From: a virus
Direction: 5' to 3' (one strand)
IMG/VR virus record: IMGVR_UViG_3300042520_002054
Span: 1-64,000 of that record
Length of the DNA stretch: 64,000 nt
Shown: positions 1-64,000 of the stretch, piece by piece
Layout: each line of letters opens with the position of its first letter
Numbering within the stretch: position 1 is the stretch's first letter
The notes under the pieces: generated by a model
The model's input: the letters and a program-made list of their open reading frames with translations, nothing else
Told to the model about the DNA's origin: nothing
The model's database searches: none
Translations under genes and position numbers: made by a program

Positions 1-3000
1 TCTTAGTACCACCTTGAGTCTGTAGTGTATCTACACCAACAAATCTTGTAGGTTCAGAATCTTCATATAGAATAACAGCTCCGTTTTCATTAAGCGATTT
101 GATGTTATTCACCTTACCGCCAAAATCCTTGTAGTTATTTGCTAGATAAGCTTTCCAGTTATCACGCTTAAGCTCATCTTGTTGTTGTAGAGAGTATATA
201 ACCCTGTTGGGGTAGTACTCAAAACAATCTACTGCAACCTGGGGATCATAACTTCTTGGAAGAACTTTACCCCAAGTAGTGAAATTATTATACAGTTTAG
301 AAACACTGAGTGAAAAATCATACTTGTAGTAATTACCCATAGTAATGATATCCGATCTAAACATTTCATTATAATCAGAGTACCCTTCCGGTTCAAAGTG
401 TTTCTCATGTAAAAGTTCACCGTAATCTCTAAATGCAAGGTTGATTTCAGATTCTACAAAGAAGTCTCTTACACCATTATTAAATAAATAAAAGAATGCT
501 CTTTTAAGTACAAACACACCAGTCTTGCTACTAGCTCTATCTAAATGATGAAAATCACTAGGTGTAGTAAGCTGTAAACCATTCCTAAGATTTAGTTTAA
601 TCGTAAAGTCGTTAAGATCAAATCTTTCTAAGTTTGCCCAATAACGAGGAAAAGGTCCGTTAATATAATTTTTGTAATTATACTCTGTACCGTTGTTTTC
701 ACCTAGCAACCACTGGTTAAAAAAGAAATAAGGGTTCTTCTCAGTATAACGGTTAATATAAATATCACCACCAAAGATTACACCTGTTCTATACCGGTTA
801 CCGTCAGGTTGTGTTTTAAAAACGCAGCTTTCAATTGGAATCTGTACTATTGAATCTAATTGACCATATTGGTTCTCATAGCTTAGTTTAATTGCACCAT
901 AATAAGCAGATGTAGTTCTTGTATATACATCGTTAGTAGGATCATCATGCTTATTTAAATCATGTAATCGAACGCGTGAATTATCTTTTATTGACGTATT
1001 ACCTACGTTTATATGCGGTTCTACAATGTTAGATTGTAGTTTTACAGCAACAAACTTATTTCTGAAAAGATTATTAATCTTTAAATCATCAACATATGCT
1101 TGTACAAATGGATCAATGTATCTACCAGCATTATCAGAAATTGCTCTTCTTCTATTACCCTTACTTGTAATTGGTAATGAGTTGTTATAAAAACCATGAG
1201 AGTTTACCTGTAAAGCATAATCTCTATATGGACTAAAAGCATAAATAGCTTCAAGAGATGATTGAATACCAAGAGCGCCATAATATATTAATGCTGGTGC
1301 TGCTAATAAAATACCAGCAAGTGTACCTACAGGTCTTGCTGTAATCATACTTGGTACATCAGGAATAGCTGTAGCAGTTCCTGATTCAGCTTGTGATATT
1401 TTTATTGCACCTGCACCAAGAAATGTAGCACTAATATCAGTCCTGTTTGTCGCTTTACCTAAGGCTGCAAGAACTGCTATACCAGCACCGACAATGGATG
1501 CAAATATAAAAGCACCATCTGTAATTAATTTACTTTTAGGATGCTTATATGGAAATTCAAATTTACCTTCTACACTACCATGTTCTACAGTGTATAATTC
1601 AATTGCGCCTTGTGAAAAGAAGGGTTTATTAAATGTAGTATCTGGTGAATGAAACGAGTAAATATCTTTTCTGTAAGACGCAGGTGCTAAAGAAGAATGG
1701 TCAGGTTTATTACCATTATCTTTTTTTAACTCAGTTCTTAAAAATACATTAGGATTTAAATCATTATATGGGAAATTTTGGTACAAACCCTTTTTTCCAG
1801 GTTGTCCACTTATATCATATTCCCACATGTTGTTAAAAAGTCCCTTAGCAACAATACTTCTATTACCTTCGCGAGAACCTCTTAAAATTTCATAACCTAC
1901 AATGTCTAAAATAGGATTACCATCTATATCTAAAGGATGCTGGATATTTAAAAATTCAACACCTAATACAGATATTTTAGAACCGTTATCAGAATGAATA
2001 TGACTAGTAATATTATCTGGGAATTTATGGTGTCTTATAGCTTTTCCACACAAGTCACCCCAGATATCTGGTTTATCATCTGGATACCTCTCAGTTGATT
2101 CCCAGTAACCCATTTGACCTGTAGATGTTAAAACACCACCATCAGGTAATGTTCCCGATGTAGATGTCTTAGTAGCTGTATTATAAACCTGCCAGTTTTT
2201 AGTTTCACCAGGAAGTACGTCTGTACCTGAAGCAAGTTGTGTATCAGTTGCTAAAGGTGCACGACCAGGAATATGATATGAAGCTGACCGATGACCTGTT
2301 TTATAAATCCATCTAATAAAAAAACTATAAACCTCATCTCTCATATAAGAGGTTTTATTTCCACCTCTTATATAGTAATTTGAAGGATAATCAACAGATA
2401 GCCATCTAGATTGAATTTGGTTTGCTAAAGGTTGATAGTTAAAGTCAGGTCTTGTTGTTACACCAGATCTTAATAAATATCCATTTACTTCAAATATCTT
2501 ATCACTCTTATAGTAAAGAGCATTTTGTAAAGGAATGTATGATAATGGAATTGTAACCCAAGCTTGGTCAATAAGATCCAAAACAACCTTTTTCTGACGA
2601 GTATTGTAATATCCAACACGCCTTGCAACAGTCTGCAAGTTTACTGTAGTGACCATTACAAGTTCAAATTCATCAAAACTTGTATCGATCTCATCTATAT
2701 CTATTTCAATAGATCCACCAACTCCACTGTGACTCCATAAAGATTGAACATTACTTGGTTTAAAGTAATCTGATACTCTTACACCATTTACAGAGTAAGC
2801 TATTACAGCTTGATAGGAACCATTTAAAAGTTGACCGGCACCTTTCCCCTTATTGATACGAATACAGGGTGTATCTACAATAGATTGCAAGAGGGTCTTT
2901 TCACAGTCCAACTCATCTGAATATTCAGGAACATAGCATGAAGGATCTGGGGAAAGGTTTACTCCGGTCTTTTTATAGGGTACGTTATCCAGATTTAAAT

Positions 3001-3430
3001 ATCTGTCAGGGTTTAACCCGTCTTGCCAATAAACAGAATGGGTGCAATCATAATTTTCTTTTGCAGCACCTGTAATAAGATTTGTAGTTTTAAAACCTAA
3101 GCACTTATCATTTACTACTTTGGTATACTTACACAAACCTTCATTGAATATTCCAATCTCGCTATCAATGTTATTAGTAGAAAAAACAATCCACTCACTA
3201 CCGGATTTATGAACCAAACCTATTACGGTATATGGTGCAGACGTACAGTACTTGTTAGCTTGTTCATTACCTAATACACCAACTTCACCTAAATGTGAGT
3301 TGTTTACTCCGTTACGGGCATGAGTCCACAGTCCCTCACCGACAAATAAGTCGTTGAAGTCTTTAACCATACCTTTTGTGAAGGTATTGTTTTTTTGTAG
3401 ACTACTCTTATTATCCAGCCCTTCACTCAT
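1..3430 (-). CDS. Tail stabilisation protein (crAss-like, P22-like), partial
   Basis: An open leftward frame starts with ATG at 3430 and is still open at the window edge, so at least 1,143 residues are present and the C-terminus is missing. The start overlaps the stop of the upstream gene as ATGA. The protein begins MSEGLDNKSSLQKNNTFTKG and contains WTHARNGV and VLGNE, the kind of N-terminus seen in the large tail stabilisation protein of crAss-like phages. A hydrophobic glycine/alanine-rich stretch lies around residues 620-720 in an otherwise soluble, aromatic-rich beta protein. It is the last gene visible in the tail cluster, after the tube/hub genes. The role in capping or stabilising the tail is inferred from the family and position. 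Confidence 0.75.
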   Translation of the reverse strand, partial: MSEGLDNKSSLQKNNTFTKGMVKDFNDLFVGEGLWTHARNGVNNSHLGEVGVLGNEQANKYCTSAPYTVIGLVHKSGSEWIVFSTNNIDSEIGIFNEGLCKYTKVVNDKCLGFKTTNLITGAAKENYDCTHSVYWQDGLNPDRYLNLDNVPYKKTGVNLSPDPSCYVPEYSDELDCEKTLLQSIVDTPCIRINKGKGAGQLLNGSYQAVIAYSVNGVRVSDYFKPSNVQSLWSHSGVGGSIEIDIDEIDTSFDEFELVMVTTVNLQTVARRVGYYNTRQKKVVLDLIDQAWVTIPLSYIPLQNALYYKSDKIFEVNGYLLRSGVTTRPDFNYQPLANQIQSRWLSVDYPSNYYIRGGNKTSYMRDEVYSFFIRWIYKTGHRSASYHIPGRAPLATDTQLASGTDVLPGETKNWQVYNTATKTSTSGTLPDGGVLTSTGQMGYWESTERYPDDKPDIWGDLCGKAIRHHKFPDNITSHIHSDNGSKISVLGVEFLNIQHPLDIDGNPILDIVGYEILRGSREGNRSIVAKGLFNNMWEYDISGQPGKKGLYQNFPYNDLNPNVFLRTELKKDNGNKPDHSSLAPASYRKDIYSFHSPDTTFNKPFFSQGAIELYTVEHGSVEGKFEFPYKHPKSKLITDGAFIFASIVGAGIAVLAALGKATNRTDISATFLGAGAIKISQAESGTATAIPDVPSMITARPVGTLAGILLAAPALIYYGALGIQSSLEAIYAFSPYRDYALQVNSHGFYNNSLPITSKGNRRRAISDNAGRYIDPFVQAYVDDLKINNLFRNKFVAVKLQSNIVEPHINVGNTSIKDNSRVRLHDLNKHDDPTNDVYTRTTSAYYGAIKLSYENQYGQLDSIVQIPIESCVFKTQPDGNRYRTGVIFGGDIYINRYTEKNPYFFFNQWLLGENNGTEYNYKNYINGPFPRYWANLERFDLNDFTIKLNLRNGLQLTTPSDFHHLDRASSKTGVFVLKRAFFYLFNNGVRDFFVESEINLAFRDYGELLHEKHFEPEGYSDYNEMFRSDIITMGNYYKYDFSLSVSKLYNNFTTWGKVLPRSYDPQVAVDCFEYYPNRVIYSLQQQDELKRDNWKAYLANNYKDFGGKVNNIKSLNENGAVILYEDSEPTRFVGVDTLQTQGGTK

Positions 3431-3780
3431 AGCTTTATGTTAATTTTCTTTTTGTCTAAAAACTTATAAAGATTCTCTGTCAAATGTCCTGTTAACCAGG
3501 CTTTAGTTTCTTCATCCTCAATATATCTATCCTCGCATATACGAGTTGATAAATGAAATACCTCATGTGCTATGAGGTTATGCGATATCTGTTCTTGTAA
3601 AAGCACAAGATGATATAAGCTATTTGTATAAAAGACGCAACCATCAGCGTCTTCAATAGACCATAGCTCTTTAGTTTTACGATACGTTTTTATAGCAACC
3701 TCTTCCATTGAATCAGTTATCATAAAAACTACACTTGCATCATAAACACCTACTTTAATTTTTTTCTGTACAATGCTCAT
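3427..3780 (-). CDS. Putative HExxH zinc metallopeptidase-like protein
   Basis: 117 residues. The motif HEVFH sits near residue 72, inside a predicted helix (LIAHEVFHLSTR), and an acidic stretch (EDEE) follows about 16 residues later and could supply a third zinc ligand. This is the classical arrangement of small zinc peptidases. The gene overlaps both neighbours by 4 nt (translational coupling) and lies between a hub-like protein and the tail stabilisation protein, so it belongs to the virion/tail operon. Whether it is an active peptidase, for maturation or wall degradation, is inference from the motif. Confidence 0.6.
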   Translation of the reverse strand: MSIVQKKIKVGVYDASVVFMITDSMEEVAIKTYRKTKELWSIEDADGCVFYTNSLYHLVLLQEQISHNLIAHEVFHLSTRICEDRYIEDEETKAWLTGHLTENLYKFLDKKKINIKL

Positions 3781-4871
3781 CTTATATTGCTCTTAAACAT
3801 GTTATAGTAGTTATGATATTGAGCTTTGCGATTCATCTCCCATACACGTTTCAATTCATTAAAGTCAGGAGTGTTCACATAGCTAAATGCATTATTTCTC
3901 GCCATTCTTAATTTTTGCGAAATGAATTGCAGTTTATTTTGAACTGCAGATTCACCACTTAAAAACATATTTTCAAATATTCTTTCTTTCAATGCATACT
4001 CATAATATTCATTGACAATAGGATGATCAAATACTAAAAGGTTACCAGCATCATCTTCCATTACAGAACTATAATTCAAGTAAATAGTACCCTCGTCAAA
4101 ATTTACATGAAAGAATCCATTTTCAAGATATCCGATATAATGACTTTTAACAGTTAAATTCCAGCAGTCATTCATTATCTTTCTGCTAGGTTTAATTTCA
4201 ATAGGCACTAAACGCTTGTATGTATTTACAACATTGTTGTGTATATAAGTTACCGTAGGATTATTATCATCATCGTTTTGCAAGTGAGTTTGCTGACTAC
4301 CAAAGTTTGTAATTGACTTTTTACCAATAATGATAATTTTAACTCCTGTAATAATTTGTGCTGTATCATTATCAAGAATAATTTCTCCAGCGCTTGGTGT
4401 TGAAAAATCAAAAGATGCTAATGTTCCATCAGGTAACTGAGCTTGAACAATTACATCCATTGTATTAAGAGTGTGACTTATCAAATTACCATTAGGTTGA
4501 AGATCCATTGTAATTGTAAACTGATCTACACTTGTTCTTGATAAAATATTTTGCGCCATCAATACACCTTCAAGTAAACCTTGATTGTAAGTTTTTTCTT
4601 TTCTTACAATTGGATGTTCGTTACGTGACTCACAAACCAAAGCAAAATTCAATACATGAAAATCTTCAGGAAGTCTAGCTTTACCTTTATGAATCTCAAT
4701 ACACTTTTGTCTTGTAGGATTCACCTTTAGTCCAAGTTCACGGTTTACCTTAATTGCTACTTTAAGCAATTCTTGAGGTTCTACATAACCTTGACTATCG
4801 ACACCCTTCATGTCAATCTCGACACTTTGCAAAAGCTCGTCAAATGTTCTATATTGAATTTCGGTTAGCAT
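3777..4871 (-). CDS. Tail hub/connector-like structural protein
   Basis: 364 residues, no signal peptide or membrane segment. The C-terminal third (FDEGTIYLNYSSVMEDDAG, then DHPIVNEYYEYALKERIFEN) resembles the conserved structural protein located next to the tail tube gene in crAss-like phages. There, an extended beta region is followed by long helices that pack in a ring. The start is ATG at 4871, 11 nt after the stop of the upstream gene, and the end overlaps the HExxH gene by 4 nt. The position between tube and stabilisation genes supports a tail role; the exact subunit is not certain. Confidence 0.6.
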   Translation of the reverse strand: MLTEIQYRTFDELLQSVEIDMKGVDSQGYVEPQELLKVAIKVNRELGLKVNPTRQKCIEIHKGKARLPEDFHVLNFALVCESRNEHPIVRKEKTYNQGLLEGVLMAQNILSRTSVDQFTITMDLQPNGNLISHTLNTMDVIVQAQLPDGTLASFDFSTPSAGEIILDNDTAQIITGVKIIIIGKKSITNFGSQQTHLQNDDDNNPTVTYIHNNVVNTYKRLVPIEIKPSRKIMNDCWNLTVKSHYIGYLENGFFHVNFDEGTIYLNYSSVMEDDAGNLLVFDHPIVNEYYEYALKERIFENMFLSGESAVQNKLQFISQKLRMARNNAFSYVNTPDFNELKRVWEMNRKAQYHNYYNMFKSNIR

Positions 4872-4882
4872 CGTCTTAAAAT

Positions 4883-5557
4883 TTATTGTCTAGCAAGGTG
4901 TCGATTATCCTGCATGATATCAGATGGTATTTGAATCATACCTGCTAAATCTCTTACAACATTCTGTTCAATTTCAGCAAATAAAAATTCAGGTACATGG
5001 AAACCTCTTTCTTGCATGTACAAACAATCATCTTTGTCGTCACAGTTATATTTACTAATGTCTTCTTCAAAAACACCTTCAATTCGAATAGCATCCCATT
5101 CTAGATTTGGGAAATATAGATAACCATCAAGATACCAGTAATACTTTTTCTTATTGTATTTAAATGTCTTCTGGTTTGCAATTTTTTCAAATGTATTTGG
5201 AAAAGTAGGAACAAGTTCCTCACTCATGTCAATGCTTGTTACAGATCTCATTAAAGGACCCCAGTATCCTTGCATCAGCGATGGAACTTTATGTTTAGTT
5301 CTTTTGAATGTACACCCGCTTTCAACACAATGACATTGTGCTTCTATTTTGTCAATTTCAATTAGCTCAACAAATGAGAGTGCTTGAAAAACAGAATTAA
5401 ACTTCATAATACGATTCAGGTTATCCTGACGTCGCATCATGACAGCAGCGTATTTACGAATAAGGGAATAAAGGAAACGGTCGGTTAAAAAAGCATCTTG
5501 CTTTACCGACTTAACTTGATTACGCACCCTAGATATTACTTCACCAATTGTTACCAT
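4883..5557 (-). CDS. Tail tubular / head-tail adaptor protein (crAss-like)
   Basis: 224 residues. An N-terminal helical part begins MVTIGEVISRVRNQVKSV and is followed by RKYAAVMMRRQDN. A beta-rich middle holds two clustered Cys pairs (CHCVESGC), and the C-terminal helix reads LFAEIEQNVVRDLAGM. This matches the fold order expected of T7 gp11 / P22 gp4-type tail tubular adaptors, and the gene sits where crAss-like phages carry their tail tubular gene. The CxC...C pattern is unusual and could bind metal. Function is inferred from length, layout and context. Confidence 0.55.
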   Translation of the reverse strand: MVTIGEVISRVRNQVKSVKQDAFLTDRFLYSLIRKYAAVMMRRQDNLNRIMKFNSVFQALSFVELIEIDKIEAQCHCVESGCTFKRTKHKVPSLMQGYWGPLMRSVTSIDMSEELVPTFPNTFEKIANQKTFKYNKKKYYWYLDGYLYFPNLEWDAIRIEGVFEEDISKYNCDDKDDCLYMQERGFHVPEFLFAEIEQNVVRDLAGMIQIPSDIMQDNRHLARQ

Positions 5558-5582
5558 ACTTTTGTATGTTTAGGTAGGGTGC

Positions 5583-6167
5583 TTAGTCAAGTGCTAGTTC
5601 ATCATAACTATCGAGGTTTTTGATGTTCTCTGCTTCTTTCATAATCCTATAGTTATTTTTTCTAAATAACTTGGATACTTGAAGCGTGTGATCTACTTGC
5701 ACATATAGTTTCCAGTTTTCAGGATACACTTTACCAAGTGTTCTTTTAAACCTTCTTGAACCTTGAAAACCCCAAATCTCATAATTCTTGAATCTATACC
5801 TGGTTTCGTGATTTGTGTAAAATATCTTTGCTAGATAATTATCACTCTCCCAGTTACGATGCTGAATTACTTTGAGATAATCCTGCGATTTTCTAAAGTC
5901 TACATTCTTGCGAATTTTAGGTAGACAGGTTCCTATAAACAAATTTCCTACATGCTCCGGAAGCTCAACACCATCCCTGCTTTCCAACACCGTATTCCAG
6001 GTAAGCTCATTAAATGTTAAGATTATGTTCTTAATCTCAGCATCAGAAAGCTTATCCAAACCATGTATTTTGCTTCTTAGAAGACTGATAACAGACTTAT
6101 TAAGAGTACCCAATACAGAGGGTCGAAATCGCGGTGCATTTAAGTCTGGTTTCTTAGCGTCTTTCAT
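5583..6167 (-). CDS. Conserved crAss-like virion-cluster protein, function unknown
   Basis: 194 residues, basic and soluble. It contains RDGVELPEHVGNLFIG in the middle and a run of aromatic and basic residues after it (WESDNYLAKIFYTN, FKNYEIWGFQGSRRFKR), suggesting nucleic-acid or protein binding. It is flanked by the metallophosphoesterase gene and the tail tubular gene, with 15-60 nt gaps, and is presumably co-transcribed with them. I recognise the general look of a protein conserved in crAss-like phages but cannot assign a function. Confidence 0.6.
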   Translation of the reverse strand: MKDAKKPDLNAPRFRPSVLGTLNKSVISLLRSKIHGLDKLSDAEIKNIILTFNELTWNTVLESRDGVELPEHVGNLFIGTCLPKIRKNVDFRKSQDYLKVIQHRNWESDNYLAKIFYTNHETRYRFKNYEIWGFQGSRRFKRTLGKVYPENWKLYVQVDHTLQVSKLFRKNNYRIMKEAENIKNLDSYDELALD

Positions 6168-6225
6168 GCACGTCCTACAATAAGAATTTAATAAATTTTT
6201 GCCACATTTTCATGGTTTCGAACCA

Positions 6226-7563
6226 TTAAAGTGTATAAACAAACTCTGAAACTTTACCTTTCTTCTCACAATGCAGTTCTAAGATTCCCGCACGCTTATT
6301 ACCAGTCCATTTATTGTGATAATGATAGTAGTCTGAAGAAGATAAACTAGGGAGCTGTCGTGTTGTAAATCCGTTCTCTTCGTTTTCGGTAAGGTACTCT
6401 TTGGACCTTTTTGTATGGTAATGACCTACATACAGAGTTCTGTAAAGTGCAGAACCCCACTGAGTTGGAAACTCGGTAGCATAAACTAGCGGATTATTTT
6501 TACTGCTTACATCACCGTGCTCAAAACAAAACATGTTTGATCCATAAACATGTACCTTTCTTTCAGCGTAATTACTGTCAAATTCAATATTTGACCAATC
6601 TTTAAATCCTTGCTGAATAGCATGAACTAAGTGAAAAGATGATAATCTGTCATGATTACCCGGAAGAAATACAATCTTTAACTTATTGCAGAACTGAGAT
6701 ATTGTTCCTATTGTCTGCATTAGCGAGTCAAACGCTTTTATGTATGTTTCAACAGGTCCTTCACCATTTTCTACTATTGTACCCTTGGTTGTTGTACCAT
6801 TAAATGTATCCATGTTTAGAGCATCACCACCTACTACAAAAATTATTTCATCTAAATAGTAAGTGTTGTAAGCCTTTGTCAATAAAGACTTTACACAACT
6901 TTCGAGGATTTCTCCGAGGTTTTCATTTCCTGGTTTTCCAAAGTGAAGATCTTGGAGAGAAAAGACTCCACAGACTTTTTCTTCTGAGGATTTATTGAGC
7001 AGGATGTTACTTTTGTCGAGGGGTTGAATTTCCGGTAATTCATAATTCTGAAGAATTTCTAAAAACGTACTTTGTATAACATGTTCTTCAGGTAGTTTAC
7101 TAACTAACGCAGAAACATACCATCTACCACTTTTCTCCTTGTTCCAGTATTGCGAGAGTTTCCACTTCTTTGTATCAATGTTTAAAAGTGAAATAATTTC
7201 TTCAGCACTTCTAGGTTCTGTAGCAAATAGACCGGTAATCTTGGTAGTACCTGTTTCTAAGTCAACATGTTGCTCTACTATTGTAGCTGATTCAGATTTA
7301 GAACTATCAATAATAATCTTACCTAAATTTTCATCGAGTTCTGAAAGAAGTGTAATGGATTCTTCACCATCTACTAGTTTTCGTTGCAAGTAGTTGACAA
7401 CATGTGTATCAACAACGGGAGAAATATCACTGATTGCATTAACAACTAATTCTTTTAATGCTAGATATTTTTTGAGTGGTATACCTATTTTTTCTGCTTT
7501 TTCAAGATCAGAACGCTTGCGTTTCAAGCTTTGGTATACAGATGAAATTAGACTCATGGGCAT
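6226..7563 (-). CDS. Calcineurin-like metallophosphoesterase
   Basis: 445 residues. The phosphoesterase signature is complete and in order: D-x-H (SLQDLHFGK, about residue 205), GGD (VVGGDALN, 245), GNHD (LPGNHDR, 302) and GHxH (YVGHYHTKR, 380), with a further His in CFEHGD at 349. These bind two metals in the family. The N-terminal 190 residues are helical and include a possible HTH-like segment (WKLSQYWN). A second in-frame ATG lies two codons downstream. The gene follows the fibre cluster after a strong terminator and has a TATATTTG box just upstream. Substrate (phosphodiester, nucleotide or nucleic acid) is not evident. Confidence 0.85.
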   Translation of the reverse strand: MPMSLISSVYQSLKRKRSDLEKAEKIGIPLKKYLALKELVVNAISDISPVVDTHVVNYLQRKLVDGEESITLLSELDENLGKIIIDSSKSESATIVEQHVDLETGTTKITGLFATEPRSAEEIISLLNIDTKKWKLSQYWNKEKSGRWYVSALVSKLPEEHVIQSTFLEILQNYELPEIQPLDKSNILLNKSSEEKVCGVFSLQDLHFGKPGNENLGEILESCVKSLLTKAYNTYYLDEIIFVVGGDALNMDTFNGTTTKGTIVENGEGPVETYIKAFDSLMQTIGTISQFCNKLKIVFLPGNHDRLSSFHLVHAIQQGFKDWSNIEFDSNYAERKVHVYGSNMFCFEHGDVSSKNNPLVYATEFPTQWGSALYRTLYVGHYHTKRSKEYLTENEENGFTTRQLPSLSSSDYYHYHNKWTGNKRAGILELHCEKKGKVSEFVYTL

Positions 7564-7577
7564 GGGTTTTCATAAGT

Positions 7578-7611
7578 AAGTTCTACAAATATATATCTTT
7601 TTGTAGAACTT
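7578..7611. repeat. Inverted repeat AAGTTCTACAAA / TTTGTAGAACTT
   Basis: Two perfect 12-nt arms (7578-7589 and 7600-7611) separated by about 10 A/T-rich bases. The left arm contains the -7 box of the leftward promoter on the minus strand, so the dyad could be an operator or a pair of back-to-back promoter elements. Confidence 0.6.
7586..7593 (-). promoter_or_regulatory. Candidate Bacteroidota-type -7 box for the leftward tail operon
   Basis: On the minus strand the sequence reads TATATTTGTAGAACTT, a perfect TAnnTTTG -7 element followed by the GTAGAACTT context seen at several other promoters in this window. It lies 23 nt before the metallophosphoesterase start and after a terminator, which is where a promoter is expected. 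No good TTG is seen at -33, so activity may need an activator. Confidence 0.45.
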
Positions 7612-7633
7612 TATGTTAATTTAAGGAAAAATA

Positions 7634-7668
7634 GTAAGAACCCCCAGTATTGCTACCGGGGGTCTTAC
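7634..7668 (-). terminator. Terminator after the fibre cluster
   Basis: GTAAGA-A-CCCCC pairs with GGGGG-TCTTAC (11 bp with one bulge, 12-nt loop). On the minus strand the stem is followed by TATTTTTCC. It ends transcription of the fibre-like genes that lie at higher coordinates. Confidence 0.75.
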
Positions 7669-7716
7669 AGACCACTGCCAGGAGAAACCAACAAACCTGA
7701 TCAATGATTTTTTATC

Positions 7717-8223
7717 TTAACACTGAATATCGTCTGGTCCAATCACCACACCTTCGGTAGTAATAAGCCAGTTCATGTTATTAGCAAATAAATGCGTAAA
7801 GCCTTGCAGACGTCCACTCATAGAGCCATCAATATACAATTGACATCCAGAACCAAACTCGTCGGGTCTACACGTTGTATAGAATACATTACCACCAATA
7901 ATAGCCATACTGCATGCAGCACCTGTATCACCACCCCATCCAACGTTAAAGTATTCTACAGGGTCAGTACTGCCACCACCTCCGCCACCGGGTGTAGTTA
8001 TACTTACTACAGTGCTATTAGTTGGACCACCATTATTGCAGATATTATCAACTCGATAATAAACAGTTGCACCATCAGGAGCGGTTGAATCAGTATAAGT
8101 TCCTAGACTAGGCGATACAGTTGCTAACAGTGTAGACACACTTAGATCTAAACCTCTATAAATACGTTGGTTTGTTGAGTTAGCTCCACCTGCTGGTGTC
8201 CATGTTAATGTTACTGTTGCCAT
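7717..8223 (-). CDS. Fibre-like protein with FN3-like N-terminal domain
   Basis: 168 residues. Residues 1-75 form a beta sandwich like fibronectin type III (TLTWTPAGG at the start, VYYRVDNICNNG at the end). A six-glycine linker (about 77-82) then leads to a C-terminal domain with four Cys and the sequence YFNVGWGGDTGAACSM. The N-terminal domain is a clear paralogue of the one in the next gene (8242-8784). Being the last gene before the terminator and made of modular surface-type domains, it is probably an exposed virion decoration or host-contact protein. That role is inference. Confidence 0.6.
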   Translation of the reverse strand: MATVTLTWTPAGGANSTNQRIYRGLDLSVSTLLATVSPSLGTYTDSTAPDGATVYYRVDNICNNGGPTNSTVVSITTPGGGGGGSTDPVEYFNVGWGGDTGAACSMAIIGGNVFYTTCRPDEFGSGCQLYIDGSMSGRLQGFTHLFANNMNWLITTEGVVIGPDDIQC

Positions 8224-8241
8224 AATATTTTAAATTTTATC

Positions 8242-8784
8242 TTATGAGTCAAAACCCGCATCATTCATAACGCTCAAGTTAGAAGGTGCAAGACATGGTT
8301 GGTTAGCAATTGATACAGAATCTGAGCAAGAAATTTGAAAACCACCACAGGAAATTGTAAACGAATATGTATACGTTGTACCATAAGATCCAGTAAATGC
8401 TACACTAAAACCTGATCCGCTATTACTTGTAGCTTGTGCAGAAATACCATTATTAAATGTAACATTACCAGTATACTGAGAGTTTCCAGGTAATGTAGGA
8501 AATGACAATTCTACACCAGTTCCATTAACAGTTTCTGTAACTGTAGGGCAAGTAGGATTACAAATAATTACGTCGTTTGAATCTACTGTACCGTTACTAC
8601 ATATGTTAACAATCTGATACGTGTAAGCAATATTATCAGATGCAGTACTGTCAGTATATGTACTTACAGCAGCGCCAATAGTTGCAATAGTAGAGAAAGC
8701 TCCACCACCTGATTTTCTTTGAACTTGTTGTCCGGTTGTTGTTTGACCACCCGCTGGTGTCCAGTTTAAAGTAAATGTTGCCAT
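8242..8784 (-). CDS. Fibre-like protein with tandem Ig/FN3-like domains
   Basis: 180 residues. It opens MATFTLNWTPAGGQTTTGQQ, sharing the MAT-TL-WTPAGG opening and the TYTDSTA strand with the neighbouring 168-residue protein, so the two arose by duplication. A second Ser/Thr/Gly-rich beta domain with paired Cys (residues about 80-160) follows. No signal peptide and no membrane segment. Same operon and 20-25 nt spacing to its neighbours. Likely part of the virion surface or fibre complex; the receptor is unknown. Confidence 0.6.
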   Translation of the reverse strand: MATFTLNWTPAGGQTTTGQQVQRKSGGGAFSTIATIGAAVSTYTDSTASDNIAYTYQIVNICSNGTVDSNDVIICNPTCPTVTETVNGTGVELSFPTLPGNSQYTGNVTFNNGISAQATSNSGSGFSVAFTGSYGTTYTYSFTISCGGFQISCSDSVSIANQPCLAPSNLSVMNDAGFDS

Positions 8785-8807
8785 TTTATATAAGTTTGTT
8801 TAAATGT

Positions 8808-10490
8808 TTAACCTAATGTTTGAGCTGAAAGTCCTGTTGGTGTAGTACATCCCTCAGGGCAATCTGTTACAGTATATGTTAGAGTCTTTTGTTTTACAGC
8901 ATCACCACAATTCATTGTCATATTCAATGTAATCTGTGTACCTGAAAGATTCAGGTTGATAGGATCTATAACACCTCCACCAATTGACTGACCAAATGTC
9001 CACTGATTACTATTAGTAGGTGCAGCTGAGTAAGTTAAACTATCCTGTACTAATAAGTTTGATGTACCTGTTTCATAAACAGTAATATTTATGTCTGAAC
9101 CTTCAGCCCAAGTAGCTGAAGCAGGTATATTTACGTTATACAAAAATCCTATAGATGGACAGTCTGGCGCATCAATTGTTACCCAACCTTCTTCAATCTC
9201 TGCAGTATCACAATCATCAGCAGGTCTACATGCATTCTTTGTAAATGTTAATTCAATTGTTGAAGACTCTTCAAAACCTTCACAAATTGTTTTAACTCTA
9301 ACTTTATAACTGTCACCTGAAATTAACCCTAACCCAAAGAAGTTAGCACTTGCAGAACCACCACCTGGTATATTTATAATATGAGAATCAATTTCAGTAT
9401 TGCTATTTACATGTACTAACAAAAACTGTAGACTTAATACTGTAGCACCACTTACGGTTGCAGAAGCAGTAATACCATTTTCTGTACGAGTACAAACTTC
9501 TTCATATGTCAATCCAGATGGCACGGGACATCCGGCTACACATTCTAATGTTGTAGCCTCAGCAGTAACCCAAGCAGAATCACCACCAGTACATTTAGTT
9601 TTAACTCTTATGTTATAGTTTGTCAATTCATTCAATCCTGATACTGTAATTGTATTTTGTCCAGCAAGTGTTGTTGTTAACATTCCACCAGCTGTCCACG
9701 TTGCAGAACCTGCAACTTGATATTCTAATGATACAGTAGGATTACTAGGAATATGAGCAACAGTTACAACAATTGCTTCACAGTTTACAGATGTAACGCT
9801 AAATTCTGGAGCAGGACATTGCGTAGGAATACAATCCACAGTTTCAGATAATGCAGGACATGGTGTTCCTCCACAAGATGCAGGTGTAATGACAGTTCTT
9901 GTTCTAGTCTTCAAACTATTTACACATTCTGACCAGGGACCCCATTCTGACACAACACAATCTACAGGAGTACAACACTCTTCTGTTTCAATAAGAGAAG
10001 GACATGGATCACCACCGCAGGAAGCAGGGGTAACAACAGTTCTTGTTCTCGTTCTTACACCATTATTACATGCAGACCATTCACTCCATGCAGATACCAC
10101 ACAATCAACGGGTTCACAGCATTCTCTTGTTTCTTCTAATGCAGGACATGGATCACCTCCATTAGAAGCAGGTGTTACCACAGTACGAGTTCTTGTTTGT
10201 TCACCATCGATACATTCTGACCATGGTCCCCACTCTGATACAACGCAATCAACAGGTTGCGGAGTACCATCACAGCAGCACTGTGTAAGTTTAGTCATAA
10301 TCTTGATAAGTACGCTCTCAAGTCTTTCGTTTCTTTGAACATTAAGACAAGGGAAATTAGGTCCTGTATAAAGAACGCAATCATCTTTATATAACTCAAC
10401 GCAGGGTTCGCCATTACACACTGGAGGTGGTGGAACAGTTACCGGAGGTACTGTTTGCTGGCAAGGTTGACAATAATCGTTAGGGTACAT
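8808..10490 (-). CDS. Fibre-like protein with three thrombospondin type-1-like repeats and FN3 domains
   Basis: 560 residues. The Cys-rich N-terminus contains GPNFPCLN (around residue 43), matching GPDIPCIN in the next upstream gene, probably a shared attachment module. Three repeats follow at residues 81, 129 and 177 (48-residue period). Each begins DCVVS and carries W-x-x-W-S-x-C, then TRTRTV and CP-L-ET, which is the thrombospondin type-1 layout. Two or three FN3-like domains fill residues 220-560, with motifs such as YNIRVKTKC and YKVRVKTIC. TSP1 and FN3 domains mediate adhesion in other systems. A virion adhesin role is inferred. Confidence 0.7.
   Translation of the reverse strand: MYPNDYCQPCQQTVPPVTVPPPPVCNGEPCVELYKDDCVLYTGPNFPCLNVQRNERLESVLIKIMTKLTQCCCDGTPQPVDCVVSEWGPWSECIDGEQTRTRTVVTPASNGGDPCPALEETRECCEPVDCVVSAWSEWSACNNGVRTRTRTVVTPASCGGDPCPSLIETEECCTPVDCVVSEWGPWSECVNSLKTRTRTVITPASCGGTPCPALSETVDCIPTQCPAPEFSVTSVNCEAIVVTVAHIPSNPTVSLEYQVAGSATWTAGGMLTTTLAGQNTITVSGLNELTNYNIRVKTKCTGGDSAWVTAEATTLECVAGCPVPSGLTYEEVCTRTENGITASATVSGATVLSLQFLLVHVNSNTEIDSHIINIPGGGSASANFFGLGLISGDSYKVRVKTICEGFEESSTIELTFTKNACRPADDCDTAEIEEGWVTIDAPDCPSIGFLYNVNIPASATWAEGSDINITVYETGTSNLLVQDSLTYSAAPTNSNQWTFGQSIGGGVIDPINLNLSGTQITLNMTMNCGDAVKQKTLTYTVTDCPEGCTTPTGLSAQTLG
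9831..10250 (-). repeat. Three tandem 144-bp coding repeats (TSP1-like)
   Basis: Direct repeats inside the 560-residue fibre gene, each encoding a 48-residue unit with six conserved Cys-type positions. The units differ at several codons, so they are diverged duplications and not an assembly artefact. Confidence 0.7.
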
Positions 10491-10511
10491 CTCTATCTGT
10501 TATTTATATTT

Positions 10512-12248
10512 TTAAACTATACCGCCATTACCACCATCACAAGGATCAGAAAGATCTGTAATTGCTGCCGTACAGTCTGCGTATGATTGCAATACGACTG
10601 GTGCAGAAACTATTTGATCAGATGTAGCAATTACTTCCCAAGCATAAGGTGCATTTGCAGAACCAGAAATGCTAACTCCGGCACCAATTGCTAACTGTGA
10701 AGAACTACGAACATTTATAATTCCGCTACTTGTACCACAACATCTAGCTACTTGATAATAATAGTAAGTAGTTCCACTTCCAGCAATTGTACTAAACAAT
10801 TGACCATAGCTTGCAGAAGTTCCACATTCATAATTTACAGAAACTTCTATTCTATAAGAAGATGAAGCACTTAAAAGATTGAAGAAGTAGGTACTTTGAG
10901 ATGTTTGAATTGTCTGATATGTAATACTTCCAGAATTATTTTTAAGCGCTACAGTATAGCTGCTAATTGGTGTAGAACCACCTGTAGGTGGTACCCATAC
11001 AACTTCCAAGCTATTTGCGGTGGCTTGTACTAAACTAATACTGCTTACAGCAGGTTTACTACAGCTAAATGTAGATGTTTTAACAGCTGTTTTAGAACAT
11101 GTTAAACCTGATCCAGTATATGTAGTTGTAAGTGTAAATGTTAAATCCTTATCGGTAGGTACATCTGGTGTAAGTGAAGCAAGATTAATTTCAAAAGGAC
11201 CGCCATCAGGTGATGTAAAATTACCTAGTGTAAATGGTACGTCTACAAAGTTTGCACCATTATTCCATGAAATTCTAACTTTTGTACCGGATTGCTCTGT
11301 TAATCCGCTAGGAATTGTAGATAAACCAGCAAATGTCAAAGATGCTGAAGTTCTTTGTTGATTTACTGCAAGTAAAAAGTCGATAACAAGATCAGTACAT
11401 TTGATAGAGGTAACAACACCTAAGTCATCTACACGATCTCTCATATCACAAATAGTCAACCAAAGATTATTAATTGTATCAGCTAAACTTTGTGGATTAT
11501 TTACCCAACCTGGTAACTGTGCCATTACAGCAGTACCATTACCTGATAATTGGAATTGACTTCCTAAATTGTTGCATTGTTTTGTAAGCGCTTGAAGAAT
11601 CTGGGTGGTAGTACCTGTTGTGGTTCTCAAATCACAGAATTCATCTTCAAGTGCTAAAAAAGCATTTTGAATTGTAGTTGGTGTTCCTGGTGTTCCCACA
11701 CACTGTGGTGTAACATTTACAGAAGCTGAACCACCTCCGCCAGAAGTATTTTCTAATGTTGTAACTCTAGATTCAAGATTTGTAATTCTTGTATTATGAG
11801 CAGCAATATCTAAAATTAAATCACAAATTTCTGCTGCTAATTTTCTGCTATATGCAGTGTGTTCTAAAACCTCAACAAAGTCGCCATCTTCATTTGTATA
11901 GCGAAGAGCAGGAGGAAGTAACACATTTACGGGTTCTGGTGCAGGACGACCACCTGTATTAAGCAAATCTTCTAATTCACATGTTTTATCAATTAACAAT
12001 TGAAGCAACTGAATTAGAGTTTGAGGATCAGACTGGTACTGCTCAACAAGGCATTTGAAATCTAGTGTTGATATATCGATTACTCCGTTGGTAGACTCAC
12101 AAAGTAAAGTTGCAAGTTTATAGACAACGTCATCAATAGTATCACCCTTACAAAGATTAATGCAAGGGATATCTGGACCCTGCCATATCACACATTGTGA
12201 TGATACAGCTGAGCAGCCGGGGGTTGTATTGTTCTTTACAGGTTTCAT
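10512..12248 (-). CDS. Large fibre-like protein with Cys-rich adaptor, coiled coil and FN3 domain
   Basis: 578 residues from ATG 12248 (MKPVKNNTTPG). An upstream in-frame start at 12296 would overlap the preceding gene, so the shorter form is preferred. Domains in order: an N-terminal module with CVIWQGPDIPCIN shared with the 560-residue fibre; helical segments; a heptad-like coiled coil (NTRITNLESRVTTLEN, about residues 165-182); a glycine hinge; Ser/Thr-rich beta region; an FN3 domain (PPTGGSTPISSYTVAL); and a Cys-containing C-terminal domain. This is a trimeric-fibre style architecture. The shared N-terminal module suggests both proteins dock on the same virion site. Confidence 0.65.
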   Translation of the reverse strand: MKPVKNNTTPGCSAVSSQCVIWQGPDIPCINLCKGDTIDDVVYKLATLLCESTNGVIDISTLDFKCLVEQYQSDPQTLIQLLQLLIDKTCELEDLLNTGGRPAPEPVNVLLPPALRYTNEDGDFVEVLEHTAYSRKLAAEICDLILDIAAHNTRITNLESRVTTLENTSGGGGSASVNVTPQCVGTPGTPTTIQNAFLALEDEFCDLRTTTGTTTQILQALTKQCNNLGSQFQLSGNGTAVMAQLPGWVNNPQSLADTINNLWLTICDMRDRVDDLGVVTSIKCTDLVIDFLLAVNQQRTSASLTFAGLSTIPSGLTEQSGTKVRISWNNGANFVDVPFTLGNFTSPDGGPFEINLASLTPDVPTDKDLTFTLTTTYTGSGLTCSKTAVKTSTFSCSKPAVSSISLVQATANSLEVVWVPPTGGSTPISSYTVALKNNSGSITYQTIQTSQSTYFFNLLSASSSYRIEVSVNYECGTSASYGQLFSTIAGSGTTYYYYQVARCCGTSSGIINVRSSSQLAIGAGVSISGSANAPYAWEVIATSDQIVSAPVVLQSYADCTAAITDLSDPCDGGNGGIV

Positions 12249-12250
12249 CC

Positions 12251-12481
12251 TTATAGTGTCTTTATATGCTCGGTAATTTTGTTTAAAGAACAACAAGAAC
12301 TTGCAAGCTTCATTTCATTTCTGTCTAGTTCGAGTGATCTTTTGTAGACTTCTCTAATGTCAGCAAGATGATCTATCTCTAAAGGTTTAGGGCAGGATTT
12401 AATACCATAACGCTTTGCTTTGAATGCTTTGTAAGTAGCATCAGCAAACAGACCGTCAATATGTTCTAATACCTCGCTCAT
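12251..12481 (-). CDS. Small helical protein of the fibre cluster, function unknown
   Basis: 76 residues, mostly alpha-helical and charged, with a single SCCS cysteine pair near the C-terminus. The start overlaps the stop of the upstream zinc-ribbon gene as ATGA, and the end is 2 nt from the start of the large fibre gene, so it is translationally coupled to both. Possibly a fibre assembly partner; no family recognised. Confidence 0.6.
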   Translation of the reverse strand: MSEVLEHIDGLFADATYKAFKAKRYGIKSCPKPLEIDHLADIREVYKRSLELDRNEMKLASSCCSLNKITEHIKTL

Positions 12482-12609
12482 TTTGTTTTTAAAGATTCTT
12501 CATATTGCGCAATACATTGAGAGCAACATTTTGTTCCATCAGATGCTGTTTTTACTTGGCATCCACAAGTAATTTTAGTTCCACAATTTGTACAAGTGTT
12601 GGTACTCAT
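12478..12609 (-). CDS. 43-residue zinc-ribbon miniprotein
   Basis: A short frame reads MSTNTCTNCGTKITCGCQ and ends after CCSQC and EESLKTK. It carries CxxCG, CxC and CCxxC, so up to four pairs of metal ligands in 43 residues. It shows ATGA overlap with the downstream 76-residue gene and lies 11 nt after the 196-residue gene, whose own C-terminus has a similar CCISCGTPYTRSCNC pattern. The coupling and the matching Cys pattern support a real gene. Function unknown. Confidence 0.65.
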   Translation of the reverse strand: MSTNTCTNCGTKITCGCQVKTASDGTKCCSQCIAQYEESLKTK

Positions 12610-12620
12610 ATTCTTTGGTT

Positions 12621-13212
12621 TTAGTGACAGTTACAACTTCTTGTATAGGGTGTTCCGCATGAAATGCAACAACCGCTATGATATTTATTTAAAAGCTTTT
12701 CAGCATATGTCATCATATCAATTGCTTGTGCAGGTGCATGACATTGTTCAGCTTTAGCTTTTGCACCATCTAAATACAACTTAATGTATCTTAAATCGTG
12801 AAGTTTTTTGTGGAGTTCTGCAGTAGGTTCGCATTTCTCCAATTGAAGTCTACAAAGTTCAGCTGCATATGCATTCATAATCTTTGTAGTTCTTAAATGA
12901 TAATATTCAACGAAAACTTTTTCGTTAGGACTTATAGAATATCTAATCTTATAAAGTCCATCGGGTAACCCGATGAGATTTTCTGACTGAGGATGCTGTA
13001 ATCCTAAATCAATAGCACTAATATTTTTAGAAAATCCTTGCGTAAGACCTTCGGTAATAAACACAGGTTCCTGAAATCCGGGAAGATAAATATCCAGACG
13101 AGGACATTCTACAGGCAATCCGGTACCATATACTGACGCATCAACAATGCGCAGTATCGTTGGAACTGCTGTATCTGGGATATCTAATGCTAAATAATGT
13201 TTGATTGCCATA
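12621..13212 (-). CDS. Virion-cluster protein with C-terminal Cys cluster
   Basis: 196 residues from ATG 13212 (MAIKHYLALDIPDTA). The longer frame starting at 13259 would begin inside the terminator hairpin, so it is rejected. The N-terminal two thirds is a beta domain (DIYLPGFQEP, LPDGLYKIRYSI), the rest is helical, and the end has six Cys in CCISCGTPYTRSCNCH. It resembles phage proteins encoded before fibre genes that join a beta domain to a metal-binding tail. Function unknown. Confidence 0.6.
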
Positions 13213-13258
13213 ACATGTACCTCTACAATAAAATTTACAAAAAAGTCTCCATAAAGCA

Positions 13259-13302
13259 AAAAAGGAGAGGAGAGTTTTTTGCTCTCGCTCTCCCTTTTGC
13301 TT
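13259..13302 (-). terminator. Terminator after the abundant virion protein
   Basis: A G/A-rich arm pairs with a C/T-rich arm (GGAGAG...CTCTCC type, about 11 bp, A-rich loop). On the minus strand it runs GGGAGAGCGAGAG, loop, CTCTCCTCTCC, then TTTTTT. It lies directly downstream of the 383-residue gene and before the fibre cluster. Confidence 0.75.
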
Positions 13303-13318
13303 AGGTTATATGTTTACC

Positions 13319-14470
13319 TTAGAGTGTCTCTAGAGCAACACTATTACCAGCAGCAGCAAGAGCTGCGTCGATAAATGTTTCAAAGTCAGCATCAGGAGCA
13401 GAAACAACTACTTTAATCAAGTATTGATCAGCATCCATCATACCGCTAGGATTGCTAGAACGAGGTACACTGTGAAGGATGTAGTAAGCACCATAAGATG
13501 CAGTACGGCTGATGCTACCCAAAGTGGTATCATCAAGAACTTCACGCAAACGAGCATCAGTTTGGAAAGGCTCTTGCTCGTAACGCTTGCTAAGGATAAG
13601 TTCACGAAGAACAGTCTCACCAAAACCTTTACCTTGAGCAGCAGCTTGTACTTGTGCAACTGAGAAACAGTTACTAGCGCAAGGATCACCATTATCTTCC
13701 AAAGCAGAAGCGTAGATTTGAATAGGCTCAAGTTCTACATGATCCATTGGAGAGAAAGAACAGTCACCAAATTTGGTATCTACATAAGCTCCAGTCAATC
13801 GCAACTTAGCAGCTTTTTCAGCAGCAGGAAGTGCAATCCAAGCAGAAGTTTTAGTAGTAGAAGTTCCAGTTACAACACCTTGTGCGTTCTTAGTGATGTA
13901 CAATACAGCAGCAGAAATGAATTTGCTCAAGATAGGATCAGCAGCGATCTCAGCTTTCCAAGCTTCAAATACAGTCTCAACACCTACAGGAGTGTTAGAT
14001 GAATCGCAACATCCAGTGTAGCTATCCAAAGTCTTGTAGACATTGTGAGTCAAGAAACGAAGAGCGGGTGAACCTTTTACATCCAAGCGAAGACGTACAG
14101 TCTTTTCGCAAGGGATAGTGCAATAATCATCTTCACCAACAGTGATGATTTGATTTACAGGAGCTGCAGGAGCAACATAGTAAAACTTGCTAACAAATTT
14201 AGGATTAATACCTTTAGTCTTAACAGACTCTTTGTAACCTCCGTGGAAAGGTCCGATCTTGTCGGAAGTGTGGAAGCTACCTTGAGCAAGGTAAAACAAT
14301 TTGGTAGCAGGAGCTGCAGTCAGGTCCTGAATAGCATTGGTCTTAGCGTCAATTACAGACACTTTACCAGGGTGAGATTCCAAAGTCACAACGTGCTCGG
14401 AAGTGCTCGAACTTTTCAATCCGTTAGTACCAACTAGTACCTTCTGGAATGCATGGGGAAAGTAAGCCAT
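13319..14470 (-). CDS. Abundant virion structural protein (second major structural protein)
   Basis: 383 residues, alanine- and valine-rich, with no membrane segment. Codon choice is strongly biased to C-ending codons (AAC, TTC, GTC), as in the major capsid gene and unlike most other genes here. It has its own strong terminator. Both features indicate very high expression. The composition fits a capsid auxiliary, head fibre or tail sheath-like protein. The paired CC and CDSS region (around residue 155) and CASNC (around 260) add to the Cys-rich theme of this cluster. The precise structural role is not determined. Confidence 0.6.
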   Translation of the reverse strand: MAYFPHAFQKVLVGTNGLKSSSTSEHVVTLESHPGKVSVIDAKTNAIQDLTAAPATKLFYLAQGSFHTSDKIGPFHGGYKESVKTKGINPKFVSKFYYVAPAAPVNQIITVGEDDYCTIPCEKTVRLRLDVKGSPALRFLTHNVYKTLDSYTGCCDSSNTPVGVETVFEAWKAEIAADPILSKFISAAVLYITKNAQGVVTGTSTTKTSAWIALPAAEKAAKLRLTGAYVDTKFGDCSFSPMDHVELEPIQIYASALEDNGDPCASNCFSVAQVQAAAQGKGFGETVLRELILSKRYEQEPFQTDARLREVLDDTTLGSISRTASYGAYYILHSVPRSSNPSGMMDADQYLIKVVVSAPDADFETFIDAALAAAGNSVALETL

Positions 14471-14496
14471 TTTTTAAAAGATTTAGGGTTAAAAGA

Positions 14497-14877
14497 TTAT
14501 TTTAGAAATTTTAGTTTGTAGAGTGTTTGCGCAGTCAGTTGTGCTATTTCATCAATCTGATTTTGCACCCACCCTTCACTATATAATATACGCTTTTCTT
14601 CCAACATATTGTAGAACTCTGTTAAAATTTCTACAGAACTTGTTGGTTGAGTTGAAGTTGGGATTGTAATTTCTTGCAATCCATGAATACCTTGAATACC
14701 TTCTGCTAAACCATCAATTAGATCTAACAATGCAGTATAAAACTCATCTAATGCTTTATGCTCTGAATAACTTCTTGTTGAAAGATGAATAAGATGAATC
14801 TGATCTCTTACACCAAATAAGTTTCCCAGGAATTCAGCATATGAGCTTGATGGTCTTTTAATAGTCCTTTGTATCAT
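14497..14877 (-). CDS. Small helical virion-cluster protein, function unknown
   Basis: 126 residues, almost entirely helical. Its stop-to-start spacing is one shared base with the upstream 232-residue gene (TAATG type), so translation is coupled. It lies between a head-tail adaptor-like gene and the abundant structural protein. Candidate for an adaptor or assembly chaperone by position only. Confidence 0.55.
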   Translation of the reverse strand: MIQRTIKRPSSSYAEFLGNLFGVRDQIHLIHLSTRSYSEHKALDEFYTALLDLIDGLAEGIQGIHGLQEITIPTSTQPTSSVEILTEFYNMLEEKRILYSEGWVQNQIDEIAQLTAQTLYKLKFLK

Positions 14878-15575
14878 TACGAGTTATTTTGTGCGTTTGA
14901 TTTATTACGCTGATACTGACTAAAGTTTTCAATGTCGCCGGCAAGGATTGCAACTGCTTCATCGATAATGATTTCAACAATATCGTCCTTAAACTCTGAT
15001 TCTACATTTGTACCAACTGCTCCTGTTGAAATGTTAACGCATCCGTCAAAATTTATAGGTCTTGGTAATCTGTAGTAAGTAAGAGTTGTTTTCTCAATAT
15101 TGAATGTTTTATCAGTATAAATTCTGCATCTATTGTTTCCCATAGTACAGAAAGTTTCACCCCATTCAAATGACGGTTTTCTAAACGCATCATAGAGAAG
15201 ATTGTCAACATCTCCAACTTCAGCTAAATAAACAACAACAGGTCTAGATGGGCAGCATTCGTCTTTAGCGATTGCAGTCATTCTCTTGAAATACAAATAG
15301 TTTGCAGGAAGCTTGTCTGTTTCAAAATATGTTTCATATCCTGAACCCGGTAGCACTGCTTCACTTACAAGAATTTGAAGATCATCAATCATAATTTTTG
15401 ATGCTTCATCACCCTGCTTGCGAATATTTGTACCTGCAACTTGTCTACGTACCCACTCTAGCTGAGCTTTGTTGAAAGCTTCAACAATCTGCCAGCATTC
15501 CAAGTTGTCATAATCAAGAGAAGCTAGTTTATTTAACCGCTCCTTAAACTTGATTTGTAACAGGTTGTTGTTCAT
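14877..15575 (-). CDS. Head-tail adaptor / ring-type protein
   Basis: 232 residues: an N-terminal helical bundle (residues 1-75), a mixed middle part with FKRMTAIAKDECCPSRPVV (YxxLP-type adaptors have the same order) and a C-terminal helix (DIVEIIIDEAVAILAGDIEN). This helix-beta-helix layout is that of connector and ring proteins such as P22 gp4, HK97 gp6 or the crAss ring proteins, and the final EAVAILAGD helix is typical. The gene lies two genes after the capsid gene. Assignment to a particular ring protein is inference. Confidence 0.6.
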   Translation of the reverse strand: MNNNLLQIKFKERLNKLASLDYDNLECWQIVEAFNKAQLEWVRRQVAGTNIRKQGDEASKIMIDDLQILVSEAVLPGSGYETYFETDKLPANYLYFKRMTAIAKDECCPSRPVVVYLAEVGDVDNLLYDAFRKPSFEWGETFCTMGNNRCRIYTDKTFNIEKTTLTYYRLPRPINFDGCVNISTGAVGTNVESEFKDDIVEIIIDEAVAILAGDIENFSQYQRNKSNAQNNS

Positions 15576-15589
15576 TTAGTTATCAGTAT

Positions 15590-16603
15590 TTAGCTATTCC
15601 AATATTTTTCTACAGTTCTTGTGAGATCGGCAAGAATTTCTTCATTCAAAGGATTCTTTAGATACTCAACAATTTCAGAAGGATTTTTACCCAACATTGT
15701 ACTACTACTCATATGGTAAATATATCCGTCAGCTCTTGTCGCAAGAAGCTTATAGAAAGTTCCATCTTTTACAATTGAACGCAGCTTGAGTGTTTCCATA
15801 TCCAAACTGCAGATTTCTAAGAAGCGTTCTGCTGTTTTACGCTTATCTCTATCAACCGATTCACCATTGATGTATTTATCCATATTATCATACATCACAT
15901 CAATTGGTGTGCTCTTGCGATATTGAGTAGAACTTGCATCTACAACCTTACATACATAGAACAATTTATTAGCGTTCTTGTCATAAAGTTTTTGAAGTTC
16001 TGAAAGCGCTTTATTTCTAAGTTTTTTAACCTCAGTTTTAATAGCTGCAGTCTCTTCATATTTATCTAAGTAAAACTTAGGAGGAACTGCTCTATTTCTA
16101 GCATCATCAAGACTTTTTGCAATGATTGAAAAACCACCAGCTTCAATAGCTCTAAGTTTAATCAAATCGTAAGCATCTTTAGCAGGATCTAAGAACATTG
16201 GTTCATTTCCGCAACGAAGAACAATTTTACTCCAGAAATCGTCATTGTTAGGTTTCAAGAGTTTTACTTTGTTCCAGAACTCTTTGTCATCAGGATCTAC
16301 TTCATTAGAAGCAAGTTCTCTTTCAAGACTACTTACAATCTTTCTAATCTCTTTGATTGCAGCATTTCTTTCGTCTTCATCCAATCTCTTCAGTTCCGGA
16401 GCAAATTCATTAAGACCTGTTACATAACGTTTGATTCCGTTGTTTTCCAAACATGCTAACTGTTCTTCATGGAATACTCCTTCAAACAGTGACATGTTGT
16501 AACGTTCTAGACCCATATTAGATGAGCCATTGTCTACGTAAGGTCGAATAGCAATCGTGCTACTTCTCTTCAGAGAATTGTGTTTCTCAATCATTGTTTC
16601 CAT
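15590..16603 (-). CDS. Virion-cluster protein downstream of the capsid gene, function unknown
   Basis: 337 residues, charged, largely helical, no membrane segment. Long Lys/Glu-rich helices occupy residues 60-110 and 180-260, and the C-terminus (SEIVEYLKNPLNEEILADLT) is also helical. It directly follows the capsid gene after a series of hairpins, the place where crAss-like phages encode head completion or cargo proteins. No motif recognised. Confidence 0.55.
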   Translation of the reverse strand: METMIEKHNSLKRSSTIAIRPYVDNGSSNMGLERYNMSLFEGVFHEEQLACLENNGIKRYVTGLNEFAPELKRLDEDERNAAIKEIRKIVSSLERELASNEVDPDDKEFWNKVKLLKPNNDDFWSKIVLRCGNEPMFLDPAKDAYDLIKLRAIEAGGFSIIAKSLDDARNRAVPPKFYLDKYEETAAIKTEVKKLRNKALSELQKLYDKNANKLFYVCKVVDASSTQYRKSTPIDVMYDNMDKYINGESVDRDKRKTAERFLEICSLDMETLKLRSIVKDGTFYKLLATRADGYIYHMSSSTMLGKNPSEIVEYLKNPLNEEILADLTRTVEKYWNS

Positions 16604-16648
16604 ACTTGGTTTTTGTTGGTTTATGTTTTTGCAACTATTAGTTTAAAG

Positions 16649-16775
16649 CTTCTGAACCACGTCAAGGTTGTTACATCTCAGAAGAAACCTGGGTTGCCCC
16701 AGGTGAGTCGGAATTAACCGACATCGAGGAGGTGGAAGATTATAAAAGCAAAACTGGGGGAATGGTTACCCCCAG
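16649..16775 (-). terminator. Capsid-gene terminator with three further hairpins
   Basis: Four hairpins in a row follow the major capsid gene. In order of leftward transcription they are CTGGGGG/CCCCCAG (16754-16775), followed on the minus strand by TTTTGCTTTT and so a classic terminator; GTCGG/CCGAC (16707-16722); CCTGGG/CCCAGG with a 4-nt loop (16688-16703); and CTTCTGA/TCAGAAG (16649-16684). The first stops most transcripts. The rest may stabilise the 3' end or tune read-through into the next gene. Confidence 0.75.
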
Positions 16776-16793
16776 ATTTACTATAGGTTTAGG

Positions 16794-18416
16794 TTAGAAA
16801 GAACCACCAGTGATTGGGTTTCTCATAACGATTTTCAACACTTTGGTCGGGTCTTTTACCCACAAAGCAGGCATCGTTTGAGTCATGAACACACGGTATC
16901 CGTTAAAGTTTCCGCTAGAAGAGAAACCTTGAGTACGTCCCATGTAGTCCATAGTACCGTTCTGATAGAACCACTTCAACTCGTTATCCCACTGCAACTT
17001 CAACAAGAAGATATTGTCGTTAGTGTTATCAGTGATATCGAATACGATAAAGTTGTAGCTAGACAGAGGGAAACCATCGATAATTGGGTTTTCAATATCG
17101 TTAGTGTGAACGTTGTCAAATGCAGGGTTCAACACAAACTTAACGTTTGCCAAGAAAGGAATGGTGTAGCTAGTGAAAGCGAATCCGAAGTTCAGATCCA
17201 TTCCTTGACCAGTGATAGCACCGATGTCAGCAGCTTGTACTACAAGACCTGCACCCAATGCTTCCTTCTTGATAGCTTCGTTAACCATCTTCATACCAGC
17301 CATACCAGTTTGAACGATGATCTGACGCTTAGGATCTGGTCCTTTAAATTCAACTTTACCATTGTAGAAGTTGAAAATTTCGCTACGGAAAAGCTCAAGG
17401 TTGAAAGAACCTTTGTTGTAGATACGCTTGAAAGAGTTATCCAACTGCTTCCAAAGACCCACAGACAAACGGATATCATCCGGACCATCTTGCTTAACGC
17501 GACCACCTTGTCCCCACATCAAGTAGGTTTCAATGTCAGTTGCAATTTTAGTCAAGTGAGCTGCTTCAAGGTTGGTAACGAAAGAGCGAGACAAAGTACC
17601 GCTTTCGTAAGCACGCTTGATGTAGTCTTTACCCATTTTAGCAACCATAGCGTCGATAGAAGTGATCGCAGGATCAATGTTCTTATCGAAAGAACGCCAG
17701 ATTTCAGTTACAGGTACGCTACCATCAGCATTCATACCACCTTTCATCATCAAGTCTGCACGGCTAGATACACTGTAGTGTACGTGAGCTTCAGCACCAC
17801 CTACGTAGTTGTAGAACTCACGGAAACCAGCGCTCAATTCACCGATGTCAGAGAAACGCTCACCATACTCACCACGAGCAGAACCTTTACGGAAAAGCTT
17901 GGTACCAGGCTTAACAAAGTTTTTGTCAAGACCTTTCTGGTTGTCGTTGTTTACAAGCTGAACAGTGTAAAGGAAACCGTCACCAGTAGGAAGAATGTCT
18001 TCAGCGGTAACGTACATTTCAGCACCGTTGTACTTGTCATAAGTGATGATATCACCATGACCGAAAGAACGCTTGTTAATTTTGATTTTGAAAGTGGTAC
18101 CATCTTTACCAACATTTGCAGAAGCGCCTGGTTCAGCGTCTTCAGTAATGTAAGGAAGATCTTGTACAATAGGTGTTTGCCATTTGTACTCACCACGAGG
18201 ATTGTTTACGTTGATGGTATTTTTACCACCGAAAGATGCCATCTGATAAAGAGGCATTTCTACCTTCTGTGTCATTGCCCACAAGTCTACAGGACCCAAA
18301 TCCATGGGTTCAGAGCTTTTAAGCATGTTCACAAGATGGTAGCTGTCCACATGAGAGCTAACTTTGTAGCTAGTGTCTCTCAGGAATAGACCATTGTTAA
18401 GAACAGGTGTACTCAT
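16794..18416 (-). CDS. Major capsid protein (crAss-like HK97 fold)
   Basis: 540 residues, slightly longer than most crAss-like capsid proteins. It has the strongest C-ending codon bias in the window and an own terminator, as expected for the most abundant virion protein. The N-terminal part (MSTPVLNNGLFLRDTSYKVS, then WQTPIVQDLPYITEDAEP) and the segment KINKRSFGHGDIITYDKYNG resemble crAss-like capsid proteins. It follows portal and scaffold-like genes, the usual order. The strong bias also produces a 503-codon open frame on the opposite strand, which is not a gene. Confidence 0.85.
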   Translation of the reverse strand: MSTPVLNNGLFLRDTSYKVSSHVDSYHLVNMLKSSEPMDLGPVDLWAMTQKVEMPLYQMASFGGKNTINVNNPRGEYKWQTPIVQDLPYITEDAEPGASANVGKDGTTFKIKINKRSFGHGDIITYDKYNGAEMYVTAEDILPTGDGFLYTVQLVNNDNQKGLDKNFVKPGTKLFRKGSARGEYGERFSDIGELSAGFREFYNYVGGAEAHVHYSVSSRADLMMKGGMNADGSVPVTEIWRSFDKNIDPAITSIDAMVAKMGKDYIKRAYESGTLSRSFVTNLEAAHLTKIATDIETYLMWGQGGRVKQDGPDDIRLSVGLWKQLDNSFKRIYNKGSFNLELFRSEIFNFYNGKVEFKGPDPKRQIIVQTGMAGMKMVNEAIKKEALGAGLVVQAADIGAITGQGMDLNFGFAFTSYTIPFLANVKFVLNPAFDNVHTNDIENPIIDGFPLSSYNFIVFDITDNTNDNIFLLKLQWDNELKWFYQNGTMDYMGRTQGFSSSGNFNGYRVFMTQTMPALWVKDPTKVLKIVMRNPITGGSF

Positions 18417-18456
18417 TTTTGAAAGGGTTTAGGATTAAATGATATTTGTTAATGGT

Positions 18457-19707
18457 TTAACTTCTTCTGAATATATTTGACGGACGAGGTATTTTTCTTC
18501 CGACTTTTTCTTCTTTGTCGTCAGCTGCTGTTCCTGCAATTTTTCGTGCTTCTTCAGTTTTCAGCTTACGAACTGTGTCTTGTGTTGCCTGGTTCTTTGC
18601 TTGTTGACGAATCTGATCTTTATATGCATCAGGATCTGCTAACAACCAAAGTGCTTCAGCAACTAAATCATATCTGGGTTCTTGGAACTGATACTTCTCA
18701 AGAAGATGTCCCAGTAGATTTGTTTGCTTACCCGACATTGACTGATATTTAGCGTCAGTTAATTCTGAGAACAAGAATGTTTGAACGCGTTTGTCAATTT
18801 TTACACCGTTCAACTCACCAACTTTAAGCGTTTCGTATACATTATTCATGTAATCACGAGCAGCTTTTTCTTGTTGTTTCTTGTATTGCTCTTGACGCTG
18901 AATCTGCTCTTCAAGAATTTCTTCTTGCATTTTCTCAAGTTTGGGTTTGAAACTACCAGCTTTCTTTTCAAGTGTTCCAAAGTCTTCCCATTCCTTAATT
19001 TGCTCTTCAATATCTGTGTCGCTACCAAAACTGGTTGCTCTCAAATATTGACGTACCACATGGTGAGCATCTGCTTCAGGATCAAAAGACTTAGTCTCTT
19101 CAACTTGAGCAAGAGCACGGAACAAACCTTTAATATCTGTTCCACCATTTGCTACGTAACGAGCTGCATATTGCAGTTCATCGGGTAGTGATTCAAAGAA
19201 CTCTTTAGGAGTTTGGTCTCTAATCGCTTGTTCGCGTTCTTGGAAGTTTGCTTCTAACAGCTCTTTCCAGTCTTTCATAGAGTACTCCTCTAGTTTTTTA
19301 TCATCTTCAAAGGGGATAATAAGACCCTCTTCAATCAACTTAGCGAATGTTTCAACCATTCCGCTTTTGTCAACTTTTTTCCTTCCTGCTTTAGAAGACA
19401 ATTCATCATCGTCATCATCTCCAGTTGGATTAAGATCGTCTAATACATCATCTGTATTAATTGGATCTTTTTTATCATCTGCTGCTTGATCTTTTTTATC
19501 ATCAGCAGTGTCATCTTTTTTTTCATCATCATCTTCAAGAAAACTCATATCAACTGCTGCGTTTCTTGAAAAGAGACTTGGTTTTTTTGTGTCGCTCTTT
19601 CCGTCTCCGATTACTACATCATCTGCACTAGGCATAGGTAGAAAATCATCAATGTCAGAGAGCGTTACAGATTCTACTTGCGTAGACTGGTTTTTTTCTG
19701 TAGCCAT
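18457..19707 (-). CDS. Putative scaffolding protein
   Basis: 416 residues between portal and capsid genes, the classical scaffold position. The N-terminal 110 residues are extremely acidic, with repeated DDKKD and DDDD stretches and little predicted structure. The C-terminal half is helical and Gln/Lys/Glu-rich (EEQIQRQEQYKKQQEKAARD, about residue 260), suggesting coiled coils, and it ends with a basic tail (GRKIPRPSNIFRRS) of the kind that contacts capsid subunits. No protease motif is seen. Function is inferred from position and composition. Confidence 0.65.
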   Translation of the reverse strand: MATEKNQSTQVESVTLSDIDDFLPMPSADDVVIGDGKSDTKKPSLFSRNAAVDMSFLEDDDEKKDDTADDKKDQAADDKKDPINTDDVLDDLNPTGDDDDDELSSKAGRKKVDKSGMVETFAKLIEEGLIIPFEDDKKLEEYSMKDWKELLEANFQEREQAIRDQTPKEFFESLPDELQYAARYVANGGTDIKGLFRALAQVEETKSFDPEADAHHVVRQYLRATSFGSDTDIEEQIKEWEDFGTLEKKAGSFKPKLEKMQEEILEEQIQRQEQYKKQQEKAARDYMNNVYETLKVGELNGVKIDKRVQTFLFSELTDAKYQSMSGKQTNLLGHLLEKYQFQEPRYDLVAEALWLLADPDAYKDQIRQQAKNQATQDTVRKLKTEEARKIAGTAADDKEEKVGRKIPRPSNIFRRS

Positions 19708-19847
19708 AATTTAAGTGTTGGTTTCTTTGTTGTTCTACATTAATAATCTACACATTATTATTTATTTCTAAACTTTCAAAAGTTAGTTTATGAAATATAT
19801 GTGTGACATTTTTCGGATTATATCGCTAACAAGTTTTCAGGATTTTA

Positions 19848-22565
19848 TCAATCTTTTTTGTCGTAGCGATTTTTGTTAGTGCGGGCAACTTCTACTTGCT
19901 TTTGAGCAATCTCTTTGCGTGCTTGAAGTTCTTGTCTTTGAAGATCAATTTTCTGTTGATCCATTGCATTTTTAGCAACAGAAGCTTCACGACGCATGTT
20001 TAGTTCTTGATCAGCGCGATCTTTTTTATCTAAATAATCTAAAGTATCTCTAAAATCAGACTGACTATTTTTATCAAGATCTACCATAGCACCGTATCCA
20101 GCTGATCTAATTTCCGCAACACGGACATCATTATCTCTTTCAAGTTGTGCTTGCTCTGCTTTAAACTGCTGTTCAGCCATCAAGCGTTTATCAAGACCTT
20201 CTTGCTTCATCTTCTCAACTTCCTGCATTTGTGCAAGTTCGTCTTGCTTAGCTTTAGTTGCTTTCTCTTCAATACCTTTCAATGTATGACTGATTTCTGC
20301 AAGAGAATCTGCTTGAACAAGTTTTCCAAGATCATAGATTGATGCCCCGGATGTATTGTTACTTAATGCAAGTTGACGGATCTGCTCCATGATTTGTTTT
20401 TGGTTGACTTTAGTTGTCACAAAAATGTTCAAATCACGAGCAAGCATTTCTGTACCACTCATTTCAAAATTCACCTTTTCATCCATACCAGTCATGTACT
20501 GAAGACGTACAGAAGGTTTATGTGAATGATAATACTGAGCAAGGTCAGTTCTCATTTGGTGAACTCTTGGCATCAAATATTCTGAATGCTGAATAAAGTA
20601 TGTCTCTGTTTGAGAGTAAGAGTTATTTACAGCTTGCTGGATACCTTGAGCAGTTTCTTGAGCATTAACAGCACCAAGACGTTGTGGTGAAATACCAATA
20701 GTTTCAAAAGCTTGTTGTTTAAAGTAATTTGCCAGTTGAATTCTAGACATTAGACGCTGCGTCTGTTCAAGATTCAACACCTGATAATGCTGGAAATTAA
20801 GTGCATTTTCAGTATTTGTTATTGAAGTATCCAAAGGCAACATTTGGAATGACTTCATTGCTACATATGCTTTAGCAAAGTTATTCTGTCCCCAGTCTTC
20901 ACCCATTGACTGACGCGGTAAAGCGTTTTGGTCCAGCATGATTACTGTACCCAATTCATCAATCAATATGTCAGCAATCTGGTTATTGACAAGATTATAA
21001 CCAATTTGAAAAGGTTTCATCTTGTCTACAAGAGCTACCGATCTTGTATTACGATCAGAGAATACAGAACCTTCTACTGGTAGTTTACAACCATAAGGAG
21101 TAAAATCACCCTTGAATTGGAAACGTACAGGTTTGACATTCAAATAAATAGGAGCTAGTCCCGTTGCATCCGCATTACCGTAGAAAGTATGTCGGTTTGG
21201 TCCTATCTTAAGTCCACCCCAAACTTCATTAATCCATATCCATTCTACATGTTCACCATAGATAAGATTATCTGCAGTCTTTCTTTTAATAACCGATGTG
21301 TCATAAATCGGTTTATTAGTTACTTTGAAGTTCTCATCAACAATCATTCTGATCTCGCTTCCGTCATCTTCAATACGTGTAAGATAACCAAGCATTCTCT
21401 GAGACTTCCAATATACTGTTGTAACTCTAAGTAAATTAGTTGTACCGTAATCATAAAGGTCTTCTGATTCTTCTAGGATTTGCGTAATAACATCGTCTCC
21501 CTGACCCAGGAATCTGTCATTTACACTAACAAATTGTCTGTATCCTAAAGATGGACCTTCTGTATTCCATTTATGAGATCTAGTAGCATCGTAAAAAGTA
21601 CCGTCATTCTGATATCCTGAAATAGCATATCCTGCAGCTTTTACAGGATAAATAGCTTCTAGAGAACGAAGTTGCTCTTCTGTCATCATATAACCATACT
21701 TGTCAATGATATCAGAAGGACTCATTAAGTCAACTTTACCAGCCCAGTTACCTTGTGAGATGTAACGTACTTCTGGAGACTTGTGATAAAAAGTCAACAC
21801 AGGATTCCACAATTCAATCTCGTAGTCATCCTCATTCATCTTGAAATGCCAGAATTCTCTGTCAGTAATCAGCATATCTTTAAATGCCATGTTTTCAAGT
21901 TCTTTTAACTTGAAACGCTCTTCATCTACAAGATGTTGGTGCATTGCCCACTGCTCAATCATAGAGCGGTAATCCTTTTTAAAATATGCTTCAATTTCAG
22001 GAAGCGACTTAAGATTCTCAGGATTTAATGCTTGCTGTGCTTCTTCTGAATCCATCTGCATACCTTGCGCCATCAACATCTCCATCATCTTAGCTTCAGC
22101 ATGCGCTAAAAGATATTGCTCTACCATAAGACGTTTTTCTTCAAGCATCTCATTGTAGGATATCTCATCTACAGCACGGTACATTATACGGTCATTGCGT
22201 TTAGCAAACTCACCGGATAATACATTAATTACGTTAGGGATAATTGGGAAAAACTTTAACTCTAATGCAGAGTCATCAGTCTTTGTCAGAATATTGATAA
22301 GGTCAGCTTGCTCGTTATCTTCCTCAATAATGTAATCTGTTTTGTCAATTACACCATTAGCAAGCTTATAGTTTTTAAGAAGTTTTCTGGCGTTTCTGCG
22401 TATTTGCTTCAGTCCCTGCATTTCATACCAGTCCATATTCCACGCACCCCATTCCTCAGTTTTCTCTTTGGTAGGTAAAAATTGGATAGGTTGAGTAATT
22501 GTACCCAACCGATTATACTCAGCTTTTGCGCCGTTTTTTATCTGTAATGCATTAAATATTTGCAT
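19848..22565 (-). CDS. Portal protein
   Basis: 905 residues, located between TerL and the scaffold/capsid genes. The N-terminal region (WGAWNMDWYEMQGLKQIRRN) leads into a helical wing, and the middle is mixed alpha/beta with many aromatic residues. The C-terminal 200 residues form a long Gln/Lys/Glu/Ala-rich coiled coil (for example QQFKAEQAQLERDNDVRVAE) that would make an extended barrel, as in the P22 portal. The length is typical of the long crAss-type portals. It forms the dodecameric DNA gate at one capsid vertex. Confidence 0.8.
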   Translation of the reverse strand: MQIFNALQIKNGAKAEYNRLGTITQPIQFLPTKEKTEEWGAWNMDWYEMQGLKQIRRNARKLLKNYKLANGVIDKTDYIIEEDNEQADLINILTKTDDSALELKFFPIIPNVINVLSGEFAKRNDRIMYRAVDEISYNEMLEEKRLMVEQYLLAHAEAKMMEMLMAQGMQMDSEEAQQALNPENLKSLPEIEAYFKKDYRSMIEQWAMHQHLVDEERFKLKELENMAFKDMLITDREFWHFKMNEDDYEIELWNPVLTFYHKSPEVRYISQGNWAGKVDLMSPSDIIDKYGYMMTEEQLRSLEAIYPVKAAGYAISGYQNDGTFYDATRSHKWNTEGPSLGYRQFVSVNDRFLGQGDDVITQILEESEDLYDYGTTNLLRVTTVYWKSQRMLGYLTRIEDDGSEIRMIVDENFKVTNKPIYDTSVIKRKTADNLIYGEHVEWIWINEVWGGLKIGPNRHTFYGNADATGLAPIYLNVKPVRFQFKGDFTPYGCKLPVEGSVFSDRNTRSVALVDKMKPFQIGYNLVNNQIADILIDELGTVIMLDQNALPRQSMGEDWGQNNFAKAYVAMKSFQMLPLDTSITNTENALNFQHYQVLNLEQTQRLMSRIQLANYFKQQAFETIGISPQRLGAVNAQETAQGIQQAVNNSYSQTETYFIQHSEYLMPRVHQMRTDLAQYYHSHKPSVRLQYMTGMDEKVNFEMSGTEMLARDLNIFVTTKVNQKQIMEQIRQLALSNNTSGASIYDLGKLVQADSLAEISHTLKGIEEKATKAKQDELAQMQEVEKMKQEGLDKRLMAEQQFKAEQAQLERDNDVRVAEIRSAGYGAMVDLDKNSQSDFRDTLDYLDKKDRADQELNMRREASVAKNAMDQQKIDLQRQELQARKEIAQKQVEVARTNKNRYDKKD

Positions 22566-22586
22566 CTTTCATAGGATTAATGTCTA

Positions 22587-24794
22587 TTATCGAAAGTTCT
22601 TAAACGGGTTCCTAGGCTTTCCTGAACTAATACTTACGTTTTTGGAACCTCCAATATGCCTAAAGGGACTCATTTTTAAGTTACTAATTTTAGGTGAGTT
22701 CTCCAAATTAGCATTTTCATATTCCGTCTTTCTGGCGTACCCCCGATTAGAATGCTGAATTTTGGAAAAAGCAACTAATGCCGCAAAGCTTACCAGACGG
22801 TCAACGTTAAGTCCATCACGGTATGCTTGCATTTCTTTTAACAACATGGGATCTGGTATTCTTTCTACCCCATATACTGTTTTTACAATTTCACCATCGC
22901 TCTTGGTCACGTGATCAAGTTCCTCTGTTAGAAACGAAACAGCATAACTAAGCAAGTGTGTTTTAAAAATAGAACCTACGTTTCTCCAACCGTATTCTTG
23001 AAAGACATTTGTGTTAGCTCCAAGGTCTTTAAGAAACAATATTTGATTTTTAGGTACCAGGTATCGTTGTTTTTTTCTAGCAATCATGTGTTGAATAAAC
23101 AATGAAATGTTATTCTCGACAATTGTCCACGCATTATACCACTCAATTATTAGTTCAAGACGTTCGTGTGTTTTATTAAGGTCATCAAAACGACCGCACC
23201 ATACAGCTACTATCTTGTCTTTTTCTATATGACTTTCTACACTTCCGTCGTTTTTCTTTTTTGTAATTTCAACCGGTGTCTTGTAAACTACAATTGAGCA
23301 TAATGAATCTGATGTTGTTGTTTTACCTTCAGACACCGGGTCAACAGAAGCGTAGTACATACCAAATGTAGGTTCTGCTACAGGTCTTTCGTAAACGACT
23401 ATTGTACCCTCTTTGTCAGTAGTTTTAGGAGATATAGGAAACTCTGAAATAGGAAGCTTCTTTGATTCTCTAGCTGCAACTTTACCATTCTCATCACGAT
23501 ACAGATCTACATATTCTGTATAATATTCACGATCTTCAATTCTTCTTAACTGCGCACTGACAAGATGCAACGGAAACATTGATACTTTTCTATTAGCAAA
23601 AGCTTCTTCAATGTTAATCGGTTTCTGAGAAATACGAAGTTGGTAGTCTTGCGATTTAAGTTTTTTCTTCCAGTCAATTCTTTCTTCAAGAATCATCTGT
23701 AAAGCTTCTTCAACCAAAGAATTACCGTATTCATCAATACAAGGTAGCATTGACCATTGTTCAGGTATAAATAAACCACATTCAGCGTATTCACCATGTT
23801 CATTAAGAAGATTTGTACCTACAGCAAGAATATCTTTTGAGTCTGGTTGCAAAATCATTTCTTTCAGTGGTTCACACTGATCAAGGTCACCCACAGAACC
23901 AGCTGCAACAAACATACCTGTGTATATCATACCAGACTTTAATGCCGGTAGAAGATACTCAATAGTCTTATCCATGTTCGGTGCAATACCTGCTTCCTCA
24001 TGAAAGAACAGATTACAAGGACCACCGACACCATTTGTAGGATCTTTATCTAGAGATAAACCTATAATTACAGAATTTAAACCTACGTCTTTTTTTCTTC
24101 CTCCAGCATTTACTTCAATTTTCTGCTGCCAGTTAAGAATCTTATCGGGATTACAAGGTCTGTACCAAGCGGTATGCTGATTAAGAAAGTTTCTGTATTC
24201 TTCCATAAATCTCCATGTACCCTTCTCATTGATATAATCTTTTAAAGACCCTGCCATTTTATTAATAGAACCTTCTTCAAACCAGAAGTTATTAATCATT
24301 TTTGCAGCATGGTAGTATGAAGACGCAATCTGACGTTTCTTTAGAATTGCAACATGTTTGTAACTATACTTAGCAATATCTTCATACAATGCCATATGAT
24401 ACTGCGCATCCCTTACATCTGGGAAAGTAAACTTACCTTGCTCCTTGTTGTAGATGGGTAGAAAGTTTAACCACATGTAGTAGTCTCTTGTCAGATACCA
24501 TGTCTTTCCAAGAGGACTTTTAAATATTACACCCTTTCTACATTTCTCTTTTTCAAAGTTCCAATAATCTATAAAGTCTTTGCTTCTAAAAGGTGCAGCG
24601 CAGTAAATACGCTTTTCATTAAAATATTTAGCTTGATTATTAAATAACCTGGATGTTTCATCGAAACCATACTGACCCGGTTCCTTAAAAATGGATTTAA
24701 GAAACTCTACAAACTGTTCTCTTGTGGCATATGTAGTTATAGTCCATTCGCCAACAGCTGCATCATACGTGGGTATTTGTATGAAATTCTCCAA
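22587..24794 (-). CDS. terL: Terminase large subunit
   Basis: 735 residues. A deviant Walker A lies around residues 150-162 (AILKKRQIASSYYHAAK), Walker B with the catalytic carboxylates is LFFHEEAG (263-270), and the C-terminal RNase H-like nuclease begins with the acidic strand YYASVDPVSEG (Asp485). Those are the ATPase and nuclease halves of phage packaging motors. The length agrees with crAss-like TerL. It starts 2 nt from the preceding membrane-protein gene and is followed by the portal, giving the canonical packaging order. Confidence 0.85.
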   Translation of the reverse strand: MENFIQIPTYDAAVGEWTITTYATREQFVEFLKSIFKEPGQYGFDETSRLFNNQAKYFNEKRIYCAAPFRSKDFIDYWNFEKEKCRKGVIFKSPLGKTWYLTRDYYMWLNFLPIYNKEQGKFTFPDVRDAQYHMALYEDIAKYSYKHVAILKKRQIASSYYHAAKMINNFWFEEGSINKMAGSLKDYINEKGTWRFMEEYRNFLNQHTAWYRPCNPDKILNWQQKIEVNAGGRKKDVGLNSVIIGLSLDKDPTNGVGGPCNLFFHEEAGIAPNMDKTIEYLLPALKSGMIYTGMFVAAGSVGDLDQCEPLKEMILQPDSKDILAVGTNLLNEHGEYAECGLFIPEQWSMLPCIDEYGNSLVEEALQMILEERIDWKKKLKSQDYQLRISQKPINIEEAFANRKVSMFPLHLVSAQLRRIEDREYYTEYVDLYRDENGKVAARESKKLPISEFPISPKTTDKEGTIVVYERPVAEPTFGMYYASVDPVSEGKTTTSDSLCSIVVYKTPVEITKKKNDGSVESHIEKDKIVAVWCGRFDDLNKTHERLELIIEWYNAWTIVENNISLFIQHMIARKKQRYLVPKNQILFLKDLGANTNVFQEYGWRNVGSIFKTHLLSYAVSFLTEELDHVTKSDGEIVKTVYGVERIPDPMLLKEMQAYRDGLNVDRLVSFAALVAFSKIQHSNRGYARKTEYENANLENSPKISNLKMSPFRHIGGSKNVSISSGKPRNPFKNFR

Positions 24795-24796
24795 TG

Positions 24797-25201
24797 TTAT
24801 TCTGTTACAGCTAAATCAATTACACTTTCTATAGTATTGGGATCACCGTTTGATGTATTGATTACATAAATTAGAGTGTTTATATCTCTTGACTTTACAA
24901 TTGGATATTTTGTTTCACCACCACTCCAATAGTTTGTATAATCTTCACGATGAATAATACACCAAAGACCTGTGTATGGATTCAAATGGAAAACCCAATT
25001 GTAGAATCCTTCGTTCACCTCTTTCATATCATTATTCTTTAAATCTTTATAGAAACTATAAAACCATACACCAGCGTTATAAAAAAACCCGGGTATGATT
25101 TCTAGATTTGTTTTTGCGTACATCTTAAAAGAAATCTCACAGAATAACCAACCAAGTTTATCTGTAAAATAATTTCTGATTTTAAACAAATAGGTCATCA
25201 T
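24797..25201 (-). CDS. Small TerL-adjacent protein, function unknown
   Basis: 134-135 residues using ATG at 25201 or 25198 (MTYLFKIRNYFTDKLG). The longer frame to 25255 would sit entirely inside the upstream membrane-protein gene. Aromatic-rich, with a possible amphipathic region (LEIIPGFFYNAGVWFYSFYKDLK). It overlaps the previous gene by about 20 nt and ends 2 nt before TerL, so it is coupled to both. A small-terminase role is possible from position but no HTH is visible. Confidence 0.6.
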   Translation of the reverse strand: MMTYLFKIRNYFTDKLGWLFCEISFKMYAKTNLEIIPGFFYNAGVWFYSFYKDLKNNDMKEVNEGFYNWVFHLNPYTGLWCIIHREDYTNYWSGGETKYPIVKSRDINTLIYVINTSNGDPNTIESVIDLAVTE

Positions 25202-25418
25202 GAGGATGTCTTTTATTTTTATTAATTGATCTGCGCAATAAAATATAAGCACCAAAAAATAGTCCCGATACGCAGTAAAAAATTAAATCCGTAATCCAAT
25301 AGGAATTTGTCAAGTCCATTACTAGCTTGAATAAAGCGTCGAATCCAAATGGATTGAAAAACATAGCGATCATAAGTACTACTGTCGCCAACTTCTGTTT
25401 GTCTACTGTCACCTTCAT
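25182..25418 (-). CDS. Small two-helix membrane protein
   Basis: 78 residues. There are two hydrophobic segments (residues about 10-33, VVLMIAMFFNPFGF, and 43-62, LIFYCVSGLFFGAYILL), then a basic, His-containing tail. This is the size and topology of a class II holin, but packaging-adjacent membrane proteins of unknown role also occur. A second frame on the same strand (25222-25425) overlaps it and lacks such structure, so it was discarded. Confidence 0.6.
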   Translation of the reverse strand: MKVTVDKQKLATVVLMIAMFFNPFGFDALFKLVMDLTNSYWITDLIFYCVSGLFFGAYILLRRSINKNKRHPHDDLFV

Positions 25419-25445
25419 TACTCATATTTATTGGGTTTCGTTATA

Positions 25446-25958
25446 CTATTGGTCATATGCAAGTTGTTGACCACCTCTTGCAGTACCTTTCTGTTCTTCC
25501 ATAAGATCTTTATATGCTCCTTTGAATGACATACGAATCTGCTCAAACTTTGCTGCTGCATTTACAAGAGAGTTGATATTACCATCACGACCATGCTCAA
25601 TAGGTGTATTCTCCATATATCGAGCAAGTCTATCAAGCATTTGCTTTATACCCATGTATGCGCGATACGTAGGTGTCTCGTAAAGCTTTTCACAAAATTT
25701 TAATGCATCTCTAATTGTAGTATCTTCTGTAGAAAATTCAGCATTGACTTCACGTAAAATCAATTCTTCTTTATCATTTTCGACAATATCAAAAAAAGGA
25801 TTTAGTTCTGGATTAGGACACGTCATATAAAACACATACGCATATACTGACAAATAATCTTCAGGATATTCGTCAAATATTTTCTTTAGAGTTTCCAATA
25901 CAAAGCAATGCTCTGTGGGAACTACTGTACCATTCTGAACATCAAACAGCTTGACCAT
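25446..25958 (-). CDS. Conserved protein upstream of the terminase, function unknown
   Basis: 170 residues, helical and acidic. The C-terminal half (MLDRLARYMENTPIEHGRDG, then NAAAKFEQIRMSFKGAYKD) forms two long helices, as in many proteins encoded just before TerL in crAss-like phages. It overlaps the upstream nuclease gene by 17 nt. The position makes it the best candidate in the window for a small terminase subunit, but no DNA-binding motif can be pointed to. Confidence 0.55.
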   Translation of the reverse strand: MVKLFDVQNGTVVPTEHCFVLETLKKIFDEYPEDYLSVYAYVFYMTCPNPELNPFFDIVENDKEELILREVNAEFSTEDTTIRDALKFCEKLYETPTYRAYMGIKQMLDRLARYMENTPIEHGRDGNINSLVNAAAKFEQIRMSFKGAYKDLMEEQKGTARGGQQLAYDQ

Positions 25959-26799
25959 ACTTCTTCATTAAAAGTTTTTCTTTATTTTCCTGGTAGTGTT
26001 TCAATAAACTTACCACCTCATCTTTCAAATAAGGTAGCCGATAAATAACAACTTCCTTTACTTTAGGATAACCCTTTTCATCATAAATAACAAGAGGAAA
26101 TCCATTTTCATCTTTTTCATCACGCTCTTCAAAAAGAATATGATGAATTGTCAAATCACCCGCTTGCAATTTGGGATTATGCTTTAGTACAATATACATG
26201 TACAAAGAAAGTTGCAGGTTGTAATGATTAAGATTACAATCATCCAAATGTGAAACAGGGTATTCCATTTTTTGTGAAATACCCTCCCAGTTTCTGTAGC
26301 TTTCTTTTTTAATCTCTTTGTTTGTTTTGTAATCCGTGATATATACTTTTCCATTCGCAACTTCTACCAAATCACTTTGACCACATATACCTGCTGATTT
26401 TAAATAAACCATATGCTCAGGATAAATACCACCTGTAAGTTTTTGTTCGGGAGCAACCTTGTAACCGTTTGCATCTACAATAGGTGCATAAATTGGCAGC
26501 TCTGTATTATATCTAACAATAGTATTACAACCTAAAAGATCATCTTCTCTTTGTTTGTGATACCAGTTTCCTAGTCCTGTTGCTCTGTCAGCTTCTTTTT
26601 TCCAAATAGCTCGAATGTCTTCAGGACGCATACCATACCATTTACTTTTAGAATTTCTGGAAGATTTTTCAGAAATAGTTTTAGGGTCAAATGGTTGTTT
26701 GTAAAAACTTAAAAGTGTTGTAGCACTTACCCACTTTACAGATTCAGACTTATCTATTGAGTGATAAGAATGATCTGATTCGTTAAAATATATTTCCAT
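25942..26799 (-). CDS. PD-(D/E)XK family nuclease
   Basis: 285 residues. The core motif is visible: Asp in CGQSDLVEVANG, then ITDYKTNKEI (D-x-K), followed by the helix with LQLSLYMYIVLK that carries the QxxxY signature of RecB/Cas4-like members. The N-terminus (VKWVSATTLLSFYKQPFD) is also typical of this family. The position in the packaging arm, apart from the replication genes, suggests processing of replicated or packaged DNA. That role is inference. Confidence 0.75.
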   Translation of the reverse strand: MEIYFNESDHSYHSIDKSESVKWVSATTLLSFYKQPFDPKTISEKSSRNSKSKWYGMRPEDIRAIWKKEADRATGLGNWYHKQREDDLLGCNTIVRYNTELPIYAPIVDANGYKVAPEQKLTGGIYPEHMVYLKSAGICGQSDLVEVANGKVYITDYKTNKEIKKESYRNWEGISQKMEYPVSHLDDCNLNHYNLQLSLYMYIVLKHNPKLQAGDLTIHHILFEERDEKDENGFPLVIYDEKGYPKVKEVVIYRLPYLKDEVVSLLKHYQENKEKLLMKKYGQAV

Positions 26800-26811
26800 A
26801 GGTCATTGGTT

Positions 26812-27120
26812 TTACATTCCTAATTTTTGCTCAAGCTTTTGAGCCTCTTCTTCAGTGAGTTCACTAGACCACTTAGATGCAGGACAACTGCTTGCTAAAC
26901 TTCTGGTTTTAAAAAATAATTTGCATCCGCAAAGACTGCAACAAGGTTGCGTACCAGCAACTAAGCACTTGTCACCTTTGTTATCAATATGCTCGCATCC
27001 ATTGCAAATACTCATACGTTCTTTTGCAATAGCTTCGACATCCTCTTTGGTAAATATTGAGTTCTTGATACCCTCAATAATTTCACCCTTGCTTTTCCAA
27101 ATTCGAATTATGCTGTTCAT
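26812..27120 (-). CDS. Cys-rich zinc-binding protein
   Basis: 102 residues from ATG 27120 (MNSIIRIWKSKGEII). Longer starts lie within the IHF-like gene. The centre has CNGCEH, then CLVAG, CCSLCGC and a late CPASKW, which gives enough ligands for two zinc sites. This Cys pattern is known from small phage proteins of unknown function in Bacteroidota phages. It overlaps the IHF-like gene by 38 nt and lies 12 nt before the nuclease gene. Confidence 0.65.
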   Translation of the reverse strand: MNSIIRIWKSKGEIIEGIKNSIFTKEDVEAIAKERMSICNGCEHIDNKGDKCLVAGTQPCCSLCGCKLFFKTRSLASSCPASKWSSELTEEEAQKLEQKLGM

Positions 27121-27484
27121 AGTTTTTTCTTTGGTTTTTGATTTCAGCTTTTTCAGTTTCAAGTGTAGCAACTTTTTCTTTTAAGTCTAAAAGTTTATCA
27201 AGCTGATCGTACTTGTCTTTTAGAATGCTGTATTGCTGTAATGTTTTTGGTGCACCGATTGTTTCGATCAACCTCTGTAGTCTTGCTATTTTATTTTCCA
27301 AAGACCAAGGTTTTACAACAAATGTTCCCAGATTTGGAACTTGTATGTGTGTATGTGTGACTTGCGACATTTGATTATGCACATACTTCCAATATTGCAC
27401 TATTACAGAATCAACAATTTCTTCGCTTACATTAAGCTTCTGTGCTGTCTTCTTTACTATTTGGTTTCTCTTGGTTGGTCTCAA
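27083..27484 (-). CDS. IHF/HU-like DNA-bending protein
   Basis: 133 residues. The first 75 match the HU/IHF fold: two helices (KRNQIVKKTAQKLNVSEEIV), then the beta arm with VPNLGTFVVKPW, where GxFxxxxR-type residues are expected. A coiled-coil extension of about 55 Lys/Glu/Gln-rich residues is added at the C-terminus and is absent from bacterial HU. crAss-like phages typically encode such IHF-like subunits in the packaging arm. It probably bends DNA for packaging or replication. Confidence 0.75.
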   Translation of the reverse strand: MRPTKRNQIVKKTAQKLNVSEEIVDSVIVQYWKYVHNQMSQVTHTHIQVPNLGTFVVKPWSLENKIARLQRLIETIGAPKTLQQYSILKDKYDQLDKLLDLKEKVATLETEKAEIKNQRKNYEQHNSNLEKQG

Positions 27485-27854
27485 CTGCTAAAAAATTATA
27501 GTTTAGTAAAATGTTTCCTTTTTTTGCAACATTTAATCCATCAATAAGTCTAATTACTTTCTTACCCTTACGTGATTTAATCACATAACCTCTCTTTTCA
27601 AGACTTACCATTCTGTTTCTTACGTTCTGTGAACGTACTTCTGGTTTTTCTGTATGCTTATATACAATACCTGCAGCACGATCACAGAACAAACGCAGTT
27701 CAATTGGACCCCATAAACCTAATAGTGTCAGCAGTTCCAAATCACTAGAAACAATGCTCTCTTTTTTAAAGAACATTACTTCTGTAATGATTTGGTACTT
27801 TACCAGATCGTAGTGATCTAGTCTTACCTTTTTTGTTATTTTGTTTACTTCCAT
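27432..27854 (-). CDS. Winged-helix-like conserved phage protein
   Basis: 140 residues. It opens MEVNKITKKVRLDHYDLVKY and contains GLWGPIELRLFCDRAAGIVY, then VRNRMVSLEKRGYVIKSRKGKK, which looks like the recognition helix and wing of a winged-helix domain. A Glu/Ser-rich tail follows. First gene after the structured non-coding region and co-directional with it, overlapping the IHF-like gene by 53 nt. Likely a DNA-binding regulator or packaging factor; conserved in crAss-like phages as far as I can judge. Confidence 0.6.
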   Translation of the reverse strand: MEVNKITKKVRLDHYDLVKYQIITEVMFFKKESIVSSDLELLTLLGLWGPIELRLFCDRAAGIVYKHTEKPEVRSQNVRNRMVSLEKRGYVIKSRKGKKVIRLIDGLNVAKKGNILLNYNFLAVETNQEKPNSKEDSTEA

Positions 27855-27865
27855 TTTGGTTTTAT

Positions 27866-28325
27866 TTCTTAATAATGTCAGTGAGCGAGTTTCACGCTCA
27901 TCTCCTATAATCCAGTTATATCTGCGGATACAACTGTAACCCTTGCCACCTAAGGGATAGGCGTGCTTTTTTTACGCTTGCACCAACACGACATTGACTA
28001 TGTTTACTGATTTTTCATAAGGTGGGAGTCCTGACTACCCACAAGTCTAACGCATGTCCCTTTTCACCCATAATCCAAGTAGATGATCAGTCTACCTGTA
28101 ATGATTAGCTGGATTGACTACCAGCACCTGCTGCGGAGATCAGTATGTATATTCTTCGCAGGACCCCAGAGCTTATTGGTTACGCTACCTTTAAGTTGAG
28201 TGGTTTTATCCTCCATGCCTGACAACGTGCGTCCCAGTGCTTTGCAGAACGGTAACACTACATTAACCCCTCTCAAGAGTTTGTTCAGTCACAAATGAAA
28301 ATCAGATTTCTCAAAGAACGATTTG
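27866..28325 (-). ncRNA. Candidate large structured non-coding RNA next to tRNA-Met
   Basis: About 460 nt without a plausible gene on either strand. At least nine hairpins are readable: TGAGCG/CGCTCA (27882-27900); a 10-bp stem with 4-nt loop (27913-27936); CCCTT/AAGGG (27940-27956); GCGT/ACGC (27961-27977); GTGGG plus ACT/AGT (28022-28042); an 8-bp stem (28076-28098); GCTGG/CCAGC (28108-28125); CTGCG/CGCAG (28131-28161); and CTTA-AA-GGT/ACC-AA-TAAG (28172-28195). A long-range pairing AATGTC/GACATT (27874-27879 with 27990-27995) encloses the first four. It lies directly downstream of tRNA-Met. Strand is inferred from the flanking genes. No tmRNA or RNase P signature is seen. Confidence 0.6.
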
Positions 28326-28400
28326 TTGCGGGGGTGAGATTCGAACTCACGTAGTTTGGCTTATGAGACCAAGCTGGAACCAACTCCAGTCTACCCCGCC
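28326..28400 (-). tRNA. tRNA with CAU anticodon (Met-type)
   Basis: Cloverleaf on the minus strand: acceptor GGCGGGG with CCCCGCA, D stem CTGG/CCAG with GG in the loop, anticodon stem TTGGT/GCCAA with loop CTCATAA (anticodon CAT), and T arm GTGAG/CTCAC with loop TTCGAAT. The first acceptor pair is G1-A72, a mismatch, and the D arm is preceded by four bases (TAGA) where two are usual. No CCA is encoded. Met is the simplest reading; an Ile-type CAU (lysidine) cannot be excluded. Confidence 0.85.
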
Positions 28401-28405
28401 TTTAG

Positions 28406-28681
28406 TTACCAGACAATTGCAATGTCTCTTTCAGCAATCATCAAACGTGTTTCACCTTCTACTTCAATAATCTCAGTATTTTGAAGAATAATTGCAGGGA
28501 TATACACTTTGTCACCTGGTTTTACCAGTGACACTTCTTCTCCAACAGCATACACTTCAAGAGCTGTCCACTGCTTCATCATGTCTTTCTCAAGCTGAGC
28601 CTCTCCTTCAGGAGTTAATACGATCTTAGAGTCCGGTTTTACCGGTTTTTTCAAAAGAATTCTTGTTCCTACTAGTTTCAT
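28406..28681 (-). CDS. GroES-like co-chaperonin
   Basis: 91 residues, close to the usual 95-97 of GroES. It follows the GroES order: GTRILLKKPVKPDSKIVLTP at the start, VYAVGEEVSLVKPGDKVYIP in the middle (the VGxG...VKxGDxV core) and EGETRLMIAERDIAIVW at the end. The mobile loop around residues 18-30 is present but differs from the host type. Phage co-chaperonins such as T4 gp31 redirect host GroEL to fold capsid protein. The gene lies between two tRNA genes in the leftward arm that leads to capsid genes. Confidence 0.7.
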   Translation of the reverse strand: MKLVGTRILLKKPVKPDSKIVLTPEGEAQLEKDMMKQWTALEVYAVGEEVSLVKPGDKVYIPAIILQNTEIIEVEGETRLMIAERDIAIVW

Positions 28682-28706
28682 AATTTATTGGTTTATAATT
28701 GTTTAG

Positions 28707-28780
28707 AGCCACCAGTAGGAATCGAACCCACAACCTACTGAGTACAAATCAGTTGCTCTACCAGATTGAGCTATGGTGGC
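28707..28780 (-). tRNA. tRNA-Thr (TGT anticodon)
   Basis: Minus-strand cloverleaf: acceptor GCCACCA/TGGTGGC, D arm GCTC...GAGC, anticodon stem ACTGA/TCAGT with loop TTTGTAC (anticodon TGT), T stem GTGGG/CCTAC (one G-T pair) with loop TTCGATT, discriminator T. No CCA is encoded. Confidence 0.9.
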
Positions 28781-28785
28781 AAGAC

Positions 28786-28914
28786 CTAATCAGTTTTCTT
28801 TCTTTGTTGGTTTTTCTTGTTAGAAAACTTTTCAAAACCACGGTTATCGTAGTTCCTTTCCTCGATGTCTTCAATCCAACGGTTTCGCTTAGGTCCTCCT
28901 CGTTCTTTTCTCAT
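28786..28914 (-). CDS. 42-residue basic protein
   Basis: A short frame starts MRKERGGPKRNRWIEDIEER and ends KKNQQRKKTD. It is rich in Arg, Lys, Asn and Gln and would be disordered and RNA- or DNA-binding. It fills the gap between the terminator of the upstream gene and tRNA-Thr. Evidence is only the open frame, a clean ATG and the co-directional context, so confidence is moderate. Confidence 0.5.
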   Translation of the reverse strand: MRKERGGPKRNRWIEDIEERNYDNRGFEKFSNKKNQQRKKTD

Positions 28915-28942
28915 ACTGTTTCAACTTTGTTAATGGATAAAC

Positions 28943-28966
28943 CCCCCGCAATCAAGCGGAGGGCTT
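28943..28966 (-). terminator. Terminator
   Basis: CCCCCCGC/GCGGAGGG type stem (8 bp, 6-nt loop), which on the minus strand is followed by TTTATCC. It ends the transcript of the 92-residue gene, though read-through into the tRNA region is likely because no other promoter is obvious downstream. Confidence 0.65.
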
Positions 28967-29013
28967 ATACCATAGGTTTTCACAGGTATTGGATTTCACT
29001 TTTACACTTGCAC

Positions 29014-29292
29014 TTAACGGTCGCGTTTCAGAGTTCTTCCACCTCTCGACGCTGGTTCTTCATTAGGAGTAATATCATCATCCGTTTCACCTTCATCCTG
29101 TGAAGCCTGAATAGCATTCATAGTCATCACCGCATTCAAACGCTGTGCGTCAGCAATAGCTGTCTTACTATTCAGATCAGCTAACTGGTAACGCAAACTT
29201 GCAAGTTCAATCTGCGACTTATACCATGCTATAATTTCATCTCTTGTGGGTTCTTTGGGAACCTCTTGTTCAATATTTTCTTTTGTATCCAT
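29014..29292 (-). CDS. Small helical acidic protein, first gene of the leftward arm
   Basis: 92 residues. The N-terminus is acidic (EQEVPKEPTRDEIIAWYKSQ). A single long helix (residues about 20-65) follows, then an acidic stretch (DEGETDDDITPNEEP) and a basic tail (SRGGRTLKRDR). It has the best leftward promoter in the window 28-60 nt upstream and a terminator just after it. No family recognised. Confidence 0.6.
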   Translation of the reverse strand: MDTKENIEQEVPKEPTRDEIIAWYKSQIELASLRYQLADLNSKTAIADAQRLNAVMTMNAIQASQDEGETDDDITPNEEPASRGGRTLKRDR

Positions 29293-29319
29293 ATTCTTGT
29301 TGGTTTAAGGTCTACAATA

Positions 29320-29350
29320 CAAATATACTTAGAAAGTTTAAATTCTACAA
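29320..29350 (-). promoter_or_regulatory. Bacteroidota-type promoter, leftward
   Basis: On the minus strand TTG, exactly 20 nt, then TATATTTG: both the -33 and -7 elements of the Bacteroidota housekeeping promoter with ideal spacing. It drives the 92-residue gene and possibly the whole leftward arm. The -33 TTG is itself part of a TTTGTAGAA motif. Confidence 0.75.
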
Positions 29351-29359
29351 ATTTATTAG

Positions 29360-29367
29360 TATTTTTG
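29360..29367 (+). promoter_or_regulatory. Candidate -7 box for the rightward PhoH island
   Basis: TATTTTTG followed by TAGAGG. It matches TAnnTTTG and lies 30-40 nt upstream of the first rightward gene; at -33 the sequence is TTT rather than TTG. It is arranged back to back with the leftward promoter. Confidence 0.5.
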
Positions 29368-29398
29368 TAGAGGTAGGGTTAAACTTTTGAAGTGTAAT

Positions 29399-29599
29399 AT
29401 GTCAGAAAAGTACACGTCGAGCTTGAAACTTAAGAAGATACGCGATATCTTACTTAAGAAGAGGTTTAAGTATCTCGATGATACCAAGACGGTAAAGGTC
29501 TATAAGAACAAAGAGTATAAGTTGTACAGAATGGATAATGTAGATATTATTACAGACACAAAAGATAACCGTCTAGGTATACTAATACAGGATATATGA
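29399..29599 (+). CDS. Small basic protein, first gene of the rightward island
   Basis: 66 residues from ATG 29399 (MSEKYTSSLKLKKIRDIL). An alternative ATG at 29387 adds MKCN. Lysine- and tyrosine-rich, a helix followed by beta hairpins (TKTVKVYKNKEYKLYRMD). The stop overlaps the start of the next gene by 4 nt. No family recognised. Confidence 0.55.
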   Translation: MSEKYTSSLKLKKIRDILLKKRFKYLDDTKTVKVYKNKEYKLYRMDNVDIITDTKDNRLGILIQDI

Positions 29600-30093
29600 A
29601 AGTCAGTAGAGAACTAGAATGGGAGGCATTACAAAAGGTTTGCTTACATGCTGAAAAACTAGCTGAGCAAAATGGTCTAACCCCTCAAAATACCGTTGTA
29701 GCAATGGTATCACCCGATTACAGTGCAACTGTTGCCATGCATGTTGCGCATCATCTGAGTAAAGATGGTGAAATGCTTGACATTATTCCCGTAGACATAC
29801 CATATCCAGATCAAGATCCTGCAGAGTTTCAGGACAATTTCACACATGTAGTCTCTCACAAATTTGATAAGTATCAAAACGTCATTCTTGTAGAAGGCGG
29901 TGTTATTTCAGGTAAAACATTTGAATTCATAGATGCAGATCTCCGAGATAGGGGTCTGAACGTATTCTCTATTGCATTATTTGAGAATAATCATAGCACT
30001 TATTGGTCTGATATTGTGGGTTTCTACTATGACTGGAAAAAAGAACCCTTAGAATTTTATTGGGAAAGAGAAAACAAACATTGGAATTTTTGA
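29596..30093 (+). CDS. Phosphoribosyltransferase-like protein
   Basis: 165 residues with a Rossmann-like alternation of strands and helices. The segment NVILVEGGVISGKTFEFID around residues 95-113 sits where type I phosphoribosyltransferases have the PRPP loop (four hydrophobics, two acids, then a small-residue turn and T). Only one of the two acidic residues is kept (VEGG for xDDxxTTG), so catalysis is doubtful. Upstream, VVAMVSPDYSATVAMHVAHH fits the first half of that fold. It may act in nucleotide metabolism or as a regulator. Family assignment is tentative. Confidence 0.5.
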   Translation: MKVSRELEWEALQKVCLHAEKLAEQNGLTPQNTVVAMVSPDYSATVAMHVAHHLSKDGEMLDIIPVDIPYPDQDPAEFQDNFTHVVSHKFDKYQNVILVEGGVISGKTFEFIDADLRDRGLNVFSIALFENNHSTYWSDIVGFYYDWKKEPLEFYWERENKHWNF

Positions 30094-30094
30094 T

Positions 30095-30529
30095 ATGGAA
30101 AAGAAAAAAGCAATATTCAAATTTAACGGTGGCAAAGGAGCTTTGCTTTGCAGTAAATGCAGTAAAATAATTAAAACAGGTAGTACTATGACTGAAGAAG
30201 AAATATTAGCAATGAAAGGTAAAGCATCGCTTGAAGCGCAATACTGCGAAGATTGTGGAGGAGTTAAGCCAGACGTTAAAATATTTTATTTAACTCGTGC
30301 TGAGGATAACAAGGTTATAGCCGGTTTGAGTTATAAGTTTGTAGAATGGAATGAAAACGGTACAGGTAAGGACTTACATGCTGAACCTCAAGTTGGATTT
30401 AGTTTTATCATGGACCCTAATCCTATAGATTTTACTTGGTTGACAACTAAGATTACAGAAATCGTAGAAGACAACGAAAAAGTTCTAAAATTCAAAACAC
30501 AGAATTCTACATACACTTTAGAAAAATAA
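30095..30529 (+). CDS. Zinc-ribbon protein, function unknown
   Basis: 144 residues. The first half has two Cys pairs, CSKC (around residue 19) and CEDC (around 49), making a zinc ribbon. The C-terminal 85 residues are a beta-rich domain (VIAGLSYKFVEWNENGTG). Directly follows the PRTase-like gene with 1 nt between stop and start region, so it is in the same operon. Confidence 0.6.
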   Translation: MEKKKAIFKFNGGKGALLCSKCSKIIKTGSTMTEEEILAMKGKASLEAQYCEDCGGVKPDVKIFYLTRAEDNKVIAGLSYKFVEWNENGTGKDLHAEPQVGFSFIMDPNPIDFTWLTTKITEIVEDNEKVLKFKTQNSTYTLEK

Positions 30530-30530
30530 A

Positions 30531-30857
30531 ATGATGACTGAAGAACAAATTCTCAAATACGGTGAAATACAGTATTTGAAAGGGAGAATAGATGAGCTTG
30601 AAAAAGCTGCGTGTATTGTTATGAGTACACAGTCTATTCGTAGAGTTGATGCAAGACTCGATAAGTATTATCGAAAACTCAAAGAGGTTGATGAGATTTC
30701 TTACTATTTACATTTTGTAGAATCCAAAAATGTTCGGCATAGTAAAGAAAAGAGTAAGAGACATGTTCAGGATCTTCTAAAAGAAGTGTTGGAGCATGTT
30801 ACAGACATTGACCTTAAAATTAAAATTTCAGATCACATTAATAGGATTTCAGGATGA
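30531..30857 (+). CDS. Helical protein, function unknown
   Basis: 108 residues, nearly all helix, with a heptad-like pattern (YLKGRIDELEKAACIV and RLDKYYRKLKEVDEIS) and a His-rich patch in the middle. Two adjacent Met codons are possible starts. The stop overlaps the PhoH start by 4 nt. Confidence 0.55.
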   Translation: MMTEEQILKYGEIQYLKGRIDELEKAACIVMSTQSIRRVDARLDKYYRKLKEVDEISYYLHFVESKNVRHSKEKSKRHVQDLLKEVLEHVTDIDLKIKISDHINRISG

Positions 30858-31501
30858 GAGAAGCAAACCGTACCCGTAAAAACGAGATTCGTTATAAAGT
30901 AGAATTAAACGAAGAGCAGAAAGAAGTAAAACGTTTAATTAGAGAAAACCAAGTTGTAGTCATTACAGGTAGAGCCGGTTGTGGTAAGTCGCTTGTCTCT
31001 GCACAAACTGCTTTAGATTTTCTGTTTAAAAAAGAATCAGAAAAGATTTTAGTTACAAGAGCGACTATTGAGGTAGGTAACTCTCTAGGTTTTCTACCTG
31101 GATCTCTTGATGAAAAGTTTAATCCTTATTTAGAAGCCTTTCAGGAGAACCTGCTAAAGTGTTATGATAGAGTAAGGATTGAAGAGCTGATTAAAGATAA
31201 GCTCATAGAAGCGATGCCTGTGCAGTTTATTCGCGGAAAGACTATAGATGACGTTCTTGTCGTAGAAGAAGCTCAGAACTTAAATAAACAGCAAATGCTG
31301 GCAATTCTTACTCGTCTTGGTAAGACTGGTAAGATCATCATTAACGGTGACAATGAGCAGAAGGATATTAAGGATGAATATAACGGATTAAGCTATGTTA
31401 TTGAGCTGAGTAAAAAAATTGAAGAAATTAAGTGGATCAAGCTCAAGGTGAATCACAGATCGGATTTAGTTGGTAAAATTTTAGATTATGAGTACAAATG
31501 A
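30854..31501 (+). CDS. PhoH-like ATPase
   Basis: 215 residues. Walker A is VITGRAGCGKSLVSAQ (about residue 39), Walker B is DDVLVVEEAQN (about 135) and the sensor-type strand is KIIINGDNEQKD, all characteristic of PhoH-family ATPases, which are common in phages. The length is that of a stand-alone PhoH domain. The family is linked to RNA handling and phosphate stress, but its phage role is not established. It overlaps the genes on both sides. Confidence 0.85.
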   Translation: MREANRTRKNEIRYKVELNEEQKEVKRLIRENQVVVITGRAGCGKSLVSAQTALDFLFKKESEKILVTRATIEVGNSLGFLPGSLDEKFNPYLEAFQENLLKCYDRVRIEELIKDKLIEAMPVQFIRGKTIDDVLVVEEAQNLNKQQMLAILTRLGKTGKIIINGDNEQKDIKDEYNGLSYVIELSKKIEEIKWIKLKVNHRSDLVGKILDYEYK

Positions 31502-32024
31502 TAAAACTGAGCTAAGACACAAGCTCGCTAAACAAATTGTAGACATCTATCCAAAGATGTTTACATTCTGCGTAAGACTAAACTGCGAACCTGATCCATA
31601 TGAAACATATGGTACGGGAATGGGTGTTGGTCTTGGATGGTACCCAATTATTAAAAAGCTTGTAGAGACAATCCATGAAAACGATACAATGCTTAATCTT
31701 GAACATGGTACTGACCATGTCACAAAAGTAACTCAGATTAAAGAAAAGTTTGGAGGACTGCGCTTTTACGTGACCGGTACCAGTGATAAGAACTGGAAAG
31801 CCATCGATGCAGCTGAAGAAGACTCATTCTATACTTGTGAAGAATGTGGTTCTAAACAAGATGTCGGTCGTTGGAATGACGGTTGGGTTTCAACCAAATG
31901 TAAAAAATGCGCAACTGAAGAGTTTGAAGAGCGCAAAGCAAAAGGTCAATGGGTAGAAGGCACCACTCTTGACGAAATATTTAAGACTTGGTCAGAGATA
32001 TCTCAACCCGATGAGCACGAGTAA
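31488..32024 (+). CDS. Conserved phage protein with zinc finger, function unknown
   Basis: 178 residues. It contains GWYPIIKKLVETIHE, then VTQIKEKFGGLRFYVTG, then a zinc finger CEECGSK...CKKC. This combination is widespread in phage proteins of unknown function. It overlaps PhoH by 14 nt and ends one base before the convergent leftward gene, closing the rightward island. Confidence 0.7.
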   Translation: MSTNDKTELRHKLAKQIVDIYPKMFTFCVRLNCEPDPYETYGTGMGVGLGWYPIIKKLVETIHENDTMLNLEHGTDHVTKVTQIKEKFGGLRFYVTGTSDKNWKAIDAAEEDSFYTCEECGSKQDVGRWNDGWVSTKCKKCATEEFEERKAKGQWVEGTTLDEIFKTWSEISQPDEHE

Positions 32025-32216
32025 CTAGGTTAGCTGCAAAGACAGCGACCATTTAAACCATGTGAGATCGAGATAGTAGTGGTTAAAACCTACTACTGTT
32101 TCGGTCTCTTTCTTTTTTACATATTTGTAGTCTTCTTCGTACCATACAGAAACAGCCGGAAGAATGTAGAACGTATTGTGATTTTCTAGAATAGTGAATC
32201 TTTTAAATAGTTTCAT
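32025..32216 (-). CDS. Small leftward protein, function unknown
   Basis: 63 residues from ATG 32216 (MKLFKRFTILENHNTFYILP). A start at 32255 would read through the region of the neighbouring small gene. Rich in Tyr, Trp and Phe (AVSVWYEEDYKYVKKK, TWFKWSLSLQ). It is convergent with the 178-residue gene, with no gap between the stops. No family recognised. Confidence 0.5.
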   Translation of the reverse strand: MKLFKRFTILENHNTFYILPAVSVWYEEDYKYVKKKETETVVGFNHYYLDLTWFKWSLSLQLT

Positions 32217-32235
32217 TTTCTTTGGTATTAAGTTT

Positions 32236-32364
32236 TTAATCCATCCACTTACCATGAGTTCTCAAATGCCAAAACCTGTGTTTGAGCACTTCAATAACTA
32301 ATTGAAAAAAAGAATCTGCTTCATAGCTTCCAGCTGAGCATATTAGTTTGAATTTTGATTTCAT
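32236..32364 (-). CDS. 42-residue miniprotein
   Basis: A short frame starting MKSKFKLICSAGSYEADSFF and ending HLRTHGKWMD. It opens with a beta strand plus a helix, the design of a small folded domain. It lies between two leftward genes in the same direction and has an A-rich leader like theirs. Supported only by frame and context. Confidence 0.45.
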   Translation of the reverse strand: MKSKFKLICSAGSYEADSFFQLVIEVLKHRFWHLRTHGKWMD

Positions 32365-32434
32365 TTCTCGTTGGTGTTAAAGGTTTTTTTTGTATTACTG
32401 TAATCAGGGTTACCGTAACCAGGGTTACGATAAT

Positions 32435-32752
32435 TCATTTTCCTATAAATTGTTGGATTACTTTGGCAAAAACACTGATGTTTACCTCAAAGCCTTTGTG
32501 GTCCATAAAGAACTTGTAGTCATTGGGTACTGACGGGTCACTGTACCTGGTGCCTGTAGCAACACAGACAGCCTCCATCACCTCGTGACAGATAACACTG
32601 AATACATAAGAAGGATCAGACTGTAGAGTAGCTGTTCCAATTACAATCTCACTATCGGGGAAACTGAACGACCCACCCGCGTTATTCTTGTCGGTCCTCA
32701 CCTTAAACGTATGAGATAGAATACTTATCTCCTTAGGGAATACAATCTTCAT
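32435..32752 (-). CDS. Phage protein with HExxE metal-binding-like motif
   Basis: 105 residues from ATG 32752 (MKIVFPKEISILSHTFKVRT). The longer frame to 32809 begins next to the tRNA gene and is less likely. The motif SVICHEVMEAVCVA places HExxE in a helix, as in a common group of small phage proteins related to HExxH peptidases, followed by a C-terminal helix. Metal binding is plausible; activity is not shown. Confidence 0.6.
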   Translation of the reverse strand: MKIVFPKEISILSHTFKVRTDKNNAGGSFSFPDSEIVIGTATLQSDPSYVFSVICHEVMEAVCVATGTRYSDPSVPNDYKFFMDHKGFEVNISVFAKVIQQFIGK

Positions 32753-32804
32753 AGTACTACGTATTTGTCCAGTTTTTTGCATAATAAACTGGACAGGTTT
32801 ATTG

Positions 32805-32878
<74 letters not shown>

Positions 32879-32885
32879 ATGTCTA

Positions 32886-32893
32886 CAAATATA
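32886..32893 (-). promoter_or_regulatory. Candidate -7 box upstream of tRNA-Arg
   Basis: On the minus strand TATATTTG followed by TAGAC, 8 nt before the tRNA 5' end. The -7 element is perfect but no TTG is found at -33. Confidence 0.45.
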
Positions 32894-32917
32894 TAAAAAT
32901 TCCTTGAAGTTCTACAT

Positions 32918-32931
32918 GTTTCACGTGGAAC
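32918..32931. promoter_or_regulatory. parS-like ParB binding site
   Basis: GTTTCACGTGGAAC matches the bacterial chromosomal parS consensus GTTYCACGTGRAAC at all 14 positions and is nearly palindromic. It lies in the non-coding stretch between tRNA-Arg and the rightward genes. No ParA or ParB gene is seen in the window, so host ParB is the likely ligand. Binding is inference from the sequence match. Confidence 0.6.
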
Positions 32932-33110
32932 GTCTACAAAATAACCAACATCTACAAAACTACCCCCATAGTTCCAACAGAGAAATGATACCCCCCGGTA
33001 CCCAGTCGCATATGGGGGAGAGAGGATGAGGAGGGGTTAATAACAACCCCCCACCCAGCGCGCAAAGAGGTACCCACCCCCGCCTTGATTCAGCATGTAA
33101 AGCACGGATT
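32932..33110. other. Non-coding divergent region
   Basis: Together with the parS-like site this forms a gene-poor stretch where transcription switches from leftward to rightward. It has C- and G-runs (for example CCCCCC at about 32,990 and 33,045) that can pair locally, and one copy of the ACTCACC-type motif (33069). Such a strand switch is where a phage replication origin is often found, but no origin repeats are recognisable. Confidence 0.4.
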
Positions 33111-33212
33111 ATGTATCACTGGTACATCATTTCGGGAGTCAGTATCCTTGCTAAGTCGCTGCGAGAAGCGTATCGCTACTACAGAGACAACTGCAAGGAG
33201 AAAGGTGAGTAG
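33111..33212 (+). CDS. 33-residue peptide with own terminator
   Basis: A short frame starting MYHWYIISGVSILAKSLREA and ending DNCKEKGE. A hydrophobic start is followed by a basic amphipathic helix. It is followed within 30 nt by a 12-bp terminator, and its base composition matches the highly expressed genes after it, which is the main reason to list it. It may instead be part of an untranslated leader RNA. Confidence 0.4.
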   Translation: MYHWYIISGVSILAKSLREAYRYYRDNCKEKGE

Positions 33213-33241
33213 GGATTACTCACGCCCGGCAGCACGACACA

Positions 33242-33278
33242 GGAGATACTAGACTACACATCTGGTATCTCCTTTATT
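33242..33278 (+). terminator. Strong rightward terminator
   Basis: GGAGATACTAGA pairs with TCTGGTATCTCC (12 bp, one G-T), loop CTACACA, followed by TTTATT. Confidence 0.8.
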
Positions 33279-33336
33279 ACCGCTTTATGTGTAATACTCA
33301 CCATCTCTAACAAGTAACATCAAAACCCTAAATATC

Positions 33337-33561
33337 ATGAGAAATCTCAGAAATGTTGTACTACCTGTACAAGTCGTAGCACTCTTCGTGTTACCCGCAA
33401 TCATGCTTACCATCATCATGTCCGCAATTGCTATCATGTTCATGGTATTAACGCCTCTTTCCTACTACGATATCACTACCAGTGTACCTGCAGGAATCTT
33501 CGGATTCATCGGTTACATCTGCATGGTCGTTGCTGTAGGAAACTTTATGTGGGACGAGTAA
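33337..33561 (+). CDS. Small two-helix membrane protein
   Basis: 74 residues. Two membrane segments span about residues 10-35 (VVALFVLPAIMLTIIMSAI) and 50-70 (VPAGIFGFIGYICMVVAVG), with a short basic N-terminus. Codons are strongly C-ending like the other genes of this control region, indicating high expression. It has its own unit: ACTCACC motif upstream, terminator downstream. It could be an early membrane-active protein (take-over, superinfection exclusion or holin-like). Confidence 0.6.
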   Translation: MRNLRNVVLPVQVVALFVLPAIMLTIIMSAIAIMFMVLTPLSYYDITTSVPAGIFGFIGYICMVVAVGNFMWDE

Positions 33562-33590
33562 TAACTCACCACCACATAGAATTACGATAT

Positions 33591-33635
33591 ACCCCGTTTC
33601 AGTGCTTAACAGAGCGTGCACTGTTACGGGGTTTA
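33591..33635 (+). terminator. Two-part terminator hairpin
   Basis: Outer stem ACCCCGT/ACGGGGT and inner stem CAGTGC/GCACTG, followed by TTTAAAC. It closes the membrane-protein unit. Confidence 0.7.
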
Positions 33636-33698
33636 AACTTTCTACGCTCTAAAAAATCCCTAAAACCTGCAGGTGTATAGGCAACCTGTATTAAAGTC

Positions 33699-34214
33699 AT
33701 GAGTAAATTAATGCTCTCCCCAGAAGTCTCTGACTTCAAAGAAGGTCTGTTCATCTTAACAGACGAGTCTGGTAATGCTGTACGTCGCTACGAAGATGAC
33801 CCTGAGCAAGGGTTCATTGTCCTCAAGGATGTACAGTTTCGTGAAATCACCTTGCTTACTTCCACACGTCTCCAACTGAAGACACGTCAGGCGCTCTATG
33901 CAGGTCCTGTCGATGTGCTTGAGAAGAAGATTGCTATGTGGGAAAAAGCAGGTAAAATCCCAGGACGTATCCAATCACTGGATATCTTGGAAGGTGACCC
34001 AATCTTAGACAACCTGAAGAACCTCGACAGGTATGTTAAGCGTGCGGGTGAAGACGGACCAGTGCTTACCAAGGACGGTAAAAAGATTTACCACTTCCGT
34101 AAGTACACCGCAAACCCTGACGCTGTCGATATGCTCATCGAGCACGACAACAAAGCGGAAGTCACCACACACCGTGCTGCAGCGCGTCTTGCATCTGCAG
34201 ACCTTGACGCTTAA
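33699..34214 (+). CDS. ADLDA-family protein, paralogue 1
   Basis: 171 residues, soluble. It shares with the 159-residue protein at 35063 the order AGPVDVLEKKIAMWEKAG then IPGRI, a later H/Y-F-R/S-x-Y strand, and the ending A-R-L-x-A-D-L-D-A. They are clearly paralogous. C-rich codon use and flanking terminators indicate strong expression from a single-gene unit. The fold looks alpha/beta with no catalytic motif. No known family recognised; possibly an abundant early host-interaction or DNA-mimic type protein, but that is speculation. Confidence 0.65.
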   Translation: MSKLMLSPEVSDFKEGLFILTDESGNAVRRYEDDPEQGFIVLKDVQFREITLLTSTRLQLKTRQALYAGPVDVLEKKIAMWEKAGKIPGRIQSLDILEGDPILDNLKNLDRYVKRAGEDGPVLTKDGKKIYHFRKYTANPDAVDMLIEHDNKAEVTTHRAAARLASADLDA

Positions 34215-34232
34215 GTCATCAATCCTCTGATA

Positions 34233-34270
34233 AGCAGGGTCATCCTTCGGGGTGACCTTGCTTTATTATT
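34233..34270 (+). terminator. Strong terminator with UUCG tetraloop
   Basis: GCAGGGTCATCC pairs with GGGTGACCTTGC (12 bp, two G-T) around a TTCG loop and is followed by TTTATTATT. Confidence 0.85.
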
Positions 34271-34302
34271 ACTCACCATCTTAATATCCTAAAATAAATA
34301 TC

Positions 34303-34812
34303 ATGCGTATTAACCTCGCTTACTTCGAAACGTTACCTACCCTTGTCAATGGTAAGGTAATCGTACTGAACTGTCCTTACGGTAAACACATTGGTTCCGT
34401 TAACGGTAAATCAGTCTCTCTAATCACTGTTGGTAAATACACCACAGTACCTGACGGTGACATTAAAGCAGAGCACTACGACATCCTTCAAACCAGTCAA
34501 TACACTATACTGGTAAACAGCAAGGACGGGTTCTACTTTAAAGTCGTAAAAGACTATTTGGATAATCAAGAAGTCTCTCACATAAGAGAACTATTATTCA
34601 AGTACTCTAATCCCGTAACCTACAGAGTCGGTGACAATGTCCATCTCAAGCATATGAATGGCATCTATAAAATCGACAGCATTCACGGTAGTTTCGTTAG
34701 CATCACTTGTCAAAAGTGGCAACGGTATCCTGAACAGTATTCCCGCTATAAGTTCATAACGCTTGACGACATCAAGTGTCTAGCAGGTGGAATACACAAC
34801 TGGAACCGCTAA
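34303..34812 (+). CDS. Control-region protein, function unknown
   Basis: 169 residues, beta-rich, with Tyr/Lys-rich strands (KVIVLNCPYGKHIGSVNG, NGIYKIDSIHGSFVSITCQK) that suggest two small barrel-like domains. The VGDNVHLKHMNGIYKI segment looks like an SH3/KOW-type barrel. It forms its own unit: motif upstream at 34266 and terminator at 34880. No clear family. Confidence 0.6.
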   Translation: MRINLAYFETLPTLVNGKVIVLNCPYGKHIGSVNGKSVSLITVGKYTTVPDGDIKAEHYDILQTSQYTILVNSKDGFYFKVVKDYLDNQEVSHIRELLFKYSNPVTYRVGDNVHLKHMNGIYKIDSIHGSFVSITCQKWQRYPEQYSRYKFITLDDIKCLAGGIHNWNR

Positions 34813-34879
34813 ACGTTTAACACCTAAGCATGTGTCTAAACTGCTTTACTTTAAAAGAACAAAAACAATACTCACCACC

Positions 34880-34906
34880 GCAGTAAAGACACTACTGCAG
34901 TTTTTT
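34880..34906 (+). terminator. Terminator
   Basis: GCAGTA/TACTGC (6 bp, 7-nt loop) followed by AG and six T. It follows the 169-residue gene by 68 nt and overlaps an ACTCACC motif. Confidence 0.7.
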
Positions 34907-35062
34907 GATCATCAGCATGACATGTCTGATATCCTGCAAATTCCGGTAGTTTTTGGTGGACTACTCGCAACCCTAACTTGCAACAAACAGCATAATCGCT
35001 GAAACAAAAACAGTACCCACCACCGCAATTAATCACTAACAAAACAATTTAAAAGTTCAATT

Positions 35063-35542
35063 ATGAGCAAGAACATCAATCCCAATTTGAAGGTAGTCAC
35101 TGAGTTGACTGCTTATGAGTCTGATCCTAACCAGGGTTGGGTCCGCATGGAAGAAACTTCTTACGTTGATAAGGAGATTTCCCCATTGCGCACTATCGCT
35201 GTAGCTGAGAAGCGCAGCTGTCTGTATTCCGGTTCCATGGAAGCATTGCAAGCAAAGCTTGCTGAATGGAAACGTCAGGGTGGTATTCCCGGTCGTATCC
35301 GTGTAGTAGAGATGGTAGAGTCTGATGCAAAGCAATTTGTCAAAGACATTACCACTCGTGAACCTAAAAAAGCTGGTGACACTGGTGTTATCTGCTGCTT
35401 GGGTGGCGAACCTATCTACCGATTCAGCGCTTATGATGCTACTGGTGAGAAGACAGATACACTGGTTATGCACGATAACGGTGACGCTATCCGAGCAATT
35501 AACGCTCAGCGTCGTCTAGAAACTGCTGACCTAGACGCATAA
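35063..35542 (+). CDS. ADLDA-family protein, paralogue 2
   Basis: 159 residues (MSKNINPNLKVVTELTAYES). Paralogue of the protein at 33699, sharing SGSMEALQAKLAEWKRQGG-IPGRIRV, the late YRFSAYDA strand, H-D-N and the terminal ADLDA. The central region of this copy carries CC-L-GG where the other has KDGK. It forms a single-gene unit with its own motif (35011) and terminator. Strong codon bias, so presumably abundant. Function unknown. Confidence 0.65.
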   Translation: MSKNINPNLKVVTELTAYESDPNQGWVRMEETSYVDKEISPLRTIAVAEKRSCLYSGSMEALQAKLAEWKRQGGIPGRIRVVEMVESDAKQFVKDITTREPKKAGDTGVICCLGGEPIYRFSAYDATGEKTDTLVMHDNGDAIRAINAQRRLETADLDA

Positions 35543-35568
35543 GACGTTATGCGCCTACTATATGGAGC

Positions 35569-35597
35569 TACAGTAACAGGTTAATCCCTGTTGCTGT
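35569..35597 (+). terminator. Terminator-like hairpin
   Basis: TACAGTAACAGG pairs with CCTGTTGCTGTA (12 bp, one G-T) around a 5-nt loop. The T-run comes about 15 nt later, so this may act as a 3' end stabiliser or terminator. Confidence 0.65.
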
Positions 35598-35971
35598 ACG
35601 CTCTGTGTAGTTTTTGTTTGAGTTAAGTTACAATATCCACGATAATAGAATAATTCCAGTGCGTGCGAGAGTGTGCACGATGGTGTGAGAACCACACCCC
35701 ACACTATTCTTATCGCTTCAAAACTCTGATAAACACTACATTAGTTTCTCAGAACACGGATTAGATAGCTAACTCATTCTTAACGTCCGTATAGGAAGTA
35801 GTATATACTCTCTATATGATTAACTATATATTCTTTAATACGTTCTTTCTATCTATAGGGTTTTTTGTTAGGGATTCTCCCTTAGGTAGAGTTGTAACAC
35901 CGGGGGTTGCATTAGTTGACGGGTGCTTACAGTGTCGCGTCTAGTAACCTTTGGGACCGCAAGGTCTCATA
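35598..35971. other. Non-coding stretch with local hairpins
   Basis: No convincing gene. Short stems include GGTGTG/CACACC (about 35,672) and GGGACC-GCAA-GGTCTC with a GNRA tetraloop (about 35,953-35,968), immediately before the tRNA-like element. The region may be the 5' part of a longer structured RNA. Confidence 0.45.
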
Positions 35972-36137
35972 ACGCAGGCTAAAATCGGTGTACCATAGAA
36001 AATCAATCTGGTCCAGAAGTATGCAGTATAAGTATTCAGGCTTGTAAACCCTGTTTATAAGTGTTAATACTTATGAGTCATCGTGTTGGTAATGATTATC
36101 TCTTTCTATGCTGTGGGTTCGAATCCCATCTTGCGTT
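35972..36137 (+). ncRNA. tRNA-like RNA with a large insert in place of the anticodon arm
   Basis: ACGCAGG (35972-35978) pairs fully with CTTGCGT (36130-36136, one G-T). A perfect T arm, GTGGG-TTCGAAT-CCCAT, precedes the latter. CATAGAAA (35994-36001) pairs 8/8 with TTTCTATG (36103-36110), two bases before the T arm. The D region is short (15 nt) and the variable loop only 2 nt. The 100-nt insert folds into ATAAGTATT/AATACTTAT enclosing CAGG/CCTG. This is the layout of a tmRNA-like or intron-bearing tRNA, but there is no G3-U70 pair or known tag, and no CCA. Identity unknown. Confidence 0.55.
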
Positions 36138-36236
36138 CTAATTGTATGTGACCACGTAGAGTCTTTATCCACCCGTGATGCAGTAATGTAGGGTGGACAT
36201 ACAATTTTAAAATAAAACCAATCTAATATCTATATC

Positions 36237-36350
36237 ATGAAAAAATCAACTACCCAGAATGTCCAAGACAATGACCGTCTCGCCATTCTATCCGTAACCC
36301 TATTTTTAATCGTAGTTATCAGCTGCATCTTAATTGAAAGGTTATGGTAA
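36237..36350 (+). CDS. 37-residue single-span membrane peptide
   Basis: Starts MKKSTTQNVQDNDRLAILSV and continues into a hydrophobic span (TLFLIVVISCILI) with a short ERLW tail. N-in or N-out cannot be told. The stop overlaps the start of the next gene (ATGGTAA), so the two are coupled. First of three tiny membrane-protein frames in a row. Confidence 0.6.
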   Translation: MKKSTTQNVQDNDRLAILSVTLFLIVVISCILIERLW

Positions 36351-36589
36351 TCAAGTTTAACTTCTACACAGTATTCTTCGGGCTGGTCCTTCTATATGGT
36401 GTCTTTCAATACGGAAGAGTCTATGACAAGGACCAACAACCCCAAATTACCGTTGACCAACCACAGTACAATCACATGGTTCAAGTGGATGACTGTACGA
36501 TAGTCATGGATACCCTGGGAAATATCAATTCCATTTGGTATCAAGACAGACCGTACACCCTCGACACCGCAATCTTAGCTGATCTCTGA
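36344..36589 (+). CDS. Small membrane-anchored protein
   Basis: 81 residues. One N-terminal span (residues about 7-24, YTVFFGLVLLYGVFQYG) and then a soluble acidic domain (VDQPQYNHMVQVDDCTIVMD) likely to face the periplasm. Coupled to the preceding 37-residue gene and followed, 1 nt later, by the 22-residue peptide gene. Spanin- or anti-receptor-like roles are conceivable; no motif decides. Confidence 0.55.
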   Translation: MVIKFNFYTVFFGLVLLYGVFQYGRVYDKDQQPQITVDQPQYNHMVQVDDCTIVMDTLGNINSIWYQDRPYTLDTAILADL

Positions 36590-36590
36590 T

Positions 36591-36659
36591 ATGTTTATCA
36601 TCGGTATTGTCATCATTATCCTACTTTACGCTATCCTTAAACAGATGCCAAAACAGTAG
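36591..36659 (+). CDS. 22-residue membrane peptide
   Basis: MFIIGIVIIILLYAILKQMP plus two residues: a single hydrophobic helix with a short basic end, starting one base after the stop of the previous gene. Very short, but context and coupling favour it. It resembles phage toxin-like or holin-like micropeptides. Confidence 0.45.
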   Translation: MFIIGIVIIILLYAILKQMPKQ

Positions 36660-36661
36660 GT

Positions 36662-36769
36662 ATGTTCGCACTGACGAACATGGTATCACATATGCGTACA
36701 CATCTATGTAATGTATCTATATACATATATTCGTCCACGCGAACATAGTATGACCGCATACGCGAACAT
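36662..36769. promoter_or_regulatory. GAACAT dyad cluster (candidate operator)
   Basis: ATGTTCG (36662-36668) and CGAACAT (36675-36681) form a 7-bp inverted repeat with a 6-nt spacer. GCGAACAT recurs at 36739-36746 and 36762-36769. Four half sites lie in 108 nt of non-coding DNA between two transcription units, so a repressor or activator site is likely. Confidence 0.5.
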
Positions 36770-36821
36770 CAATCAACAGAAAAAGTGCTCCATATAAGTG
36801 CTTTACATAGCTATTCAATTT

Positions 36822-36850
36822 AAAAGGGGTTGTATGGAACCCCTTTTTCA
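36822..36850 (+). terminator. Terminator
   Basis: AAAAGGGGTT pairs with AACCCCTTTT around TGTATGG, with the T-run inside the 3' arm. It marks the end of the control-region units; the next gene starts 18 nt later. Confidence 0.8.
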
Positions 36851-36867
36851 TTTTTAATCAAAATCCA

Positions 36868-37134
36868 ATGGAAAAATCCCTTAAAAGAATGTGGGTGCTG
36901 AGAATTAATGCACTCAACAACGAAACAAAAGAGACTACTACAAACACTTTTGTATTCGAAGACGAACGTACTGCTAAAACATTTGCTATTACCGTCCAAT
37001 TAGTCATTCATCCTGCGCCAAAATATGATTGCAAGGTTGAATTGACTGAAACAGATGTTGTGACACCAGAGAAGGTTTCCGAACTGCTATCTGATGTAGC
37101 TCATCTTGTAGACAAACTTGCAGATAAATTTTAA
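36868..37134 (+). CDS. Small protein, function unknown
   Basis: 88 residues: an N-terminal beta region (WVLRINALNNETKETTTNTF) and a C-terminal helix (VSELLSDVAHLVDKLADKF). First gene of the long rightward series after the terminator. Codon use is A/T-ending from here on, unlike the units before it. Confidence 0.6.
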   Translation: MEKSLKRMWVLRINALNNETKETTTNTFVFEDERTAKTFAITVQLVIHPAPKYDCKVELTETDVVTPEKVSELLSDVAHLVDKLADKF

Positions 37135-37151
37135 ACCAATCCTTTATTCGT

Positions 37152-37490
37152 ATGAAAAATCAATCAGTTTACCGCTATTGGACCAAACAGGAAGAAAAGA
37201 CCATCATCAGTTGCATTAAAAACAACCCTGAGAATCTTTCTAAAGCTTTTGCTTGTGCTGCCGAAGTAATCAATCGTAGTACGCAGTCAGTATCTAACAG
37301 ATACTACACGCACATCCGCAGTAAAAAAGCTATTTTCCAAACATCTTCAAGTAAAAGTGTTTTTGTAAACAGTAAAAATGTTTCACGACGCAAAAATCAA
37401 AGCAATGCTAGTCGTGTAGATGTTTTTGCAAGCATGTTTAAAATGCTTACCACAGATGAGAAGGCTCGTGTATTGATGAGTTTACTATAG
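37152..37490 (+). CDS. Myb/SANT-like DNA-binding protein
   Basis: 112 residues. The N-terminal 55 fit a Myb/SANT three-helix unit: RYWTKQEEKTIISCIKNNP, a middle helix, then STQSVSNRYYTHI as recognition helix. The linker is Ser/Lys/Arg-rich, and the C-terminal helix (ASMFKMLTTDEKARVLMSLL) may dimerise. Such proteins are common in Bacteroidota phages and probably regulate transcription. The GAACAT dyads upstream are a possible target (speculative). Confidence 0.65.
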   Translation: MKNQSVYRYWTKQEEKTIISCIKNNPENLSKAFACAAEVINRSTQSVSNRYYTHIRSKKAIFQTSSSKSVFVNSKNVSRRKNQSNASRVDVFASMFKMLTTDEKARVLMSLL

Positions 37491-37597
37491 TAGTTTATTA
37501 TACGGTGGGTATTACCCTTAAAGAACAGAACATGGTATTTAGGAGTCATTATGTTATTTGCTGTCGCCGTATTTTAAACTTTTAATAATTAAATCCT

Positions 37598-37948
37598 ATG
37601 AGTTTATCTTATTCTAACCGCAAAAAATACGTTAGTCTTCTACTTACATACAGAAAGTTTAAAAAGATGTGTAGCTCATGGTTGTTTCCTCCGCATGAAG
37701 ATCCAATTCATTTTGAAATATGGGTTATTGATCATCTAAATAGGAAGTCAAGCATCTATGCATTTGCTACAATGAAAGAAGCATTAAACTTTGTAAGCTT
37801 TGATGATCGTTTAAATACAGACATAGAGTATCTGTTTGTAAGACGTGTTAAACATAAGTGCGATACCCTTCGTCTTAACGTACATCCAGTAAAAAATTCC
37901 ATCCATAAACCCTACGATCAACTATGCTTAGATCAGAAGCCTACATGA
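37598..37948 (+). CDS. Protein of unknown function
   Basis: 116 residues, basic. It starts with a helix (RKKYVSLLLTYRKFKKMCSS); beta segments follow (EIWVIDHLNRKSSIYAFATM). The gap before it (37491-37597) can pair as ATACGG/CCGTAT over 72 nt. The stop overlaps the next start as ATGA. Confidence 0.55.
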   Translation: MSLSYSNRKKYVSLLLTYRKFKKMCSSWLFPPHEDPIHFEIWVIDHLNRKSSIYAFATMKEALNFVSFDDRLNTDIEYLFVRRVKHKCDTLRLNVHPVKNSIHKPYDQLCLDQKPT

Positions 37949-38265
37949 TTATGCGTTATGCTGACGCAAGAGAAACAGAAACACACTGGCATACTCCAGA
38001 GAATTATGTTCAGTACAAAAATGAAGATGTTGAATACACAACTGACCAAATTGCTGTAGTACAGAATCTTTTTGAAAACACTATCCACATACACCCAATT
38101 GAAGGCGGAGTAGCTATGAAAGATATCTTTCTTACTAGCTTTCCTTTAAAAGATGTTTTTTCAGAAGATGAAACTGTTGCAAAAGCAATTGAAAAGTACT
38201 ATAGACAACGTTTTCACTTCTTTGATTTATTAGATCCAGAAGACACTTATCATCATTTTATTTAA
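37945..38265 (+). CDS. Protein of unknown function
   Basis: 106 residues from ATG 37945 (MIMRYADARETETHWHTPEN), chosen because of the ATGA overlap with the previous stop; an ATG at 37924 would lengthen it. Acidic, aromatic and His-rich, with VAMKDIFLTSFPLKDVF in the middle. No family recognised. Confidence 0.55.
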   Translation: MIMRYADARETETHWHTPENYVQYKNEDVEYTTDQIAVVQNLFENTIHIHPIEGGVAMKDIFLTSFPLKDVFSEDETVAKAIEKYYRQRFHFFDLLDPEDTYHHFI

Positions 38266-38276
38266 AAAACCATTTT

Positions 38277-38606
38277 ATGGGTAGAATGAAAGAAATCTAC
38301 GGTGAAATGTTAGAAAAAGGAGAAATATTTCCTACTATAACAGAACCTGTAGTAATGAAAATCTATGCGTCTTTTACTTATAAAGACCAAAATTATCTTG
38401 TCATGGGTGACTCTTTTGATGACATCCGTGAGAAAATCGCTTACCGTTTTGGAACAGATACAGATAAAGTAGAAATAACCGAAGAATATTCTAGTAATGA
38501 CAATGCATTTGGTGCATATGTCATGAAAGTTACATTCATAAACGGTGAATATCTTTTTCCATTTGTATCAGTATCTATTTATACACCAGAAATAATTCTT
38601 TACTAA
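38277..38606 (+). CDS. Protein of unknown function
   Basis: 109 residues, acidic, with an alternating strand/helix pattern (MKIYASFTYKDQNYLVMGDS) typical of a small alpha/beta fold. The stop shares a base with the start of the next gene (TAATG). No family recognised. Confidence 0.55.
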   Translation: MGRMKEIYGEMLEKGEIFPTITEPVVMKIYASFTYKDQNYLVMGDSFDDIREKIAYRFGTDTDKVEITEEYSSNDNAFGAYVMKVTFINGEYLFPFVSVSIYTPEIILY

Positions 38607-38812
38607 TGACAGACTTTTTATTTTATTACGTACTTATTACATACATGATACAGATTGCAATACTTGTTGTTGAGCACAAAGAGCGAGACATTATTAACAT
38701 GGATATGTTAATGCTAATTCTTGCTCCTTGGAGTATTATCCCTGTAATAGCGTCACACTTGGTCTCATTTCTTGTAGACCTTGAAGGTGTGTTTTTAGAA
38801 AAGAAAGATTAG
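38606..38812 (+). CDS. Two-span membrane protein
   Basis: 68 residues with hydrophobic spans at about 4-22 (LFYYVLITYMIQIAILVV) and 32-54 (MLMLILAPWSIIPVIASHL), acidic between them. Coupled to the preceding gene and followed by a strong terminator. Holin-like by topology only. Confidence 0.55.
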   Translation: MTDFLFYYVLITYMIQIAILVVEHKERDIINMDMLMLILAPWSIIPVIASHLVSFLVDLEGVFLEKKD

Positions 38813-38846
38813 GTGTATAGTTGATAGATGGTTGGTAAGTAAAATT

Positions 38847-38879
38847 AGGGGTGCTCTCTTGTAGAGCATCCCTTTTTTT
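38847..38879 (+). terminator. Strong terminator
   Basis: AGGGGTGCTCT pairs with AGAGCATCCCT around CTTGT, followed by seven T. Confidence 0.85.
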
Positions 38880-38932
38880 ATGATTCTAACTGTCTGATTA
38901 TCAATTATTAAAAACTTTTTGTAGAATAATTC

Positions 38933-38941
38933 TACAATTTG
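38933..38941 (+). promoter_or_regulatory. Candidate promoter element TACAATTTG
   Basis: TACAATTTGTATAACT lies 45 nt before the next gene and is preceded by a TTGTAGAA motif. Nearly the same string, TACAATTTGGATAACT, occurs before the HTH gene at 51893. It is one base longer than the usual -7 box (three bases between TA and TTTG). Confidence 0.4.
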
Positions 38942-38985
38942 TATAACTTACTCAAGTTTTTGTACAATTTAATTACCAACCAGCC

Positions 38986-39531
38986 ATGTCAAAAACCATT
39001 CATTGCACCGCAAAAGGTATTCTCATACACCACGAGAATCACCACAAATCACATTTTGTTCCCTATGCAGAGGAACTTGATCAAAAGTATTACCAGGACA
39101 AAGCAGCAAGAAAATCAATTGTTGCTGAAATGGAAATGCTTCATCTAAATCCTGTTCAAAGTACCATGTACGAACGTCTTGTTAGAGGTTTAGGCTATTT
39201 CTCTAAATCAGATATAGCAAATATGCCTCAAAAAACTAAATCTAAAATTGAAGCTGAACACAGTAAAGCTCAATTTTTGGTTAGAAAGCTTCGTGTAGAC
39301 GCTTACTTTAAAGCAGAAACTAAATTGCTTAACGCAATATTCCCTCATGCTAACATTGGTTCCAAAGTAAGCGATTACTACAATGGAGCTGATGTACCGC
39401 GTCATGTCACTAATCAACGACTTGGTATTACCAAAAAGGTAATGATTGAAACATTTATTCAGAATCGTTTACTACCAGTAAACTTTTTTGACATAACTGT
39501 TGAAAGTACTGCTTTATCACTTAATGCATAA
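38986..39531 (+). CDS. Protein of unknown function
   Basis: 181 residues. The N-terminus is rich in His (TAKGILIHHENHHKSHFVPY). The rest is helical and basic, with AQFLVRKLRVDAYFKAETKL in the middle and RLGITKKVMIETFI near the end. It could bind nucleic acid or metal. First gene after a terminator, so it starts a new unit. Confidence 0.55.
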   Translation: MSKTIHCTAKGILIHHENHHKSHFVPYAEELDQKYYQDKAARKSIVAEMEMLHLNPVQSTMYERLVRGLGYFSKSDIANMPQKTKSKIEAEHSKAQFLVRKLRVDAYFKAETKLLNAIFPHANIGSKVSDYYNGADVPRHVTNQRLGITKKVMIETFIQNRLLPVNFFDITVESTALSLNA

Positions 39532-39535
39532 TAAT

Positions 39536-39838
39536 ATGGATGCTCAAGAAAAGTTCGCAGGTCTAGACAATGTAGAAATTAGTATGATCTACTATCGATT
39601 TTCTCAAGTATTGAAGAAAATTGATAAGAACATTGAACAGGGGATTATTACGAAAACTGTCAATTTACCGGGAAGTGGTGCTCGTATTGAAGCACCGCTC
39701 CCGTTGAATGACAGAATGAAGAATGATCTTACTGACTCTATGTTTTACAAAACAGTCCAGTCTATTGTAAATAAGCTGGAACCTATTGTAGAAATTATTG
39801 AAGATTACGATTCTTCTATCAAAGAAAAACTTAGTTAA
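39536..39838 (+). CDS. Protein of unknown function
   Basis: 100 residues from ATG 39536 (MDAQEKFAGLDNVEISMIYY). The longer frame from 39500 lies inside the previous gene. Helical, with a short loop region (NLPGSGARIEAPLPLNDRM) in the middle. It ends 4 nt before the next gene. Confidence 0.55.
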   Translation: MDAQEKFAGLDNVEISMIYYRFSQVLKKIDKNIEQGIITKTVNLPGSGARIEAPLPLNDRMKNDLTDSMFYKTVQSIVNKLEPIVEIIEDYDSSIKEKLS

Positions 39839-39842
39839 AGCA

Positions 39843-40112
39843 ATGCGTAAGATATCCTATGCTAAAATACCCAATACAGTCGCTTACAATAGCAATATTG
39901 ATTTAGAAGCTAGGATGCTATACGTAATTCTTTCTTGCTTGCAAGGACCTAATGAGTTCTGTTATCCTTCAATACGTTGGATGTCTGAAAAGTGCAATTG
40001 TAAACGCACCAAGATTAGTAGACTTCTTAAAATACTGATAGATAATAATTTAATTGAACGAATGAAAGATCCTGTCGCACGTAAAACAGTTACAAAGGTT
40101 TACAAAATCTAA
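39843..40112 (+). CDS. Helix-turn-helix DNA-binding protein
   Basis: 89 residues from ATG 39843 (MRKISYAKIPNTVAYNSNID). It matches the winged HTH found in replication initiators and phage regulators: LEARMLYVILSCLQGPNE, then the turn FCYPSIRWMSEKCNCKRTKI, the recognition helix RLLKILIDNNLIE and a short wing. Probably a transcription or replication regulator. Confidence 0.65.
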   Translation: MRKISYAKIPNTVAYNSNIDLEARMLYVILSCLQGPNEFCYPSIRWMSEKCNCKRTKISRLLKILIDNNLIERMKDPVARKTVTKVYKI

Positions 40113-40124
40113 CATCCAATATCT

Positions 40125-40577
40125 ATGTCTAAATCACGCGACATTATTAACAAAATTCGTGAACTAATTGATGAAATTCCTGATGGAAGTAATGCTTACA
40201 TCATCACCGTAGTTCATAATGACACTGATGAAGATTGTCCTTCATTCCTAAAAAGTGGCGGTAATACAGAAAGTCTTGCAAAGCTTTCTGAAGTATTGCA
40301 AAGACAAGTAGAGTCTTTAAAAACAAAATTGATTACACAAAGTCTATTTACAGATGCAATGAATCACTTTATGAATGTTTTAGAACCTGAACAAAGAGAT
40401 ATTTTGTTAGAAGGTATGCAAAAACATGCTGATGATGTCATGCGTAAAATCATGTCTGATCTAGGTAATAAACTTGGCGAAGACTCTGACAATGACGATG
40501 ATGATTCAGATAATAAAAATGATAATTCTTCTGGTAAAGACGACTTAGATAATTACTTAAGAGACATCTTTAATTAA
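40125..40577 (+). CDS. Helical protein with very acidic C-terminus
   Basis: 150 residues. An N-terminal alpha/beta part (INKIRELIDEIPDGSNAYII) is followed by helices, then a tail of Asp/Asn/Ser (EDSDNDDDDSDNKNDNSS). Acidic tails of this kind are seen in DNA-mimic and chaperone-like proteins. Function unknown. Confidence 0.55.
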   Translation: MSKSRDIINKIRELIDEIPDGSNAYIITVVHNDTDEDCPSFLKSGGNTESLAKLSEVLQRQVESLKTKLITQSLFTDAMNHFMNVLEPEQRDILLEGMQKHADDVMRKIMSDLGNKLGEDSDNDDDDSDNKNDNSSGKDDLDNYLRDIFN

Positions 40578-40583
40578 AAGATT

Positions 40584-41198
40584 ATGGGAGTAGATATTTA
40601 CGGTGTATCACCAAAATTAAATGGTGTTAGACCAGAATTTCCATCTGATGAAGTTTGGGAAACTTTATCTGAAAATGCTCGAAATGAAGTTTTTCAGCAA
40701 ATTCATGAATTTGAAGAAAATAATCCTGGTTATTATTTCCGTAATAACTGGTGGGCATGGAGACCTATTCAGTATTTAATAGTTGGTTTAAATGATAACT
40801 ACGGTTTAGGTTTAACTGACGAACAATGTAAACTACTTGGTGAAAACAGTGGTCTTGTTACTGATGATTCAGAAACATGTAATCGTATAGCAAATGCTTT
40901 AGAAACAGTTATTGCTGATCTTAAAACTGAAGAAATCGATAAAGTCTCAATGTTATCAGGATCATGGAGTGTTAGTACAATATTTAGTGATGGTCGTATT
41001 GGTAGCACATCTGCTAACAAATATGAAATTGATCAACTGAATAATAAATATGGTATTAACCGCTTATCCTTTGAAAAAGAATTCTTTATTGATAGTAAAC
41101 CTGATATTTTTTACGAACCATCTCATACATGCTCTCTGAAAAATATTGAACGGTTCATTGCGTTCTTACGCAATTGTAATGGATTTAAAATCTATTAA
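40584..41198 (+). CDS. Protein of unknown function
   Basis: 204 residues. It begins MGVDIYGVSPKLNGVRPEFP and contains a Trp-rich stretch (YYFRNNWWAWRPIQYL), a pattern I associate with a widespread phage/bacterial protein of unknown function that starts GxDIYG. It is located just before the MoxR/VWA pair. Confidence 0.6.
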   Translation: MGVDIYGVSPKLNGVRPEFPSDEVWETLSENARNEVFQQIHEFEENNPGYYFRNNWWAWRPIQYLIVGLNDNYGLGLTDEQCKLLGENSGLVTDDSETCNRIANALETVIADLKTEEIDKVSMLSGSWSVSTIFSDGRIGSTSANKYEIDQLNNKYGINRLSFEKEFFIDSKPDIFYEPSHTCSLKNIERFIAFLRNCNGFKIY

Positions 41199-41212
41199 AA
41201 AATAACTAACAC

Positions 41213-42556
41213 ATGCAACATCATATTTTATTTAAAGCAGAAGCCAGTTCTGGTGGCGTTAATCTCAAAGTTCTAAACTTTCCAGATATTAAAAAACAAT
41301 TCCCTCATTTTGAAGAAGATACTTTAAAAGTATCTTGCAACTTGGGTAACATTTTACGTTTCCCTGTTCAAACATGGTTTATTTCTACTGTTTCTGAAAC
41401 CCCTGGTGAAGAGATTAATCAATACCAAGTAGCTGGTGAACATCACATTCACATTGCAGATCAAAAAGCATTGTTTCTGAATGATAATGTATTTGTACTT
41501 CCTTCAACTCCGGCAAGCAATCCTACAAGTGCAGAACTTGTATACTTGTTTAACCATATCTTGAAAAGCCAAGATGAATTTAGTGTTCCAGTAGATGAAA
41601 AAGTACGCACGCTTGCTGAATTGTATGCACCTTATGGTTATACAATTGATGTAGATGCTATTCTTAATCCTCCAGTACCTGAAACGATTGAAGAAGCAGT
41701 AGAAATCGGTGGTTCACTACATGACTTTATTAAGTCTAAGTACCCTGTTCCTGATATTAAAAAAGCAGGATTTTCTATTGACGAAGACATCTGGTATTTG
41801 CTAGTTCGTAACGTACTTCGTGGAGAAAATACTCTGATTATCGGACCAACTGGTACTGGTAAAACAGAACTTATCTCTCTATTAGCACAATCTATGGGTT
41901 TACCAATGCATACACAAGACATGGGTACAGTTCAAGATGCACAGTCTGCACTTCTTGGTGTACACCGTCTAAATAGTGATGGTAAAAGTGAATTTGATTA
42001 TGCACCTTTTGTAAATCATATTCAGCAAGAAGGTATTGTTCTCTTGGATGAACTTAACCGTTCACCACTTGCAGCAAACAATATTCTTTTTCCTTGTCTA
42101 GATCGTCGTCGTTATCTACCTGTAGATATTGCTGATTCAGATGCTGACCGTCGTATACCTGTTCACGAAAAGACTATCTTTTTTGCAACAGCTAACCTAG
42201 GTTCAGAGTATTCTGGTACACAGATGATTGACCGTGCATTGCTTGACCGCTTTTTCCCCATCGAGTTGGATTACCCGATCGAAAAAGAAGAAGTACGTGT
42301 TCTTGTAAATCGCACAGGCGTTGATGAGAAAAGTGCAAAAGCTATTGTAAAAGTTGGTAATCAGATTCGTAGGCAGTTTAAAGAACAAGAATTGTCTAAT
42401 GCTATTTCTGTACGTCACACTTTACAAGCTGCTAATCTTGTTAAAGATGGATTTGCTTTAGAAAAAGCTCTTTCAAGTACTATTATGCCACTCTTTGAAG
42501 ATGGTATTGGTGCTAGTGAGCGTAGTAAAGTTAAATCAATTATTGCAGCGTTCTAA
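41213..42556 (+). CDS. MoxR/CbbQ-type AAA+ ATPase
   Basis: 447 residues. A unique N-terminal 190 residues come first. The AAA+ module follows: Walker A LIIGPTGTGKTELISLL (about 208-220), the QDAQSALLG segment typical of the MoxR group, Walker B GIVLLDELNRSP (273-284), sensor 1 ATANLGSEY, and arginine-finger region DRALLDRFFP. MoxR ATPases work with VWA-domain partners to remodel protein complexes, and such a partner is the next gene, 11 nt away. The phage target is unknown. Confidence 0.85.
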   Translation: MQHHILFKAEASSGGVNLKVLNFPDIKKQFPHFEEDTLKVSCNLGNILRFPVQTWFISTVSETPGEEINQYQVAGEHHIHIADQKALFLNDNVFVLPSTPASNPTSAELVYLFNHILKSQDEFSVPVDEKVRTLAELYAPYGYTIDVDAILNPPVPETIEEAVEIGGSLHDFIKSKYPVPDIKKAGFSIDEDIWYLLVRNVLRGENTLIIGPTGTGKTELISLLAQSMGLPMHTQDMGTVQDAQSALLGVHRLNSDGKSEFDYAPFVNHIQQEGIVLLDELNRSPLAANNILFPCLDRRRYLPVDIADSDADRRIPVHEKTIFFATANLGSEYSGTQMIDRALLDRFFPIELDYPIEKEEVRVLVNRTGVDEKSAKAIVKVGNQIRRQFKEQELSNAISVRHTLQAANLVKDGFALEKALSSTIMPLFEDGIGASERSKVKSIIAAF

Positions 42557-42567
42557 ATTGTTTAATT

Positions 42568-44478
42568 ATGGGTTTCAGAGATTGGTTTAACCGAAAAGAA
42601 GAGAATAATTACTCTTATTATGACAGTTCCCGCAGATTAATATCTTGGGATACAGGTTACAAAAACTATTCTGACTTCCTTGTTGACTCTAAGCGTGGTA
42701 AAAAAGGTATTCAAGATGTTGCAAGTATTTTGAATTCTATGTTGCGTGTTATGGGTGTCTCAAAAGACACCCATTTCACCGGCAAATTAGATGGTAGTAG
42801 TAGAAAACTACAGCTTCCTATTAACTTACTACGAAATAAAGAAACTGGGAATCTTGACATTACTGGTGAACGTGTAGATGCTTTTTATGGTAAAAGTGTC
42901 TTAAATGCGTCATTACAGGGTATGACAAGTACTGACAAACTGCAATACGTAAACGCTGTTGCAAAAGCAAAAAAGAATGGTGATTTACAATCAATGATCC
43001 GTGTTCTTTTAGATGACGAACGTATTCATAGAGAGCTGTCTGAAAATTATCCGGGGTACAGCAAGTTTGCTCAAAAGTATAAAGAACATATATATGAAGG
43101 TGCTGAAAGTTGGTTAGCTAAACCGGCGTCTACAGAACTTGAAGAAGTTGTTCAGCTTTTGACAATGCTTATTCGTTATCCTAAAGATGTTCCATCTGAA
43201 CTTTTAGAAAAATATTCAAAACTTGTAGATTATTTGCAAAGAATATTTAACAAGTTTGACGGTATTCCTAAAACAGCAGAAGAAACTGATAAACTTACTA
43301 AAGCTATCTACAATACTGTAATCAAATATGTAGATGAATCTACACCTCCTCCTTCGACATCTCCTGATGATAAAGGTGAGAGTGAAGACGATTCTTCAGA
43401 TGATGGTGATGGTAGTGATGAATCAGATTCAGAAGACGGTAAAGATCCTTCAGATAAACGCAAAGAAACAAGACGTCGTAGAACTTCTTTAAGTAAAGAT
43501 TTTGCATCTGCTGTTAAAGATGTTTATTCAGAACTTGTTGAAGAATCAACAACAACTGAAGAAGATCATAAAAACGAAGAAGTAGCTAAAACTATTACTG
43601 ATGAGATAAAAAAAGCGGAAGACGCAAGTAAATTTATGAGTCCAAAAGATGATAAAGAACTTGAAAAATCCGGTATACATTTTATTGTACCTGAAGGTGA
43701 TGCTAAACAGTATAACAGCATCAAATCTAGAGTTGATATGACAAAGGCTCAGGTACTTAAAAAGTTGCTTTCTCGTAAAAGTAAAGATTATGACTTTACT
43801 TTAAAATCTATGCGTTCAGGTCGTCTTGACACTAATAAAATTGCTGAAGCTGTTCAGCATGTTCCTACTATCTATGAAAGAATAGGACATGTTAAAACAG
43901 ACAAAATTTGTATTGGTGTACTCATTGATGAGTCTGGTTCTATGTGTGGTAGCGAAATTGAAAAAGCAAAAGAAGCTGCTGTGTTTATTAACGAAGCATT
44001 GGGTAAACTACCTGATGTAGAACTTTTTATTTACGGGCATTCTGCTGATCAAAAAAGTCATCGCAGTACAGAAATCTATACTTATCGTGAACCTGGTAAA
44101 TCATTATCTCCACATGCATTAGGTAGCTGTCGTGCTAGATGTGAAAATCGTGATGGTGTTGCTATTTTAGAAACTGCAAAGCGTATAAGAAAATTCACAA
44201 ATAACAACGGTGTATTATTTGTTTTATCAGATGGTGCACCTGCTGCTTCTGGATATGGTGGTGGATTTGGTATTCGAGATACTAAAGAGAAAGTTAACCA
44301 GGTTGAAAAGACTATGGGCTTTCAGGTAATTCAAATTGCTATAAACAATCATGTACCTTCTGAAGAAATGTTTAATCATTTTGTTAAAATGACTGACATC
44401 AAAAGATTACCTATTGATATGGTAAATTATCTGTCTAAACATATTAATCGTTTGGTTAAAGAAAAGTACACAATGTAA
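42568..44478 (+). CDS. VWA-domain partner of the MoxR-type ATPase (CobT-like)
   Basis: 636 residues. The N-terminal 260 are helical. Then comes an acidic low-complexity linker (residues about 262-300, Ser/Asp/Glu-rich) ending in a basic patch, and a C-terminal von Willebrand A domain with MIDAS motif LIDESGSMCGSEIEKAKEA (about 452) and the strand LFVLSDGAPAASGYGG (about 552). The acid-linker-VWA order is that of CobT and other MoxR partners. The MIDAS binds Mg2+ and contacts the ATPase or substrate. Confidence 0.85.
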   Translation: MGFRDWFNRKEENNYSYYDSSRRLISWDTGYKNYSDFLVDSKRGKKGIQDVASILNSMLRVMGVSKDTHFTGKLDGSSRKLQLPINLLRNKETGNLDITGERVDAFYGKSVLNASLQGMTSTDKLQYVNAVAKAKKNGDLQSMIRVLLDDERIHRELSENYPGYSKFAQKYKEHIYEGAESWLAKPASTELEEVVQLLTMLIRYPKDVPSELLEKYSKLVDYLQRIFNKFDGIPKTAEETDKLTKAIYNTVIKYVDESTPPPSTSPDDKGESEDDSSDDGDGSDESDSEDGKDPSDKRKETRRRRTSLSKDFASAVKDVYSELVEESTTTEEDHKNEEVAKTITDEIKKAEDASKFMSPKDDKELEKSGIHFIVPEGDAKQYNSIKSRVDMTKAQVLKKLLSRKSKDYDFTLKSMRSGRLDTNKIAEAVQHVPTIYERIGHVKTDKICIGVLIDESGSMCGSEIEKAKEAAVFINEALGKLPDVELFIYGHSADQKSHRSTEIYTYREPGKSLSPHALGSCRARCENRDGVAILETAKRIRKFTNNNGVLFVLSDGAPAASGYGGGFGIRDTKEKVNQVEKTMGFQVIQIAINNHVPSEEMFNHFVKMTDIKRLPIDMVNYLSKHINRLVKEKYTM

Positions 44479-44481
44479 TTA

Positions 44482-44516
44482 AACCCCGGATGTAAAAGTC
44501 CGGGGTTATAATTTTT
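44482..44516 (+). terminator. Terminator
   Basis: AACCCCGGA pairs with TCCGGGGTT around TGTAAAAG, followed by ATAATTTTT. It closes the MoxR/VWA unit. The loop is identical to that of the terminator at 48802. Confidence 0.85.
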
Positions 44517-44522
44517 AAAACT

Positions 44523-45005
44523 ATGCCATACAATCAATTTCTTGGTGTTGCTGGAGTAGACTCTGGACAACTCCTTATTTGCGATCCCTGCTACATTGAT
44601 AGCGAATGGGAAAAAGAAGACTTTTTAGACATCCGATTCTACAAACATAAAACATCGGGTGAAACTTTGCAGTACAGAGTAGATTTTAGAAACTACGAAG
44701 AACCTATTGCTAAGTATGATAACAAAACTATGAATCAACTTTTAGAAACATCTGAATGGGAACAGCAGGATGCTTTTGAAGTGGAAAATGAGTTTAGTTA
44801 TAATGCATGTGCAAAAAATACTTTGTCAGAAGATGGTTTCGGACAATTGAACTACAAACTAGGTCATCCTGGTGTAGGAGTTGTATTTAGCACAACTATA
44901 GGTGATGGAATGTATCCTGTATTTGGAAGTTTTAATGATGACGGAACTTTATTAAGTGTTACTATTAAAATTACTGAAGATTATGACGAATCCGAAGAAT
45001 TTTGA
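44523..45005 (+). CDS. DUF4241-like phage protein
   Basis: 160 residues. The N-terminus GVAGVDSGQLLICDPCYIDS matches a common phage/bacterial family that begins with this GQLxIxDPCY signature, followed by a beta domain and, near the end, GVVFSTTIGDGMYPVFGS. Biochemical function is unknown. First gene of the unit after the terminator. Confidence 0.65.
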   Translation: MPYNQFLGVAGVDSGQLLICDPCYIDSEWEKEDFLDIRFYKHKTSGETLQYRVDFRNYEEPIAKYDNKTMNQLLETSEWEQQDAFEVENEFSYNACAKNTLSEDGFGQLNYKLGHPGVGVVFSTTIGDGMYPVFGSFNDDGTLLSVTIKITEDYDESEEF

Positions 45006-45408
45006 TATTAATCGTCAACTGGTTTATAATGCTGTTCGATGCTTAAACTGTAATGAAGTATTAGTTTCTTATCACCGTCATGATTATAAAACATGCAAAT
45101 GTGAAAATCATAGCATGGTTGACGGTGGTAATGATTATCAACGTTATGGTGGTGTTGATTTAGAAAAGGTAGAAACTATATTTTATTTTGCTGATGATGA
45201 TTTTGAAATTGTCAGAAAACACGCTCAGCGTGGTGGTCGAGGTAAAGATGGTACGCAACCTTTAAAATGGGTTCCTATTTGTGAAATGAATGACAATTGG
45301 TTAAACGCTGTATTAGACTATGGTGGTGCTGAATGGCATTTAGATCTTATTAAAAAAGAAATCCAATACCGAAAAGATCACAATATAACTATCAAAGAAG
45401 ATGAATAA
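44983..45408 (+). CDS. Zinc-binding conserved protein, function unknown
   Basis: 141 residues from ATG 44983 (MTNPKNFDINRQLVYNAVRC), overlapping the previous gene by 23 nt. Has CLNCNEVL and CKCENH, then DGGNDYQRYGG. These Cys pairs followed by a YGG turn are typical of a family widespread in phages and bacteria. The remainder is helical with many acids. Confidence 0.65.
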   Translation: MTNPKNFDINRQLVYNAVRCLNCNEVLVSYHRHDYKTCKCENHSMVDGGNDYQRYGGVDLEKVETIFYFADDDFEIVRKHAQRGGRGKDGTQPLKWVPICEMNDNWLNAVLDYGGAEWHLDLIKKEIQYRKDHNITIKEDE

Positions 45409-45673
45409 AACCAACATTAACATCGACAAAAGACCTTATGGTCAAACAACTTATCACTCTGGTACATATGTTATTGGAGGTATTTTATGGGAAGACGAAT
45501 ATCAACCAGATGAAGTATTTCCATTTACGGTAGAGATTCATCATGACTTAGATAATTCTCTATTTGAAGTAGGTAAAATAGAATGGCAGGACGGAATTAA
45601 ACCTGCTAACTATGAAACTATACAAGAAACTATTGTAAATAATCTTTACAACCAGCAAAAAACAGTTTTATGA
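45401..45673 (+). CDS. Protein of unknown function
   Basis: 90 residues, beta-rich then helical (MNKTNINIDKRPYGQTTYHS, then NYETIQETIVNNLYNQQKTV). Overlaps the neighbours on both sides by 4-8 nt, so it is in an operon with the radical SAM gene. Confidence 0.55.
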   Translation: MNKTNINIDKRPYGQTTYHSGTYVIGGILWEDEYQPDEVFPFTVEIHHDLDNSLFEVGKIEWQDGIKPANYETIQETIVNNLYNQQKTVL

Positions 45674-46527
45674 AAACATTGGAGAGGAAGTCTATGTTAA
45701 TTCGTGAGAGCGGAAGAAGCACAGACTTCATCTCTCCGAGTTTTGGACACGGTTGTTTATTCAACTGTACGTATTGCTATATGAAACGTCATAAACCAGA
45801 AGGTTTAGATGTAGCTAAAAATACAGGTGATATTCTTACAGCAATCAACAATCATGCTTGGTTTGCTAGTGTAGATAAACCTAATCAAACACATAAGGAG
45901 TATATCACATACGATATCTCTTGTAATGAAGACTTTGCTCTTCATTTAAAGTATCATAACTGGTTAAAAATATTTGATTTTTTTAAAGATCATCCGAGAG
46001 CTATGGGTTCTTTTGCTACAAAGTATGTAAACAAAGAACTTCTTGACTATAACTCTGAAGAAAAAATAAGAATCAGATTTAGTCTTATACCTCAAAAATA
46101 TGCTGACCAGTTAGAACCAAACACTTCTAAAATAATTGATAGAATAAGAGCTATTAATGAATTTATAGAAGCTGGATACGATGTACATATAAACTTTAGT
46201 CCTGTTATTGTAACTGATGATTGGCTTTATCAATACAGACTTTTATTTGAAGGAGTAGATGCTTTAGTAGATATAAAGTATAAAGATAAAGTCAAAGCAG
46301 AAGTAATTTTTCTTACTCATAATACGAATAAGCATCATTACAATGTACAACATCAACTTACAGGTGAAGACCTTATATGGAATCCTAGTATTCAAGAAGA
46401 TAAAGTTTCCCAATATGGTGGAACTAATCTCAGGTATAAATACAATTTAAAATCCAGGTATATTGATGAGTTTATAAAACTACACGATGAAATAATACCT
46501 TGGAATACAATAAGATATATTTTCTAA
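45670..46527 (+). CDS. Radical SAM protein, spore photoproduct lyase-like
   Basis: 285 residues. The [4Fe-4S] motif CxxxCxxC is at C29, C33 and C36 (SFGHGCLFNCTYCYMKRHKP). ITYDISCNEDFALH follows where the GGE-like SAM segment is expected, and INFSPVIVTDDW and AEVIFLTHN fit late strands of the partial TIM barrel. The opening resembles spore photoproduct lyase and its phage relatives, which repair or modify nucleic acid. The substrate here is not known. Confidence 0.75.
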   Translation: MKTLERKSMLIRESGRSTDFISPSFGHGCLFNCTYCYMKRHKPEGLDVAKNTGDILTAINNHAWFASVDKPNQTHKEYITYDISCNEDFALHLKYHNWLKIFDFFKDHPRAMGSFATKYVNKELLDYNSEEKIRIRFSLIPQKYADQLEPNTSKIIDRIRAINEFIEAGYDVHINFSPVIVTDDWLYQYRLLFEGVDALVDIKYKDKVKAEVIFLTHNTNKHHYNVQHQLTGEDLIWNPSIQEDKVSQYGGTNLRYKYNLKSRYIDEFIKLHDEIIPWNTIRYIF

Positions 46528-46529
46528 TC

Positions 46530-46910
46530 ATGAGTCATCCATTACATCACAGTATTAGCTCAGTTAAAAAATATGGTGGAAGTATAGAAGACTATCTACC
46601 AATACATAACTGGTTTGATGAGACTAAAGCTCATTATCCAGATATGAGACACCGTGCTTTACGTCATCACTCAGAAGGTATATTCTGGTGCGAAGAAAAG
46701 TTTGGTGTTTATATTACTAATTCAGATGGTAAAATGGTACCTGTACGTGCTATCGGTGAACAGCATTGTATGGAAGACATTGGTTTTATACCTACAATTA
46801 AAGACTATTTAGATAATATGTCTCAAATAGGTTGGATGTATAAACCCGGTGAAGGTCGTAAAATGTTAAAAACAATTACAGAAGAAAAATTAGATTATGT
46901 CAGCAACTGA
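46530..46910 (+). CDS. DUF6915-like protein
   Basis: 126 residues from ATG 46530 (MSHPLHHSISSVKKYGGSIE). The segment DETKAHYPDMRHRALRHHSE matches a small His-rich family (DUF6915-type) found in phages and bacteria. The conserved His residues suggest a metal site. An upstream start at 46500 lies in the radical SAM gene. Function unknown. Confidence 0.65.
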   Translation: MSHPLHHSISSVKKYGGSIEDYLPIHNWFDETKAHYPDMRHRALRHHSEGIFWCEEKFGVYITNSDGKMVPVRAIGEQHCMEDIGFIPTIKDYLDNMSQIGWMYKPGEGRKMLKTITEEKLDYVSN

Positions 46911-47604
46911 AAAAAATTTTAAAATCTCAGATGTAATGACTTGGTTAGATGAAAAATCATCTCAAGGTCATGAAATTGAACTCTGCTGGGAAGGCGGTGG
47001 AGACAGTGGTTGGGTTTATTTCCAAATAGATGGAGAACAAGCTAATTCAGAACCAATCATTGACTGGTTAGTAGATAAAATGTATAGCATTTTAGATTAT
47101 GGTTCATGGGCTGGTGAATTTTCAGCAAATGGTACTGCGATATATGATCCTGCAACTAAGTGCTTTGAAGGAACTGATTACTATTCTGAAGATGAAACTA
47201 TGAGTTTTGATTGTAATTTTTCAATTAACATCCCTAAAAAGTTAGCATTTGAAGAATTAATTATTGAAGTTCAAGGTTCATTCGATGAAGGTCTTCCAGA
47301 AGTTGTTCCATCATATGTGATCAGGAATGGTTTTACTACTAAAGAGTATGACAATTTTGAAAACAAATTGACGCAAGAGTTACCTAATATACTAGAAAAC
47401 AATCTTAATTCAGGTGATTATGATCCTGATGATATGCGGTATTGGAACACTACACTAAACATTGATCCAAAAGAATGTACTGTTAGTGAAGACAATCAGT
47501 TTATTGTTTACAATAATAAATATGTTGAGATTTCAGTAACTAGCACTGATGAAAAAGGTATTGTATTAGATTTAAACGATTATACAGATGACGACTGTGA
47601 ATAA
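46897..47604 (+). CDS. Acidic protein of unknown function
   Basis: 235 residues, strongly acidic. Contains SSQGHEIELCWEGGGDSGWV near the N-terminus, repeated beta strands in the middle and an acidic end (DLNDYTDDDCE). Overlaps the genes before and after by about 15 nt. No family recognised. Confidence 0.55.
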   Translation: MSATEKNFKISDVMTWLDEKSSQGHEIELCWEGGGDSGWVYFQIDGEQANSEPIIDWLVDKMYSILDYGSWAGEFSANGTAIYDPATKCFEGTDYYSEDETMSFDCNFSINIPKKLAFEELIIEVQGSFDEGLPEVVPSYVIRNGFTTKEYDNFENKLTQELPNILENNLNSGDYDPDDMRYWNTTLNIDPKECTVSEDNQFIVYNNKYVEISVTSTDEKGIVLDLNDYTDDDCE

Positions 47605-48337
47605 TTTAGAACAACACAACTTTATTGTAGAAAATGTACCGGGCTTTTCATTTATGACTGCAGCTCGTGCATGGAAAACTAAATATGAAGATTATGCCGA
47701 GTTTCAAAATACTGTAATTACTAATGAATCTTACAATGAACTTGCAGAAGTTATGCATGAAATGTGGGATTCATTACCTGTATTAACAGTAGCTGAAGCT
47801 TTACAAGAATCTAACACTGAAAAACGTAGGGTTTATTTCAACGCTATAGGTGTTATTAAACTATTTAAAGAACTTGAACCTGAACTTCTTGATCGTCAAG
47901 AAATTGAAAAAGAAAGACAGCGTTGGGATTTAGATAATGCTCCTTATACTCATAAGTTTAAAGACATATACGAGCTTTACAGAATTCCTGCTGAAAAACT
48001 TTATGCAGGTGCTCAGTCTCGATTTGGTAGAACTAGTTTAGAAAATTCTAATGATGCTTTTGCAGTTCGCTGCTGGTGCACTACAACTAATCGTGAATAT
48101 TGGTTGTATGTTCCAAGAGAAGCTGCATTGGGATCAGAGTGGTGGAGAAAAGAAGATACTAAACCAGATGCTATTAGAGCTATTGCATGGACTATTCGAG
48201 TAGATCACAATAATCTTGAAAGAATTTACCGACAAGGTGATATAATTGTTGTGAAGCTATCAGATAAGTCAGAAAAGGTCCGACCTTATCATCTTTCAAA
48301 AGAAGATTATCTCTCATTAATGTATTCAGAAACTTGA
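47588..48337 (+). CDS. Protein of unknown function with C-terminal QGD segment
   Basis: 249 residues. Helical first half. The middle (AVRCWCTTTNREYWLYVPRE) and the C-terminus (RIYRQGDIIVVKLS) resemble two parts of a widespread phage/bacterial family of unknown function whose members carry QGD followed by a GEVxGHxH segment. Here the latter is on the separate gene 48483-48794, with a 46-residue gene between. Confidence 0.55.
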   Translation: MTTVNNLEQHNFIVENVPGFSFMTAARAWKTKYEDYAEFQNTVITNESYNELAEVMHEMWDSLPVLTVAEALQESNTEKRRVYFNAIGVIKLFKELEPELLDRQEIEKERQRWDLDNAPYTHKFKDIYELYRIPAEKLYAGAQSRFGRTSLENSNDAFAVRCWCTTTNREYWLYVPREAALGSEWWRKEDTKPDAIRAIAWTIRVDHNNLERIYRQGDIIVVKLSDKSEKVRPYHLSKEDYLSLMYSET

Positions 48338-48342
48338 TAATT

Positions 48343-48483
48343 ATGGAAGAACTTATTCCCGAACATATAATTGTTCCTGTCTATTATTTTATCGATGAAG
48401 ATGGTAAAGCTCATTTCGATATAGATGAAATGAGTGATTACTTTGCTAACGAAATTGATAAACTTGAAAAAATCAATAATTAA
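48343..48483 (+). CDS. 46-residue acidic protein
   Basis: Short frame starting MEELIPEHIIVPVYYFIDED and ending EIDKLEKINN. A beta hairpin plus a helix. It is 5 nt after the previous stop, and its stop overlaps the next start as TAATG, so it is coupled to both neighbours. Function unknown. Confidence 0.6.
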   Translation: MEELIPEHIIVPVYYFIDEDGKAHFDIDEMSDYFANEIDKLEKINN

Positions 48484-48794
48484 TGGTACAAAAATTTCAA
48501 TTTATGAAACAATCTAAAAATTATCAGTCTTCAGCAAAACGTATTGTTTTGGGTGAAGGTGAAGTTGTAGGTCACAAGCACGTACTGGAATCACTAAAAG
48601 CGATTTCATTTACAGAAAACGGTGAAACTGAGTCATGGAATAGTATTCCATCAATTGATTTCTTGCTTGAAGGTACTGGTGTTCTTACTCATGATGAGCA
48701 TGATCGAATGGTATTTGAAAGTGGTAACTATGTTAGTTACAATCAAGTAGAATTTAACCCTTTTGACCAAACTATTTCTAGAGTATTTGATTGA
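48483..48794 (+). CDS. GEVxGH-family small beta protein
   Basis: 103 residues, beta-rich. VLGEGEVVGHKHVLES and, later, LTHDEHDRMVFESGNYVSYN follow the pattern of a widespread family of unknown function with conserved His residues (cupin-like barrel likely). Starts on the stop of the 46-residue gene and ends before a terminator. Confidence 0.6.
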   Translation: MVQKFQFMKQSKNYQSSAKRIVLGEGEVVGHKHVLESLKAISFTENGETESWNSIPSIDFLLEGTGVLTHDEHDRMVFESGNYVSYNQVEFNPFDQTISRVFD

Positions 48795-48801
48795 TTAAAA
48801 A

Positions 48802-48829
48802 GGGGTGGTGTAAAAGCCACCCCAATTTT
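48802..48829 (+). terminator. Terminator
   Basis: GGGGTGG pairs with CCACCCC around TGTAAAAG, followed by AATTTT. Confidence 0.8.
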
Positions 48830-48834
48830 AAACT

Positions 48835-49044
48835 ATGTTTGAAATTGTTAAACTATCTAAAAAGCTTACACCGCAAGAAATGGCAGATGATTACATAATC
48901 CGACACGGTGAAGCAGCATATGCTCAATTTGCAACTGTTGTTAACTTCCTAGAAGTTAGTCAAGCAACAAGCATGGAATATTTCTATGAGGTAAAAAACA
49001 TCATAAAAGAGCGACAAAGTTCTCCAAATAGAGTATATTTGTAG
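48835..49044 (+). CDS. Small helical protein, function unknown
   Basis: 69 residues. Contains LTPQEMADDYIIRHGEAAYA, a helix-rich start found in small phage proteins, and ends in a basic stretch. Its last codons and stop (GTA TAT TTG TAG) are also a perfect -7 box for the next gene. Confidence 0.55.
   Translation: MFEIVKLSKKLTPQEMADDYIIRHGEAAYAQFATVVNFLEVSQATSMEYFYEVKNIIKERQSSPNRVYL
49034..49041 (+). promoter_or_regulatory. Candidate -7 box embedded in a stop region
   Basis: TATATTTGTAGACCTT overlaps the end of the 69-residue gene and lies about 42 nt before the next start. No TTG at -33. Confidence 0.4.
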
Positions 49045-49082
49045 ACCTTAATAATCTTTTTTGTGAAAAAATCACAATAATC

Positions 49083-49346
49083 ATGATATATAGTAATCAT
49101 ACTCCAAAACCTACTGAAATAACTATTAGTCATCACGGTACAAAAGTTACTGTAGAACTACCCTGGGATTCTAGTTTAGATGAAGTCTATAACGCGCTTC
49201 GTGGTCTTTTAATCACAGTCGGATGGTCTGATTCACAAGTTGATAGTGAAATCTTGTCTCAAGCTGAATATGTAAATGAGAAAATTTCATATAAAGAAGG
49301 TGAAGATTTACTAAACAATGAAGAAGCTTCTGACGATAATGATTAA
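49083..49346 (+). CDS. Protein of unknown function
   Basis: 87 residues, acidic, with two beta strands (ITISHHGTKVTVELPW) then a helix (SLDEVYNALRGLLITVGWSD). Short acidic tail. No family recognised. Confidence 0.55.
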   Translation: MIYSNHTPKPTEITISHHGTKVTVELPWDSSLDEVYNALRGLLITVGWSDSQVDSEILSQAEYVNEKISYKEGEDLLNNEEASDDND

Positions 49347-49409
49347 AGTTTAATTTTTTTTCAATAATTGTACTAATAGTACATAATTCAGCAAAAATTT
49401 AAACCAATA

Positions 49410-49649
49410 ATGTTAAGTAATACTAACTGTCATCACTGTATTCATTCTAAAAAGAATACAGAATACAATTCCGCACATATACATTGTAAACTTTACTGGT
49501 CGTATTATAAAAAACAGAAATACTCACATCCTAAAGCAGGGGAACATGCTATAAAAAATGGATGGTGGGATTTTCCATACGACTATGATCCTATTTGGAT
49601 GGAAAACGATTGTAATCATTTTGAAGAAAAACCTAAAACAAATATTTAA
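49410..49649 (+). CDS. Small Cys/His-rich protein
   Basis: 79 residues. NCHHCIHSKK, then HIHCKLYW, and a late NDCNHFEE give a likely zinc site (C, C, C, C/H). Trp- and Tyr-rich. 3 nt before the dUTPase gene, same operon. Function unknown. Confidence 0.6.
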   Translation: MLSNTNCHHCIHSKKNTEYNSAHIHCKLYWSYYKKQKYSHPKAGEHAIKNGWWDFPYDYDPIWMENDCNHFEEKPKTNI

Positions 49650-49652
49650 GTC

Positions 49653-50081
49653 ATGAGTATCCGTGTTGCATGTAAAAAACTTCACCCTGATGCTGTTATT
49701 CCTCAATACGCAAAAGCGGGTGATGCTGGACTAGATTTAGTAGCAACTAAAATTATAAATCAAGACAACCAGCAAGTTACATATGGTACAGATTTAGCTG
49801 TAGAAATACCTGAAGGTTATGTTGGTTTAATCTTTCCTCGAAGCTCTATACGTAAGTATGAGTTATCTCTTAGTAACTCTGTAGGAGTTATTGATAGTGG
49901 ATACCGTGGGGAGATTCAAGCAACCTTTAACACCAGATTTTATGGTGAAATTGTATACAAAAAAGGTGACAAAATTGCTCAGCTTGTAATTATTCCTTAT
50001 CCCCAAATTCTAATGTATGAATCAGATGAACTCTCAGAATCAGAACGGGGAACAGGTGGTTTCGGATCAACTGGTAACTAA
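49653..50081 (+). CDS. dut: dUTP diphosphatase
   Basis: 142 residues, the normal size of trimeric dUTPase. All five motifs are present: AGDAGLDL (1), PRSSIRKYEL (2), GVIDSGYRGEI (3), GDKIAQLVI (4) and RGTGGFGSTG (5). It converts dUTP to dUMP and so keeps uracil out of phage DNA. This fits the uracil-DNA glycosylase encoded 5 kb downstream. Confidence 0.92.
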   Translation: MSIRVACKKLHPDAVIPQYAKAGDAGLDLVATKIINQDNQQVTYGTDLAVEIPEGYVGLIFPRSSIRKYELSLSNSVGVIDSGYRGEIQATFNTRFYGEIVYKKGDKIAQLVIIPYPQILMYESDELSESERGTGGFGSTGN

Positions 50082-50448
50082 AGAATATACTGGACAGATA
50101 GAGATAAGAGACCTTAATATGGCTCTCTATCTCTATACTTTCCGGTACGGTAAACAGTTAATACAGGATCTTTATGTAGTTCTATCAAAGAAATTACATT
50201 GGGATAAACCAGACATTCTTGCAAGAATGATATTCTGCAGAATGGTACCACCTGAAGAACTATATTCTGATACAGGCTTTGGAATAAGCTTGGTAAGCTA
50301 TTTAAATGTAGATGTTAAAATAGTAATTAATTGTGAGCTTCAGATAGTAAGTGTATTCTCTAAAGGGAATAAAGCACCTGTATGGTCAGGAACTTTTCAA
50401 AAGTTTATTGATGAGTATACATTCCCTGAAGCTAAATTAGATTTGTAA
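50026..50448 (+). CDS. Protein of unknown function overlapping dUTPase
   Basis: About 140 residues. The start is uncertain: 50017, 50026 (used here) and 50119 (MALYLYTFRYGKQLIQDLYV) are all possible, and the first two overlap the dUTPase end by 56-65 nt. The body has an alpha/beta pattern with ILARMIFCRMVPPEELY in the middle. It ends just before the attP region. Confidence 0.5.
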   Translation: MNSQNQNGEQVVSDQLVTKEYTGQIEIRDLNMALYLYTFRYGKQLIQDLYVVLSKKLHWDKPDILARMIFCRMVPPEELYSDTGFGISLVSYLNVDVKIVINCELQIVSVFSKGNKAPVWSGTFQKFIDEYTFPEAKLDL

Positions 50449-50706
50449 AATATCAGTGATTACATATCTTCGGTGAAATAATAAGTGACCACACTTGTGA
50501 TTTTGTGAGATAGTAAACTGATTTTTAACATATTACCGTCGCGGGTTCGAGTCCCGTCCGGTCCGCAAAGTATTGTAAATCAATACATTGCAGTTAAAAA
50601 ATGTCACAAATATTTAAAAAATTGTGACATCAGGTGTAAATATCAGTGTAAAAAACTGGTGTGATAAAAGTGGTCACGTATAAGTAAGTCACTAATACTT
50701 ACACAT
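50449..50706. other. attP: Probable attP region: tRNA 3' end plus inverted repeats
   Basis: Positions 50541-50565 spell a complete T arm and 3' acceptor of a tRNA (GCGGG-TTCGAGT-CCCGT, then CCGGTCC and G), with no matching 5' half nearby. So it is not a working tRNA but the piece phages carry to restore a host tRNA on integration. Around it are ATGTCACAA/TTGTGACAT (50601-50609 and 50622-50630) and TGTGATAAAAGTGGTC (50660-50675), suited as integrase arm sites. The integrase gene follows directly. Confidence 0.65.
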
Positions 50707-50727
50707 ATGCAGATCACTTTTATCACA
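50660..50727. repeat. Inverted repeat spanning the integrase start
   Basis: TGTGATAAAAGTGGTC (50660-50675) and GATCACTTTTATCACA (50712-50727) pair at 15 of 16 positions. The second arm encodes residues 2-7 of the integrase, so protein binding there could block its own expression. Confidence 0.6.
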
Positions 50728-51843
50728 AGGCACCAAAGCAAAAAGTCGGGTCTTTCAACCTTGTATGCAAGAATCAGTTTTAGCTCAGAAATTGTAGAAA
50801 TTAAACTACTATTAAAAGCAGGTCCTAACTGGAAAACAGATATAGGAATTAACACTTATTTGAATAAAGTCAGAGAAGAGTTAAATGCTATTTATTATCA
50901 AATGAGCTTAAAGTCTTTACAGATTTCTCCAAAACTTATTAAAAGCGAGTTTGCTAAAAAGACTAAAGTTTATAGTCTATTTGAAGTCTATGACACTTTT
51001 GTTACTAAAATTATTGATTCCAGAATTAAACAGAATGAAATAACTCAGGTGGTAAAAAACAAATACACCTATACTAGAAATCATTTGCAAGATTTTATAG
51101 AATGTAATTTTAGAACAAGTGATATTCCTATCAAGAATATATCACCCCTATTTGTGTCAGATTTTGAAATATTTTTAAGACAGTTTTGTAACCATAACTC
51201 AGCTCTCAAACACTTACACAGGTTAAAATCTGTTGTAATGTATTCTATCAACATTATTAAGTGTTTAGATACAAATCCGTTTGAGCAAAAAATATTAAAA
51301 TTTCAGAAGAATAACCCTGTACATCTTACAATAGATGAGATTAATAAAATAAAAAATAAAAACTTATCTGATAGACTTGACAAAGTAAGAGATGTTTTTT
51401 TATTTCAATGTTATACAGGACTATCTTATAGTGATATTAAATCATTAACTATAGATAACATTGATCTTGATAAAAAGATTATTAGAAAATATAGGGTTAA
51501 AACAAATGTAGAAAGCGTAATCTTTTTGCTAGAACCTGCCTGGAAAATACTTAATAAGTATGATTACAAGCTGCCAATACCTACTAACCAGAAAATGAAT
51601 GCTTATCTAAAAGAGATAAGTACTATTTGTTATATATCAAAATCCTTAACTACTCATACTGCACGACATAGTTTTGCAACATTGTCGTTATCCAATGAAA
51701 TACCAATTAATGTTGTGTCAAAAATGATGGGACATACATCTATCAAATACACAGAACATTATGCAAAGACTTTAGATAATGATATTATAAAACATAACGA
51801 AAAAATGTCTAATCTATTTTCTGACAAATTTGGTTTAAACTAA
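50707..51843 (+). CDS. int: Tyrosine recombinase / phage integrase (Bacteroidota type)
   Basis: 378 residues: N-terminal arm-binding domain (MQITFITRHQSKKSGLSTLY), SAM-like core-binding domain (about 100-210), catalytic domain. YTGLSYSDIKSLT occupies the box I site with Ser where Arg I is usual, as in the CTnDOT-type integrases of Bacteroides. HTARHSFATLSL gives H-x-x-R, and GHTSIKYTEHYAK gives the His and the catalytic Tyr. The tRNA-derived site just upstream is its likely attP. It would integrate and excise the phage genome. Confidence 0.9.
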   Translation: MQITFITRHQSKKSGLSTLYARISFSSEIVEIKLLLKAGPNWKTDIGINTYLNKVREELNAIYYQMSLKSLQISPKLIKSEFAKKTKVYSLFEVYDTFVTKIIDSRIKQNEITQVVKNKYTYTRNHLQDFIECNFRTSDIPIKNISPLFVSDFEIFLRQFCNHNSALKHLHRLKSVVMYSINIIKCLDTNPFEQKILKFQKNNPVHLTIDEINKIKNKNLSDRLDKVRDVFLFQCYTGLSYSDIKSLTIDNIDLDKKIIRKYRVKTNVESVIFLLEPAWKILNKYDYKLPIPTNQKMNAYLKEISTICYISKSLTTHTARHSFATLSLSNEIPINVVSKMMGHTSIKYTEHYAKTLDNDIIKHNEKMSNLFSDKFGLN

Positions 51844-51861
51844 ACAATTGTCTAAATTGTG

Positions 51862-51870
51862 TACAATTTG
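51862..51870 (+). promoter_or_regulatory. Candidate promoter element TACAATTTG
   Basis: TACAATTTGGATAACT, nearly identical to the element at 38933, 20 nt before the HTH gene that follows the integrase. Confidence 0.4.
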
Positions 51871-51892
51871 GATAACTAAAATGTATTTACTT

Positions 51893-52243
51893 ATGGCGAA
51901 AAAAAAGTTAAGTGAACAGCAATTGCACAAGATGGAATCTTTGCTAAGAGAAGGTAAAACACCAGAAGATTTATCCAACTATTTTGGAATAGCAATCAGT
52001 TCTATTCACAATTATAAGCGTATGCTTAAAGAAAAAGGTATTGAGTTACCTAATATTCGTGGTCAAAGACCTAAAGGTATTGAAATACCTAGCGAATCTA
52101 TTCAAAGCTTATCAGATCATGATAAAAACTCTATTCTATTACAGAGTTATATTCATCTTATAGTCAACCGCACCGATTTTTATGTGAAAGCAAGTGCAAA
52201 AACTATCAAAGTTGATGAAAATCAAATAAGTGTTGACTTTTAA
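51893..52243 (+). CDS. HTH protein next to the integrase
   Basis: 116 residues from ATG 51893 (MAKKKLSEQQLHKMESLLRE); an in-frame ATG at 51881 adds four residues. An HTH of the transposase/sigma-like type is clear: EGKTPEDLSNYFGIAISSIH then NYKRMLKEKGIELP. The C-terminal half is a separate small domain. Close to the integrase and followed by a terminator, it is a candidate recombination directionality factor or lysogeny regulator (inference). Confidence 0.6.
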   Translation: MAKKKLSEQQLHKMESLLREGKTPEDLSNYFGIAISSIHNYKRMLKEKGIELPNIRGQRPKGIEIPSESIQSLSDHDKNSILLQSYIHLIVNRTDFYVKASAKTIKVDENQISVDF

Positions 52244-52263
52244 ACAATATAAAAATCTAAAGG

Positions 52264-52296
52264 AAACCGGTCAAATTACTGACCGGTTTTTTTATT
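52264..52296 (+). terminator. Strong terminator
   Basis: AAACCGGTCA pairs with TGACCGGTTT (10 bp) around AATTAC, followed by a run of T. It separates the integration module from the replication module. Confidence 0.9.
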
Positions 52297-52329
52297 AGCG
52301 ATATATTCCGTTTTTTGTAGAACTTAATG

Positions 52330-52337
52330 TATATTTG
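52330..52337 (+). promoter_or_regulatory. Candidate promoter for the replication module
   Basis: TATATTTG 50 nt before the next gene, preceded 12 nt upstream by TTGTAGAACTT and followed by TTCTACAA (its reverse complement). The -7 element is perfect; the -33 spacing is not. Confidence 0.5.
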
Positions 52338-52379
52338 TTCTACAATATGGTTAACTTAGCTGTCATAATTCTGAGAATC

Positions 52380-52667
52380 ATGATAGTGAGTTTACCTAAT
52401 GGTAAAGTCGTTGAAATGAGTTTAGAGCAGTATCTCAGAATGACCGATGAAGATTTTCAATTCATGGTAGCTCAAAACTGGGGAGAGGAAGTTAACAATC
52501 CTTTTCATGGTTCTGTACTAGAAGATGGCGAATTCGCTGAAATTCCAATTCCTGAAACATTTGCTGAAGAAATTAGAATTGAAGATGAGTTCGAAGATCT
52601 TACCGACATCGATCCTTCTGAAAAACTCTCTGATGACGATTTCATTGACGATAACCTGGAAATATAA
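52380..52667 (+). CDS. Acidic protein of unknown function
   Basis: 95 residues from ATG 52380 (MIVSLPNGKVVEMSLEQYLR). A start at 52347 is possible but would leave almost no leader after the promoter. The N-terminus is a beta hairpin plus helix, as in RNA-polymerase- or ribosome-binding miniproteins; the rest is very acidic (DEFEDLTDIDPSEKLSDDDF). Similar small proteins occur early in the replication modules of crAss-like phages. Function unknown. Confidence 0.55.
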   Translation: MIVSLPNGKVVEMSLEQYLRMTDEDFQFMVAQNWGEEVNNPFHGSVLEDGEFAEIPIPETFAEEIRIEDEFEDLTDIDPSEKLSDDDFIDDNLEI

Positions 52668-52724
52668 TAAGCTAAAAATAAAAGCTTAACAATCAATGAA
52701 AACATTGATCAGGAACTCTTGTCT

Positions 52725-53138
52725 ATGATTCAACCTAAATTAAAAACTTGTGCTGGCTGCGGTGAACAAAAAGTTATATGGAAAAACTTTGAAGGAGATA
52801 AGTACTGCAAAGATTGTTGGTACCGTAAAGAAACTCCTAAGTTCCCTGCAAAGAGCAATATTAAATCTGTTTCAGATAAACGTAAACCCCTCGATGATTT
52901 ATATAGTGTTTTACGAAGAAAATTCTTATCCGAACCCGGAAGACAATGCTGTGCTGCTAAATTATCAGGTTGTCAGGGATGCGGACCAGAAATTCTTACA
53001 ATACACCATAAACGGGGACGAGGAAAATATTACCTCGACACATCTACCTGGGTTCAGTTATGTCTCAACTGTCACAAATGGGTAGAAGAGCATCCAAAAG
53101 AAGCAAAAGAATTAAACCTTTCCGAATCTAGAGTATAA
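52725..53138 (+). CDS. HNH-like / NinG-like zinc nuclease
   Basis: 137 residues from ATG 52725 (MIQPKLKTCAGCGEQKVIWK). An N-terminal zinc finger (CAGCG...CKDC) and a second part with CQGCG, then IHHKRGRGKYYLDTSTWVQL and CLNCHKWVEEHPKEA. The H-H...C-x2-C-H-x-x-x-E-x-H-P order is that of HNH nucleases and NinG-type recombination proteins. Located ahead of helicase genes, so it may act in recombination or DNA processing. Confidence 0.65.
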   Translation: MIQPKLKTCAGCGEQKVIWKNFEGDKYCKDCWYRKETPKFPAKSNIKSVSDKRKPLDDLYSVLRRKFLSEPGRQCCAAKLSGCQGCGPEILTIHHKRGRGKYYLDTSTWVQLCLNCHKWVEEHPKEAKELNLSESRV

Positions 53139-53161
53139 CAATTAATTTTTAAATCAAAACT

Positions 53162-53497
53162 ATGAGAACATTTGTAGGTTATTATTGCCTTGGTGCAACA
53201 TCTAAAGAAGATGCACTTGCAGAAAAAGGATTCTGTTTGTGGTATGAAGTAAAACCAAACAGTCTTCGTCGCTTTTTAATGTTGAAATTACTTGGATTTT
53301 TCTGGGTTGACAAAACTAGAACTGTTGGTGGTAATCAAGAGTCTAATGAAAAGTCTCAGAAAAATCTGCAAACTAATCCTGGACCTAAAAAACAACGTGG
53401 TCCACGTAAACAACCTGTAGCTCTTGCACAAACTCCAGTAGAAGAAGTTCAAGATGCTCCTGTAATTAAAAGAACTCCCCGACAACCAATCAGATAA
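53162..53497 (+). CDS. Protein with basic disordered C-terminus, function unknown
   Basis: 111 residues. An ordered N-terminal part (MRTFVGYYCLGATSKEDALA ... FWVDKTRT) is followed by a Lys/Arg/Pro/Gln-rich tail (PGPKKQRGPRKQPVALAQ). Its stop overlaps the helicase start as TAATG. May bind nucleic acid; not recognised. Confidence 0.55.
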   Translation: MRTFVGYYCLGATSKEDALAEKGFCLWYEVKPNSLRRFLMLKLLGFFWVDKTRTVGGNQESNEKSQKNLQTNPGPKKQRGPRKQPVALAQTPVEEVQDAPVIKRTPRQPIR

Positions 53498-54600
53498 TGA
53501 ATAATCGCGAGACCATCCAGCAACAGGCTTTAGAATCTGTTGCTGGTAAAACTCGCAGCGGTCTTGGAATTTCTATGGGTGTAGGTAAAACTCTCATAGG
53601 ATTAAAACATATGAATGACTTGTATGTCAATCATGGATTGCGCAAATTCTTAGTTGTAGCACCCAAAAAGTCTATTTTTACGACTTGGGTTGATGACGCT
53701 AAGAAGTTTGCGCTTTTTCATTTAGAAGACTGTATGGAGTTTACTACATACTTAAGTCTTACTAAAAAAGATCACGCTGCGTATGATGCTATTTATCTAG
53801 ACGAATGTCACAGTCTACTTTATTCTCATGAGTTGTGGTTAGCAACTTTTGGTGGAATAATTTTAGGACTGACGGGTACACCTCCTCGTTTTAAAAACAG
53901 CGAGAAAGGGTACATGGTAGACCGCTTCTGCCCTATTGTATATACTTATATTACTGACGATGCTGTTGAAGACGGTATTTTAAATGACTATCGGATTATA
54001 ATTCATCCTATTGAGCTTTCTGATAGAAAAGATTATCTCGTTAAGACAACAAAAAAAGAATTTTACTCAAGCGAGAAAGCTAATTATGCTTACTGGTGCG
54101 AGAGAGTTCACAATGCTGTTGGTCCAAAAGATGAGCAGATTACAAGAATAATGAGAATGACTTCACTAATGGGGTATCCTGGTAAGATGCGTTATGCTAA
54201 AAGACTTCTTCAAACTATTGAAGGTAAGTGTTTAGTTTTCTGTAACACACAAGCTCAAGCGGATAGTATTTTACCAAACAGTTATCATAGTAATAACCAA
54301 TACAGTGAAGAAAATCTTATTGCATTTAAAACCGGTGAGATTGACAGATTAAGTTGTGTTCTTTCTCTTAACGAAGGTGTTAATATACCTGAACTACGAT
54401 CATGTATTATTATGCATGCTTATAGTAATGAGAGAAAAAGTACACAAAGAATAGGTCGACTATTACGTCTTAGTCCAGATGAAACAGCAACAATACATAT
54501 TCTTATGTATAAGAATACAATTGATGAAACCTGGGTTAACAAAGCATTAGAAGACTTAGATCCTACAAAAATCCAAATCTTAGAAAATACTTATGCATAA
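53497..54600 (+). CDS. SF2 (SNF2/DEAD-like) helicase
   Basis: 367 residues, short for the family. Motif I ISMGVGKTLIGL (about 25-36), motif II YLDECH (D-E-C-H, about 105), motif III GLTGTPPR, motif V-like LSLNEGVNIPEL and motif VI RIGRLLRLSPDE are all in order. crAss-like phages encode such a helicase in the replication block. It lacks extra domains, so it is a minimal translocase, probably for replication or recombination. Confidence 0.85.
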   Translation: MNNRETIQQQALESVAGKTRSGLGISMGVGKTLIGLKHMNDLYVNHGLRKFLVVAPKKSIFTTWVDDAKKFALFHLEDCMEFTTYLSLTKKDHAAYDAIYLDECHSLLYSHELWLATFGGIILGLTGTPPRFKNSEKGYMVDRFCPIVYTYITDDAVEDGILNDYRIIIHPIELSDRKDYLVKTTKKEFYSSEKANYAYWCERVHNAVGPKDEQITRIMRMTSLMGYPGKMRYAKRLLQTIEGKCLVFCNTQAQADSILPNSYHSNNQYSEENLIAFKTGEIDRLSCVLSLNEGVNIPELRSCIIMHAYSNERKSTQRIGRLLRLSPDETATIHILMYKNTIDETWVNKALEDLDPTKIQILENTYA

Positions 54601-54976
54601 CGAAATAATTCGATTTGCTATAAAAGAAGGACAGCTTGTACCAGCTAACTCTGTTGAGGAAGCAAAGTACAAGCTGTTCCTTAAAACGCTTCATGAAGGT
54701 GATACTATTGAAGCATTTATGAACTTGCATAAAGCAGATAAAACTTTAAGTCAAGTTGCATATGCACATGTCCTTATCCGTGAACTTGCCAACTACACAG
54801 GTCATTCATTTGAGGAAATGAAAGCACATGTAAAAGAAAAAACAGGATTGTATATAAAAACTCATGAAGGAAGAACTACTTATAAAAGTCTAGCAGACTG
54901 CTCTAAAGGAGAACTTTCTAATGTAATTGAAACCTGTTTACAAATTGGTAATGATATTGGATGCTACTTACGCTAA
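54593..54976 (+). CDS. Helical protein of unknown function
   Basis: 127 residues. The middle and C-terminus (YAHVLIRELANYTGHSFEEM, then STEP-like ADCSKGELSNVIETCL) resemble the small helical proteins found among phage replication genes (NinB/replication-associated type). It overlaps the helicase by 8 nt and the convergent gene by 9 nt. Confidence 0.5.
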   Translation: MHNEIIRFAIKEGQLVPANSVEEAKYKLFLKTLHEGDTIEAFMNLHKADKTLSQVAYAHVLIRELANYTGHSFEEMKAHVKEKTGLYIKTHEGRTTYKSLADCSKGELSNVIETCLQIGNDIGCYLR

Positions 54977-55291
54977 ATCTTCGTCGGTAGCATCTCGTAC
55001 AAAACCTTTTTCTTTTGCTAGTTTTTCAAACTCGTAGACAAAAATCAAACATGTTTCATAATGCTGTACCCAAGGAGTACTAATCTTTTGATTTTGGATT
55101 TCTTGATGCGCATTATTAATAATTTCCGCATCCAATTGACCTTCTTTCATAGCATTTTGATTGACAATAAACTCTGTCAAAGCAACCATGCGCGACTGAA
55201 AGCCGGCAGATATCTCCATAGATACAATAGCTGAGCTATCAATTACTTGAATTTTTTCCTCTTTTGGGTTTTGAGGTGTGGTTGTTTTCAT
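54968..55291 (-). CDS. Lone leftward gene in the replication block
   Basis: 107 residues, helical after a short basic start (MKTTTPQNPKEEKIQVIDSS). Contains SMEISAGFQSRMVALTEFIV, a signature I associate with small conserved proteins of Bacteroidota phages. It is the only leftward gene between 33 and 64 kb, has its own perfect promoter, and overlaps the convergent 127-residue gene by 9 nt. Its function is unknown; a regulatory or early role is possible. Confidence 0.6.
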   Translation of the reverse strand: MKTTTPQNPKEEKIQVIDSSAIVSMEISAGFQSRMVALTEFIVNQNAMKEGQLDAEIINNAHQEIQNQKISTPWVQHYETCLIFVYEFEKLAKEKGFVRDATDEDLA

Positions 55292-55312
55292 ACATGTTTT
55301 TTATAAGTTCTA

Positions 55313-55343
55313 CAAATGTAGCAATAAACGTATATAATATCAA
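55313..55343 (-). promoter_or_regulatory. Bacteroidota-type promoter, leftward
   Basis: On the minus strand TTG, exactly 20 nt, TACATTTG, then TAGAACTT. Both elements are canonical with ideal spacing. It drives only the 107-residue gene. Confidence 0.75.
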
Positions 55344-55365
55344 CTTATTATACAGAATTATAAAA

Positions 55366-56082
55366 ATGGCAACAACAAAACCAAACTGTGAAGAGATAGC
55401 TGAAAAGCTTTCTCAGAAACTTAAACAATCTGGCTGGTCAGACATACTAAAAAGCTTTCTGGTCAGCAATGAATTCAAAAATATTTTCTGCACTCTTGAA
55501 CAAACTGTTCAGGATGGTAACAGATTTACGCCACCATTAAAGGATGTTTTTCGTGCTTTTGAAGAGTGTCCTTATGACAAACTAAGGGTTGTCATTGTAG
55601 GTCAAGATCCGTACCCACAAATCGGTGTAGCTGATGGAATAGCTTTTTCTTGTTCTAAAACAGGGAAACCTGAAGCATCTTTGAGGTATATACAAGAAGC
55701 TATACAACGCACTGTATATCAAGATACTAAGATTGAACAATCACCAGATTTAGCTAGATGGTCTAACCAAGGTGTTTTAATGTTGAACACAGCTCTTACA
55801 ACAGAAGTTGGTAAGATAGGTCGACACTACGACATTTGGTATCCCTTCATTGTATTTCTCATAGATATACTTAACCACAAACGTAATGATATTACGTGGA
55901 TATTTATGGGGAAAAAAGCGGCAGAATTCGGGGATTTTCTCTTGTTTAATCCGAATAAACTATTTTGTTCCCATCCAGCTAGTGCTGCTTACGCTAAACA
56001 GCAGCAATGGGATTGCTCAGACGTATTCAACAAATGTAATCAATTACAAGAATCATCAGGACTACCACCAATAACCTGGTAA
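55366..56082 (+). CDS. ung: Uracil-DNA glycosylase (family 1-like)
   Basis: 238 residues from ATG 55366 (MATTKPNCEEIAEKLSQKLK); an upstream in-frame start at 55264 would cross the leftward gene and its promoter. Motif A is IVGQDPYPQIGVADGIAFS, with catalytic Asp81 (GQDPYP, where GQDPYH is usual), and motif B is CSHPASAAY (HPSP is usual). The His is retained. Overall order and size match family 1 UDG. It removes uracil from DNA; with dUTPase it protects the phage genome. Confidence 0.88.
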   Translation: MATTKPNCEEIAEKLSQKLKQSGWSDILKSFLVSNEFKNIFCTLEQTVQDGNRFTPPLKDVFRAFEECPYDKLRVVIVGQDPYPQIGVADGIAFSCSKTGKPEASLRYIQEAIQRTVYQDTKIEQSPDLARWSNQGVLMLNTALTTEVGKIGRHYDIWYPFIVFLIDILNHKRNDITWIFMGKKAAEFGDFLLFNPNKLFCSHPASAAYAKQQQWDCSDVFNKCNQLQESSGLPPITW

Positions 56083-56146
56083 TATTTTAGAGAATTTCTT
56101 GTTGTAGTTCTACATTTTGTATATCTTAGCAGTCCATTTACTATCC

Positions 56147-57136
56147 ATGAATAAACCAACATCGCTTCCTAGTGCATATAAACACATTAGTGTAGGATAT
56201 GCGGAAGCACTCGATCACATTTATAAAAGAAAGATCGGTGAAGTACGATCTCTAGTAACCCCATGGAAAAGATTTAACAATGCCATCATGGGAGGACTTG
56301 ATTGGAACACAATCAACGTCATTGCAGGAAGACCAGGTTCAGGTAAAACCCTGATGTCTTCAATTATTTCACGTCAAGCATTTAATCTTAATCCTAAAGA
56401 CAAGATTGCTGTATTAGACTTTCAATTTGAGATGCTTACAAGAACTAGTGCTCAACGAGAACTCGCTGGTGCATTAAGTAAAAGTATGCATGAATTGAAT
56501 AGTGTGGGTTACGCTTTGTCTGATGCAGATTTTGAAGCAGCTCGTAGATATGTCGCATCTATTCCAAAAGATTTACCAATTTATTCTGTTGAAAAACCAC
56601 AGACAGTAGCTGGTATCAAGGAAGCAGTGCGTATATATGCTGAACATATGCCAGATAGAAAAATAATTATAACCTTAGACCATACTCTTCTTGTAAAAGG
56701 AAGTTCTGAAGAACGTTCTGTTACAGATAAACTGTATGGATTAGGTGAAGCTCTTACCGAACTAAAACGAACTTATAACTGCATGTTTATTGTCCTTACT
56801 CAGATGAATAGGGATATTGAAGGTGTAGAACGAAGAAAACCTCGAAGTGCTGGAAACTTTCCAACACCTAGTGATGTGTTTGGTTCAGATGCTTTACTGC
56901 AACATGCAGACACCTTAATTGCAATTAACAGACCTGCAGATTTCAACATATTTGAATATGGCGCACCTGGTTTTGTTATTCATGACAAAAACGTAATGGC
57001 TGTGCATATATTAAAATCACGTAACTCTGAAACAGGTATGCTTTGGTTTTTAGGTGAGTTTAAAAAAATGAACTTACTAGAACTAGAAGAAACACACCCT
57101 TATTACCCCGTATCCACAGTACCAATTAAAAAGTAA
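56147..57136 (+). CDS. DnaB-like replicative helicase
   Basis: 329 residues from ATG 56147 (MNKPTSLPSAYKHISVGYAE). It has only the RecA-type C-terminal half of DnaB: Walker A VIAGRPGSGKTLMSSIISRQ (about 58-72), Walker B ITLDHTLLVKG, and MFIVLTQMNRDIEGVERRKP, matching motif H4 of DnaB, with GSDALLQHADTLI after it. The N-terminal DnaG-contact domain is missing, as in several phage helicases. It unwinds DNA ahead of the phage polymerase. Confidence 0.88.
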   Translation: MNKPTSLPSAYKHISVGYAEALDHIYKRKIGEVRSLVTPWKRFNNAIMGGLDWNTINVIAGRPGSGKTLMSSIISRQAFNLNPKDKIAVLDFQFEMLTRTSAQRELAGALSKSMHELNSVGYALSDADFEAARRYVASIPKDLPIYSVEKPQTVAGIKEAVRIYAEHMPDRKIIITLDHTLLVKGSSEERSVTDKLYGLGEALTELKRTYNCMFIVLTQMNRDIEGVERRKPRSAGNFPTPSDVFGSDALLQHADTLIAINRPADFNIFEYGAPGFVIHDKNVMAVHILKSRNSETGMLWFLGEFKKMNLLELEETHPYYPVSTVPIKK

Positions 57137-57139
57137 AGT

Positions 57140-57700
57140 ATGTATTCAACACCATTATCTGAAGAAAAACCTACTTACACAAAACCAGATTCTGAAGTAA
57201 GAATCGAAAAAACGAAAGCAATTAAAGATTTTTGGAAGGAAGCTTTAGTTGCTACTACATTCAAAGGAATGTATGTTGTCCCAAAAGTATTATACAAACC
57301 TTCCGGTAAAAGCTATGATGTAATTAGCTGTTATGCAACCGAGCTATCTAAAGGTGATATGCTTGTAGAGTACGTCAATTTTCAATATGACGTAATTGAT
57401 GAAGATAGGACACTATACTTGCTAAGGTATAATCCAAACTTCGAGAGTGAATATGAAGATCGTGGTAATGGTAGTTTTACCATTAAAGCGGAAAAATTAC
57501 AGAAAGTTGTAAGCTACAATGATTTACGTAGTGCTTCTACTGAAAGAACAGAAGAAGAAGTTGCAACTTTTTTAGAACAAGGTGAGCAAGAGGATGCTAA
57601 TTTTAACAAGCTTACTGTACGTGACTTGTATGCAATTATCCAAAACAAACCTGTTTCTAACAAACCTTGGTTAAATAAGGTCATTTTGAAAAACAAATAG
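57140..57700 (+). CDS. Replication-block protein, function unknown
   Basis: 186 residues, between the DnaB-like helicase and the Sak4-like ATPase, with 1-3 nt spacing to both. Beta-rich (FKGMYVVPKVLYKPSGKSYD, TLYLLRYNPNFESEYEDRG) with an acidic C-terminal helix. Conserved position in crAss-like replication blocks as far as I can judge; no motif recognised. Confidence 0.55.
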   Translation: MYSTPLSEEKPTYTKPDSEVRIEKTKAIKDFWKEALVATTFKGMYVVPKVLYKPSGKSYDVISCYATELSKGDMLVEYVNFQYDVIDEDRTLYLLRYNPNFESEYEDRGNGSFTIKAEKLQKVVSYNDLRSASTERTEEEVATFLEQGEQEDANFNKLTVRDLYAIIQNKPVSNKPWLNKVILKNK

Positions 57701-57701
57701 T

Positions 57702-58487
57702 ATGACAGCAACGACAGAAGCAAAAAGACCAGCAGCTGTTTCTGCGCCGGGAATTGTACTCCCGACAAAGAAATCACCAGCACTAACTAAAAGTCCTAAG
57801 ACACTTGTGATTTTTAGTAAACCAAAAGTTGGTAAGACAAGCTTGCTTGCAGGACTTGAGAACTGTTTAATTCTCGACTTAGAGAATGGAACAGATTACT
57901 TAGAAGCTATGAAGCTAAAAGTAAGTTCTGCGCAAGACATCAAACCAATTGTATCAGCAATTATTGAAGCGGGTAAACCGTACAAATACATTGCTATTGA
58001 CACAATCACAGCACTAGAAGACATGTGTATTCCGGTAGCTGAGCGATTGTACAGTGATTCACCAATGGGTAAAAATTGGTTTACAGAAGGAAAACCAAAA
58101 TATGGTTCTATTCTAAACCTACCCAATGGTGCAGGATATCCCTGGTTGCGTGAAGCATTTACCAGAGCTATTGAACTCATCCGTCACGCTGCGGATAATA
58201 TCATTCTAATAGGTCATATTAAAGACACTCTATTAGAAAAAAATGGAGCTGAATTTTCAGCACTAGACTTAGACTTAACAGGAAAATTGAAACGCATCAC
58301 AACATCAAATGCTGATGCAATAGGTTACCTGTATCGTAAAGGAGACAAAAACTTTTTAAGTTTCAAAACAACAGATGAAATCAGTTGTGGTGCTCGACCT
58401 GAGCATTTGCGTAACAAAGAGTTTGTAATCTCTGAAGTAACAGATAGTGGGCTTGTCACTCACTGGAACGAAATATACATCGACTAA
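57702..58487 (+). CDS. Sak4-like / AAA_24-type ATPase
   Basis: 261 residues. Walker A KTLVIFSKPKVGKTSLLAGL (about 30-46), then CLILDLENGTDYLEAM, IAIDTITALEDM (Walker B) and NIILIGHIKDTLLEKNGAEF (sensor). This is the RecA-like core of Sak4 single-strand annealing ATPases and of the ATPase encoded beside the SSB gene in crAss-like phages. It probably loads or anneals strands together with the SSB encoded next. Confidence 0.8.
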   Translation: MTATTEAKRPAAVSAPGIVLPTKKSPALTKSPKTLVIFSKPKVGKTSLLAGLENCLILDLENGTDYLEAMKLKVSSAQDIKPIVSAIIEAGKPYKYIAIDTITALEDMCIPVAERLYSDSPMGKNWFTEGKPKYGSILNLPNGAGYPWLREAFTRAIELIRHAADNIILIGHIKDTLLEKNGAEFSALDLDLTGKLKRITTSNADAIGYLYRKGDKNFLSFKTTDEISCGARPEHLRNKEFVISEVTDSGLVTHWNEIYID

Positions 58488-58518
58488 ACTAAACATTTAA
58501 CTTTAAATAATAAAAACC

Positions 58519-59250
58519 ATGAATTTCAGAATTGACGATTTTGACGTAAACAAAGATCTCAACCAGTCAGGTGGAAACAGTAATTCACCACTTCTTGAAC
58601 CAGGTACTCACCAAGTTCGTTTGGTAGACATGTACTTGAAAACACCAGGTTATGATGCAAAAAAGGAAAAGTATGAACTTATCCTAGTTCTAGAAGGACC
58701 TAATATGGGACCTGATTTTAAAGGATGGTTGAAAGATCCTATGAATCCTAGTCGTGGAAGCTTTGAAGGTAAAAGTGCAAATGTCAAGCATGACTTCTGG
58801 GCATTTAGTACATACACCAATAAGCGTGGTGAAAATGTAGATCGTGACCAACAGATTTTCCGTTGGGTAAATTCGTTTGCATTTTACATTGGTAAAATGG
58901 AAGCATTGCGTGCAGCAAATATTGATGAAGCTACTATTGAAGACTATGTAGCAGCAGCAAAAAATGTTTTAGCTGATGTAAATCACTGGTTCTACGCAAC
59001 AGTTGCTGGACAGCAGTACAAGAACAAAAATGGTTATGACGCATTTACATTGTTCTTTCCTAAACCTACTAAGCTTCAGCAACCTTATGCATACTCACCT
59101 GATGGTGACATGCCTGGAAATATTCTTGCGTTTAATCCTGAAGAACACATTACTGTTAAAAAAGAGCGTGAAGCTGAACCATTGTCTGATGGTTTTAGCG
59201 TAAATGGTAGTTATGCACCAGCAAATGGTTTTAACGACTTGTCACTCTAA
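58519..59250 (+). CDS. Single-stranded DNA-binding protein (crAss-like)
   Basis: 243 residues. An OB-like beta domain (EPGTHQVRLVDMYLKTPGYD, KYELILVLEGPNMGPDFKGW) is followed by a Gln/Tyr region and a Pro/Gly-rich acidic tail. Many codons are C- or A-ending and the gene has its own terminator, which suits an abundant protein. Located between the Sak4-like ATPase and the primase, where crAss-like phages encode their SSB. It binds single-stranded DNA at the fork. Confidence 0.7.
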   Translation: MNFRIDDFDVNKDLNQSGGNSNSPLLEPGTHQVRLVDMYLKTPGYDAKKEKYELILVLEGPNMGPDFKGWLKDPMNPSRGSFEGKSANVKHDFWAFSTYTNKRGENVDRDQQIFRWVNSFAFYIGKMEALRAANIDEATIEDYVAAAKNVLADVNHWFYATVAGQQYKNKNGYDAFTLFFPKPTKLQQPYAYSPDGDMPGNILAFNPEEHITVKKEREAEPLSDGFSVNGSYAPANGFNDLSL

Positions 59251-59268
59251 TTTTTAACTGATAGTAAA

Positions 59269-59305
59269 ATGGGGTGTAGTTAACGCTGCACCCCATTATT
59301 TTATA
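59269..59305 (+). terminator. Terminator after the SSB gene
   Basis: ATGGGGTGTAG pairs with CTGCACCCCAT (11 bp) around TTAACG, followed by TATTTTATAA. Confidence 0.8.
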
Positions 59306-59310
59306 ATTGT

Positions 59311-60321
59311 ATGTTCAGGGTTCGAGATTATGTCCACGATTTTACAGAAGTACCTTCCACATGGATCTTTGAGTACTATCTCAATTTATCTCAACAACTG
59401 CACGGACAAACAGTCTTAATACGCAGTGTGTTTAACAGTAAGGACAAAAATCCTTCGCTGTCTATTTATTACAATCGTCACCTCCAACAGTACAGGTTCA
59501 AATGTTTTTCGACAGGTATAGGAGGTTCGGCGATCGACCTTATGCAACACTTATGGAAGGTTGATTTTCATACTGCAACTAAAAAGATAATTGACGACTA
59601 TGTTCAATTTATTAACAGCGGTAAGAGTTTCAATCGAACTATTTATGAAGGTGCTACATGGAGAGTCAAGGATTACACACCTCGAATCTGGAATACAAAC
59701 GACGCTAAATACTGGACACCTTTCAATATTGACAGTAAACTTTTAGAAAAATACAATGTGGTTCCTTTGGACAACTATGTAATGTTTCGTAAAAAAGGTT
59801 CTGAATGTCAAGATGATGAGTCCTTTATCACTAAAAGTGAATACATATATGGTTTCTTTAACCGAGATGGTAAATTGTATAAAATTTATCGACCGTTAGA
59901 TAAAGAACGCAAATTCTTAAAGATTGGAAACTACTTACAGGGATTGGACCAGTTAGAAATGCTGGATTACCTTGTAATAGTTTCCTCTCTTAAGGATATA
60001 ATGTGTATGAAATCTTTAGGTTTTAAGGTAGATTTAGTTGCGCCAGATAGTGAAAACTCGACATTGTCAGAACAGCAAATAGATGAATTCAAAGCAAACT
60101 ATAAAGCTGTTATAACTCTATTTGACAATGATGATGCAGGTATTAAAAACATGAAGAAATACGAGGAGTTGTATAAACTCCCCTTTGTGTATTTACCTAT
60201 GAGTAAAGATGTAAGTGACTCTGTAAAGCAGTTCGGTAAAGAGAAAGTTCTATATGAACTTGCACCAAGGTTGCAACGAGCGATTGAAAAATATGAAGAA
60301 TATCATCCTGAAAATACGTGA
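59311..60321 (+). CDS. DnaG-like primase with TOPRIM domain
   Basis: 336 residues. The N-terminal 100 follow the DnaG zinc-domain outline (SVFNSKDKNPSLSIYYNR, then FKCFSTGIGGSAIDLMQHLW), but the zinc-binding cysteines are missing. The TOPRIM part has YLVIVSSLKDIMCMKSLGFK, where the usual Glu is replaced by Ser, and ITLFDNDDAGIKNMKKYEEL with the D-x-D pair intact. It would make primers for the phage polymerase. The missing residues could mean altered activity. Confidence 0.75.
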   Translation: MFRVRDYVHDFTEVPSTWIFEYYLNLSQQLHGQTVLIRSVFNSKDKNPSLSIYYNRHLQQYRFKCFSTGIGGSAIDLMQHLWKVDFHTATKKIIDDYVQFINSGKSFNRTIYEGATWRVKDYTPRIWNTNDAKYWTPFNIDSKLLEKYNVVPLDNYVMFRKKGSECQDDESFITKSEYIYGFFNRDGKLYKIYRPLDKERKFLKIGNYLQGLDQLEMLDYLVIVSSLKDIMCMKSLGFKVDLVAPDSENSTLSEQQIDEFKANYKAVITLFDNDDAGIKNMKKYEELYKLPFVYLPMSKDVSDSVKQFGKEKVLYELAPRLQRAIEKYEEYHPENT

Positions 60322-60337
60322 GTTCTACAAAATAAGT

Positions 60338-60345
60338 TAAATTTG
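60338..60345 (+). promoter_or_regulatory. Candidate -7 box
   Basis: TAAATTTG followed by TAGAAATCC, 16 nt before the RusA-like gene. Upstream is TTCTACAAA, the complement of the TTTGTAGAA motif. Confidence 0.4.
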
Positions 60346-60361
60346 TAGAAATCCGTATCCT

Positions 60362-60793
60362 ATGTTGATATTCATACCAGGTGCTGTACCCTCGTCCAAA
60401 AACAGCAGAATCCGTACAAAGTCAGGTTTATTCATTGCATCTAAAGCAACACAAACCTGGAGAAAAAATACAATGCAATACTGGAGTCTGTATCGAAAAG
60501 CTTTTGTAGAACAGTGTATTGGCAAGTCTCAACCTTTCTTTATTGGTTTTCATTTTGTACGGGGTACTAAACACCGTTGGGATTTTATCAATCCTTGTCA
60601 AACTATTCAAGATGAAATGACCCATCATGGGTGGTTAACAGATGACTCTGTTGACGAAATGTTACCCCTACCCTTAAAAGTAGACGGTAATTACTGGTCT
60701 TACGATAAGAACCATGCGGGTGTATATATAAAAGTATTATCTACACCTGAAGAAGCAAATTTTAATTTTTCAAAGACCGCAGTACATGTATAA
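60362..60793 (+). CDS. RusA-like Holliday junction resolvase
   Basis: 143 residues. It starts IFIPGAVPSSKNSRIRTKSG (the PxSKN opening of RusA). WDFINPCQTIQDEMTHHGWL then TDDSVDEMLP supply the conserved aspartates in D-x-x-N-...-D-x-L-x-x-x-G-x-x-x-D-D. It cleaves four-way junctions, resolving replication or recombination intermediates before packaging. It overlaps the next gene by 8 nt. Confidence 0.8.
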   Translation: MLIFIPGAVPSSKNSRIRTKSGLFIASKATQTWRKNTMQYWSLYRKAFVEQCIGKSQPFFIGFHFVRGTKHRWDFINPCQTIQDEMTHHGWLTDDSVDEMLPLPLKVDGNYWSYDKNHAGVYIKVLSTPEEANFNFSKTAVHV

Positions 60794-61826
60794 ATTTAAT
60801 TCAGACGCAATCGACGCAGGCACTAGACTTAGACTTGAAGAAGAATTTTTTTCAAATAGGTTTACATTGTCATATAGCGGATTAAACAGATTGCTTTATT
60901 CCCCGCAGTTATTCTACAACGACTATGTGCTTAAAGGTAAGCAGGAGTCTGTTGACAAATATTTGGTTGAAGGTAAGTTGATTCATTGTCTATTACTTAC
61001 ACCACATGAATTTGACAAACAATTTGCTATTACACCGAAGGATCTTCCATCAGATAGCGCAAAAGCATTATTGCACACTTTGTTTAATCATCACTCTGAG
61101 CTTTCAAAAACAGAGGATTATGATGGTCGTACACAATTGGAAGAATACGGTAACGCAGTATTAGATATTCTTACAGATATGAATCTTCATCAGTCGCTTA
61201 AAACTGATGCTCAAAGGTTAGAGAAAATCATTATTGATAAGAATATTGAGTATTGGAATTACCTGCTTAATGCTGATGGTAGAAGCATTGTTGATGACAA
61301 TCAAATGGAATTTGCTAAACAAGTTGTAGAAACTATTAAAGCAAAATCTAGGATTAATCAATTGATGGGACTTACCGTAGATCCTTTTGATAAAGTTCAG
61401 GTCCTGAACGAGTTTTATGTACATCTACCAGCTGAACATTTACCTTTTGATCTTAAAGGGTTTATTGACAACTTGGTTATTGATCATAATGCTAAAATTA
61501 TCAGGATTAATGATTTGAAAAAGTCTTCAAAAGATATTCAAAACTTCAAAGATTCGATTGATTACTATCGTTATGACTTGCAAGCAGCAATGTATTATAC
61601 ATTGATTGTCAATACATTAGCTAAAGAGTATGGTTACGATGTAGAGTTTCGATTTATTGTAGTAGACTCTTTGATGCAAGTAGCTCCTTATAAGGTTTCA
61701 GCAAAGACTATGGAGGAATGGGTCAATAATCTCAACACTAAATTGGAAGAAGCATCTTACCATTTTGAGAAAAGAGATTTCGATCTCCCTTATCTATTTG
61801 CAGTAAACCAAGAAGTAGAGCTATGA
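60786..61826 (+). CDS. PD-(D/E)XK exonuclease
   Basis: 346 residues. An N-terminal helical domain (LSYSGLNRLLYSPQLFYNDY) is typical of phage RecB-like nucleases. The core has PFDLKGFIDNLVID with the first Asp, then IRINDLKKSSKD (D-x-K) and the helix YRYDLQAAMYYTLIV carrying the QxxxY motif. The order and location in the replication block match the exonuclease of crAss-like phages. It probably acts with the Sak4-like ATPase and SSB in recombination. Confidence 0.82.
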   Translation: MYKFNSDAIDAGTRLRLEEEFFSNRFTLSYSGLNRLLYSPQLFYNDYVLKGKQESVDKYLVEGKLIHCLLLTPHEFDKQFAITPKDLPSDSAKALLHTLFNHHSELSKTEDYDGRTQLEEYGNAVLDILTDMNLHQSLKTDAQRLEKIIIDKNIEYWNYLLNADGRSIVDDNQMEFAKQVVETIKAKSRINQLMGLTVDPFDKVQVLNEFYVHLPAEHLPFDLKGFIDNLVIDHNAKIIRINDLKKSSKDIQNFKDSIDYYRYDLQAAMYYTLIVNTLAKEYGYDVEFRFIVVDSLMQVAPYKVSAKTMEEWVNNLNTKLEEASYHFEKRDFDLPYLFAVNQEVEL

Positions 61827-62392
61827 TTCAAGATCTGTATAAGACTTATTTTCAAAAATCCAAGGTATTTCTATATCCTCTCATAGGGATAAGTAGAAAG
61901 GCAGCTTACCGTCCCAGCAATACTTATATTGCTTGGGATGGTAGGTTCACACCTGAAGACTGCAAACTAATTGCAGTTTACAAGGTTGACGATTCTGATG
62001 AGTGGAAGCAGTTCCATTTAAATATTCTGCTGAAGAATAGGATGTTTAATTCATTCTATACTTCCAAGGATTTGACTGAGAATATCTATGTATTTGATCT
62101 GTTTTATCATAAAGCTGATTATAAGCATATTATAAGAGGTCAATACTCTAAAATACAATCACATCCTAGAGGTTTAATTCTTAACCATTTCGGACATAAT
62201 ACACCTGAGTGGGCATATGTAGAAAGTTTCTTAATTCCTAAGAAGCACTTCAAACAATATGCTGAAATGCTAGGTGTCGATCAAGAAGATCTAGAATCTG
62301 TAGGTGAATTGTGTTCACCACCAGATTTAGAAAAAGAAACTTTATCTCTAGAAACAGTTGATTATTTTGGAGAACTTGTCAAAGAAATTTAA
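61823..62392 (+). CDS. Conserved replication-block protein, function unknown
   Basis: 189 residues. YPLIGISRKAAYRPSNTYIA is followed by alternating strands and helices, with SHPRGLILNHFGHNTPEWAY near the end. It overlaps the exonuclease by 4 nt. I recognise the look of a protein conserved in crAss-like phages but not its activity. Confidence 0.55.
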   Translation: MIQDLYKTYFQKSKVFLYPLIGISRKAAYRPSNTYIAWDGRFTPEDCKLIAVYKVDDSDEWKQFHLNILLKNRMFNSFYTSKDLTENIYVFDLFYHKADYKHIIRGQYSKIQSHPRGLILNHFGHNTPEWAYVESFLIPKKHFKQYAEMLGVDQEDLESVGELCSPPDLEKETLSLETVDYFGELVKEI

Positions 62393-62397
62393 TTTTG
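62367..62397 (+). promoter_or_regulatory. Bacteroidota-type promoter
   Basis: TTG, exactly 20 nt, TAATTTTG, then TAGAACTC. Both boxes fit and the spacing is ideal. It lies 26 nt before the 120-residue gene and probably serves it and the DNA polymerase gene. Confidence 0.7.
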
Positions 62398-62422
62398 TAG
62401 AACTCATAAAAAAACCAATGTC

Positions 62423-62785
62423 ATGGCAGAAAAATCAATGCTTGTAACAACTATGGAATGGAACGGTACACCGACATTCCGAATGATTCCTATTAACATC
62501 GACTGTCCTTATGTAGATGTAATTTTTGATCCTCGTGAAAAAACTCTTGCTGTTATCAGTTCAAGTGTTAAAGAAAAACCTCAAATGTTACCTAAGCTAA
62601 ACGACAAGGGACAATTGATGCAATTACGTGGTAATGATTACGCTCAAGAACGTCGTATCATGGAAGCTTATTATGAATACTATATCCAAGATTTGACGGA
62701 TATTGAAACTTTTGTAAAGCACTTTGCTGTAAACTCAGATCACCCAGTGATTAAAACAGCAATCGAAACAGATTATAATAAGTGA
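62423..62785 (+). CDS. Small protein conserved in the replication block
   Basis: 120 residues (MAEKSMLVTTMEWNGTPTFR). A beta-rich first half (DCPYVDVIFDPREKTLAVIS) and helical second half. The gene has many C-ending codons and its own promoter, so it may be well expressed. Located just before the DNA polymerase. Function unknown. Confidence 0.6.
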   Translation: MAEKSMLVTTMEWNGTPTFRMIPINIDCPYVDVIFDPREKTLAVISSSVKEKPQMLPKLNDKGQLMQLRGNDYAQERRIMEAYYEYYIQDLTDIETFVKHFAVNSDHPVIKTAIETDYNK

Positions 62786-62809
62786 TTACAATAGTTTCAT
62801 CCCGTGTCT

Positions 62810-64000
62810 ATGAATCGTACATTTTGGATAATGGACTATGAAACAATAGTAAATTGTTTTATAGCTGTTTTTGAAGCGTATGACCGGGATGAACGTAAAG
62901 TATTTGTAATTAATCGTGACAGAAATGACGCTGTTGCATTTATCAAATTTCTTGATGAATGTATTGTAAGTGACAGCTGGCACTTTGGTTACAATAATAT
63001 TGCTTTTGACGCCCAGATTACGCAGTATATACTGGTAAACCGTGAAGCTATACTAAAAGGTAGTAGTGATGAAGTCACTATGATGATCGCTCAGTATGCC
63101 GGAACGGTAATTAATAAATCTAGGAACAATGAGTTCCATGATTTTAGAGAAGAAGACTTTTCTATCAAAGTGATTGACATTTTTAAACTCAATCACTGGG
63201 ATAATCCTGCTAAAAGATCAAGCTTAAAGTGGATACAATACTCTTTAGATTGGAATAATGTACAAGAAATGCCGCATAAACACACTAATCCTGTGTTAAC
63301 GAATGAAGTACTAAACGATCTGATAGGATATTGTATTAACGACGTTGCTTCTACTAAAAACATTTTTCATTACAAAGATGAGAAAGGTGTAGAAGTAATG
63401 AAAGAGCAAATACGACTGCGTTCTGAACTCAGTAAGCAGTATGGTATAAATCTTTACAGTGCTTCTGAGCCACGCATAAGTAAAGAAATGTTCTTACACT
63501 TTTTGAGCGAGCGTCTAAATCAGGATAAACGCACCATTAGAGGATATCGAACTAGCAGAAATAAGATTCAGATAAGTGATGTTCTATTACCATACATTGA
63601 TTTCCATACGCCGGAATTCAAAGCTATGTTCAACTGGTTTAAAAACCTTTCAATAGAAATCAGAGAAGAAAACACTTCTGACACAGAGAATAAAGGTCCT
63701 AAATATACAATGCACTATAAAGGTGTAGAAACTGTATATGGTTTAGGTGGATTACATGGTTGTGCTAAACCAGGTATTTACGAAGCCAAAGACGATATGA
63801 TTCTTGTGACAGCAGATGTTACATCTTTTTATCCGAATCTAGCTATACGCAACAAGTGGAGTCCTGCTCACATTAAAAATGATGTATTCTGTGAGCTTTA
63901 TGAATGGTTCTTTGAAGAGCGTAAAAAGTATCCTAAAGGTTCTACTCTCAATTATCTTTTTAAGATTATTCTAAACTCAACGTATGGTCTAAGTAAGAAT
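62810..64000 (+). CDS. Family B DNA polymerase, N-terminal part
   Basis: An open frame from ATG 62810 (MNRTFWIMDYETIVNCFIAV) to the window edge, 397 residues. The 3'-5' exonuclease motifs are WIMDYETI (Exo I), GYNNIAFDAQ (Exo II) and CINDVASTKNIFH (Exo III). Polymerase motif A is LVTADVTSFYPNLA and motif B is KIILNSTYGLSKN at the very end. This is the PolB type found in part of the crAss-like phages, the rest having PolA. The C-terminus, with motif C, is outside the window. Confidence 0.85.
   Translation, partial: MNRTFWIMDYETIVNCFIAVFEAYDRDERKVFVINRDRNDAVAFIKFLDECIVSDSWHFGYNNIAFDAQITQYILVNREAILKGSSDEVTMMIAQYAGTVINKSRNNEFHDFREEDFSIKVIDIFKLNHWDNPAKRSSLKWIQYSLDWNNVQEMPHKHTNPVLTNEVLNDLIGYCINDVASTKNIFHYKDEKGVEVMKEQIRLRSELSKQYGINLYSASEPRISKEMFLHFLSERLNQDKRTIRGYRTSRNKIQISDVLLPYIDFHTPEFKAMFNWFKNLSIEIREENTSDTENKGPKYTMHYKGVETVYGLGGLHGCAKPGIYEAKDDMILVTADVTSFYPNLAIRNKWSPAHIKNDVFCELYEWFFEERKKYPKGSTLNYLFKIILNSTYGLSKN

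Follow-up and report, generated by a model that had tools for sequence, protein, structure and literature searches.

Comparison of an environmental phage locus with its relatives indicates that the stretch at 27866-28325 (minus strand), which the original prediction had taken for one RNA of ~460 nt, comprises two separate conserved structured RNAs, both on the minus strand: a proximal element A, identified by covariance models as a remote, long-form relative of the Rfam family manA (RF01745), and a distal element B, which is a previously undescribed RNA family. At a probability of roughly 0.5, we favor the reading that A is a free-standing RNA made in the manner of rRNA within a tRNA operon, and that B is a cis-acting leader controlling ORF140, the gene directly downstream of it.

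The DNA comes from an IMG/VR virus record of 120,708 bases (IMGVR_UViG_3300042520_002054), of which positions 1 to 64,000 form the stretch analysed here (the window). The large terminase of the phage shares ~26% identity with crAss-like phages, and we therefore regard the source as a distant, environmental crAss-like phage. Relatives were drawn from IMG/VR using the flanking proteins; in the isolated phages searched, we found no related DNA and no ORF140 homologue. All members of the cluster lie on the minus strand, in the order tRNA-Thr, groES, tRNA-Met, element A, element B, and ORF140 (Table 1). As predicted, the tRNA with the CAU anticodon loop, whose homologue in relative L020 is tRNA-Met(cat) according to ARAGORN, lies immediately 5' of the stretch, and the stretch itself, bounded on its other side by ORF140, is non-coding, its sole overlap being with a 52-aa TTG ORF. 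The GroES-like gene inside the tRNA cluster is conserved in relatives. A third phage tRNA, tRNA-Arg(TCT), is encoded ~4 kb upstream on the same strand (window 32804-32878); in L020-L022, this tRNA adjoins element A and tRNA-Thr.

Table 1. Features of the tRNA/RNA cluster, with positions in the window
Feature	Position	Strand	Evidence
tRNA-Thr (TGT), upstream cluster member	28706..28780	-	ARAGORN; Rfam tRNA 71.1 bits
GroES-like co-chaperonin gene, 91 aa	28406..28681	-	PHROG 3188 co-chaperonin GroES, E=2.8e-5
tRNA, CAU anticodon loop (tRNA-Met type)	28326..28400	-	Rfam tRNA 39.7 bits
boxA-like CGTTCTTTGAGA, 5' edge of A	28309..28320	-	12 of 12 positions agree with the rRNA boxA consensus used
Element A, long-form manA-like RNA, closing-helix end to end	28007..28305	-	RF01745, R2, covariation
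A closing helix, 5' strand CUGAUUUUCAU	28295..28305	-	covarying helices 1-2
3' hairpin GUGGGUAGUCAGGACUCCCAC, conserved, common to manA-type RNAs	28022..28042	-	RF01745 alignment; search pattern
A closing helix, 3' strand AUGAAAAAUCAG	28007..28018	-	covarying helices 1-2
A/B junction, tmRNA site in L003, L005, L006	27996..28006	-	alignment; ARAGORN; Rfam tmRNA 88.5 bits in L005
Element B, 122-nt multibranched RNA	27874..27995	-	model R1 96 bits; covariation; no Rfam match
ORF140, conserved, directly downstream of B	27432..27854	-	alignment; 140 codons

The relatives split the stretch cleanly into its two elements. Three of them (L007, L008, and L010) lack ~28318-28007 and keep the remainder, tRNA-Met joining AGTCAATGTC directly in the alignment, and another three (L003, L005, and L006) carry a full tmRNA between A and B, the tag in L003 being GETEFSSMTWEDAMSFVGAELELAA. 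In more distant relatives, B stays beside ORF140 and A is found elsewhere, just 5' of tRNA-Arg or tRNA-Thr. Because the modules part in this manner, we regard A and B as separate RNAs, and a single 460-nt RNA is ruled out. Folding energy was dropped as proof of a structured RNA, as it gave no signal on the minus strand: taken over the full stretch, it is unexceptional (z = -0.76, with 21 of 100 shuffles folding equally well), and the plus strand performs better against its own shuffles (z = -2.13). The many stems that had been seen by eye are thus within chance and prove nothing by themselves, so that the evidence had to come from relatives; there, the description of the region as many-stemmed was upheld by covariation far above chance.

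A short covarying helix of about 9-11 bp closes A by joining its two ends. Double-sided changes were present in 46 of 73 pairs among eleven A sequences, in 58 of 73 among fifteen long forms, and in 50 of 73 among four sequences outside model training taken alone, although these counts do not represent independent events since the copies are related. The covariation score for the fifteen sequences was 0.648, as against 0.197 upon shuffling (reached in 0 of 500) and at most 0.144 in slid controls; in all three sets (11, 15, and 4 sequences), none of the 500 shuffles attained the observed score, which lay far above the slid controls. The alignments A4, A6, and A7 were fitted to models, a caveat that for element A attaches to A6 and A7. 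Together with the changes in B described below, these compensatory changes bear out the original prediction of large structured phage RNA beside a tRNA.

The sole sub-threshold Rfam match in A was to RF01745, at 28313-28016 (25.4 bits; E=7.7e-6 when the phage's own genome was searched); it spans model positions 1-192, and 0 of 14 control genomes matched. The Rfam gathering cut-off for this family (55.2 bits) is missed by A and by the other long forms (23-32 bits). Conversely, model R2, built from eleven long forms, matches the window at 28312-28000 with 327 bits, finds long forms outside its training (L059, 242 bits; L062, L087, and L089, 103-110 bits), and reaches classic manA (L105, E=7e-10; P-SSM4, E=2e-4), the cultured cyanophages P-SSM4 and P-RSM4 scoring 21 and 20 bits, respectively. 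As RF01745 finds A and R2 finds classic manA, homology is evident in both directions, although strict Rfam membership fails. A represents a new subfamily of an RNA that is known but unexplained; it is longer, and its context is new. It is also much smaller than GOLLD and ROOL RNAs. The latter are likewise large structured phage RNAs reported beside tRNAs (PMC12286853), but cmscan of our region matched neither, even with E allowed up to 5, nor was any other Rfam family matched above its cut-off. Accordingly, the view that the region matched no named class was right as to GOLLD and ROOL and wrong as to manA, and that of a new RNA family holds for B, which has no Rfam match, but not for A.

Like manA (RF01745; Weinberg et al. 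2010, PMC2864571), A carries the 5' motif GUGACUGAA-AA followed by a hairpin and UAAxGU, the 3' hairpin GGGUAnnCAGnAnnCCC, and a helix that joins the RNA ends. It differs in its length (~300 versus ~200 nt) and larger central domain, in its score (25 bits versus a cut-off of 55), and in that it usually adjoins tRNAs, is accompanied by boxA in crAss-like phages, and has no constant downstream gene. A pattern for the 3' hairpin that the alignment supplied had matches in 49 viral stretches, part of them known beforehand. RF01745 was matched in 41 of the 50 records searched, 16 of them above the cut-off, and the matched records fall into two classes: RNAs of ~200 nt, mostly without nearby tRNAs, and RNAs of ~300 nt, often inside tRNA clusters. 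The hairpin pattern also had 74 matches in bacterial genome contigs; the 26 rechecked with R2 proved to be 3'-hairpin fragments only (best 13.5 bits), and they were rejected as copies of A. No RF01745 match was found in 50 further ORF140-bearing records, which implies that A is patchy and dispensable for this phage group. In the open-licence literature, we found no report of A or B in crAss-like phages.

A is a cassette: its presence varies between close relatives, its slots differ, and it usually lies beside tRNA genes. Its 3' neighbor may be B, a tmRNA, tRNA-Arg, tRNA-Thr, tRNA-Ser, or tRNA-Met, and in cyanophage S-SSM7 (manA at 151363-151563) tRNA-Gly begins at the very next base, 151564; the long forms L059 and L064 are without a tRNA within a few hundred bases. 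We did not find A in the 5' UTR position before one regulated gene, the next feature often being a tRNA or tmRNA. This variable 3' neighbor and the changes of slot argue against a switch for a single downstream gene, which A probably is not. In L040, a relic of A (3890-3951) consists of one simple hairpin between the old ends.

A boxA lies at the 5' edge of A. In relatives, the block reads [CT]GTTCTTTGA[AC]A, matching the GTTCTTTGA of Bacteroidota rRNA operons; AGTTCTTTGACAT (3' of a 16S gene) and AGTTCTTTGAAAG (in a 16S leader) occur in two genomes of Bacteroidota. Every A-bearing crAss-like locus checked carries boxA, and in 38 loci without A (217 kb) its core occurs five times, in no case adjoining a tRNA or tmRNA. 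Beside the A relic of L040, the boxA core TTCTTTGA has changed to TTATTTGA, so that the site reads TGTTATTTGAAA. Using a pattern in which one position was loosened after examples had been seen, we detected boxA (at least 11/12) within 200 nt upstream of 14 of 20 non-redundant manA-type elements versus 0 of 20 in both controls. With the pattern fixed beforehand, boxA was found upstream of manA in 0 of 5 named cultured cyanophages, which rules it out as a general manA feature, and the long forms L057, L062, L087, and L089 have no boxA upstream. The boxA link is limited to crAss-like phages and one marine manA group. In place of boxA, the five cyanophages have promoter-like sequence: by eye, sigma-70-like TTGACA/TATAAT motifs stand just upstream of cyanophage manA (L306, S-SSM7 151363-151634; L303, L304). 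Further boxA-like matches lie just 3' of tRNA-Leu in L057 (1301) and of tRNA-Pro in L087 (3720), at a distance from the contig's manA-type element, and possibly signal further RNAs within those tRNA clusters.

The arrangement of boxA, closing strand, RNA, and closing strand is also the order of a bacterial rRNA operon leader, for in E. coli rRNA, boxC comes next after boxA and base-pairs with the trailer, giving a leader-trailer helix (PMC10250234). The likeness extends to the boxA sequence of Bacteroidota rRNA operons and to the adjoining tRNAs, whereas the RNA enclosed here is non-ribosomal, its closing helix is short, the spacing differs, and the parallel is drawn from sequence.

Element B has a closing helix (P1), a hairpin (P2), a stem (P6) enclosing P3 and P4, and a further hairpin (P5) with the 7-nt loop UGNAANU, as determined from 19 aligned copies trimmed to the helix ends, because MAFFT misplaced the closing helix on untrimmed copies. 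P1 is formed by the long-range pairing AAUGUC/GACAUU, which is probably the one long-range pairing of the original prediction, A having a closing helix of its own. Double-sided changes were found in 26 of 33 pairs in the trimmed copies and in 30 of 33 in a refitted alignment of 25 distinct copies, with a covariation score of 0.601 versus 0.222 upon shuffling (0 of 500 reached it) and at most 0.118 in slid controls. Model R1 found 30 copies of B in 75 sources, several in loci outside its training; as ORF140 or groES served to collect the loci, copies elsewhere could have been missed. The 29 copies that could be placed all stop 13-23 nt short of the ORF140 start codon (in the window, 19 nt), and given so constant a distance to a single start codon, B is most likely a cis-acting leader. 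In being structured and held at a fixed spacing upstream of one gene, B resembles riboswitches and other leader RNAs, but it has no Rfam match: a permissive search with three divergent copies yielded no family, the best being FMN in one copy (10 bits, E=4.7). The B hairpin GGUGAAAnUCC resembles the T-loop hairpins of cobalamin and FMN riboswitches, a resemblance that we take to be a lead. By eye, the interval between tRNA-Met (2844-2914) and ORF140 (3001) in L218 holds a shortened B not found by R1, in which a CCUGC/GCAGG stem encloses only a P3-like hairpin (GGUGG loop) and a P4-like hairpin.

Neither Pfam nor PHROG yielded a match for ORF140. Its AlphaFold model (mean pLDDT 72) has four helices and two strands in a winged-helix-like arrangement, and comparison with the PDB gave weak matches only (best E=0.04), many of which are winged-helix regulators. 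Where ORF140 is present and B is not, most phages have a tmRNA whose end lies 66-99 nt ahead of ORF140 (ARAGORN; Rfam 71-95 bits; L235, L239, L242, L245, L254, L255, L260, L262-L266, L268-L270, L274, L279, L281, L282, and L284-L286), and tmRNA and B occur together only in close relatives of the window. Phage tmRNA (RF00023) thus fills the slot before ORF140 where B is missing, but neither A nor B in the window has a tmRNA match (RF00023, ARAGORN), and L003 and L005 carry A, B, and tmRNA side by side, which makes it unlikely that B is a decayed tmRNA. In L239, L260, and L285, the gap of ~200 nt between tRNA-Met and tmRNA looks by eye like a short ORF starting MLQLNPMIP/MLQLEPMIP.

Under our preferred reading, A would probably be transcribed inside the tRNA operon, the host's rRNA-type antitermination complex being loaded at boxA, and it would be bounded by its end-joining helix (compare the rRNA leader-trailer helices) together with processing of the neighboring tRNAs; translation is the natural guess for its target. 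That the stems are chance pairings in non-coding DNA with no functional RNA, for which the usual folding energy of the single sequence might speak, is refuted by covariation in A and B that no shuffle equalled and that greatly exceeds the slid controls, and we give this idea practically no weight. The main rival for A is that A itself constitutes a cis-acting element for processive antitermination (comparable with lambda nut, HK022 put, or EAR), boxA and the fold riding RNA polymerase so that terminators in any downstream sequence are read through. The position of boxA, which in crAss-like phages stands immediately 5' to A and in the marine manA group lies upstream of the RNA, agrees with this, as do the varying features downstream of A and the placement of cyanophage manA just after the promoter-like motifs seen by eye; yet the five cyanophage manA RNAs are without boxA, and A often ends a tRNA cluster or sits inside one instead of heading a long operon. 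The size of A and its many conserved unpaired positions also exceed those of known antitermination elements, and we consider the proposal unlikely. It is quite improbable, in our estimation, that A acts as a riboswitch or as some other cis-regulator, the role put forward for manA in 2010, when Weinberg et al. graded it probably cis-regulatory (PMC2864571): the homology with manA and the location of some classic copies 50-220 nt ahead of Hsp20 and other genes accord with such a role, but the long-form class is without a constant downstream gene, often has a tRNA or tmRNA next to it, and occupies different slots in different relatives.

As for B, we propose that it serves as a cis-acting 5' leader of ORF140, most likely acting on translation or mRNA stability. 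B might instead be a separate small RNA merely located before ORF140, that is, a free RNA or a protective 5' structure released by tRNA processing, rather than a translational leader. B does lie directly 3' of tRNA-Met in many phages, and upon inspection of the sequence P5 resembles a T-arm, abutting P1 as the T-arm does the acceptor stem, which is a resemblance only; however, B is kept without a preceding tRNA in six loci (L023, L025-L027, L031, and L032), and its distance to the ORF140 start stays within the range given above. We view this alternative as possible, if somewhat unlikely. Equally tentative is a broader proposal that manA-type RNAs are phage-encoded stable RNAs and not riboswitches, which would be bounded by the end-joining helix, use host rRNA antitermination where boxA is present, be released beside tRNAs, and act on the translation apparatus, with B representing a new family of leaders that governs a phage regulator from the slot elsewhere taken by phage tmRNA.

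manA has remained an unexplained riboswitch candidate since 2010, and the cassette habit and rRNA boxA described here suggest a function of another kind. With B, whose covariation is very strong, comes an RNA family not described before, one associated with a single conserved gene in environmental crAss-like phages. Together, A and B mark an RNA island in crAss-like phages, in which the slot of B often holds a phage tmRNA.
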